Origin: Acidobacteriaceae bacterium
GTDB taxonomy: Bacteria > Acidobacteriota > Terriglobia > Terriglobales > Acidobacteriaceae
DNA: 36,820 nucleotides
NCBI GenBank assembly: GCA_025352065.1
Contig: JANXUC010000155.1
Location: 1-36,820, forward strand
Direction of reading: 5' to 3'
Part shown: positions 1 through 36,820 of the stretch, in pieces
Position numbering within the stretch: position 1 is the first letter of the stretch
How the letters are laid out: each line of letters opens with the position of its first letter
Notes under the pieces: model-generated
Databases searched by the model: none
What the model was told of the DNA's origin: nothing
Seen by the model: the letters and a program-made list of their open reading frames with translations, nothing else
Translations under genes and position numbers: made by a program

Positions 1-552
1 ACATTCATTCCTGGCAAAAATGGCTCTGGCCTTTTGGTTACTGCAGATTTTAACGGTGACGGCAGAAGCGATATTGCCGCACCCTCTACTAGCTACTTGT
101 ACATAGGTGAGTTCGCTGCCCCTGAGACCCTCAGGAATCGCTACTACGAGTCGGCGGGCCCCGGTTTTTCCATGGTTGCAGGCGACTTCAATCACGATGG
201 AACTGTGGATCTGGCTTCCGTCGAGGGCGGGGGCGTAACCATCTACTTAAATACCGGGGCGGTCTCCACAAGTCTGGCCAGTTCCGCGAATCCATCCAAG
301 GTCGGACAAGCCGTAACGTTCCAATCCGCGATCTCTCCCACCCTGCGCGGCGTAATCGGAACTCCAACTGGCACGGTCACCTTCAAAGATGGCAGCACGG
401 TTCTGGGGACGGGGAAAATCAAGGTGGGCGGCATCGCCAGCTTCTCCACCTCAACTCTTGCCAAAGGATCGCACACGATCACCGCGACGTATTCCGGGGA
501 CGGAAAATTCATCCCCAAGTCGTCATTGGCGTTGACCCAGGTCGTGCAATAG
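1..552 (+). CDS. C-terminal part of an FG-GAP/VCBS and Ig-like surface protein (5' end outside window)
   Basis: The reading frame is open from base 1, so the gene starts upstream. Two FG-GAP/VCBS-like calcium loops of the form DFNGDGxxD and DFNHDGxxD are visible in the first third, which is typical of integrin-like beta-propeller blades. The last ~95 residues form one bacterial Ig-like domain (Big_3 type) with the TGTVTFKDG and HTITATYSGDG signatures. The protein ends directly after the domain with TQVVQ, with no LPxTG or PEP-CTERM signal. It is probably a secreted or cell-surface adhesion protein; the ligand is unknown. A strong terminator follows at 584-618. The Ig domain resembles those at the end of the S53 protease at 27705-31100. 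Confidence 0.8.
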   Translation, partial: TFIPGKNGSGLLVTADFNGDGRSDIAAPSTSYLYIGEFAAPETLRNRYYESAGPGFSMVAGDFNHDGTVDLASVEGGGVTIYLNTGAVSTSLASSANPSKVGQAVTFQSAISPTLRGVIGTPTGTVTFKDGSTVLGTGKIKVGGIASFSTSTLAKGSHTITATYSGDGKFIPKSSLALTQVVQ

Positions 553-583
553 ACGTTTGATTTGGAAGTTGCGCCAACTATTG

Positions 584-618
584 GGCACTGGCAGAGTTGA
601 CGCTGCCAGTGCCTTTTT
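584..618 (+). terminator. Rho-independent terminator of the surface protein gene
   Basis: Perfect 11-bp inverted repeat (GGCACTGGCAG at 584-594, CTGCCAGTGCC at 603-613) with an 8-nt loop, followed by five T residues. It lies 32 bases after the stop codon at 552. Confidence 0.85.
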
Positions 619-722
619 GTGCATTCGACAACTCAGCCGAGTTCGAACCTGGCCTCCCGATTTTCGGAAACAGGTGACATCGGGTTGGCCAGTGCGGTAA
701 GTTTGTAGTAGAAATAAGGCTC

Positions 723-742
723 AAGTCTACATATGTAGACTT
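723..742. promoter_or_regulatory. 20-bp perfect palindrome, candidate BlaI/MecI/CopY-type operator
   Basis: AAGTCTACATATGTAGACTT is a perfect 20-bp palindrome ending 3 bases before the ATG of the transglycosylase. Its core TACATATGTA (728-737) fits the TACA-N2-TGTA pattern known for BlaI/MecI/CopY winged-helix repressors. A weak promoter-like pair (TTGGCC at 685-690, TAGAAA at 709-714) would start transcription just before the palindrome, so a bound repressor could block initiation. The palindrome also occupies the usual Shine-Dalgarno position. The operator role is inferred; no such regulator is encoded in the window. Confidence 0.6.
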
Positions 743-745
743 AGC

Positions 746-1522
746 ATGAAAATCCTTCGATTATTTGCGCTAATTCTGCTGCTCTCCGTCGCATGTTCTG
801 CGGCGGATCTGGCCGTGCTGCGCAACGGATTCACCATCCGTCATGAAAGCCGGGCGCAAGTCGGTGCATCCACAAGGCTTTACACCTCGAAGGACCGAGT
901 GAGTTTCGTCGATGTCCCTACCGCTGATGTAGAACGCTTCGACAAAGACGACGCGATTCCCGAATCGGGAATTTCTGCCACGCGCTCGACCCTTCCCTCT
1001 GCCTCAAATGCCAAGCCCTCGCCACAATCTGTTGCCGATGCCATCAGCTCGGCCAGCCACCGCTACAAACTTGACCCGGACTTCGTCACCAGCGTCGTTT
1101 CCGCCGAGAGTGGGTTCAACCCCCGGGCGCGCTCCAGCAAGGGCGCCAAGGGTCTAATGCAGCTCATGCCCGGTACTGCCTCGCAACTTGGAGTCAGCGA
1201 TCCCTTTGACCCAGCCACGAATGCCGACGGCGGCACTCGCTACCTGCGCGGTCTGCTCGAACGCTACAACTTCGACGTCCCCAAAGCTCTGGCAGCCTAC
1301 AACGCGGGGCCAACGCGCGTGGAGCAGCACCACGGCGTCCCTCCCTACCGCGAGACGCGACGCTACGTGACCCGCATCATCAACGACTATAACCGCAAGA
1401 AGATCGCGCAGGGGTACGTCGCCAAGCCTACTGCGGCGACCCCGGCCGCCAACAGACCTCAAGCTGCGAAAGCTGCCCCGAAAAACAGTCTGCTTAGGGC
1501 CAAAGTATCTCGAAAAGACTAG
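746..1522 (+). CDS. Secreted SLT-type lytic transglycosylase
   Basis: A 258-residue protein that should cleave the MurNAc-GlcNAc bond of peptidoglycan in the periplasm to form 1,6-anhydro ends. Residues 1-20 are a Sec signal peptide. Residues ~21-95 form a small N-terminal region followed by a Ser/Pro linker. The SLT (Slt70 C-terminal/LysM-less) domain occupies ~98-215. It shows the catalytic Glu in SAESGFNP (about residue 121), the GLMQLMPGTA motif and the AAYNAGP motif, all diagnostic of this family. The tail is Ala/Pro/Lys-rich. The ATG at 746 lies directly after the candidate BlaI-like palindrome and has no clear ribosome binding site. If that palindrome is an operator, expression may respond to cell-wall or beta-lactam stress, which is an inference. 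Confidence 0.88.
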   Translation: MKILRLFALILLLSVACSAADLAVLRNGFTIRHESRAQVGASTRLYTSKDRVSFVDVPTADVERFDKDDAIPESGISATRSTLPSASNAKPSPQSVADAISSASHRYKLDPDFVTSVVSAESGFNPRARSSKGAKGLMQLMPGTASQLGVSDPFDPATNADGGTRYLRGLLERYNFDVPKALAAYNAGPTRVEQHHGVPPYRETRRYVTRIINDYNRKKIAQGYVAKPTAATPAANRPQAAKAAPKNSLLRAKVSRKD

Positions 1523-1673
1523 CCTTCAGGGCGTTCTAACAGCTAATTTCTATTACTAACCGGTTTCTTTTCATCAACAAAGCATTAAAAACCTCCCTTG
1601 CCGCGTTGACCGCGAGGGTGCGCTCCTATACCTTCATGTGATCTACCTGTATCCCGGCAGTCTCTTTGAAAGT

Positions 1674-2717
1674 ATGGAAAAGAAGCGCGCTCTGATCACG
1701 GCTGTCGTGGTGGCATTGCTGGGTATCCTGATTTACACCCAGTTCAAGGAGTGGCGAAACTTCGACTGGGCTACCTTCTGGGCGGAGACACACAAGGTCC
1801 GTAAGATCCACATTCTGCATGGAATTTTGTTGATCTACATCGCCTATGCGCTGCGCGCCCTGCGTTGGAAGATTTTTCTGAAGCCCATCAAGAACACTTC
1901 TTTTCTTGGCCTGCTGCCACCGACGCTCATTGGTTTCACAGGGTTAGCGCTGCTGGGGCGCCCCGGAGAGTTCATCCGGCCTTATTTGATTGCGCGTCGC
2001 GAAAATCTCTCCGTCTCATCACAGATTGCAGTGTGGACTATCGAACGCATCTTCGATATGGGCGCGTTTACTGTACTTATGGTAGGAGCGATTTTTGCCT
2101 CTAAAGGGCTGAGAACATTGAGCTTCTATCCCAGAATTCGCGAAGGTGGCTTCTTTCTGGTTGCGGCAGTCGCAGGCATGGCTCTGGTGGCAATTGTAAT
2201 CGCCAAGAACGGAAGCCGATTGGCTGACATGGCGCAAGTACAGTTTGGCCGCATCAGCGCCGCCCTCGGACAAAAAGTGGCCGACAAGATTCGCGAATTC
2301 GGCTTGGGGCTGAACACAATTCATGGAACGTGGGAATTCGTTCAGCTTTCGGTCGTGTCGGTGGGGATGTGGTACGTGATCGCCCTGGCTTATAGGGAAG
2401 TCACCCACGCCTACGCGGTCCCAACGCTGATGCACCTGACCACCTCTCGTGTGTTGTTGCTTATGGGATCGAGCATGGTGGGCTCGATTTTGCAGCTGCC
2501 CGCAGTGGGCGGGGGTTCGCAGTTGGCGACAATTAGTGCGCTGTCCGCAATTTTTGACGTCCCGAAAGAATCAGCTGCAAGTTGCGGGATTCTGCTGTGG
2601 ATGGTGACGTTTATGGCGGTCATCCCGTTGGGATTGGCGCTGGCGCACCGGGCGCATTTGTCATTGCGCAAGTTGTCGGAAGAGAGTGCGCACGAAAGCA
2701 GTGCTGCTAAGCCCTGA
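1674..2717 (+). CDS. LPG-synthase-type (UPF0104/YbhN-like) integral membrane protein
   Basis: A 347-residue polytopic membrane protein with about eight hydrophobic segments. It resembles the flippase-like transmembrane half of lysylphosphatidylglycerol synthases (PF03706 type), including a GFTGLALLGRPGEFIRPYLIARRE stretch and a conserved late GGGSQLATISALSAIF region. It lacks the soluble aminoacyl-transferase domain found in MprF, so it is a stand-alone membrane domain; a role in lipid or glycolipid translocation is possible but unproven. I chose ATG 1674 (MEKKR). A GTG at 1638 is in frame and would add 12 residues; neither start has a strong ribosome binding site. Confidence 0.8.
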   Translation: MEKKRALITAVVVALLGILIYTQFKEWRNFDWATFWAETHKVRKIHILHGILLIYIAYALRALRWKIFLKPIKNTSFLGLLPPTLIGFTGLALLGRPGEFIRPYLIARRENLSVSSQIAVWTIERIFDMGAFTVLMVGAIFASKGLRTLSFYPRIREGGFFLVAAVAGMALVAIVIAKNGSRLADMAQVQFGRISAALGQKVADKIREFGLGLNTIHGTWEFVQLSVVSVGMWYVIALAYREVTHAYAVPTLMHLTTSRVLLLMGSSMVGSILQLPAVGGGSQLATISALSAIFDVPKESAASCGILLWMVTFMAVIPLGLALAHRAHLSLRKLSEESAHESSAAKP

Positions 2718-2770
2718 CGCTACTCGCTGTGCTCGCTTCCTGCGCTGCTACAATCTGTAGGGGCAACTTA

Positions 2771-2851
2771 TCATTCTAAGCGCAGCGAAGAATCGCTATT
2801 GTTGCCAGCGCTCTAGCAGCGAAAGGAATTCTTCGCTGCGCAGAATGACAA
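2771..2851. repeat. Dispersed imperfect inverted repeat (TCATTC...GAATGA family), copy 1
   Basis: The outer arms TCATTCTAAGCGCAGCGAAG and CTTCGCTGCGCAGAATGA are imperfect inverted complements around a ~40-base centre. The same arm motif (TCATTCnGAGCGnAGCGAnGAAT) recurs at 6762-6790 and 20874-20961, and a decayed form may lie at 8035-8086. It fills the gap upstream of nrdR. Confidence 0.7.
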
Positions 2852-2908
2852 ATCGTAGTTGGACGACGAAATTGCTTTGCTAGCTAGAGAACTTGGTTTT
2901 CGACGATT

Positions 2909-3397
2909 ATGAAGTGTCCTTTTTGCGCATTCTTAAACGATAAAGTTGTGGACTCTCGGGAGAGCAAGGAGGCGGATTCTATTCGTCGCCGGCGCGAGTG
3001 TCTGCAATGCGGCAAGCGCTTTACGACCTACGAAAGGATCGACGAGATCCCGTACATGGTGGTGAAGAAAGACGGTCGGCGGGAACGATTCGACCGGCAA
3101 AAAGTATTGAGCGGATTGCTGCATGCTTGCGAAAAGCGGCCTGTGGCAATTTCAAAGCTTGAACAAATTGTGAACGACGCCGAATCTTATGTAATCGATT
3201 CGGCTGAGCGTGAGCGTAAGACGAGCGAAATTGGCGAGCTCATCATGAACCGTCTGCGCAAGCTGGACAAGGTTGCGTATGTGCGGTTCGCTTCGGTTTA
3301 TTTGGATTTCAAGGACGTGAAAGAGTTCATGTTGGAGTTGAAAGACCTGGTGCAGGCTAAGGAAGCGGTTCCCGTGGTGAAGAGCGGGAAGGTGTAG
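2909..3397 (+). CDS. nrdR: Transcriptional repressor NrdR
   Basis: A 162-residue protein that represses ribonucleotide reductase genes in response to dATP/ATP. The N-terminal zinc ribbon has Cys3, Cys6, Cys31 and Cys34 (CPFC and CLQC), followed by the GKRFTTYER motif. An ATP-cone occupies about residues 49-139 (VVKKDGRRERFDRQKVLSGL and following). The length is normal for the family. No nrd gene or obvious NrdR box pair was seen in the window, so its targets lie elsewhere. It is preceded by an intergenic repeat and followed by another hairpin repeat before the isocitrate dehydrogenase gene. Confidence 0.95.
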   Translation: MKCPFCAFLNDKVVDSRESKEADSIRRRRECLQCGKRFTTYERIDEIPYMVVKKDGRRERFDRQKVLSGLLHACEKRPVAISKLEQIVNDAESYVIDSAERERKTSEIGELIMNRLRKLDKVAYVRFASVYLDFKDVKEFMLELKDLVQAKEAVPVVKSGKV

Positions 3398-3459
3398 CGT
3401 CTCCCAGGTTATCGTCCAAAGAACGGACGCGAACCTGGGGCACCGAGCTGGAGTTCTTG

Positions 3460-3536
3460 ATGGAGGCATGGGCGTCCTCGCCCGTGCTGCGTTGGGTGTG
3501 TGGTTGGCCAACGGGCGAGGACGCCCGTCGCTCCAT
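3460..3536. repeat. Long intergenic hairpin (GGGCGTCCTCGCCCG family)
   Basis: The left arm begins ATGGAG and contains GGGCGTCCTCGCCCG; the right arm contains CGGGCGAGGACGCCC and ends CTCCAT. The arms pair over roughly 25 bases with few mismatches. The core resembles that of the hairpin at 7260-7380. It could fold as RNA between nrdR and the isocitrate dehydrogenase gene, but it has no T-tract of the classical terminator kind. Confidence 0.75.
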
Positions 3537-3571
3537 TATTTTATTATCAACTTTAAGGACGATACGAATTC

Positions 3572-4579
3572 ATGGCATACGCAGTTACGCTGATTCCCGG
3601 CGATGGTATTGGTCCCGAAGTGGTGGGCGCGGCGGTTCGCATTCTTGAGGCAACCGGCATCAAGTTTGAATGGGAACGTTTTTCCGTTGGGGCCGACGCG
3701 TTCGAAGAATCCGGGGAATACATTCCGAAAGAGCTGATTGAATCGATTGAACGAACGCGGCTGGCGTTGAAGGGTCCTGTGGGAACTCCAATCGGCAGCG
3801 GATTCAGCAGCGTGAACGTGGCTCTGCGCAAGAAGTTTGAGCTGTACGCGAATTTTCGTCCCATCAAGAATCTTCCGGGGATGGAAACGAAGTATCCAAA
3901 TGTCGATCTGATCATCTTTCGCGAGAACACCGAGGGACTCTACTCCGGCATCGAACATGAAGTTGTGCCAGGCGTGGTGGAGAGCTTGAAGATCATCACA
4001 GAAAAGGCATCGACTCGCATTTCAAAACACGCTTTCGCTTACGCTCGCAAGTTTGGACGGAAGAAAATTCACTCCATCCATAAAGCCAACATCATGAAGC
4101 TGTCGGATGGGCTTTTCCTGAAGTGTTCGCGTGCGGTAGCGAAAGACTATCCAGACATTGAATACGCCGAGCACATTGTCGACAACACGTGTATGCAGTT
4201 AGTGATGAATCCCTACCAGTACGACGTTCTTCTCATGGAAAACCTGTACGGCGACATTCTTTCCGATCTGTGTGCGGCGTTTGTCGGCGGATTGGGGCTG
4301 GTTCCCGGAGCGAATATTGGCGCGGACTGTGCACTGTTTGAAGCGGTGCATGGTTCAGCACCCGATATTGCGGGGAAGAATCTGGCCAATCCCACAGCCG
4401 TACTGCGCTCTTCCCTGTTGATGCTGGATTATTTGGGCGAGACGAAGGCTTCGGCGCAAATTACAGCGGCGCTGGAAAAGGTTTATCACGAGAAGAAAAC
4501 TTTGACGCGCGACGTGGGCGGCAATGCCGGGACATCGCAATTTGCCGATGCGGTGATTGCGGCGATGCAAGGCGCCTGA
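3572..4579 (+). CDS. NAD-type isocitrate dehydrogenase (IDH3-like)
   Basis: A 335-residue member of the isocitrate/isopropylmalate dehydrogenase family. It should oxidatively decarboxylate isocitrate to 2-oxoglutarate in the TCA cycle. Visible motifs are LIPGDGIGPEV at the N-terminus, FRENTEGLYSGIEHEVVPGV near residue 115, HKANIMKLSDGLFL, the metal-binding DNTCMQLVMNPYQYDVLLMENLYGDILSD region and the cofactor loop HGSAPDIAGKNLANPTA. The YSGIEHE stretch and the short length favour the mitochondrial-type NAD-dependent isocitrate dehydrogenase over LeuB. Homoisocitrate or isopropylmalate dehydrogenase remains a weaker alternative. A monomeric NADP enzyme is excluded by length and motifs. Confidence 0.85.
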   Translation: MAYAVTLIPGDGIGPEVVGAAVRILEATGIKFEWERFSVGADAFEESGEYIPKELIESIERTRLALKGPVGTPIGSGFSSVNVALRKKFELYANFRPIKNLPGMETKYPNVDLIIFRENTEGLYSGIEHEVVPGVVESLKIITEKASTRISKHAFAYARKFGRKKIHSIHKANIMKLSDGLFLKCSRAVAKDYPDIEYAEHIVDNTCMQLVMNPYQYDVLLMENLYGDILSDLCAAFVGGLGLVPGANIGADCALFEAVHGSAPDIAGKNLANPTAVLRSSLLMLDYLGETKASAQITAALEKVYHEKKTLTRDVGGNAGTSQFADAVIAAMQGA

Positions 4580-4589
4580 AATAGCGAAG

Positions 4590-4745
4590 AAACTGGCTCC
4601 CTTAGGGAAGCCCTGCATAAGTCTCCGGTTCTGTGACCTCGGGGGCTGAGGCCCAAGTATTTGGCGCATTTTTGCGGCGCTAAAGCGCCGCACTACCAGA
4701 ACCGGCGACTTGTGCGGCGACTTGTGCAGCGGTTCCTTAGGCCCC
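4590..4745. repeat. Composite imperfect palindromic element between the isocitrate dehydrogenase gene and ctaA
   Basis: Nested inverted matches suggest one folded element. An outer pair (GGCTCCCTTAGG... with ...CCTTAGGCCCC) is imperfect. A middle pair is CCGGTTCTG with CAGAACCGG. A perfect inner hairpin GCGGCGCT-AA-AGCGCCGC lies at 4674-4691. The stretch has no coding signal. It resembles a miniature palindromic repeat rather than a simple terminator. Confidence 0.6.
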
Positions 4746-4756
4746 CTCATTCTGTT

Positions 4757-4803
4757 AAACTAATTAGTTTCTAGAGGTTTTTTAGAGGCCTTTTCTAGAG
4801 GCC
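4757..4803. promoter_or_regulatory. 14-bp palindrome plus three TAGAGG direct repeats upstream of ctaA
   Basis: AAACTAATTAGTTT at 4757-4770 is a perfect palindrome. It is followed by three copies of TTTyTAGAGG starting at 4768, 4779 and 4792, i.e. spaced about one helical turn. The array ends just before the ctaA ribosome binding site at 4805-4810. A regulator binding array is inferred from spacing only. Confidence 0.4.
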
Positions 4804-4816
4804 TAAGGGGTGCGTT

Positions 4817-5755
4817 CTGAAATCATTAGCTACTCCATATAATCGCGGGCTGCATTTTTTCGCGACTTTGGTCGCGGGGGCAACGTTCCTGCTGCTAATT
4901 GCTGGAGCCCTGGTCACCAGTAACGACGCGGGACTCTCGGTCCCCGACTGGCCCACGTCGTTTGGGTCGTTTGTGAAGATGCCGCCGATGGTTGGCGGAA
5001 TCCTTTACGAGCACGGCCATCGCATGTTGGCGGAATTTATTGGAGTGCTCACCATTGTTCTTGCGGTGTGGACATGGCGCGCGGACAATCGCGGCTGGAT
5101 GAAAGGCTTGGGTGTCGCAGCGCTGGGTACGGTGATTGTGCAAGGCGTTCTCGGCGGCATCACAGTGTTGAAATTCCTTCCGCCTGCAGTTTCGACGGCA
5201 CACGCGGCGGTGGGGCAAACGTTTTTCTGCATCGCAGTCGCCATCGCGCTGTTTACAGGACCGCACTGGGTGGAAGAGCAGCCGCGCACGGCTTTTGATT
5301 CGAGCCGTCCCAGCCTGATCATGCTGACGCAGCTTTCGATTCTCTCGCTGTATGTGCAACTGATTTTGGGCGGCCTGTTTCGTCATCACGGACTCAGTTG
5401 GTGGCCGCATGCCCTCCACGCGGCTGTTGTGGCCATGCTGCTAACGTGGACGGCGGTTCGGGCGCTTTCACTCTATGCCGAAATTGAGGCTGTGCGTGGA
5501 CCTGCCATTGTTATGCTGAGCCTGATGGTGGCGCAGCTTTGCCTGGGGTTTGCAGCTTTCATCACACGGGTGCTGTGGGGACGAGATGCTGCGCAGCCAG
5601 AACTTCCCATGGTCGTTTCGACGGTAGCGCATGTGGCAGTAGGAGCGTTGCTTTTGGCTACAACAGTAGTCCTCGCGATACAAGTTTGGCGCCATGTGCC
5701 GGTCGCCATTTCCGAAACTGTGCGCAAGCGGCCTCAAAGAGCCGTGGCCGCATGA
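4817..5755 (+). CDS. ctaA: Heme A synthase CtaA
   Basis: Converts heme O to heme A in the membrane for aa3-type cytochrome oxidase. The 312-residue product has eight hydrophobic segments. Candidate heme ligands sit in EHGHR (His66 and His68), STAHAAVG, HHGLSWWPHALHA and VAHVAVG, as in the COX15/CtaA family. No ATG or GTG lies between the in-frame stop at 4796 and the first membrane segment. A CTG at 4817 follows a strong AAGGGG ribosome binding site (4805-4810, 6 bases away) and yields MKSLATPYNRGLHFFATLV, completing transmembrane helix 1. A TTG at 4868 would cut into that helix. The stop codon overlaps the ctaB start (ATGA), indicating translational coupling. Confidence 0.88.
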   Translation: MKSLATPYNRGLHFFATLVAGATFLLLIAGALVTSNDAGLSVPDWPTSFGSFVKMPPMVGGILYEHGHRMLAEFIGVLTIVLAVWTWRADNRGWMKGLGVAALGTVIVQGVLGGITVLKFLPPAVSTAHAAVGQTFFCIAVAIALFTGPHWVEEQPRTAFDSSRPSLIMLTQLSILSLYVQLILGGLFRHHGLSWWPHALHAAVVAMLLTWTAVRALSLYAEIEAVRGPAIVMLSLMVAQLCLGFAAFITRVLWGRDAAQPELPMVVSTVAHVAVGALLLATTVVLAIQVWRHVPVAISETVRKRPQRAVAA

Positions 5756-6687
5756 GTGCAGTCATTCAGCCCCTCGCTGTACCAGGAAACCGGATCGCTG
5801 CGTTGCTCAGCGATTATGCACAACTGACCAAGGCGCGCGTCACCACGCTGATCGTCCTCACGGCTTGGTGTGGTTACTACTTTGGCTGCGTTCAAGCGGA
5901 GGTGTCGTCAATATCGTGGAATCTTTTCCATGCGCTACTGGGCATCGGCATGGTTTCCAGTGGTACAGCGGCATTGAATGAAGTGATGGAATATAAGGTC
6001 AACGCCAATATGGGGCGCACGGCGAGGCGTCCCATCCCGGCAGGCCGCATGAGCGTGCTGCACGGAGCGGTGGTAGGGTTGACGCTGACTCTTGGTGGGG
6101 CGCTGTATCTGGGATGGGCACTGAACTCGCTCACGGGATGGCTGTCTTTGGCTACAGCAGCGGTTTATTTGGCGGGGTATACGCCCCTGAAGCGCGTGTC
6201 GCCAATTTGCACGTTTGTAGGCGCGTTCCCTGGAGCTATGCCGGGAGTGCTCGGCTGGGCCGCCGCGCGCGGGCGTCTGGAATGGGGCACGCTGGTGATC
6301 TTCGCCATTGTGTTTTTGTGGCAGTTTCCGCACTTCTTTTCGATTGCCTGGCTCTATCGCGACGATTATGCGGATGGCGGTATCCGGATGCTGACTGTGG
6401 TCGATCCGGATGGGCGATCAACTTCGTGGAGAATTCTTGCGTATTCGCTGGTGCTGATTCCGGTGAGCGTGCTGCCGACTGTGATTGGGATGTCGGGACG
6501 GTTTTATCTTGTTGGCGCAGTGCTTCTGGGATTGGCGTATCTCTATGCGGGGACGCGTCTGACAAGATTGGGATTGCCGGTGACGGCGCCGGTTTCTAAG
6601 CTGCGGGCGCGGCAGTTGTTGCAGGCATCGGTGTTGTATCTGCCGCTGTTGTTTGCGCTGATGATGACGAACAGCGTTCGGCCATAA
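5752..6687 (+). CDS. ctaB: Protoheme IX farnesyltransferase (heme O synthase) CtaB
   Basis: A 311-residue UbiA-family prenyltransferase that farnesylates protoheme to heme O, the substrate of the upstream CtaA. It shows LTKARVTTLIVLTAWCGYYFG at the N-terminus, the first prenyl-diphosphate motif at NEVMEYKVNANMGRTARRP and the second at YRDDYADGGIRML, with about nine membrane segments. The usual NDxxDxxxD pattern reads NEVMEYKVN here, with Glu and Asn in place of the two later Asp residues; the second motif keeps DD. The start is the ATG overlapping the ctaA stop, the only one consistent with family length; longer in-frame extensions are inside ctaA. Confidence 0.93.
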   Translation: MSAVIQPLAVPGNRIAALLSDYAQLTKARVTTLIVLTAWCGYYFGCVQAEVSSISWNLFHALLGIGMVSSGTAALNEVMEYKVNANMGRTARRPIPAGRMSVLHGAVVGLTLTLGGALYLGWALNSLTGWLSLATAAVYLAGYTPLKRVSPICTFVGAFPGAMPGVLGWAAARGRLEWGTLVIFAIVFLWQFPHFFSIAWLYRDDYADGGIRMLTVVDPDGRSTSWRILAYSLVLIPVSVLPTVIGMSGRFYLVGAVLLGLAYLYAGTRLTRLGLPVTAPVSKLRARQLLQASVLYLPLLFALMMTNSVRP

Positions 6688-6761
6688 GTTCAATACCTGA
6701 ATTGGAATTGCCATTGCGGACGTGGCCAGGCGTCCATCCGCGAGTGTGCCCAGTTTTGAAA

Positions 6762-6790
6762 GGGATTCCTCGCTGCGCTCGGAATGACAA
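6762..6790. repeat. Dispersed TCATTC/GAATGA repeat, single-arm copy
   Basis: GGGATTCCTCGCTGCGCTCG followed by GAATGACAA matches one arm of the inverted repeats at 2771-2851 and 20874-20961. It ends only 15 bases before the start codon at 6806. Confidence 0.6.
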
Positions 6791-6805
6791 TCGCTTTTGT
6801 GAATT

Positions 6806-7252
6806 ATGAGCGCTCCATACACCATCTTTCCGGCGATCAACGCCACGCTGAACGGCACTTGCGCAGTGTTGCTACTGATCGGACGGTGGCGGATAGCGCA
6901 AGGACGTCGTCAACAACATCGCGCGGTGATGATTGCAGCGGTTATCACTTCCAGCCTGTTTCTGGCTTGTTATCTCACCTATCACGCGATGCTGCAGATT
7001 TACGCGCATGGGGCAATCACGCGGTTTCAGGGAACTGGACTGGCGCGGCCGATCTATTTTTCAATTCTGCTTTCGCATACGATTCTTGCCGTCGTGACTG
7101 TGCCGCTGGTTCTGGTCACGCTTTCGCGCGGGCTCCGAGAACGCTTTGACAGACATCGCGCGATTGCGCGGTGGACGTTTCCGATTTGGCTGTATGTTTC
7201 GGTGACGGGTGTGGTGATCTACTTTATGCTGTACCACTGGTTCGCGGCGTAA
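6806..7252 (+). CDS. DUF420 membrane protein (CtaM-like, oxidase assembly)
   Basis: A 148-residue protein with four to five membrane segments and conserved histidines in ACYLTYHA, ILLSHT, HRAIARWTFPIWLYVSVTG and MLYHW. This matches the DUF420/YozB/CtaM family, which is required for aa3-type oxidase maturation in Staphylococcus. It lies downstream of ctaA-ctaB in the same orientation, supporting a role in oxidase assembly. A repeat copy sits in the 118-base gap before it, and no clear ribosome binding site is visible. The oxidase subunit genes are not in the window. Confidence 0.82.
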   Translation: MSAPYTIFPAINATLNGTCAVLLLIGRWRIAQGRRQQHRAVMIAAVITSSLFLACYLTYHAMLQIYAHGAITRFQGTGLARPIYFSILLSHTILAVVTVPLVLVTLSRGLRERFDRHRAIARWTFPIWLYVSVTGVVIYFMLYHWFAA

Positions 7253-7561
7253 CGGGTTCTGGTAGCGCTGGCATCCTGCCGGCAGTCGCGGGGGCGTCCC
7301 GCCCGCGTAGCGATGAATTTTAGAAGTCGCCTAACGGGCGAGAGGCCCGCTGGACTGCCGCCGGGACGGCAGCGCTACCAAGTCAAAAGCTCAGCGGAGC
7401 GAGCTCCGCTGCCACACGAGCACTGCACACGAGCACGCATCATTCTGGTATATTCGAGTTCCGGTCCCCTGCAACTTCAGGAAGCGCCTGCGCTGACCGA
7501 CCTCGTTCGTACGGCCCACAGAGATGGCATAATTTTAGAGACGGAATTAGAAGGAGCACCC
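7253..7561. other. Intergenic region between the DUF420 gene and ssb
   Basis: About 309 bases without a supported gene. The first 130 bases are the long hairpin at 7260-7380. The remainder includes a possible extended -10 (TGGCATAAT at 7525-7533) and the ssb ribosome binding site at 7549-7556. The ssb frame is open back to 7313, but that stretch runs through the hairpin and has no SSB similarity. Confidence 0.6.
7260..7380. repeat. 121-base imperfect intergenic hairpin
   Basis: The left arm (from TGGTAGCGCTGGCATCC) and the right arm (ending GGACGGCAGCGCTACCA) pair over ~46 bases with scattered mismatches. The inner part contains GGCGTCCCGCCCG, similar to the core of the hairpin at 3460-3536. 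The product would be a long stem in RNA or a cruciform in DNA. Confidence 0.75.
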
Positions 7562-8032
7562 ATGGCAAAGAGCGTCAACAAAGTGATTTTGATCGGCAAC
7601 CTGGGCAAAGACCCTGAGGTGAAGTACACGCCGGGCGGCATGGCGGTGGCAAAGTTTTCGGTGGCGACGAGTTCGCGGTACAAAGACAAGGCCGGTGAAT
7701 GGCAGGACCGCACCGAGTGGCACAACATCGTGGTGTGGGACAAGTTGGCGGGCATAGCAGGCGAATATTTAAAGAAGGGCGGCAAGGTCTACATCGAAGG
7801 CCGTCTGCAGACACACTCCTGGGAAGATCCGCAAACCAAGCAGAAGAAATATATGACCGAAATCGTGGCGAACGATTTAATGCTCCTGGGCGGACGTGAG
7901 GGCGGGGCTGGAGGTGGCGAGAATGCCAGCCGCGGCGGATCGCGCTCGGACGCTGCTCCCAACGATATGGATCAGCGTGCGCCGGAGATGGAAGGCGCTT
8001 CGCCGATCAGCGACGACGATATACCGTTCTAA
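7562..8032 (+). CDS. ssb: Single-stranded DNA-binding protein
   Basis: A 156-residue SSB that coats single-stranded DNA during replication, repair and recombination. The OB fold occupies residues ~1-112, with [21 protein letters not shown] at the start and the [23 protein letters not shown] core. A Gly-rich flexible linker leads to the acidic tip DDDIPF, which recruits partner proteins. The start at 7562 has a consensus AGAAGGAG ribosome binding site (7549-7556). A longer frame upstream lacks homology and overlaps a repeat. A VKOR-family gene follows after 64 bases. Confidence 0.96.
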
Positions 8033-8096
8033 AGCATTCAGAATGACAAAATGATCGTTAGATTTAGCAATCGCAAAGAATCCCGGGGGGACGCGC

Positions 8097-8558
8097 ATGA
8101 AATACATCTTGATACTGCTGGCAGTCGCCGGAATCGTACTCTCGGCTCTGGCGTTGCGGGAGCACTATAATGACGGCCCTGCCCCGTGCTATATCAACGA
8201 CCGATGGGATTGCGGCGTCGTCAACCATAGTCCTTACGCGGTGCTTTATGGCGTGCCTGTGGCTGCGATTGGGATTGCGGGATATCTGCTGCTGGGGTTG
8301 ATGGCGTTTCGACGCTCGTACCGGATGATGATGATAGCCGTAGTGCCTGCGTTAGCGTTCTCGTTTTACCTGGCCCATGTGGAAAAAGATGTTCTTCGAG
8401 TATGGTGCATCTATTGCGTTGGGTCGCTGGGAGTGATTGTCACCATGTCCCTGCTTCTGGTGGCGGCGAACATTCTTGGAGCGTTTCAGCGGAGCGATAC
8501 GTCGGCTTCCGATATCCGGTACCTGAAGGCGGAAGCCATGCGCAATGACCGATCATAA
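8097..8558 (+). CDS. Vitamin K epoxide reductase (VKOR) family thiol oxidase
   Basis: A 153-residue four-helix membrane protein. Bacterial VKORs reoxidise periplasmic DsbA-like proteins and pass electrons to quinones. The two expected cysteine pairs are present: loop cysteines Cys31 and Cys39 before VVNHSPYA (Ser45 matches the conserved serine) and the active-site CIYC at Cys104/Cys107. It is a stand-alone VKOR domain with no fused thioredoxin domain, so its partner must be encoded separately; none was found in the window. A GGGGGGA ribosome binding site lies 5 bases before the ATG. The gap to ssb may hold a decayed copy of the dispersed GAATGA repeat. Confidence 0.88.
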   Translation: MKYILILLAVAGIVLSALALREHYNDGPAPCYINDRWDCGVVNHSPYAVLYGVPVAAIGIAGYLLLGLMAFRRSYRMMMIAVVPALAFSFYLAHVEKDVLRVWCIYCVGSLGVIVTMSLLLVAANILGAFQRSDTSASDIRYLKAEAMRNDRS

Positions 8559-8591
8559 TTGACTGATCGTAAGCGATAGGAAAGGATTCTT

Positions 8592-8921
8592 ATGTCCGAT
8601 CTAGCCAGCAAAACCTGCGTTCCGTGCCGCGGAGGCGTGCCTGCCTTAAAGGGTGAAGAACTGGTCGCCCTATCGCACCAAGTTCCGTTATGGCAGGTCG
8701 TGAATGAGCATCATGTGACGAGGAAGTTCGAGTTCCCGGATTTTCGCAAAGCGCTGGCCTTCGTGAACCGCGTGGGCGAAGTGGCGGAACAGCAAGGCCA
8801 TCATCCGGATATTCTGCTGGCTTGGGGACGAGCCGAGATTACCGTCTTCACCCACAAGATTGACGGTTTGGCGGAAAGCGACTTCATTCTGGCAGCGAAG
8901 ATTGACAAGCTGTATCCTTAG
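8592..8921 (+). CDS. Pterin-4a-carbinolamine dehydratase
   Basis: A 109-residue PCD/DCoH-family protein that dehydrates 4a-hydroxytetrahydropterin, recycling pterin cofactor. The catalytic motif EQQGHHPDILLAW is present, with a further HKIDGL at the C-terminal end. The N-terminal CVPCRGGVPAL stretch is common in bacterial and plant members. No aromatic amino acid hydroxylase is nearby, so its physiological partner is unknown; a role linked to molybdopterin is possible. An AGGAAAGGA ribosome binding site precedes the ATG. The 3' end overlaps the convergent MFS gene by 38 bases. Confidence 0.9.
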   Translation: MSDLASKTCVPCRGGVPALKGEELVALSHQVPLWQVVNEHHVTRKFEFPDFRKALAFVNRVGEVAEQQGHHPDILLAWGRAEITVFTHKIDGLAESDFILAAKIDKLYP

Positions 8922-10206
8922 GCGCTTCCTTCCACAACCGCTGTGCCCATAGCCACAAACTTGCGGGTATCAACGTGAGCAGCCCCGTCGCCGAGGCTAC
9001 GTGGGGAGCGGAATAGCCAGCATCCAGAAAATGTCCCGCCAAATAGGCTCCTACAGCTAATGTGAACATGCAGAGGCCGAGTTCGGCGGCGAAGACGCGT
9101 CCGCGGAACTTATCTTCCGTGTTGAGCTGCAGAAGCGTGGTTGAGAAGACCCAGACCGTCGCGCCGCCCATGTGCGAGAGAACCGCGCAAGCGCAAGCCA
9201 GTAACAGCGTCTTTGAGAAGCCCAGCAACGTATAACCGGCGGCCGTCGCCACGAATCCCCACAGAATTCCGAGGCGCAAACGTCGCTCCGACCTGCCGCC
9301 CCAGCCAGCGGTCAACAGAGGGCCGAGCAGGGCTCCCAAACCGCGTGCGCCCAGCAGCACGCTCATTCCGAGAACCGCGCTACGTTCAGGGCTCAAGCCA
9401 TGCATCCGCACCGGAAAATACTGTTTGCCCATCACGGTAAATAGAATCCAACTGGGGCCGATCATCCACTGGCCCGCCTTGACCAGCAGCATGGCTGTGA
9501 GCCGCGCGTCGGAACGCACATAGCGAATGCCATCCAAGATCGGCGAGAGGTCCACCAGATCTTTTGCACGCAAGGGTTCCAAATGGTCGGTGTGCGGCTC
9601 GAGAAACTTCATGCCGCTGATGAGCCACGCTGAGGCCGCGAAGGAGAGTGCGTTAAGAACGAACACCACATCCCGCCCGAAGAAGGCACCGACAACGCCA
9701 CCGATCGCTGCACCCAGCGCAAGATTCAGGGACCAGGTCGTCGAACTTAAAGTATTGGCTAAGATGACGTCGTCTTCCCGGCAAATGTTTGGAATCACCG
9801 AAGTCCGTGCCGGCTCGAAGAACGCCGCCATGATGGTTTCCAGGAAGAGCAACGGATAGATAATCCAGACTGTTCCCGGCGAGCGCACGAACAGCATGCA
9901 CAGGACAATGCCGACGCGAGCCAAGTCGGCGGAGATCATGACCAGCTTGCGGCGTACGCGGTCGTTGACCACTCCCGTGGTTGGAGTGATAAACGTCTGC
10001 GGCAGGACTTGCAGCACGAACGCAAATGCGACCGAACTGGCCTTCCCCGTCAGTTCCAGCAGAAGGCTGTAGATGGCCAGTGTGTAAAACCAGTCACCAA
10101 GTTCGCTGACGATCTGTGCCGACCACAAGCGGCGGAAGTTGCGATTCTCCCGCAACAGCCGCAGGTAGTTGGCGACGCCGATTTTTCGCAAGTGTTCTGA
10201 TTGCAT
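8884..10206 (-). CDS. MFS exporter (EntS/MFS_3-like)
   Basis: A 440-residue major facilitator with about twelve membrane segments. The N-terminal NFRRLWSAQIVSELGDWFYTLA motif, the loop TGVVNDRVRRKLVMISADLAR between helices 2 and 3, and FFEPARTSVIPNI are characteristic of the MFS_3/enterobactin-exporter branch, whose members export siderophores, drugs or other small molecules by proton exchange. The substrate cannot be told from sequence. A GGAGAAG ribosome binding site lies 7 bases upstream of the ATG at 10206. The gene is convergent with the PCD gene and divergent from the sigma-54-type PEP-CTERM unit. Confidence 0.88.
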   Translation of the reverse strand: MQSEHLRKIGVANYLRLLRENRNFRRLWSAQIVSELGDWFYTLAIYSLLLELTGKASSVAFAFVLQVLPQTFITPTTGVVNDRVRRKLVMISADLARVGIVLCMLFVRSPGTVWIIYPLLFLETIMAAFFEPARTSVIPNICREDDVILANTLSSTTWSLNLALGAAIGGVVGAFFGRDVVFVLNALSFAASAWLISGMKFLEPHTDHLEPLRAKDLVDLSPILDGIRYVRSDARLTAMLLVKAGQWMIGPSWILFTVMGKQYFPVRMHGLSPERSAVLGMSVLLGARGLGALLGPLLTAGWGGRSERRLRLGILWGFVATAAGYTLLGFSKTLLLACACAVLSHMGGATVWVFSTTLLQLNTEDKFRGRVFAAELGLCMFTLAVGAYLAGHFLDAGYSAPHVASATGLLTLIPASLWLWAQRLWKEAPKDTACQSSLPE

Positions 10207-10446
10207 AACAGGTCTTCTCCGGACTTAAGTGCCGAAGAACCCAACCACGGCACGAGACGAAGCGCTCAGAAGCGAAACGAAAGCCGAACCAATGGCAAAC
10301 GCTCTTACACGTCTTTCACAAACGAAGCCCGCCTTTGCAGCCGAGCCGGAACCAAGCGCAAGAGACCGCAACTGTTTGCGCAGATTACCTTGGTTTCGAG
10401 CTCGCAGAGGGATGTCGCGCTACTTCCAAGCCGTTTACTTACAGCA

Positions 10447-10469
10447 ACTTGAGGCCAGAACCCTCAAGT
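10447..10469. promoter_or_regulatory. Inverted repeat upstream of the sigma-54 promoter
   Basis: ACTTGAGG (10447-10454) and CCTCAAGT (10462-10469) are perfect inverted complements with a 7-base spacer. The repeat ends 11 bases before the -24 element. It could be a regulator binding site, although enhancer-binding proteins of sigma-54 usually bind further upstream. Confidence 0.45.
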
Positions 10470-10478
10470 AGGATTTCT

Positions 10479-10495
10479 TTGGCACACCCATTGCA
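10479..10495 (+). promoter_or_regulatory. Sigma-54 (RpoN) -24/-12 promoter
   Basis: The sequence TTGGCACACCCATTGCA matches the RpoN consensus yTGGCAC-N5-TTGCw with the invariant GG and GC at the correct spacing. The predicted start is around 10506, about 25 bases before the ATG of the PEP-CTERM protein. Confidence 0.75.
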
Positions 10496-10530
10496 CTAAC
10501 AACTGCGTAGTTCAAGTTTGGAGACCCTGC

Positions 10531-10755
10531 ATGCAATCGCGCCGCAAGAAGATTGTTCTGGCCCTCGGCGTAACGCTACTGGTCAGCGTGTCCGCCTTTT
10601 CGAATCCCATCCGCAGCGCCGCCCTGCCCAGTAAGCCCGATTCCATGAACCGCATGGCAACCGTTCCTGAGCCCGGGACGCTTGCTATGCTGGGTACGGG
10701 CCTGTTAGGGCTAGCTGGAATCGTCCGTCGGCGTTTTCGCACCACAACAGCGTAG
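10531..10755 (+). CDS. Very small PEP-CTERM sorting-domain protein
   Basis: A 74-residue protein consisting almost only of export and sorting signals. Residues 1-25 are a basic/hydrophobic signal peptide (RRKKIVLALGVTLLVSVSAF). After ~18 residues comes VPEPG, a ~16-residue hydrophobic stretch (TLAMLGTGLLGLAGIV) and a basic tail RRRFR, the tripartite PEP-CTERM signal recognised by exosortase. The mature peptide after both cleavages would be only about 20 residues. It has a GGAG ribosome binding site 7 bases upstream, a sigma-54-type promoter and a strong terminator, so it appears to be a real monocistronic gene. The function is unknown. No exosortase gene is in the window. Confidence 0.85.
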   Translation: MQSRRKKIVLALGVTLLVSVSAFSNPIRSAALPSKPDSMNRMATVPEPGTLAMLGTGLLGLAGIVRRRFRTTTA

Positions 10756-10797
10756 GTTTTCGTTTCTTCTCTCGTTCGTCTCTCTCTCTTGCTCTCG

Positions 10798-10829
10798 CCC
10801 CGAAGCCTCGTGCTTCGGGGTTTATTTTT
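10798..10829. terminator. Terminator between the PEP-CTERM gene and the convergent YpdA-type gene
   Basis: CCCCGAAGC (10798-10806) and GCTTCGGGG (10812-10820) form a perfect 9-bp stem with a 5-base loop, followed by TTTATTTTT on the plus strand. It slightly overlaps the 3' end of the opposing reductase gene (stop at 10822). Confidence 0.85.
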
Positions 10830-11892
10830 GTGGGTCCTTACCCCTGTCTCCACCTGATCCCAGCTTCTGCTTCAAGTGCGCGGCGATTAGCCTGCCGTGG
10901 AAGCGGCCGTTCTCGATAAAGATCTCGTTCGTCCGCGAGCCAGCCACTATTACGCCCGCCACGTAGACTCCTGCCACGTTTGTTTCCAGCGTCTCCGGTT
11001 CGCAGCGCGGACGAAACTGCCCATCTGAAAGCTCAATGCCTATGCTTTGCAGGAAATCGAAATCCGGGTGGTAGCCGGTTAGCGCGAAAACAAAATCGTT
11101 CTGTAAACGTAACGGACCCTCGGGCGTTTCCAGCACGACGAAGTCCTGGGTGATCTCGCGGATGTGGCTGTTGAAATAGGCCATGACCTCGCCGTTCTTG
11201 ATCCGATTCTCAATATCCGGACGCACCCAATACTTCACGTGCGGATGCACCTGCGGTCCGCGATGCACCAGCGTAACGCGCGCCCCGTGCCGCCACAAAT
11301 CCAGCGCAGTCTCGACGGCGGAATTCTTTCCACCCACCACCATCACGTCCGCATCGTAGAACGGGAATGGCTCGCGGTAGTAATGGAAAACCTTGGGCAA
11401 GTCTTCGCCGGGAATCTTCATCAAATTCGGCAGATCGTAGTAGCCGGTGGCGGCAATAATCTTTTTGGCGCGATATTCCACAGGCCGCCCGTGCCGATCC
11501 GCGACGGCCGCGATAAAGTCCCCGTCTTTTCCCGACACTTTCTTGACCGTCTGATATTGGCGGACCTCCAACGAAAAGTGCTCGGCCACGCGACGGTAGT
11601 ATTCCAAAGCTTCCTGGCGCGTGGGCTTTTGCAAAGCTGTGCTGAATGGAATGCCTCCAATCTCCAACAATTCCGGCGTGGTGAAGAAGACCATGTTCGT
11701 CGGGTAGTTGAAAATGGAATTCACCAGACAGCCTTTATCGATGATCACCGCATCAAAACCGGCCTTCTGGACCTCAATCGCGCAGGCCAGTCCGGTCGGA
11801 CCAGCGCCAATGACGAGCACATCCGTGGAAGTTCCCGGAGAGGGTTCAGCCTGCATCCGGGGCAGCGTAACGGGCATATCGGCAGTCAGCAC
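10822..11892 (-). CDS. YpdA-family FAD/NAD(P) reductase (putative bacillithiol disulfide reductase)
   Basis: A ~356-residue flavoprotein with an N-terminal FAD motif DVLVIGAGPTGLACAIE, an internal NAD(P) motif VMVVGGKNSAVETALDLWRHG and a C-terminal FAD-contact region AGVYVAGVIVAG. The FNYPTNMVFFTTPELLEIGG segment is characteristic of YpdA, which recycles bacillithiol disulfide or bacilliredoxins in the cytoplasm. In Staphylococcus aureus YpdA the residue after GAGP is a functionally important cysteine; here it is threonine, with a cysteine four residues later. I prefer the GTG at 11892 because AGGAT lies 8 bases upstream. ATG 11877 or 11856 would remove 5 or 12 residues. Confidence 0.8.
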   Translation of the reverse strand: MLTADMPVTLPRMQAEPSPGTSTDVLVIGAGPTGLACAIEVQKAGFDAVIIDKGCLVNSIFNYPTNMVFFTTPELLEIGGIPFSTALQKPTRQEALEYYRRVAEHFSLEVRQYQTVKKVSGKDGDFIAAVADRHGRPVEYRAKKIIAATGYYDLPNLMKIPGEDLPKVFHYYREPFPFYDADVMVVGGKNSAVETALDLWRHGARVTLVHRGPQVHPHVKYWVRPDIENRIKNGEVMAYFNSHIREITQDFVVLETPEGPLRLQNDFVFALTGYHPDFDFLQSIGIELSDGQFRPRCEPETLETNVAGVYVAGVIVAGSRTNEIFIENGRFHGRLIAAHLKQKLGSGGDRGKDPQK

Positions 11893-12022
11893 AGAAATGA
11901 ATCCTATAAAGGATGAAGTAGAAGCCAAGGTCAGCAGCGCTGAGTCGCGCCTGCATGACTCAAGAGTCGCCAGTCTAGCATGCCCGACGCGTCGTCAGGC
12001 GCGTAGCTCAGGTCGCAACGTT

Positions 12023-12030
12023 GCTATAAT
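12023..12030 (+). promoter_or_regulatory. Extended -10 element upstream of aspartase gene
   Basis: TGCTATAAT (12022-12030) is a consensus -10 with the TGn extension. No good -35 is visible, which fits an extended -10 promoter. It lies 45 bases before the chosen start. Confidence 0.45.
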
Positions 12031-12075
12031 TTTGAGTTCGCCAAGTCCTAATCAGTTGTTCCTATGGGAGTCGTC

Positions 12076-13527
12076 ATGTCGACCGCCGCATCCACCGCAA
12101 CTCGTACAGAAAAAGATTCGCTGGGCAGCAAGGAAATTCCGGCCAATGTGTATTACGGCATTCAGACTCTGCGCGCCATGGAGAACTATCCTATCTCCGG
12201 CATGCGGGCGCATCCGACGTTGATCCGCGCCATAGGCATGGTGAAGCAGGCTGCCGCGGAAGCCAATAAAGAGCTCGGCTTGGTGGACAAGAAGCGCGCC
12301 AACGCCATTATCCAGGCGGCGAAGGAGGTGCAGGCCGGCAATCTGAATGACTCGTTCATGGTGGATGTATTTCAGGCGGGCGCGGGCGTCAGTTTCCATA
12401 TGAACAGCAACGAAGTGATTGCCAACCGCGCGGCGGAAATTCTGGGCGGCGCACTCGGCGACTACTCCGTCGTGCATCCCAACGATCACGTGAATTACGG
12501 GCAATCAACGAATGACGTTTTTCCGACTTCGATGCGGTTGGCTACGTTACTGGAACTCGAGAAGCTTTATCCAGCGCTGAACGGACTCACGAAGAGTCTG
12601 GACCAGAAAGCGAAAGAGTTTCACAAGATTTTGAAATCGGGCCGCACGCACATGCAGGATGCGGTGCCGATGCGTTTGGGCCAGGAGTTTGCAGCCTACG
12701 CCGGAGCCATTCGCCGCGCGACCGAAGCCATCCATCAATCGTCCGAATATTTGCGCGAGCTAGGTCTAGGTGGCTCGGCGGTGGGGACGGGCATCAACAC
12801 GCATCCCGACTACCGCAAGAAAGCGATCGCACACCTGGCGAAAATCTCCGGGCAAAAGGTAACGCCGGTGGACGATATGCGTTATGCCATGCAATCCAAC
12901 TTGGCCATGGCTGGGGTTTCGTCAGCGCTTCGCAATCTCTCGCTGGAAATTATTCGCATCTCGAACGATCTGCGCCTCATTTCGTCGGGCCCGAATACCG
13001 GTTTTGCCGAGGTCAATCTGCCGGGCTTGCAGCCGGGATCGTCCATCATGCCGGGCAAGATTAATCCGGTCATGCCCGAGCTTGCGGCCATGGTTGCATT
13101 TCAGGTTGTCGGCAACGACGTTGCGGTCGCGATGGCGGTCCAAGCCGGGCAACTTGAACTGAACGTGATGATGCCGACCATATCGTACAGCGTGTTGCAG
13201 TCGATTACGATCTTGACCAACATGCTGAAGCAATTCACTGACAAGTGTGTGGCGGGACTCACCGCCAACAAAGCGCGTTGCGACTTTTACACGCAGGCCA
13301 CGGTATCATTGGCAACCGCGCTGAATCCGTATATCGGTTATGCCAAGGCAGCAGAGATCGTCAAGGAATCGGTGGCAACAGGTCGCTCGATTATCGACAT
13401 TGCGCGCGACAAGAAGCTGTTGAGTGAAAAGGAAATCGCCGACATCCTTGACCCGGCTCGGATGACGGAACCACAACGCCCGCTGGAAGCGGCGGCAAAG
13501 CGCGAAAGCCTTAAGGCAAAGAAGTAG
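12076..13527 (+). CDS. aspA: Aspartate ammonia-lyase (aspartase)
   Basis: Interconverts L-aspartate with fumarate and ammonia. The 483-residue protein belongs to the aspartase/fumarase superfamily. Family motifs are EKDSLGSKEIPANVYYGIQT, NYGQSTNDVFPTS, SGRTHMQDAVP and the signature loop GSSIMPGKINPV (about residues 321-332), which carries the catalytic serine. The YYGIQTLRA start and the stretch VNLPGLQPGSSIMPGKINPVMPE followed by GQLELNVMMP favour aspartase over class II fumarase. Fumarase activity is the main alternative. ATG 12076 is preferred over ATG 12064 because GGGAG (12066-12070) is then a ribosome binding site at 5-base spacing. It is the first gene of a same-strand series with purC, cvpA and the HTH gene, but purC has its own promoter. 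Confidence 0.88.
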   Translation: MSTAASTATRTEKDSLGSKEIPANVYYGIQTLRAMENYPISGMRAHPTLIRAIGMVKQAAAEANKELGLVDKKRANAIIQAAKEVQAGNLNDSFMVDVFQAGAGVSFHMNSNEVIANRAAEILGGALGDYSVVHPNDHVNYGQSTNDVFPTSMRLATLLELEKLYPALNGLTKSLDQKAKEFHKILKSGRTHMQDAVPMRLGQEFAAYAGAIRRATEAIHQSSEYLRELGLGGSAVGTGINTHPDYRKKAIAHLAKISGQKVTPVDDMRYAMQSNLAMAGVSSALRNLSLEIIRISNDLRLISSGPNTGFAEVNLPGLQPGSSIMPGKINPVMPELAAMVAFQVVGNDVAVAMAVQAGQLELNVMMPTISYSVLQSITILTNMLKQFTDKCVAGLTANKARCDFYTQATVSLATALNPYIGYAKAAEIVKESVATGRSIIDIARDKKLLSEKEIADILDPARMTEPQRPLEAAAKRESLKAKK

Positions 13528-13675
13528 TCCGAATTCGGCCAAGTTATCCTCAAGATTCCCACAGCAAAAGAGGCCGAAATCTCGTTGTGCGAAGAATCAC
13601 GCCATGCTTCCCTACCCTCAAAGTTCGTGCTTTCAACCATCTGCGAGGCAAGATCGAAGCACCTCTTTTGAGCAG

Positions 13676-13703
13676 TTGACAAAAATTTTCCACGCTTTAG
13701 AAT
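13676..13703 (+). promoter_or_regulatory. Sigma-70 promoter of purC
   Basis: TTGACA (13676-13681), a 16-base spacer and TAGAAT (13698-13703), a near-consensus housekeeping promoter. The expected start is near 13710, giving a leader of about 23 bases. There is no room for a purine riboswitch after it. Confidence 0.75.
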
Positions 13704-13732
13704 CTTCCCTCGTCTTCTCGTAGAATTAAACC

Positions 13733-14644
13733 ATGCCTGAACAACTTCTCGACAGCGTCTTAGTCAGCACAAACTTTCCCGATCTCAAACTCCATGCCAC
13801 CGGCAAGGTGCGTGACGTTTATGCCGTGGACGCCGACCACCTGCTCTTCGTGGCCACCGACCGCATTTCCGCCTTCGACTACATCCTGGCAACGGGCATC
13901 CCGAACAAGGGCCGTGTGCTCACGCAGATTTCGCTGTTCTGGTTTGAATTCCTCCGCGACATCGTGCCGAATCACGTTGCCACCGCGGATGTGAATCAGT
14001 ATCCCGAGATATTGCTCAAATACATCGACCAACTTCGCGGACGCTCCATGCTGGTGAAGCGGGCTGAAATGTTTCCCGTAGAATGCGTGGCGCGCGGCTA
14101 CCTCTCGGGATCGGGCTGGAAGGAATATCAGGCGAGCGGGAGCGTGTGCGGAATCAAATTGCCGGCTGGCTTGCGCGAATCTGAGCAACTGCCGGAACCG
14201 ATCTTCACACCCGCTACGAAAGCGCAAAGCGGACACGATGAAAACGTTTCTTTCGAGCGAACGGTGGAGATTCTGGGGCGCGAGACTTCGGAAACACTTC
14301 GTGATTTGACGCTGAGGATTTACAAGAAAGCGGCCGACTACGCTAAGACTCGCGGCATCATTCTGGCCGACACAAAATTTGAATTCGGCGTGACCGCGGC
14401 AGGCATCACCCTAGCGGATGAAGTGCTAACACCGGATTCCTCCCGCTTCTGGCCCGCGGATACCTACGCACCCGGCAAGGTACAGAATTCTTACGACAAA
14501 CAGTACGTGCGCGATTACCTGGAATCGATCAAGTGGAACAAGCAACCTCCGGCCCCAGCGCTACCCTCGGAAGTTGCGCGCAAGACCAGCGAAAAATACA
14601 TGGACGCTTACCGCCGGCTTACAGGACACGAACTTGATGCCTAG
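13733..14644 (+). CDS. purC: SAICAR synthase PurC
   Basis: Phosphoribosylaminoimidazole-succinocarboxamide synthase joins CAIR and aspartate with ATP in de novo purine synthesis. The 303-residue protein is of the longer, yeast-ADE1-like form. It shows GKVRDVYAVDADHLLFVATDRISAFD (ATP-binding N-terminal lobe), VKRAEMFPVECVARGYLSGSGWKEY and LADTKFEFG, with the ELTPDSSRFW-type signature as VLTPDSSRFWPADTY. Aspartase lies directly upstream and shares the substrate aspartate, but a separate promoter at 13676-13703 suggests independent control. Confidence 0.96.
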   Translation: MPEQLLDSVLVSTNFPDLKLHATGKVRDVYAVDADHLLFVATDRISAFDYILATGIPNKGRVLTQISLFWFEFLRDIVPNHVATADVNQYPEILLKYIDQLRGRSMLVKRAEMFPVECVARGYLSGSGWKEYQASGSVCGIKLPAGLRESEQLPEPIFTPATKAQSGHDENVSFERTVEILGRETSETLRDLTLRIYKKAADYAKTRGIILADTKFEFGVTAAGITLADEVLTPDSSRFWPADTYAPGKVQNSYDKQYVRDYLESIKWNKQPPAPALPSEVARKTSEKYMDAYRRLTGHELDA

Positions 14645-14680
14645 AGTGCAAATTCCGGGCAAACGTCGAGGCAGGCTTTA

Positions 14681-15211
14681 ATGGGTATCGCCGACTGGGT
14701 GATTCTCGGAATTGTTTTGATCTCGGTGTTGTTAGCTGCATCGCACGGATTTTTCTTTGAGGCGATTTCGCTTGCAGGGTTGTTTCTGGGTTACATGCTA
14801 GCGATTTGGGAATATCATGTGGTTGCCAATTTCTTCATACCGTACGTGAAATCCGAGTTGATTGCGGATTTGATTGGGTTCGTTGTCATCCTGCTCGCGG
14901 TTGTGATTCTGGCTGGCATTGTAGGACGCATTGTGCGATGGCTGATGAAGGAAGCAGGCTTGAACTGGTTCGACCGCATCCTGGGCGGCGCATTTGGTTT
15001 AGTACGCGGCTGCTTGATGGCCGCGATCATATTGTTGGGATTTACCACGTTTAACCCGCAGTCCCATTGGTTGGAGGGTTCGCGGTTGGCTCCATATTTC
15101 CTGGTGGTGGCGCGCGGCGCAAGCTGGCTGGCTCCGTCGGAAGTACGGGCGCGGTTTCGTCAAGGCGCGGATGCCGTGCACAAGATGCAATCGGAAGTCG
15201 TCCAGCACTAG
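14681..15211 (+). CDS. CvpA family membrane protein
   Basis: A 176-residue protein with four membrane segments and a short polar tail, matching the CvpA (colicin V production) family. It has the N-terminal DWVILGIVLISVLLAASHGFFFEAISLAGLFLGYMLA arrangement and the conserved FDRILGGAFGLVRGCL loop. The biochemical role of the family is unsettled; it is linked to envelope integrity and, in E. coli, to purF co-transcription. Its place 36 bases after purC fits a purine-linked operon. GAGG lies 9 bases before the ATG. Confidence 0.88.
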   Translation: MGIADWVILGIVLISVLLAASHGFFFEAISLAGLFLGYMLAIWEYHVVANFFIPYVKSELIADLIGFVVILLAVVILAGIVGRIVRWLMKEAGLNWFDRILGGAFGLVRGCLMAAIILLGFTTFNPQSHWLEGSRLAPYFLVVARGASWLAPSEVRARFRQGADAVHKMQSEVVQH

Positions 15212-15301
15212 AAGAAAGATTGTCAGTCGGTCGCTGCGGCTTTTGTAAGAAGTTGTTTTGGAACACTTAATTTTTTGAAGGCCACGAAAGAGAGCTCCCC
15301 T

Positions 15302-15580
15302 GTGAAAGATCAACTCGAAGCGCTTGTCCTGCAAATGCATAAAAGCAATATTCTCTATTCCGAGGCCGTGCGCGAATTCAAGAAGCGATTTATCCTGGCG
15401 GTATTGCAGGAGAATAAGGGCAATCAATGCCGGGCCGCGCGCGAAATGGGAATGCATCGCAACACGCTAAACCGCACTCTGAGCGAACTGAAGATCGATC
15501 TGCGTCCCCTGCGCGATGGCGCTAAGCGTCCTTCACGCAGCGCTCGTCCGTTGCTGCAGGAGAGGAAGATTGCGCGCTAA
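15302..15580 (+). CDS. Small Fis-like helix-turn-helix protein
   Basis: A 92-residue protein whose C-terminal half (FILAVLQENKGNQCRAAREMGMHRNTLNRTLSELKI) is a Fis-type HTH_8 domain. The GNQ-RAA-MG-R-TL pattern matches E. coli Fis and the C-terminus of NtrC-family activators. There is no receiver or AAA domain, so it is a stand-alone DNA-binding protein of Fis size, possibly nucleoid-associated. The tail is Arg/Lys-rich. I chose GTG 15302 because AAAGAGAG lies 7 bases upstream; a TTG at 15275 would add 9 residues. It lies 90 bases after cvpA and 117 before the first kinase gene. Confidence 0.75.
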   Translation: MKDQLEALVLQMHKSNILYSEAVREFKKRFILAVLQENKGNQCRAAREMGMHRNTLNRTLSELKIDLRPLRDGAKRPSRSARPLLQERKIAR

Positions 15581-15660
15581 GAGCGATTGGCAGCATGTGC
15601 GTTACTCCTGGAACGGGTGAAGTTCTGTCTGCAGTATGCTCGCCAACTGCCTGACTCTCA

Positions 15661-15689
15661 TTGACTTGCAGATTCTACCCACGTAAGAT
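15661..15689 (+). promoter_or_regulatory. Sigma-70 promoter of the first kinase gene (predicted leaderless)
   Basis: TTGACT (15661-15666), a 17-base spacer and TAAGAT (15684-15689). Only 8 bases separate the -10 from the GTG start at 15698, so transcription should begin at or within about two bases of the start codon. No ribosome binding site is present. Confidence 0.65.
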
Positions 15690-15697
15690 TCGGCTCT

Positions 15698-18367
15698 GTG
15701 ATCGGCGAAACTATTTCCCACTACCGCGTCGTGGAAAAGCTTGGCGGCGGCGGGATGGGCGTTGTCTACAAGGCCGAAGACACCCGGCTGCATCGCTTTG
15801 TGGCGCTCAAGTTCTTGCCGGAGGAAGTAGCCCGCGATCCCCAGTCTCTGGCGCGCTTTCAGCGGGAAGCGCAGGCGGCCTCCGCTCTCAACCATCCCAA
15901 CATTTGCACGATTTACGACATAGGCGAGGCAAACGGCCGCGCTTTTATCGCGATGGAGTTTCTGGATGGCGTGACGCTCAAACACACCATCGGCGGAAAG
16001 CCTGTCGAGAACGAGGTATTGCTCGGGCTGGCCATCGAAATTGCCGATGCACTCGATGCCGCTCACAGCAAGGGAATCGTTCATCGCGATATCAAACCCG
16101 CCAATATTTTTGTCACTGAGCGTGGACACGCCAAGATTCTGGATTTCGGGCTGGCGAAGGTTGCCCCGGGGAACAAGGCGTCGGAGAAGAGCGCTGCCGC
16201 GGGCGATTTAGCCGACACCTTGGCAGGTAGTATTGACGAGCAGCACCTGACCAGCCCCGGTTCCACCTTGGGCACCATCGCCTACATGTCGCCTGAGCAG
16301 GCCAAAGGCAAAGAGCTCGATGCGCGCACGGACCTGTTTTCCTTCGGCGCGGTTCTCTACGAGATGGCGACGGGCACCCTGCCATTTCGCGGAGACAGCT
16401 CAGCCACGATTTTCGACGCCATTCTCAACCGCGCCCCCACGCCAGCCATCCGACTCAATCCCGGACTGCCGGCTAAGCTGGAAGACGTCATCAACCGGGC
16501 GCTGGAGAAAGATCGCGAGCTGCGCTACCAGAGCGCCAAGGAGATGCGGGCCGAACTGCTGCGCCTCAAGCGGGATACGGATTCGAGCCGGGTTCCGGTG
16601 GCGGTCTCGACGGAAACGTCCAGCGTGAACGCCAACTCCTCCACCAATGCCCACCCGATTCCCGCCTCGCGCCGCAATGCTCTGCTCTATGTCGCCGGGG
16701 GAATCGTCTTTCTCGTTGCCGCATTCTACACGTTCCATTTCTGGCCGTACTCCGGCCCAGCACTCGATACCGCCAAGATCGCTAAGATCAGCCAATGGAA
16801 CAAGCCGATAGATGCTCCCGCACTTTCGCCCGACGGCCACACCCTGGCCTTCACTTCTCCGGTCGATGGCTATGATCAGCTCTTTGTGATGCTCACGTCT
16901 GGCGGCCAGCCGCTACAACTCACGCGGAACGAAGGCAACAAATTTGTGTTTGGATTCTCCTCCGATGGTTCGCAGATTTTCTACGGACCCAGCATTGGCG
17001 AATATGAAATCTGGACTGTGCCCACACTCGGGGGCTCTCCGCAGCGTCTAGCGATAGGCCGGGGAGTGGCTCCTTCGGTAGATGGCCAGTCTCTATTCGT
17101 TCTTAGGGCCAATCAGCAAATTGTCCGAACCGATTCTTCGGGTGCTGGTGAGGAAGTTATTTTCAAGGCGTCCGGGCCATTGCTACGGCTGCGGGGCATG
17201 ATCGCGTACCCGGATGGCAAGGGTCTGCTGCTCTCCGTTGTTCGATCCAACAGCCTGGTTCTCCAGCGTTTGGATTTAGCTTCGCGCTCGGTCTCGGAGT
17301 TGGGCACGGTGCTGAATTTCGCCAGCCCCATGTCCTGGGCTGAACCCGGTAAATCTATCTACGTCAGCCGCCAGGTCAATGGCATCACGAATCTGTGGGA
17401 AGTATCTCTATCCGATCACTCTTTGAAACAGATTACGTTTGGCCCCGGTCCCGACCTCGATCCGATGGTTCGGCCCGACGGCAAGGGCCTGTTCTTCATC
17501 AACGGCAAGAAATCGAGCGTTCTCACACTCTATTCCGTCGCGTCCCACCAGTCCTCGGATGTGCTTGCCGAGGACATTTTCCAGCCCGTTCTTTCGCGCA
17601 ACGGCCGCCGCGTGGCTTATCTTACGACGCCCGAAGTTGGCAAAGCGGAACTCTGGATTTCCGACCTCGACGGCGCCAACCGCCTGAAGCTCGCGAATGC
17701 CGCGGTTCACATGGAAACGCTCGCGTGGTCCCGCGATGATTCCAAATTCGTGTTCTCGGATGTAAATGAGAAGGAAGGCAAAACCTACGTCATCGATGCG
17801 GATGGAACGCATCTTCGCCAATTGGCGACCGGCGGGGAGATCGTCGAGCTTGTCGCAGCTGAGCCTGGTACAGATTCGATCTACTACTCCACCTCTGAGA
17901 CGGACCATTCCTCCGCTTCCTCGAAGACTTGGAAGCTCGACCTCAAGGACCCAGCCGCAGCCCCGACTCTTTTGGAGCAGAAGTGCCTCGGCGTCACGGA
18001 TGTCTCCCCCGACCGCAAATTTATTTTAGGCGTCCAGCTCTGGGGAAACGATCCAGGGATTTACGAATACTCCATCGCCGACAAGAAGTGCGTGCTTTTG
18101 AAGAACCTGCCCACCTATGTCGCCCGGTTCGCGCCGGATGGCAAGTCATTCATCTTCATCGTCGCAGCCCACGGTGAAACCACGGTATTCCGTCAGCCGT
18201 GGCTCAATGGCTCCCTCGCCGGCGCGGCCAAGCCCGTGCTGAAGTTCCCCTTCGCGATCCGGGAAGACTATCAGGGCAATGCGTATGACATTTCTCAGGA
18301 TCTTTCCAGGATTGTGTACGTTCGCCCGAATGGGCGGGATGATCTTTACTTCTTGCCGATCCAATAG
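15698..18367 (+). CDS. Transmembrane Ser/Thr protein kinase with C-terminal beta-propeller
   Basis: An 889-residue PknB-type kinase. The kinase domain (~9-290) has the GGGGMGVVY loop (16-24), ATP-binding Lys38, catalytic HRDIKPAN with Asp131, DFG with Asp149, and SPEQ in place of APE in the activation segment. A Thr/Ser-rich juxtamembrane stretch (295-325) leads to one membrane helix (~326-347). The C-terminal ~540 residues contain repeated PD40/TolB-type blades such as [20 protein letters not shown] and [10 protein letters not shown]. The propeller is likely periplasmic and may sense a ligand or protein. The GTG start is conserved in context with the neighbouring kinase. The two kinase domains are about three quarters identical over the first ~155 residues (counted by eye), indicating tandem duplication. 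Confidence 0.92.
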
Positions 18368-18396
18368 TTGCTCACCTTGCATTACTTCGTTACCAT
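18368..18396 (+). promoter_or_regulatory. Possible promoter of the second kinase gene
   Basis: TTGCTC (18368-18373), a 17-base spacer and TACCAT (18391-18396), a weak sigma-70-like match. It ends 10 bases before the ATG, mirroring the arrangement at the first kinase. No ribosome binding site is seen. Confidence 0.35.
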
Positions 18397-18406
18397 TCTC
18401 TAACTC

Positions 18407-20839
18407 ATGATCGGCGAAACCATCTCTCACTACCGCATCGTTGAAAAGCTGGGCGGCGGTGGCATGGGCGTGGTTTACAAGGCCGAAGACACCGAACTTG
18501 GTCGCTTCGTGGCCCTCAAGTTCCTGCCCGAGGAACTGTCGCGCGACCCGCAAGCATTGGAACGCTTTCGACGAGAAGCTCGCGCTGCGTCCGCCCTGAA
18601 TCATCCCTGCATTTGTACAATTTACGAAATTGGCAAGCACGGCGACCAGACCTTCATTACCATGGAGTTTCTGGACGGCATGACGCTGAAACATCTCATC
18701 GCCAACGAACAGATCGAAAACGAGACTCTGCTGACGTTAGCGATTGATATCGCCGACGGCCTAGACGCGGCGCACGCGCAAAGCATCATTCATCGCGACA
18801 TCAAGCCAGCCAACATCTTCGTAACCAAGCGCGGCCACGCCAAGGTGCTGGATTTCGGACTCGCCAAGGCCTTGCCTACCACCAATCCCTCGGGTGCGAC
18901 CGACAACACCGCCGCCACCATGGACGAGCATCTCACCAGTCCGGGCTCAACGCTGGGCACGGTTGCCTACATGTCTCCCGAGCAGGCACGGGCTAAAGAT
19001 ATGGACGCGCGCAGCGACCTCTTCTCGTTTGGCGTAGTGCTCTACGAGATGGGGACGCGGACGCTGCCATTCCGCGGCGGCAGTACCGCAGAGATATTCC
19101 AGGCCATTCTTGGTGCCACGCCCGTACCCGCTCTGCGGCTCAATCCTGACTTACCGCTGGAACTCGACCACATCATCCACAAAGCGCTGGAGAAGGATCG
19201 TAATTTGCGTTATCAGAACGCGGCGGACTTGCGCACAGATTTAGTGCGGCTCAAGCGGGACTTGGACTCCGGGAGATCGTCGATTGCAACGTCCGACGTG
19301 AGCGGCATAACGCCGATAACCAGCGCACCCGGAAGTCCTGCGAATGCTAACTCGCCGTCAGGAAGTACCCCGGCGATAAGCTCTTCGTCGAACCCGGCGA
19401 TCCCGAGTGTCGGCTCGCGGAAATACCTGGCTCTGGGCCTGACCGCAGTGTTGGTAATTGCCGCCGCGTCCGGCATCTATTTCCTTCGCGGTAAATCCTC
19501 CACCAAGAAAGTCGGCTCCATCGCCGTGCTGCCTTTCGTCAACGCCACGACCGATGCCAACAATGAATATCTCAGCGATGGCCTCACCGAAAGCCTGATC
19601 AGCACGCTCTCCCAGTTGCCGGACGTGAAAGTCATGGCGCGCAGCACGGTCTTCCGCTTCAAAGGAAAACAAGACGACCCGAGCCAGATTGGGAAGACTT
19701 TGCAGGTGGACGCCGTGCTCACCGGGCGTATCACCCAGCACGGCGATCAAATCGGCATCGACGCCGATCTGGTCAACGCCGCCGACGGCACAGAACTCTG
19801 GGGAGAGCAGTACAGCCGCAAGCTGGCCGACATTACGCAGCTACAAGGCGATATCACCCGCGATATTTCGAACAAACTGCGCATCCAACTCACGGGCAAC
19901 GAGCAGCAGCGGCTCGGCAAGGCTGGAACCACGAACGCGGAAGCCTACCGGCTGTATCTGGAGGGACGCCAGCTTTGGTACGGCCGCACGCCGGAGGGAA
20001 TGCAGCGGAGCATCGAACTCTTTCAGCAGGCGATTGCCGCCGATCCCAACTATGCGTTGGCCTACACCGGGCTGGCGGATGCGTACTATGTGACGCCCGG
20101 GTTCAACGCGGGTATCACGTCGAAGCAGGGCAACCGGCTGGCCGAAGAGGCGGCGCGCAAGGCTCTGGAACTCGATGATTCTCTTTCGGAAGCGCACTCC
20201 ACGCAAGCTACAGTTCTGACCCTGGAGCGCAAGTGGAGCGAATCCGAAACGGAATTCCGCCGCGCGATTCAGCTGAATCCCAACAACGCCGTCGCGCATT
20301 ACTTCTATGCTTTCGACAACCTCGTTCCTCAGAAACGCATGGCCGAGGCCGAGGCCGAGTTTCGCAAGGCCTTGTCGCTGGACCCCCTCTCTTCCATCGT
20401 GAACGCAAACTTCGCGGTCACGCTGGAAGAGATGCACCGGTACCCGGAAGCGCTCGCCGAATTCCAGAAAATTCTGGGGCGCGATCCCAACTCGCGGATC
20501 ACGCATCACAAACTGGGGCAGTTTTACGCTACGACCGGCCACCTGGATCAGGCGGAGAGCGAATGCCAGAAGGCTCTGCCGGCTCCGGTCGCGGCCAGCG
20601 CCGACGCGAAAGGCTATGTCACGTGCGAGCTGGCGCTTGAGGGAGGCATACGGTCTGCCGCCGTGGCGCTCGCCTACGCAGCCAGCGGAGACCACGACCA
20701 CGCCTTCGAATCTTTGGAAAAGGCCTACGCCGATGAAGACATCGAATTGCTGATCGTCATCCGCTCACCCGCGTTCGACTCGCTCCGCTCCGACCCGCGC
20801 TACAAAGACCTGATGCGACGGTTGGGACTGCCGGAATAG
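18407..20839 (+). CDS. Transmembrane Ser/Thr protein kinase with TolB-like and TPR sensor
   Basis: An 810-residue kinase. The kinase domain (~9-290) carries GGGGMGVVY, Lys38, HRDIKPAN (Asp131) and DFG (Asp149). A Ser/Pro-rich linker (295-335) leads to one membrane helix (~338-361). Then comes a TolB N-terminal/FlgO-like domain starting SIAVLPFVN and including [24 protein letters not shown] (~366-495), followed by tetratricopeptide repeats (~505-800), e.g. [20 protein letters not shown] and [20 protein letters not shown]. The outer part probably binds partner proteins. It begins 39 bases after the upstream paralogous kinase. The TolB-like/TPR half has the same layout as the winged-helix regulator at 33715-36543. 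A repeat and a hairpin terminator follow. Confidence 0.92.
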
Positions 20840-20873
20840 ACGGCTACCCGCTTGGTCCAGTAAAAATGCACCC

Positions 20874-20961
20874 TTGTCATTCCGAGCGCAGCGAGGAATC
20901 CCTATAGCTACGTACAGTCTCGATGACGGTAGAAATTCTTCGCTGCTCTCAGAATGACAAA
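20874..20961. repeat. Dispersed inverted repeat (TCATTC...GAATGA family), best copy
   Basis: The left arm TTGTCATTCCGAGCGCAGCG and the right arm CGCTGCTCTCAGAATGACAA are inverted complements with a few mismatches; about 30 bases on each side pair. Related copies lie at 2771-2851 and 6762-6790. Confidence 0.75.
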
Positions 20962-20975
20962 TTTTGCAGCAATTA

Positions 20976-21004
20976 GAAGAGGCAGCCATCGCGGCTGCCT
21001 CTTC
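20976..21004. terminator. Hairpin terminator between convergent genes
   Basis: A perfect 12-bp stem (GAAGAGGCAGCC and GGCTGCCTCTTC) with a 5-base loop. On the plus strand it is followed by a T-rich stretch, so it best serves the kinase gene; on the minus strand it may also serve the gene ending at 21029. Confidence 0.7.
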
Positions 21005-21028
21005 CTGTTGTTCTGTTTTTAGATCAGT

Positions 21029-22312
21029 CTAGTGGGCTTTCTTGTGTACCGCATGCACCGGAGCCTTCTTTTCCGGAGCCGCTGCCGTCAGCAGCGTACC
21101 CTTCACCATTGTCATCACGAAAGGCTTCGGGGTGTAGCTGTCCGGCACGCCGCCGAACTGCAGTTCCGTCGCTTCTTTCGGCATCAGCTTCGCCGGAATC
21201 GGGCCTGTCATCGTCAGTTCGATATCCATGCGCTTCGCTTCAATGTCGTCCACGCTAGCGGCGATCTGCAGCTTCGTCGGAGTCACGGAGATCACGTTGC
21301 CCACCATCTGCAAAGGCTGGCCCTTGATGGCGTTCCAGACTTTATCCTTGTCTTCCTGCTTGCCTTCGGAGAGAACCAGCTCCCACTCGGCGAAGTCCAT
21401 GTCCTTCGGCTGCTTCGCCTTCACAATGTCGGCAGCTTGCTGTTCCGGGGTCGGAGGCACATACTTGGTGATCGCGAAACCGGCAGGCGGCAGCGGCGTG
21501 TTGGCGGTCTGAGCCAGCAATTCCTTCCAGCCATCTTCGGCGCCGTGATATTTCATGTACTTGCTGTGGCCAAACTTCTGAATCTGTTCTTTGCCTTTGG
21601 GATCAGTCGAGAGATTCACTGCACGGGCAATAAAGAACAGGCCGTTCACTGGGTCTTCCGGAGTGGAGGGCGGCAGCGAGCAAACCGCGAGGCCGTATAC
21701 GTCTTCCAGGCTGTTCGGGTTTGTTTCGACGGTGGCGCGCAAATACTTTTGCGCAGCCGCGCAATCTTTCGTCTGCCAAGCCGAGAAGCCAGCTACGTTG
21801 TTCAGCACTTGCGCGAAGTTTGCCTTCTGTTTGTTATAGTCGTCGTCCGACGCGCCTTCCGGCTTGGCGTAATTCGGGAGTGCCACCAAGCCCTGTTCCG
21901 CAAATTTGCGGGCAGCCGGAAAATCTGCCGGAGAACCCGCATAGCCGCTCTTCTTCAGATAGGCAATGATCACCAGGGCCTGCATGTTGTTGGGATTCAC
22001 CACCAGAATCCGCTGCGCTACATCGGCCATCTTGGCCCCGTTGTTCGCCTGCTGGTAGGCTCCCAAAAGTTGCCCCAAACCATCTTCCTTCACCACGCTG
22101 TTAGGATACTGCTGGGAAAAGGCTTCCAATCCGCTGATCTTCGCATTCACGTCGGTCTGCTGGATAGCAGCCACGTAGGCGCTGTATTCCGCCTGGTCTT
22201 TAATTTCTTTCTTGGGGGCGGGGGCGGCAGCGGCAGCCTGCGCCAGGACGGTTGGTGCCGCAAGGGACAGTGCTCCAAGTGTCAGCAGCATCAACGCAAC
22301 GATCTTCTTCAT
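21029..22312 (-). CDS. Secreted alanine-rich protein with TPR-like helical repeats
   Basis: A 427-residue exported protein of unknown function. Residues 1-24 are a Sec signal peptide (MKKIVALMLLTLGALSLAAP and LAQA). An Ala-rich segment is followed by helical repeats that look like degenerate TPRs (SAYVAAIQQTDVNAKISGLEAFSQQYPNS, VLVVNPNNMQALVIIAYL, LRATVETNPNSLEDVYGLAV). The C-terminal ~130 residues form a beta-rich region ending in a Lys/His-rich tail. The ATG at 22312 has AAGGAG 7 bases upstream; a longer frame to 22423 has no signal peptide. Two cysteines are present in the mature part. It may be a periplasmic scaffold protein; the role is unknown. Confidence 0.78.
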   Translation of the reverse strand: MKKIVALMLLTLGALSLAAPTVLAQAAAAAPAPKKEIKDQAEYSAYVAAIQQTDVNAKISGLEAFSQQYPNSVVKEDGLGQLLGAYQQANNGAKMADVAQRILVVNPNNMQALVIIAYLKKSGYAGSPADFPAARKFAEQGLVALPNYAKPEGASDDDYNKQKANFAQVLNNVAGFSAWQTKDCAAAQKYLRATVETNPNSLEDVYGLAVCSLPPSTPEDPVNGLFFIARAVNLSTDPKGKEQIQKFGHSKYMKYHGAEDGWKELLAQTANTPLPPAGFAITKYVPPTPEQQAADIVKAKQPKDMDFAEWELVLSEGKQEDKDKVWNAIKGQPLQMVGNVISVTPTKLQIAASVDDIEAKRMDIELTMTGPIPAKLMPKEATELQFGGVPDSYTPKPFVMTMVKGTLLTAAAPEKKAPVHAVHKKAH

Positions 22313-22588
22313 CAAAAGGCTCCTTGTGACTTTCCGGAAATGGGAACGGCGGTTTTCGCACGAGTGCTTCGCTTCATCCGTGCAATAGGGTTCCGAAAAG
22401 CGCTTCCGTCTGCACTCAGACACTGTCTCTAGAGGTAAACGCTTCCGGTCCCCGGATTATATTGATGGCCAGCCTGCAAAGGCAAGCCATCTGTCTCCAA
22501 ATTCTCTTGTTTCCTAAGATGCCGCTTCCGTAGACTGGGATATCCGGACCGAATTGGTACTCTATGGCACGGACGAGGAACCTTAACT

Positions 22589-23314
22589 ATGACCACTGGG
22601 CCGTTACCCCTGCAAGGACAGGTAGGCGTCGTAACTGGCGCGGGCCGAGGCATCGGCGCAGCCATCGCGCGCAAGCTGGCTGCCTTGGGGGCTCACGTCT
22701 ACGTCTGTGGGCGTACCCGCTCGCACCTCGAAGAAACCGTGGCGGCGATCCACGCTGCGCAAGGTAAGGCCGAAGCTATGGTCTGCGATGTCACCGCCGT
22801 CGACTCCGTCGAGCGCTCAGCGAATGCCGTGGAACTGGGCCACGGCCGCTGTGATGTGCTCATCAACAACGCCGGGATTGCCAGTTTCGGCAGTCCGCTG
22901 CATCTGCTCGCGCCCGAGCAATGGGATCGCCAGATCAACACCAATCTGCGCGGCGTCTACTACTGCATTCGTGCGTTCGCGCCACTGATGATTCGGGCGC
23001 GCACAGGCCACATGGTGAACATCTCCTCCATAGCCAGCAAGAACGCGCTACCCAACGGAGCCGCCTATGCCGCCTCAAAATGGGGCTTGAATGGACTGAG
23101 CTACTCCGTCGCTGAGGAACTCCGCGAATTTGGGATTCGGGTTTCCGTAGTCTGCCCAGGATCGACCAACACCGAGCTCTCTCCCCATTTGGGAAAGGAC
23201 CCTCAAAAAATGCTGCAACCGGAAGATGTAGCCCACGCCGTTGCCATGCTGGTTACCCAGTCGCCGGGATCGTTTGCCAGCGAAGTGGTTCTCCGCCCAA
23301 CCTTAAAGCCCTAG
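22589..23314 (+). CDS. SDR-family short-chain dehydrogenase/reductase
   Basis: A 241-residue classical SDR with the cofactor motif TGAGRGIG (16-23), NNAG (~91-94), and the Ser-Tyr-Lys catalytic set in NISSIASKNALPNGAAYAASK. An Arg after the glycine motif region (CGRTRSHLE) suggests preference for NADP(H). FabG-like 3-oxoacyl reductase activity is the commonest assignment for such proteins, but the substrate is not predictable. A GAGGAA ribosome binding site precedes the ATG by about 9 bases. It is divergent from the secreted repeat protein and its 3' end overlaps the convergent methyltransferase gene by 12 bases. Confidence 0.88.
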   Translation: MTTGPLPLQGQVGVVTGAGRGIGAAIARKLAALGAHVYVCGRTRSHLEETVAAIHAAQGKAEAMVCDVTAVDSVERSANAVELGHGRCDVLINNAGIASFGSPLHLLAPEQWDRQINTNLRGVYYCIRAFAPLMIRARTGHMVNISSIASKNALPNGAAYAASKWGLNGLSYSVAEELREFGIRVSVVCPGSTNTELSPHLGKDPQKMLQPEDVAHAVAMLVTQSPGSFASEVVLRPTLKP

Positions 23315-24208
23315 CAGTTCCGCTTTGCGGAGTTTTCGCACCTCAACAGTCGCCAGACGCTCCAAAATTGGCATCTTATCGAGAACCCACCGATCCAACC
23401 GCCATGCTGGCCCCTTGGCCAGACCCAACATAATGGCAAGGGCCACGAAAGGAAGGCGGAATCTCCTCCTGCGCTCACACTGGAAGCCCGCGCAAAAGGA
23501 GTCGAGCTCCATTTTTGTCAGCGGGCGTTCGAATTCCGAATTGTCGTGCATGCTGTGCGGAATGAGCCTGCGTAGGAAATCATAGATGCGGGAATCCCGC
23601 ACCGGCTCCTGCATGATTAAAATGCCGCCCGGCTTCAGCACCCTTAGTATCTCCCGCTGAGCCCGCTCAAGCTCCAGATGATGAAGGATGGCCATGCAAA
23701 AGACGACGTCCACCGAGCCATCCGGTAGACCTGTATCGTAAACGGAGGCTACGTGAAACTCTGCCGTTTGGTGGTTGAGCGCCAATCTTTGTTGAGCAAT
23801 TTCGATGAGATCGGGAGAGATATCGATGGCCGTGACATGCGCGCCGCGGGCGGCCAGCAGAAGTGAGTTTTCTCCGGCCCCGCAGCCAAAGTCCAGGACG
23901 TGCTTCCCCTGCACCCCTTCCAGGAGGTGGAAACAATACTCCAGGAAAAACGGGGTATTCGGATGGGGATTCTTGTACCGGGCAAAGTGCAATACAGGCA
24001 CCAGCAACGCGCCTTTTCGGGAAGCTGCGTCGATCACGCTTCGTTGGATTTCGGATGTATCGCAAGGGCCCGGGCCGACCATCAACCCTACTCCGAACGG
24101 CTTAGAAACGCTGGTTGTAGCGGTCCTACCAGCAGTTCGCATCTTCGCAGTAATCATAGCAGAATCACTTGCACTCGCAGGGCCAACAAGGTCACCATCG
24201 GTCACCAT
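23303..24208 (-). CDS. Class I SAM-dependent methyltransferase (UbiE/Methyltransf_11-like)
   Basis: A methyltransferase of up to 301 residues. The SAM-binding motif I is HVLDFGCGAGENSLLLAARG, with motif II at AIDISPD and a later VDVVFCMAILHHL plus LRVLKPGGILIMQEP, typical of the Methyltransf_11 fold. The acceptor is unknown. The C-terminal region (RFRLPFVALAIMLGLAKGPAW) is hydrophobic and could associate with the membrane. The start is uncertain: ATG 24208 gives an N-terminus without family similarity, and ATG 24157 would shorten it by 17 residues. Neither has a good ribosome binding site. It is divergent from the PQQ/Ig-like protein gene. Confidence 0.8.
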   Translation of the reverse strand: MVTDGDLVGPASASDSAMITAKMRTAGRTATTSVSKPFGVGLMVGPGPCDTSEIQRSVIDAASRKGALLVPVLHFARYKNPHPNTPFFLEYCFHLLEGVQGKHVLDFGCGAGENSLLLAARGAHVTAIDISPDLIEIAQQRLALNHQTAEFHVASVYDTGLPDGSVDVVFCMAILHHLELERAQREILRVLKPGGILIMQEPVRDSRIYDFLRRLIPHSMHDNSEFERPLTKMELDSFCAGFQCERRRRFRLPFVALAIMLGLAKGPAWRLDRWVLDKMPILERLATVEVRKLRKAELLGL

Positions 24209-24408
24209 CCTGCTAGCACTTTTGTCCTACCACTGACCTTACCGATAGAACCCGACCCTTCATTATGCAATATTTTGCACATCCGATTTTCACTGACCCA
24301 ATCTATGCATCTAAAGAATGAACGAGATGCAGCTCCATGAAAGATACCGATTCTTGGTATTGCACTTGCCTCTCATACTTCATCTCGTACTTTGGAGTGC
24401 ATCGGGCC

Positions 24409-26886
24409 ATGCAGCCTATTTTTGCGCAGAAATCGAATTTCCCACGCGTTGCGAACCTGTTCGCTACCGCAGCGATCCTGAGCCTGTTGTTTGTGAGCTG
24501 TACTTTTTCAGTTCTTGCCCAAGTGAACGTAGTCACTCAGCATAATGACAATTTTCGCACCGGCGCCAATACCAACGAAACCTTCCTGACTCCCGCGAAC
24601 GTAAGAGCGGCCACTTTCGGTGCTCTGTTCTCGCAACCGGTGGATGGGTTGATCGCGGCCCAGCCGCTCTATGTTTCGGGCGTGAATATCCCGGGACAGG
24701 GCGTCCACAATGTCGTCTACGTGGTTACGCTGCACGATAGCGTGTACGCTTTCGACGCCGACAGCAACTCGGGAGCGAACGCCGCTCCACTATGGTCTGT
24801 AAACTTCTTGAATCCAGCGGCTGACATTACCACGGAACCGATTGCGGAATTGGGCTGCGGAACAACCACGTTCTTCACTGAAATGGGAATCTTGGGCACA
24901 CCGACCATCGATGTCGCCTCCAGCACCATGTATTTGGTGGCCAAGACGAAGGAGAACGGAATCTACCATTTCCGCCTTCATGCTCTTGACATCACAACCG
25001 GCATGGAAAAGCTGGGCGCGCCCTTGGATATGACCGGCACGGTGACGGGCAAGGCCGGGACGCTGACGCTCCTGGCAGCTGGAAAGAACATGATGTCGCG
25101 ACCCGGAATTCTGCTGTCGCAAGGCATCGTCTACCTCGCGTTCGGTTCCAACGGCTGTGACGGCGGCGGCACGCGCGGATGGGTCGTAGCCTACGACGCA
25201 AACACGCTGATGCAGCTCGGAGTCTTCAACGACGAAGTTGATTCAGCAGGTGCACACGGCAACATCTGGATGGCAGGCAGCGGCTTGGCGTCCGACGACA
25301 ACGGAAACATCTTTTTCTCGACGGCGAATGGCCCGTTCGATGCAAACATCGGCAACCGGGATTACGGCTCCAGCTTGGTAAAAATCGGCTGGGGATCCAG
25401 TGGTTTGGTTGCCAAGGATTACTTCACTCCTTACAACCAGGCTTATCTCGCGTCGCACGATCTTGATGTCGGATCTGCTGGTGTCACGATGCTGCCCGAC
25501 CAACCCGGCCCCCATCCGCACTTGATGGTCGGATCAGGGAAGGAAGGCGCTATTTACCTGGTTGATCGCGACAACCTGGGTCAGTTCAATCTGGCCGACA
25601 ACAGCCAGATTGTGCAGTTCCTTCCTCACGCAGTTGGAGTCATGGAAAGCACCGCAGTTTACTGGAACGGAAACGTGTACTTCACCGGTCAAGGTACGGG
25701 CGTCTCTTCCTACTCTGTGAGCACAGGGCAACTCAGTCTGCTGGGACAAAGCGCAACCAAGCCTGCGTCGCCGCATACGCCGTCGTTTTCGGCGAATGGC
25801 AACTCGAACGGTATTTTGTGGCTTCCAAATTCGCTGAATGGCATTTTGGCCTTTGACGTTTCTGCTCCCACTGCCGCTTCAATTTACAGCCTGAAGACGA
25901 CGACCACGCTGGCGCATTTCAATACGCCTACCATTGCCAACGGTCACCTGTATGTAGGTACCAACCTGAACTTGCAAATCGTGGGCTTGTTCGGCCACTT
26001 GTCGCCAACGGGCGGAAACGGTCAAGCCACACAGCCCTTGGGCACCTTGCCTCTACCGCTGCAAGCCACCGCAACCGACCCGTATTCTGGACTGCCGGTT
26101 GCTGGCATAACTGTGACTTTCAGCGACGGTGCGAAAGGTGGAGTTTTTAACCCCGTTTCGGCGGTCACCGACTCGAATGGCATAGCTACCACAAACTACA
26201 CCGTACCCAGTAAGGTCGGGACCTACGCCATAACGGCCAAGAACGCCGCTTACACTCCCGCTATTTTTACTGTGTCGGTGGTGCCCGGCGCTCCGGCAAA
26301 AATAGTAGTGGCCAGCGGCACGAAGCAAACCGCTCCGGTTCAAACAACCTTCGCGGCGGCGATCGTATTTGCCGTGCAAGACGTCAACAGCAACGGAGTT
26401 TCCGGACAGACCGTGAACTTCAGCGATGGCAACAAGGGCGGAACGTTCAATCCTCCATCGGCTGTCACCGACGCCAACGGCAAAGTCTCCACGTTCTATA
26501 CTGCTGGCACCAAGACAGGCACTATAACGTTGACTGCCACCTCAGGGACTCTGCATCAGGCGGCGTATGGCACGGTAACAGCAGGGCCCGCAGCTTCCAT
26601 CGCAGTGTTTTCCGGCAATAACCAAATCGGCGCGGTTTCTACCGTATTGGTCAACCCGCTCGTTGTTCTGGTGAAGGACCAGTTCAGCAATGTGGTTCCG
26701 GCGGCACACATCACGTTCACCGATGGCGGCGTGGGAGGCTCCTTTAGCACGCCCACCATCGATACGGACGCGACCGGTAAGGCCAGCGTAACCTACACGT
26801 TGCCGCCTACCAGCGGCATCGTCAGCATCAGCGCTTCCTACTCGGGAGGTTCAACCACGGCAAACTTTACCGAGACCGCTCAGTAG
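24409..26886 (+). CDS. Secreted PQQ-type beta-propeller protein with three Ig-like domains
   Basis: An 825-residue exported protein. Residues 1-~38 form a long signal peptide (LFATAAILSLLFVSCTFSVLAQ). Residues ~40-545 look like a PQQ/quinoprotein-type propeller, with blades such as GLIAAQPLYVSGV, VVYVVTLHDSVYAFDAD, GAIYLVDRDNLG and HLYVGTNLNLQIVGL. The catalytic residues of true PQQ dehydrogenases cannot be confirmed, so it may be a binding propeller only. The last ~280 residues are three Big_1/invasin-like domains, each with a VTFSDG-KGG-F-P-AVTD-NG-A motif. ATG 24409 is chosen for the signal peptide; an in-frame ATG at 24337 would add 24 residues. A strong terminator follows. Confidence 0.82.
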   Translation: MQPIFAQKSNFPRVANLFATAAILSLLFVSCTFSVLAQVNVVTQHNDNFRTGANTNETFLTPANVRAATFGALFSQPVDGLIAAQPLYVSGVNIPGQGVHNVVYVVTLHDSVYAFDADSNSGANAAPLWSVNFLNPAADITTEPIAELGCGTTTFFTEMGILGTPTIDVASSTMYLVAKTKENGIYHFRLHALDITTGMEKLGAPLDMTGTVTGKAGTLTLLAAGKNMMSRPGILLSQGIVYLAFGSNGCDGGGTRGWVVAYDANTLMQLGVFNDEVDSAGAHGNIWMAGSGLASDDNGNIFFSTANGPFDANIGNRDYGSSLVKIGWGSSGLVAKDYFTPYNQAYLASHDLDVGSAGVTMLPDQPGPHPHLMVGSGKEGAIYLVDRDNLGQFNLADNSQIVQFLPHAVGVMESTAVYWNGNVYFTGQGTGVSSYSVSTGQLSLLGQSATKPASPHTPSFSANGNSNGILWLPNSLNGILAFDVSAPTAASIYSLKTTTTLAHFNTPTIANGHLYVGTNLNLQIVGLFGHLSPTGGNGQATQPLGTLPLPLQATATDPYSGLPVAGITVTFSDGAKGGVFNPVSAVTDSNGIATTNYTVPSKVGTYAITAKNAAYTPAIFTVSVVPGAPAKIVVASGTKQTAPVQTTFAAAIVFAVQDVNSNGVSGQTVNFSDGNKGGTFNPPSAVTDANGKVSTFYTAGTKTGTITLTATSGTLHQAAYGTVTAGPAASIAVFSGNNQIGAVSTVLVNPLVVLVKDQFSNVVPAAHITFTDGGVGGSFSTPTIDTDATGKASVTYTLPPTSGIVSISASYSGGSTTANFTETAQ

Positions 26887-26902
26887 CGGAACGCCTCACC
26901 AA

Positions 26903-26935
26903 AGAGCCGGATGCCTTGCGCATCCGGCTCTTTTT
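26903..26935 (+). terminator. Rho-independent terminator after the propeller/Ig-like gene
   Basis: Perfect 12-bp stem (AGAGCCGGATGC and GCATCCGGCTCT, 5-base loop) with a run of T residues, starting 17 bases after the stop codon. Confidence 0.9.
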
Positions 26936-27174
26936 CTTTCCGGCGAAGGCTCCGAGCCGATTGAATCAGGGTTTCTTCCAACTTCCACCGCTATGGACCA
27001 CGACGTCTCGCTGGCATGGGCTCAATGACCCTGACTCCAAGTCTTTATCTTGACTCGCCCGCATCCACGGCACCCCTATTTTCAGCGTTATTCGGGCATG
27101 CGTCCGTTTCCCTGAAAAGGCGGCAGTTACATAGGTAAGTTGTTGCTTTGCAACGTCTAGCCGATCCTAGTGAG

Positions 27175-27552
27175 ATGAACGAGAACTATTCAGGAAAGTC
27201 GAAACCATCGCAGCGAAGCGCTATGCAACCTCGATCCGCATCTACTTGGTTTTTGTTGGCCATCCTATCGCCAGCTTTGCTGGCTACGAGCCTGCTGGGG
27301 CAACAGAGCTCTCGCAAAGTATTGGTTCGCGTACCGGCAAAATACCCGGCCCTTCTGCAAAGTAAAAAGATAGGCGGACTCGTCAAGGTACGAGTGGTAA
27401 TCTCCCCATCCGGGAACGTCCGAACGACTGAATTGGTGGGCGGAAACCCAATCCTCGCTGAGGCGGCAATCGATGCCATCAAGAAGTGGCGTTACGAGCG
27501 GGCGCCCGCTGATACAGCCGCTGTCGTCGAGCTTCGCTTCGACCCGTACTGA
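27175..27552 (+). CDS. Small exported protein with only a TonB C-terminal domain
   Basis: A 125-residue protein. A hydrophobic segment (TWFLLAILSPALLATSLLG, ~residues 23-41) acts as signal peptide or N-terminal anchor. After a short linker, residues ~52-125 match the TonB C-terminal fold: YPALLQSKKIGGLVKVRVVISPSGNV, then a helix AAIDAIKKWRYERAP and a final strand. The proline-rich spacer and the ExbB/ExbD partners of energising TonB proteins are missing. Such orphan TonB_C domains are frequent in Acidobacteriota; their role is uncertain. ATG 27175 or ATG 27223 may be the start; a TTG at 27148 is less likely. Confidence 0.75.
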   Translation: MNENYSGKSKPSQRSAMQPRSASTWFLLAILSPALLATSLLGQQSSRKVLVRVPAKYPALLQSKKIGGLVKVRVVISPSGNVRTTELVGGNPILAEAAIDAIKKWRYERAPADTAAVVELRFDPY

Positions 27553-27620
27553 GAACCCCTACTTCATGGGCCTTCAGAGTTTCCGTATCCACGAGCAAAA
27601 AGCTGCCTGTCTTTCCTCGA

Positions 27621-27651
27621 AACGGATAGGCCTGAAGCAGGCCTATCCGTT
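27621..27651. terminator. Perfect hairpin between convergent genes
   Basis: AACGGATAGGCCTG and CAGGCCTATCCGTT form a perfect 14-bp stem with a 3-base loop. There is no T-tract on either side. Its place between the convergent TonB_C and S53 genes fits a bidirectional terminator. Confidence 0.55.
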
Positions 27652-27704
27652 CAAGGAACCATCGCAACCATCGCACACAGACTTCGACCTCCGCGCGACT
27701 TAGC

Positions 27705-30700
27705 CTAGTGGACAACCTGCTTCACAATTGCCGATGTGCTGGTGTTGAAGTTCGTGTTACCTCCATACACCGCCGTGATCGAGTGAGTACCCACAGCCAA
27801 CGTCGATTTTGTGATCGCAGCTTTATGGGTAGTTGCGTTGACGGCTGCGGTTCCAAGGATAGTGGCGCCATCCTTGAACGTCACCGTACCGGTAACGCCA
27901 GTGCCCGGCGCTATCGTCGCCGTAAAGGTTACAGCTTGCCCTTTGTTGGACGGGTTCAAAGAAGAGACAAGCGCTGTGGTGGTGGCAGCCTTCTTGACAG
28001 TCTGAGTGACTGTCGGTGAAGTGCTCCCGCCAAAGCTCGAGTTCCCGCTATAGATGGCCACAATTGCATGCGCGCCCGCCGTCAGGGTCGGAGTCGAGAA
28101 CGTCGCCTTGCCCGCGGACAGTGCAACCGCGCCAAGAGTGACCGAGCCATTCTTGAAGGTCACGGTTCCGGTTGCCGTCGCTGGCGTTACCGACGCGGTG
28201 AAGGTTACAGAGTGCCCGTAAGTGGAGGGATTCAAGGAAGAGGCCAAGGCAGTTGCCGACTTGCCCAGAACCTTGAAGCTAGCCGACTTCGTGGCTTCAG
28301 CGTTGCCTGCGCGGTCGGTACTGCTGAAAGCCACCGTATGACTTCCGGCGGTTGCCACGGTGAATGGACCCGTGTAGTTCTTGAGCGCCGCGCCATCCAG
28401 CCGATAGGCCGTGCTCGCAATGCCGCTTAGGTTGTCGCTCGCACTCAGCTTGACGGTTACCGTGCTTGTCCCGCTGAAGCTCGCTCCAGTGACAGGCGCG
28501 GTTAGATCAATATTGACGGGAACCGCGTGCTGCGATTCCTGGTTTCCCGCGATATCCGCACTGAATTCATACACGTTGTGTACGCCTTCAGCAGCGACAG
28601 TAATCGGACTGCTGTAGGAGATGCAGGATTGAGTCTGGATACAGTTGCCGTTATCGACCGCGTAGTAAGCCGAGAAGATTCCCGATCCAGTCGATCCGCC
28701 CGGATCGGTTGCCGCCAGCGAAACTTGCACTGACGCCCTGTTCCACCCGTTCCCGTTGGGGTTCGGAATCGACGTGGCACTCGTTATTGGAGGAATCGTG
28801 TCATAGCAGACGGAGCCGTAGGTTTGCAGTCCATCCCAACCAGCGTTGTCCCATGAACGAACATAAGCAGTATGGCAACCCTGGCTCACTCCACCCGAAC
28901 AGCCTCCTGCACCCGTTAACGACAAGCACCCTGTCGTCGCCTTTGGAAACTCAGGGCCACTGAAGAACGAGTCGCCTTGTCCCGGAGTGGCATGGATATA
29001 GACATCTCCTGGATCGGCATCCCACGCTTGGCTGAATCCAGCGATTCCGTTGGCGGGCCGACCGTTCCCGGAAGTGTCGGTCATGAACCAGCTTACAATC
29101 TGGTTCGAGTTGTACCAGACTCCAGTGGAGGGTCCACTGAAGTTCGCAACCGGGCCGCCGAAATCTCCTGCCAGATAGGTGTTGATCGACCATGCCATTT
29201 GCAGCGCGTTAAATGATCCCCACCCGGTCGCGAGGTCGTAACCAGCATAAGCACACCATGCGGTTAAGCCTTTCGCGATCGTCACATCGTTGCTATTGCA
29301 TCCTGACGTGATGTCGTAGAAGGGATAGTGCCCCGCATAGGGAGCGTTGAGTCCTTCGTAGTACATGTACCAGTTGGGGTTGCCCATCGGCGCGCAGCTG
29401 CCATTGCCGCAGCTGTTGCCGATGATCGCTACGTTCAGGTAGTAGAGATAGGCATTCTCTTGAGCGAAGAAGCCGGATAGCTCGGGGGCAACGATGCTGG
29501 TGCCACCTACGCCACCCAGAGACCCATTGAAGAAGTAATTCTGTCCACTGGCGGCATTCAGCGATACGTCGGGAACACTGCGAGCGCCGACACATTGAGG
29601 AAGTCCTGCCTGGTAACCGGGCGCGGCAAACTTAGAGCTGCAGCCACCGCCGCCGCCTCCATTGTTGCCGGCGCAGCTTCCTTGCGTCGCACCACCTGTC
29701 CATGCTACTTCGTTGAAATACGTTGAATCGAAGTTCAGCGTCAAAGTTGTTCCACCTGCGGAAACCAAATCCGGGTCTGAACCGGGATAGCTAACGCTAA
29801 TCGTCGAGCAATCCGCTGTGGCGCCGTAATCGTGCGAAATTCCGACCAGCGACCAGCCCTGGCCCACCATCGAGTTGAAGATTCCATGATCCGTGTCCAT
29901 GGTTGCGTTGCTGGCACAGGAAAACTCCGCGCATCCCCAGCTCACGTTCATGGTGCGAGCGTTTCCGTCCGCCAGCATGTGGCTATAGATGTCGGTGAAG
30001 GTCGAGAGTTGGTTGTTCACGCCCTGATACATAAAAATCGAAGACGTATCCGTAAATGCTCCGAAGCTATTCGACATCGCCATCGACCATTCAAAATCGA
30101 GAGTTCCCTCTTGATCGCAGCAGGCGGGATTTCCATCGATTGGAATCGTGAAATAGTGATACGCCAGGTAGGGATACTGGGCCTGGAATCCAGCCCAGTC
30201 ATTGGTATTTTGCGTGCCCGCGGTGGCAATCGCAATCGAGGTCACCGGAGGCGTTCCGCCCGGATTGCCGAACGGATTGCAGCAATGTCCCTGCGCGTAA
30301 AGCGCATTGAAATCATAGGCATTCGATCCGTAGAGGTCGGTCGGATCCAAAAACCCGTTGGTGAGGTTGGGAAGATTTTTGCGATTCTTCGAGACCTTCA
30401 TCGCGGCCAACAGCTTCTTGTGATCGCCATTCACACCGCCCGTCGCCGTCGTTCCCTTCACTGGTCCAGGCGAATAAATTGGCATGGCAGGTTCAACTCC
30501 GTGACTGCCGGGCTGCAGTCTCTGAATATCATTCAATCCGCCGATAGAATGCACCAGGCTGGCGGTACTTCCGGCAATCTGCGGCTCGACGTCGTTGGAG
30601 AAACGAACTGATGTTCCAATTTGATAATTATTGATCTTAACGTTGAAAGCCTTTTCGATCACGCTGACAGGGCCTTCGAGATCGACGATCAGACGGTGCG

Positions 30701-31100
30701 GAAAGCGCGCCGTCACGGTCAGACCTTGGCTTTTCGCCCAATCCACCACGGCTTGCTCGTCGGCCTTCGACGGGCCAAAACGCGCATTCCATTCTTCCGG
30801 CTTCAGGAAGTGGCGATAGTCCTTCGTACCTTTGGTGTGCAGATCGGCCAGGAATTGTTCTTCCGCGGCAGCATGCGGACGTTCAATGCCTAGAACAACT
30901 CGTAACATCTGGGTTGGGCTTGCGGGCTGCACAAGCTTGGCGGTTCCATCCACAATTTGCGGAGGAATTTGCGCGGCGGTTTGTGCCACAGCGAAGTGGC
31001 TCAGGCTTGCGCTGAGAACGAGGAAAAATATCGGCAAGGCAGCTCGACGGCCTGACTTGAGGGATAGCGTGCTTGCAGATTGCATCTTTTCGAATTGCAT
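27705..31100 (-). CDS. Secreted S53 (sedolisin/pro-kumamolisin) protease with Ig-like C-terminus
   Basis: A 1131-residue exported serine-carboxyl peptidase, expected to be active at acid pH. A signal peptide (RRAALPIFFLVLSASLSHFAVAQ) is followed by the pro-kumamolisin activation domain (~45-190; HFLKPEEWNARFGPS and RLIVDLEG). The catalytic domain (~270-650) shows the Glu/Asp pair in EGTLDFEW, a candidate oxyanion Asp in ISHDYGA and the nucleophile in GGTSIVAPELSGF. After it come a putative carbohydrate- or calcium-binding stretch, two Ig/OmpL47-like repeats (YYAVDNG and YRLDGAALKNYTGPF) and two Big_3 Ig-like domains. The ATG at 31100 has AGGAG 6 bases upstream. It lies 109 bases after the upstream surface protein gene on the same strand and may be co-transcribed. 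Confidence 0.88.
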   Translation of the reverse strand: MQFEKMQSASTLSLKSGRRAALPIFFLVLSASLSHFAVAQTAAQIPPQIVDGTAKLVQPASPTQMLRVVLGIERPHAAAEEQFLADLHTKGTKDYRHFLKPEEWNARFGPSKADEQAVVDWAKSQGLTVTARFPHRLIVDLEGPVSVIEKAFNVKINNYQIGTSVRFSNDVEPQIAGSTASLVHSIGGLNDIQRLQPGSHGVEPAMPIYSPGPVKGTTATGGVNGDHKKLLAAMKVSKNRKNLPNLTNGFLDPTDLYGSNAYDFNALYAQGHCCNPFGNPGGTPPVTSIAIATAGTQNTNDWAGFQAQYPYLAYHYFTIPIDGNPACCDQEGTLDFEWSMAMSNSFGAFTDTSSIFMYQGVNNQLSTFTDIYSHMLADGNARTMNVSWGCAEFSCASNATMDTDHGIFNSMVGQGWSLVGISHDYGATADCSTISVSYPGSDPDLVSAGGTTLTLNFDSTYFNEVAWTGGATQGSCAGNNGGGGGGCSSKFAAPGYQAGLPQCVGARSVPDVSLNAASGQNYFFNGSLGGVGGTSIVAPELSGFFAQENAYLYYLNVAIIGNSCGNGSCAPMGNPNWYMYYEGLNAPYAGHYPFYDITSGCNSNDVTIAKGLTAWCAYAGYDLATGWGSFNALQMAWSINTYLAGDFGGPVANFSGPSTGVWYNSNQIVSWFMTDTSGNGRPANGIAGFSQAWDADPGDVYIHATPGQGDSFFSGPEFPKATTGCLSLTGAGGCSGGVSQGCHTAYVRSWDNAGWDGLQTYGSVCYDTIPPITSATSIPNPNGNGWNRASVQVSLAATDPGGSTGSGIFSAYYAVDNGNCIQTQSCISYSSPITVAAEGVHNVYEFSADIAGNQESQHAVPVNIDLTAPVTGASFSGTSTVTVKLSASDNLSGIASTAYRLDGAALKNYTGPFTVATAGSHTVAFSSTDRAGNAEATKSASFKVLGKSATALASSLNPSTYGHSVTFTASVTPATATGTVTFKNGSVTLGAVALSAGKATFSTPTLTAGAHAIVAIYSGNSSFGGSTSPTVTQTVKKAATTTALVSSLNPSNKGQAVTFTATIAPGTGVTGTVTFKDGATILGTAAVNATTHKAAITKSTLAVGTHSITAVYGGNTNFNTSTSAIVKQVVH

Positions 31101-31156
31101 GTTCAGCTCCTGGTGAGTGTAAGTGTTCAGTGAAACAGCCGACGCCGCTTTTCTGG

Positions 31157-31200
31157 CGAACCCGGAGACTACGGCGCCCATTTAGGGGGCTCCCGGTTCG
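31157..31200. repeat. Hairpin between the surface protein gene and the S53 gene
   Basis: CGAACCCGGAG (31157-31167) and CTCCCGGTTCG (31190-31200) pair over 10 of 11 positions. There is no T-tract. It may attenuate or stabilise the transcript between the two minus-strand genes. Confidence 0.45.
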
Positions 31201-31209
31201 AAAATGAAA

Positions 31210-33456
31210 CTAGTTGGAGGGACGCTTCGCACCTGCGGTACGTCGAAGAGAAGCTGCGCTTTGCATCCCAAATTTCTTCGGATCCATCCCGAACAGGTCG
31301 GGGTGCAAGTACTTGCCTGCTTCCTCGCCTGTTTTCTTGACTTCCACCGGGATGCGATGCGCGTCGGCCCAGGCATCGTGACGAACCCCTGTCACCTGCC
31401 AGGAAACTTCTGCGTTAGGTTGTCCGCCAGCAATCTCAAAGCGATTGCCGACGACCTTCTTGGAGATATAGAGATTCGGCCCAGGCGCACCGATCGCGGT
31501 AAGTTGATAACGGAAATCGCGGTTGAGCGCTTCGAACCAGTCCGGCAGGGTGACCGCAGCCTTCCCTTTCGCATCCAGAATCGCCGTGCCGTTGTAAATG
31601 TTCATCATGTCCGGCGATTCCACGAAGGAGTGGTAGAGATACTTCCCCGACGGATCGAGCGGATGATCGATTTTGAAGGAGCCGCCAGCCTTGGACATGT
31701 TGCCGGCGATGGCGAGATTGCCACTGGTGTCCAGAACTAAGGCACTTCCAACACCATCCGCTTCAATGAGCGGCAATCCGGCCACTGATTGCTTGATGAC
31801 CACCAGTGCGGGCCATGTCAGGCCCGTGTTCTGGAACCAACCAGCGAAACCATCATCGGCGGTGCCCAGCACTCCAAATCCATTCCTTAACCCTGTATCT
31901 CCGTGGGTTCCGATATTCGTGTAAGAGTTCCAAAGCGAACTCACAGACCCAGACCATCCAAGCACCCCGTTTTTGGCTCCCGAGCCTTGAACGCCGTAGC
32001 CAGAAGCGCCGTTTCCCGCTCCAAAAACTCCAACTGAATTTGCTCCCTCCGAGACTCCCAATACGCCGTACGAAACGGAGGCGCCAGTATCCGTAGAGTG
32101 CCCAAAAATCGCCGTCGTTCCACTTGCGGAACCTGTCACCACCAGCGGCGAAACAATTGGATTGTTCGAGCTAATCGCCTGCGGGAAGGTGAACACATTT
32201 GCACCAGCCAGCTTCGCGTAGCGGGCGTCGGTACTCACGGTGTCCAAATTCAGCGTGACCGCGCCGCTGGTTCCGCCTCCGGTGAGACCCGGACCTGCCG
32301 TCACTCCGGTGATCGTCCCAGCGCCCGCCGCGCTGCAAACCCACGCCGTTCCATTCCATTGCAAGACCTGGTTTGCAGCACAGGTTTTGAGCAGGCTCAG
32401 CGTCACATTGCCCGTCGTTCCACCGCCCGCCAGACCAGAACCCGCGGTGACTCCCGTGAGCGTTCCCGCGCCCGGAAACGTCTGCCCCGGCGCAAACGTC
32501 AGGATGCCTTTATTGTTGAACTTCAACCCTGTCTCAGCCGGGACTGCCGCGCCCGCTCCGTAGAGCAAGTTCAGCGTGCCAGAAGCCGCCGCCGTATGAT
32601 TCCCTGCCGGTTCGGCCTGCAAGCGGAATGTCTGATTCACCGGCGCGGTCGCATTGAAAACGGAAGCCACGAAATCTCTAGGATTCGAATTGAAGCCTTT
32701 GGTGGCCGTCGCAACACCGGTCGCGGGAGACACGAGTGTTCCGCGAATGAACGCTCCGCCCGTCACATCGAGCGTTGCTGCTGGAACGATGTTGCCGATG
32801 CCAACCTTCGCTGTAGCGCCTGTTCCCGTCTGGAACAGAGCCGAGTTCGCCAACGTCGTCGCATTCGTCCAGATGGGCAAAAAGTTCGTCGTCCCCGTAC
32901 CGACAATCGTTGCGGGCAGAAGTATCCCTGCACTGGAAGACAATGCACTCGCGGCACCCCCGTTCCCCCCGGAAGGAGGCGCCGCTAGCACAAAAGCCGA
33001 TGGCGGCAGTCCGCCCACGGTCTCCGCATCCGCCGCTTTCAGCGCATACGGCACACTGAGCAGCAGAATTCGATTCTGTTCTTTCTGTCCCGCCACCTGC
33101 ACGCTGAGCCAGCGCGCTTCACCGGAGCTGAACAGCTCGACTGGCAATGGCTTGTTCGCGCCTAACGAAACGCTATATCGACCGGTCGCGTCGGCCTGCA
33201 CGTTCTGCGTCTCCATCCACAGCGCGCCGCCACCTTGCTCCTCTTGGTAGAGCGCGAAGGTGATACCAGCTATGCCCGAAATGGCCTTGCCGTTCTGGTC
33301 CTTGATGGAACCCTGGAAACGCACCTGGTTCGGCACTGCGCTGGACTTCGGCGAGGCTACATTCGCAGATTGCGATTGTGCCGACGACACTCCGCAAATC
33401 ATCGCAGAGCAGGCAAACATTACGAGCAAGCGTGAAAGCGCTCGAAGACGCAGCAT
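31210..33456 (-). CDS. Large secreted surface protein with conserved C-terminal domain
   Basis: A 748-residue exported protein of unknown function. A signal peptide (LRALSRLLVMFACSAMICGVSSAQ) is followed by an N-terminal beta domain (~40-150) with VRFQGSIKDQNGKAISGIAG and SVPYALKAADAETVGGLPPSAF. The long middle is repetitive and low-complexity, with TGVTAGSGLAGGGTTGNVTLSL-like units that resemble phage tail-fibre or filamentous surface proteins. The last ~140 residues form a conserved domain (HPLDPSGKYLYHSFVESPDM, DWFEALNRDFRYQLTAIGAPG, VSWQVTGVRHDAWADAHRIPVE). The start at ATG 33456 has AAGGAG 6 bases upstream. It is divergent from the winged-helix regulator. The same C-terminal domain ends the partial gene at 36601-36820. 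Confidence 0.8.
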   Translation of the reverse strand: MLRLRALSRLLVMFACSAMICGVSSAQSQSANVASPKSSAVPNQVRFQGSIKDQNGKAISGIAGITFALYQEEQGGGALWMETQNVQADATGRYSVSLGANKPLPVELFSSGEARWLSVQVAGQKEQNRILLLSVPYALKAADAETVGGLPPSAFVLAAPPSGGNGGAASALSSSAGILLPATIVGTGTTNFLPIWTNATTLANSALFQTGTGATAKVGIGNIVPAATLDVTGGAFIRGTLVSPATGVATATKGFNSNPRDFVASVFNATAPVNQTFRLQAEPAGNHTAAASGTLNLLYGAGAAVPAETGLKFNNKGILTFAPGQTFPGAGTLTGVTAGSGLAGGGTTGNVTLSLLKTCAANQVLQWNGTAWVCSAAGAGTITGVTAGPGLTGGGTSGAVTLNLDTVSTDARYAKLAGANVFTFPQAISSNNPIVSPLVVTGSASGTTAIFGHSTDTGASVSYGVLGVSEGANSVGVFGAGNGASGYGVQGSGAKNGVLGWSGSVSSLWNSYTNIGTHGDTGLRNGFGVLGTADDGFAGWFQNTGLTWPALVVIKQSVAGLPLIEADGVGSALVLDTSGNLAIAGNMSKAGGSFKIDHPLDPSGKYLYHSFVESPDMMNIYNGTAILDAKGKAAVTLPDWFEALNRDFRYQLTAIGAPGPNLYISKKVVGNRFEIAGGQPNAEVSWQVTGVRHDAWADAHRIPVEVKKTGEEAGKYLHPDLFGMDPKKFGMQSAASLRRTAGAKRPSN

Positions 33457-33512
33457 GGAGTTCTCCTTCAGCGGTGTTCCTGGTTTTAGAACTTCGGTCG
33501 GGGAAGATGCCT

Positions 33513-33542
33513 GCACCAAGACTGTCGTGTCCGCCTTGGTGC
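33513..33542. promoter_or_regulatory. Inverted repeat in the divergent promoter region
   Basis: GCACCAAG (33513-33520) and CTTGGTGC (33535-33542) are perfect inverted complements with a 14-base spacer, between the surface protein gene and the winged-helix regulator gene. It is a candidate operator for that regulator. Confidence 0.4.
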
Positions 33543-33714
33543 CTCAGGCTTTTGAACTCAGCGATTGTCCCTCGAAGTGCCGTCGCGCTCAATAGCGATG
33601 AACTGTTGGTCACCTTAATTTTCATGTCGCCGTAAACGATTGAAAATAAAAGACATGTTGGTATCGTCTCAAGTTGGAGTAGAATCCCGAGTACGGTTCG
33701 GGGGAGCCGCACGG

Positions 33715-36543
33715 ATGATCGAGCGAAGTCCAGCCGCAGGCGCGGTGCGATTTGGCGGCGATTTCGAGCTCGATTTCAGAACCTACGAACTGCGCCGCGC
33801 CGGGCGTGTACTGAAACTCGAACGTATTCCCAAAGAGATCCTGCTGCTGCTGGTTTCCCGCCAGGGAGAGATCACGACGCGCGACCAGATTATCGAGAAA
33901 ATCTGGGGCAAAGACGCTTTTCTGGACACCGACAACAGCATCAACGGAGCCATCCGCAAGATTCGCACGGTTCTAAGAGACGACCCCGAACAACCGCGCT
34001 TCATCCAAACCGTCTCTGGCACCGGATATCGATTTGTTGCGGCAGTCCAGACGGTTCACCCCGCGCGTCCGATTCCCACAGTGCGTCCCCCCGATGTATC
34101 TGAAACTGAGGGGCTCCGCAGCGAACTTGCAAAGCTCGCTACCTCTCAACCGCTTATTGTCTTAAGACAACGCCGAATCGGATCCTGGTTTGCTGGCGGC
34201 GCGGCGATCTTGCTGCTGGCCCTGGGCGCATTGACTCTAACCTCGATCCGCGAGCGCCTTTTCCTCAAGCCCGCATCCGCCCTCGCCTTCCAGTCTCGTC
34301 GATCCGTCGCCGTACTTGGATTTAAGAACCTTTCGGGGAGAGAGGATGAAGCCTGGATTTCGCCTGCGCTTTCGGAAATGTTGGGCGCGGAACTCGCCGC
34401 TGGTCAGGCATTGAGAATCGTTCCGAGCGAAGATGTGGCGCGGATGAAGCTCGACCTTTCCCTACCTGCCGCAGACACTTACTCCCGCGACACTTTGAGC
34501 AAGGTGCGCAATCACCTGAGTACGGACATGGTCGTGCTCGGTTCCTACCTTGCGCTCGGGAAGGAGTCTGGCGGAAAAATCCGCATTGATCTCCAGTTGC
34601 AGGACACCCGGCAGGGAGAAACCGTCATCGTCATCTCGCGCGACGGTGCGGAGTCGGACCTGGCTTCGCTGGTTTCGCAGACGGGTACTAACTTGCGCCA
34701 GAAACTTAATATCGGCGATGTTCCTACTCGCGATGCGCCGGAGATTCGTGCCACTCTTCCCGAAAACTCTGAGGCGGCGCGACTCTACGTCGAGGGCCTG
34801 TCCAAGTTGGAAAGTTTCGACGCGTTGGCCGCCCGTACAACTCTTGAAAAGGCGGTTGCAGCCGATCCCACTCACGCGCTTTCTCATTCCGTACTTGCGG
34901 ACGCCTGGTCCCGCCTCGGTTATGATGCGAAGGCAAAAGACGAAGCCAAGAAGGCTCTGGATCTGTCAAGCACTCTTCCCCGCGAGCAGCGACTCTTTAT
35001 CGAGGGTCGCTATCAGGAGTTTGTTAATGATCTCCCGGCTGCCGTTGAAGTCTACAAGACTCTCCGAAACTATTTTCCGGACAACCTCACCTATGGGCTG
35101 CATTTAGCTTCCGCGCAAACCAGATCTGGCTCGGGAAAAGACGCTCTCCAGACCATTGAGCGAATGCGCAGATTGGCGAAGCCCGCCAGCGAGGACCCTC
35201 GTATTGGGGTTGAAGAGGCTACTGCCGCGGAATCGTTGGGCGACTTCCGGCGCGCTCAGCAAGCGGCGGCGACGGCGGCAGAAACCGCCCAAAAACGCGG
35301 CAGCCGTCTGACTTTGGCGGAAGCTCAGATTCGCGAGGCCTGGGCCTGGGATCGTCTCGGCGACCTGTCTAAAGCCGAAAAAGAGATTTACGAAGTGCGA
35401 GACCTTGCCGCCAACGCTGGAAACCCTCAGTTGAACGCGAACGCCCTGCGCGGCGTCGGATTGGTTCTCTATGACAAGGGAGACTTCGAGGGCGCTCTCA
35501 AATTCTTCCAGCAGGCACTCGAGATCAACCGTAAGACCGGGGCGCTGCGCCGTGTTTCTGTAATCCTGACCAACGTCGGGAATGTCCTCTACGAGCAAGG
35601 CAAGTTGGAGGAGGCGAAGCGATATTACGAAGAAGGACTGAAAGTCGACCGCGAAACCGCCTACGCCAAGGGAATTGCCAGCAATCAAGGCAGCATCGCA
35701 AACACACTGGACGGGTTAGGCGATCTGGTTGGCGCTACCCAAATGCAAGAGCAGTCTTTGGAAGGCTTTCGCGCTATCGGCGACAAACGGGGGGAGGCCT
35801 CTACTCTCAACAACTTGGGTAGCGTGCTGCTTGAGCGTGGCGAACTGGCGTCCGCCAAAAAGAATTTCGACCAGGCGATGGTTCTGCAGCAACAGATGGG
35901 CTACCAGCGCGGTCGCGGCTTCAGCCTGACCTTATTGGCCGACGTGTTGCTGCAACAAGACCAGATCGAGCAAGCCAAGAAAACCATCGAACAGGCGATT
36001 GCGTTACGCACAGAGATGAAGGACGAATCGAATGTCGCTCGAAATCAGGTAGGCCTGGCCGAAATTCTGTTAGAGCTGCAGCGCCCCGCCGAGGCGGAAT
36101 CTCTTGCTCGCGCTGCCAGCGTTGTATTTGAAAATCAGAAGGAAGATGGCAGCGGCTCGCTTGCACAAACAATTCTTTCCAGAGCATTGCTGGCACAGGG
36201 GAAAGCGAAACAGGCAAAAGTCGCCGCCGATCACGCGATTTCCCTTTCCCAAAAGACCGCGGATCGCATTTCCCGCTTTGAGGCAGCCATAGCCTCTGCG
36301 GAAGTAAACGCTGAATCAGGCCAAACCGCAGAAGCGATCAAGGCCCTGGAAAGCACCGCCAAAGAAGCAAGACTTCACGGTTATCTAGAATACGAACTCG
36401 AGACCCAGCTCCATCTGGACAAAATCGAACTCCACTCCGGCCACCCGACCGCAGGCAAGGCCAGCCTCAAGAAGTTGCAAGGGGATGCTCAGGCGAAGGG
36501 CTTTCTGCTTCTAGCTCACAAGGCCGCTGCGGCGATGATCTGA
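33715..36543 (+). CDS. Membrane-bound winged-helix regulator with TolB-like and TPR domains
   Basis: A 942-residue one-component regulator of CadC/ToxR layout. The N-terminal ~10-105 is an OmpR-type winged helix (FELDFRTYELRRAGRVLKLE, then RDQIIEKIWGKDAFLDTDNSINGAIRKIRTVLRDDP and FIQTVSGTGYRFVA). One membrane helix follows (~156-178). The outer part starts with a TolB N-terminal-like domain (SVAVLGFKNLSGREDEAWISPALSEMLGAEL, ~195-340) and continues with about a dozen TPRs to the C-terminus (e.g. ALRGVGLVLYDKGDFEGALKFFQQALEI, NLGSVLLERGELASAKKNFDQAM). The start is ATG 33715, which has GGGGGAG 8 bases upstream; TTG 33640 and ATG 33655 lack this. It is divergent from the surface protein gene and its target may include that promoter. 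Confidence 0.9.
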   Translation: MIERSPAAGAVRFGGDFELDFRTYELRRAGRVLKLERIPKEILLLLVSRQGEITTRDQIIEKIWGKDAFLDTDNSINGAIRKIRTVLRDDPEQPRFIQTVSGTGYRFVAAVQTVHPARPIPTVRPPDVSETEGLRSELAKLATSQPLIVLRQRRIGSWFAGGAAILLLALGALTLTSIRERLFLKPASALAFQSRRSVAVLGFKNLSGREDEAWISPALSEMLGAELAAGQALRIVPSEDVARMKLDLSLPAADTYSRDTLSKVRNHLSTDMVVLGSYLALGKESGGKIRIDLQLQDTRQGETVIVISRDGAESDLASLVSQTGTNLRQKLNIGDVPTRDAPEIRATLPENSEAARLYVEGLSKLESFDALAARTTLEKAVAADPTHALSHSVLADAWSRLGYDAKAKDEAKKALDLSSTLPREQRLFIEGRYQEFVNDLPAAVEVYKTLRNYFPDNLTYGLHLASAQTRSGSGKDALQTIERMRRLAKPASEDPRIGVEEATAAESLGDFRRAQQAAATAAETAQKRGSRLTLAEAQIREAWAWDRLGDLSKAEKEIYEVRDLAANAGNPQLNANALRGVGLVLYDKGDFEGALKFFQQALEINRKTGALRRVSVILTNVGNVLYEQGKLEEAKRYYEEGLKVDRETAYAKGIASNQGSIANTLDGLGDLVGATQMQEQSLEGFRAIGDKRGEASTLNNLGSVLLERGELASAKKNFDQAMVLQQQMGYQRGRGFSLTLLADVLLQQDQIEQAKKTIEQAIALRTEMKDESNVARNQVGLAEILLELQRPAEAESLARAASVVFENQKEDGSGSLAQTILSRALLAQGKAKQAKVAADHAISLSQKTADRISRFEAAIASAEVNAESGQTAEAIKALESTAKEARLHGYLEYELETQLHLDKIELHSGHPTAGKASLKKLQGDAQAKGFLLLAHKAAAAMI

Positions 36544-36600
36544 CACGGATACATCCAAGGCCGAGGCACCGCAGCATTTGCCGACGTTACCCTGGCCGTT

Positions 36601-36820
36601 CTAGCGTTTCGTCTTGTGAGCGCGATAACTCTCGATATCGAGCAATTTGTTGCGAGTCGAGCCGCCGTTGTAGCTGACACTCTGCTCAACGGGAGCGCCA
36701 AAGGCTTCGGGGTGGAGATAGCGGCCTTGCTCGGCTTCCGTTTTCTCCACTTCGACCGGACTGCGGTTCGCGTTCGCCCAGGCATCGTGACGGATACCCG
36801 TCACCTGCCAGGAAACCTCC
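36601..36820 (-). CDS. C-terminal part of a second surface protein (5' end outside window)
   Basis: The minus-strand frame is open to the end of the window. It begins, in the visible part, EVSWQVTGIRHDAWANANRS and continues PVEVEKTEAEQGRYLHPEAFG, then a different tail ending KLLDIESYRAHKTKR. It is homologous to the C-terminus of the protein encoded at 31210-33456, which reads VSWQVTGVRHDAWADAHRIP at the same place. The DNA at 36776-36820 and 31367-31411 matches at 39 of 45 positions (counted by eye). It is convergent with the winged-helix regulator gene, 57 bases away. Confidence 0.8.
   Translation of the reverse strand, partial: EVSWQVTGIRHDAWANANRSPVEVEKTEAEQGRYLHPEAFGAPVEQSVSYNGGSTRNKLLDIESYRAHKTKR

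Follow-up and report, generated by a model that had tools for sequence, protein, structure and literature searches.

ToxR/CadC-like transmembrane regulators are described as widespread, with above-average numbers per genome in Acidobacteriae (PMC10269533, excerpts). Mosaic adhesive trimer (MAT) fibres have been described in Bdellovibrio bacteriovorus (PMC10769870, excerpts), and for the foot of the R-pyocin a lectin fold was assigned and sugar binding proposed (PMC6363177, excerpts). We herein analyse a locus at the end of the window (the whole stretch of 36,820 nucleotides, which is the entire contig C33 of a 4.25-Mb genome in 183 contigs), in which a putative surface fibre gene stands beside a membrane-bound one-component regulator. 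On balance, we consider it somewhat probable that this ToxR/CadC-like transmembrane regulator controls the adjoining gene, which would encode a trimeric adhesive fibre.

Organization of the locus and its intergenic region

The ORF list and our reading of the sequence place surface gene 1 divergently from the regulator gene, and the regulator convergently with surface gene 2 (Table 1). Both members of the divergent pair proposed by the first-pass annotation are real genes, as judged by their ORFs and, for the regulator, by Pfam domains. Gene 1 starts at ATG 33456 with AAGGAG ahead of it, and its product consists, in this order, of a signal peptide, an N-domain, a glycine-rich variable middle and a C-terminal tip domain. 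The best start of the regulator is ATG 33715 behind GGGGGAG, with alternative upstream starts at 33640 and 33655. Between the stop codons of the regulator and of surface gene 2 lie 57 bases, and the C-terminus of the latter shares 64% amino acid identity over 47 residues with the gene 1 protein, in keeping with the earlier view that the regulator converges with another gene encoding this C-terminal domain.

Table 1. Features of the locus, with positions in the window.
Feature	Positions	Strand	Basis
Secreted peptidase of the pro-kumamolisin (S53) type, carrying Ig-like repeats; gene directly behind gene 1	27705..31181	-	PF09286, 85.5 bits
Surface gene 1 (putative fibre), 748 aa	31210..33456	-	ORF, sequence reading, family alignment A1
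Direct repeat copy 1, within tip-domain coding sequence	31298..31410	.	repeat comparison
C-terminal tip core, residues 618-691; predicted jellyroll, phage tailspike/pyocin-foot-like	31384..31605	-	AlphaFold2 model, fold search
Conserved N-terminal beta-rich domain, distantly MAT_N-like	33025..33336	-	NF053851; model pLDDT 79.8
Shared intergenic region, 258 bp; presumed regulatory target	33457..33714	.	sequence reading, promoter-like matches
Inverted repeat, 8 + 14 + 8; weak candidate site	33513..33542	.	near chance level
Membrane-bound one-component regulator, 942 aa	33715..36543	+	ORF, sequence reading, Pfam
Winged-helix DNA-binding domain (Trans_reg_C)	33811..34035	+	PF00486, 64.9 bits (cut-off 26.2)
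Single predicted transmembrane helix	34192..34248	+	hydropathy, one segment; no dedicated TM predictor
TPR region, presumed periplasmic	34747..36540	+	PF13424 and other TPR models
Surface gene 2, 3' end (last 72 codons)	36601..36820	-	runs off contig end
Direct repeat copy 2, within surface gene 2	36707..36819	.	repeat comparison

Since the window spans all of C33, surface gene 2 is cut at the contig end and incomplete, and it is tied to the regulator by position only. Extending the sequence rightward, as had been suggested, succeeded in part: another contig (C144, locus L028) opens, on the matching strand, with sequence for the N-terminal portion of a further surface gene (66% identity over residues 9-199) and may carry the missing end of surface gene 2, but no overlap with C33 was shown. 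The first ~84 bases of C144 depart from the surface family and have no second place in the genome, the sole further match being to the conserved part. Elsewhere, two short adjoining fibre-gene fragments (G000:C47:18345-18664, locus L029; residues 202-227 and 237-320, 77% and 82% identity) adjoin a gene that looks ParB-like by eye; they are apparently paralogue debris.

The S53-type peptidase carries GTS and ExxLD, which we take to be the S53 motifs, and its gene is a possible operon partner of fibre gene 1. As a conserved third member of the locus it was rejected, a single other match (48 bits, in L228) being found among the gene proxies of the loci. Near it, a large protein with group-1 bacterial Ig-like domains is encoded at 24337-26886 (+). 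The window further holds a tandem pair of Ser/Thr kinase genes (18407-20839 and 15698-18367, both +); one of them has TPRs and also matches the regulator's sensor profile, and the other has PD40 repeats.

Three sigma-70-like promoter matches fall within 33400-33760, compared with a mean of 0.2 in shuffles, which weakly supports promoters there; no terminator-like site was found in the same stretch. The inverted repeat that had been put forward as a candidate binding site does exist, with perfect 8-bp arms (GCACCAAG/CTTGGTGC) and 14 bases between them (there is no 30-bp palindrome), yet it is near chance as a privileged site: among 2000 dinucleotide shuffles of the 258-bp region, 6.9% contain one or more such repeats when the spacer may be 3-30 (4.75% with a spacer of at most 20), and so do 38 of the contig's 284 half-overlapping windows of 258 bp. 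Given these frequencies, we rejected the repeat as an operator; a hairpin within the gene 1 5' leader is an equally possible reading, and the fold of this leader has a z of -0.90.

Domains of the surface protein and of the regulator

The surface protein has neither a Pfam nor a PHROG match, and its single NCBIfam match, to the Bdellovibrio MAT N-domain (NF053851), is sub-threshold at 25.5 bits against a cut-off of 60. The same model is matched at E ≤ 0.01 by all 13 full-length members of alignment A1 (16.6-36.2 bits, best E 4.7e-9), and a six-frame search for MAT_N in 41 genomes yielded 0 matches above the cut-off and matches at E ≤ 0.001 in three genomes, the own genome not among them. Because the scores stay below threshold in the A1 members as well as in the 41 genomes, the kinship to MAT is distant. 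The N-domain itself, which directly follows the signal peptide, is beta-rich and about 130 aa long, as seen in alignments A1 and A3 and in a model with strands. Its fold search gave generic Ig-like rows only (best Z 7.0); no Bdellovibrio MAT entry is among the fold matches listed, which excludes nothing. A sequence search of the PDB with A1 gave no match at E ≤ 1.

At the level of sequence, tips and N-domains are exchanged among the relatives of this protein. At least two clearly distinct C-termini follow the N-domain (the L116/L145/L141 type and the L137 type, told apart by eye and by the absence of a tip-profile match), and in L093 a third one does, which by eye might be the same tip in a remote form, while the same tip stands behind CBM96-type N-termini in L117 and L201. 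We also observed a fibre gene consisting of the N-domain only (L157:1349-1954), with a regulator as well as a longer fibre gene next to it. The genome concerned also contains a full-length paralogue, L171, and the N-domain DNA of these two genes is 93% identical.

The tip, modelled as a monomer with AlphaFold2 (pLDDT 88.9), is predicted to share a jellyroll fold with phage tailspikes and the pyocin foot. Its best match is the receptor-binding domain of the Pam1 tailspike, a cyanophage protein (7eea; Z 9.2 over 68 residues, 2.0 Å), followed by a phage depolymerase (Z 7.3), the R2 pyocin fibre (Z 7.0; 6cl6 and 6ct8), the Sf6 tailspike (6.8) and AP22 gp53 (6.7), Pam1 alone lying above the best Z of 7-8 typical of models without a clear match. 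Snail agglutinins (H-type lectins) scored 5.9 and 5.5, below the stated noise level of the tool. Foldseek against the PDB gave E values of 5e-3 or worse, and among the viral models of BFVD the tip matched tail proteins at ~30% identity and E down to 1.6e-10, with TM of 0.5 or less and large rmsd. By tblastn, one phage was found, in two records: the minor tail protein of Arthrobacter phage Mufasa8 (E 8e-4, 56% of the query). Given the MAT-like plan, together with a tip fold resembling phage tail proteins and the lectin-fold foot of the R-pyocin, we read the surface protein by analogy as an adhesive fibre, and we infer its trimerisation and ligand.

In the regulator, the TPRs are preceded by a sensor-type domain that is presumably TolB-like. 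The CadC equivalog model gives this protein 34.5 bits against a cut-off of 400. Its nearest relatives, in L088 (53% identity) and L090, both face another secreted family. The sensor/TPR half is also found behind Ser/Thr kinases and a nucleotide-cyclase-like domain, and one sensor type serves at least three output heads. The fusion to a nucleotide-cyclase-like domain was observed in L107, L106 and L105, Pfam having been run on L107 only (22.8 bits, cut-off 21.9). A scan of genome contigs with the regulator gave 33 pattern matches, among which there was no relative.

Linkage of fibre genes and divergent regulators

The first-pass annotation had made its case hinge on conserved linkage in other genomes, and such linkage was found. 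A divergent winged-helix or Ser/Thr-kinase regulator lies at most 1.5 kb upstream of 16 of the 73 related surface genes, compared with 6 of 299 other long genes of the same loci (odds ratio 13.7, Fisher p 3e-8), the count being made on mechanical ORF proxies from 73 loci, with kinases labelled by motif. For the winged-helix type alone the figures are 8/73 and 3/299 (p 1.6e-4). When the comparison is with other genes that carry a heuristic signal peptide, they are 16/73 and 5/101 (p 8e-4). The heuristic recognised just 70 of 86 surface genes, and among the 'other secreted' genes at least L159 resembles, on visual inspection, a fibre gene that has a different N-terminus. The loci were gathered with surface-protein queries, the named ones being the best 80 of at least 558 confirmed stretches, and several of those counted come from related assemblies. 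The count leaves out the window, L028, the regulator-centred loci L088-L114 (among them L093, a positive), any named locus not on the Acidobacteriota list, genes with fewer than 1800 bases upstream, and duplicates; L155 and L203 were scored negative (ORF overlap; gap just above 1.5 kb), yet each has a divergent winged-helix regulator upstream.

The 16 paired regulators come from 12 assemblies, as told apart by accession or handle, and fall into 14 clusters at 50% identity; half of them (8) are kinases and hence do not themselves bind DNA, and only three of these match the sensor profile. No such divergent regulator accompanies the other 57 of the 73 surface genes. On a tree of 28 winged-helix regulators, on which L155 is labelled unlinked, 11 rows carry the label 'next to a surface gene', irrespective of orientation. 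This label requires 7 changes, of which at least 6 fall on well-supported branches, and its clustering is only weak, with 51 of 500 shuffles giving as low a number. Because the label changes so often, the pairing was formed or kept repeatedly and is not one inherited operon. Of 100 neighbourhood genomes, counting that of the window, 21 have a match to the regulator at E ≤ 1e-60, a figure that also takes in kinases with this sensor/TPR half, and 21 have one to the surface protein at E ≤ 1e-10; both are present in 10, against 4.4 expected under independence, with genome size uncontrolled.

The pair seen in the window, with the same sensor/TPR type of regulator, is repeated in L093 (genome G044) and in L152 (an Acidobacteriaceae MAG), while L157 shows the order surface gene, regulator, surface gene with matching orientations; the first of its two surface genes has the N-domain only. 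Approached from the regulator, the picture is broader: 12 of 15 TPR-type winged-helix regulators in the regulator-centred loci have a divergent neighbour, 7 of these 12 neighbours carry a heuristic signal peptide, and 1 of the 15 (L093) faces a fibre gene. Hence, the divergent pair of the proposed sensing and display cassette is recurrent, but to call the cassette self-contained overstates the case, since the sensor/TPR half sits on several outputs and so seldom faces a fibre gene. The sensor/TPR module is general, and the fibre is one recurrent client rather than an obligate partner. Among the publications listed by our searches of the open-licence literature, none deals with the pairing of fibre and regulator.

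Possible mechanism, alternatives and known systems

What the linkage demonstrates is proximity, not control. In the reading that we favour, the regulator would stay in the inner membrane and contact the shared 258-bp region through its cytoplasmic winged helix, and its periplasmic sensor/TPR part would read an envelope signal and adjust transcription of the fibre gene, perhaps along with that of the downstream S53 peptidase gene. The fibre would be exported and anchored near the cell by its N-domain, displaying a lectin-like tip of the kind that phage tail fibres use for surface glycans. Here we infer the DNA binding, the direction of control, the signal and the topology, as we did trimerisation and ligand above.

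It is also conceivable, though in our opinion rather unlikely, that the regulator controls itself or unlinked envelope genes, and that the fibre gene is its neighbour because secreted genes and regulators of its class both belong to a fast-changing accessory part of the genome. Such an explanation would fit the closest relatives of the regulator, which face other secreted genes, and the scatter of surface-linked regulators on the tree; moreover, a divergent regulator is commoner among other putatively secreted genes (5/101) than among the remaining genes (1/198; p 0.018). However, fibre genes exceed even these other secreted genes in the comparison given above, and their orientation fits a shared promoter region. 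That the surface proteins are left over from a prophage or tailocin, and are not cellular fibres, seems very improbable to us: the tip does resemble phage tail fibres and tailspikes, but signal peptides are present, none of the 13 window ORFs scanned with Pfam (part of the window) has a phage-type domain, PHROG gave no match to the surface protein, and genes of the family occur in records titled as many different bacterial groups.

The idea that recombination between repeats removes the regulator and joins the two surface genes into one did not withstand comparison of the repeats, and we find it scarcely credible. The DNA at 31367-31411 and 36776-36820, described earlier as nearly identical, agrees at 39 of 45 positions; it belongs to a real direct repeat of 113 nt, of which 85 (75%) are identical, with a longest exact run of 17 nt. 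The 28 mismatches are distributed over codon positions 1/2/3 as 7/5/16, and because they lie mostly in third positions, the repeat is explained by paralogy, that is, by conservation of the protein domain. Seventy-eight further tip domains share 48-68% identity with that of the gene 1 protein; they come from records whose titles include Acidobacteria, Zixibacteria, Bacteroidetes, Anaerolineae, Caldilineales and Verrucomicrobia. The direct orientation within one gene family, the N-domain DNA shared at up to 93% by paralogues within other genomes, and the N-domain-only gene beside a regulator in L157 would suit a deletion device; nevertheless, identity, run length and codon-position bias are those of ordinary divergence in a conserved domain, and a search of the own genome gives one full-length copy and fragments, with no fused product.

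Acidobacteriota are abundant soil bacteria, and to our knowledge few adhesins are known in them. MAT-like, phage-tip-bearing fibres that recurrently lie beside membrane regulators offer a testable handle on attachment to surfaces or cells and on its timing, and the analysis separates one reproducible signal, the divergent pairing, from two that dissolve on checking, the repeat and the palindrome. Going beyond the favoured reading of this locus, we speculate that the mosaic phage-tail-like fibres of this acidobacterial group are each wired to a private membrane sensor of their own ligand or assembly state, with exchangeable winged-helix or Ser/Thr-kinase heads. We hold this to be improbable; if true, such wiring would be a modular contact-sensing surface repertoire outside predatory bacteria.

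The regulator resembles the ToxR/CadC-like proteins in its N-terminal OmpR-type winged helix, one transmembrane helix and large C-terminal part (PMC10269533, excerpts), but differs by its sensor/TPR C-terminus, the terms TPR and tetratricopeptide being absent from the main text of that paper. The predicted tip fold is alike in phage tailspikes and the R-pyocin foot, whereas the window protein is cellular and secreted, and the 68-71 residues aligned to Pam1 and R2 are 17-25% identical. Compared with the MAT fibres, the window family scores well below the MAT_N cut-off, carries a different tip, was modelled here as monomers and belongs to a host that, unlike Bdellovibrio, is no known predator; it nonetheless follows the same plan, a conserved N-terminus with swapped tips (PMC10769870, excerpts).
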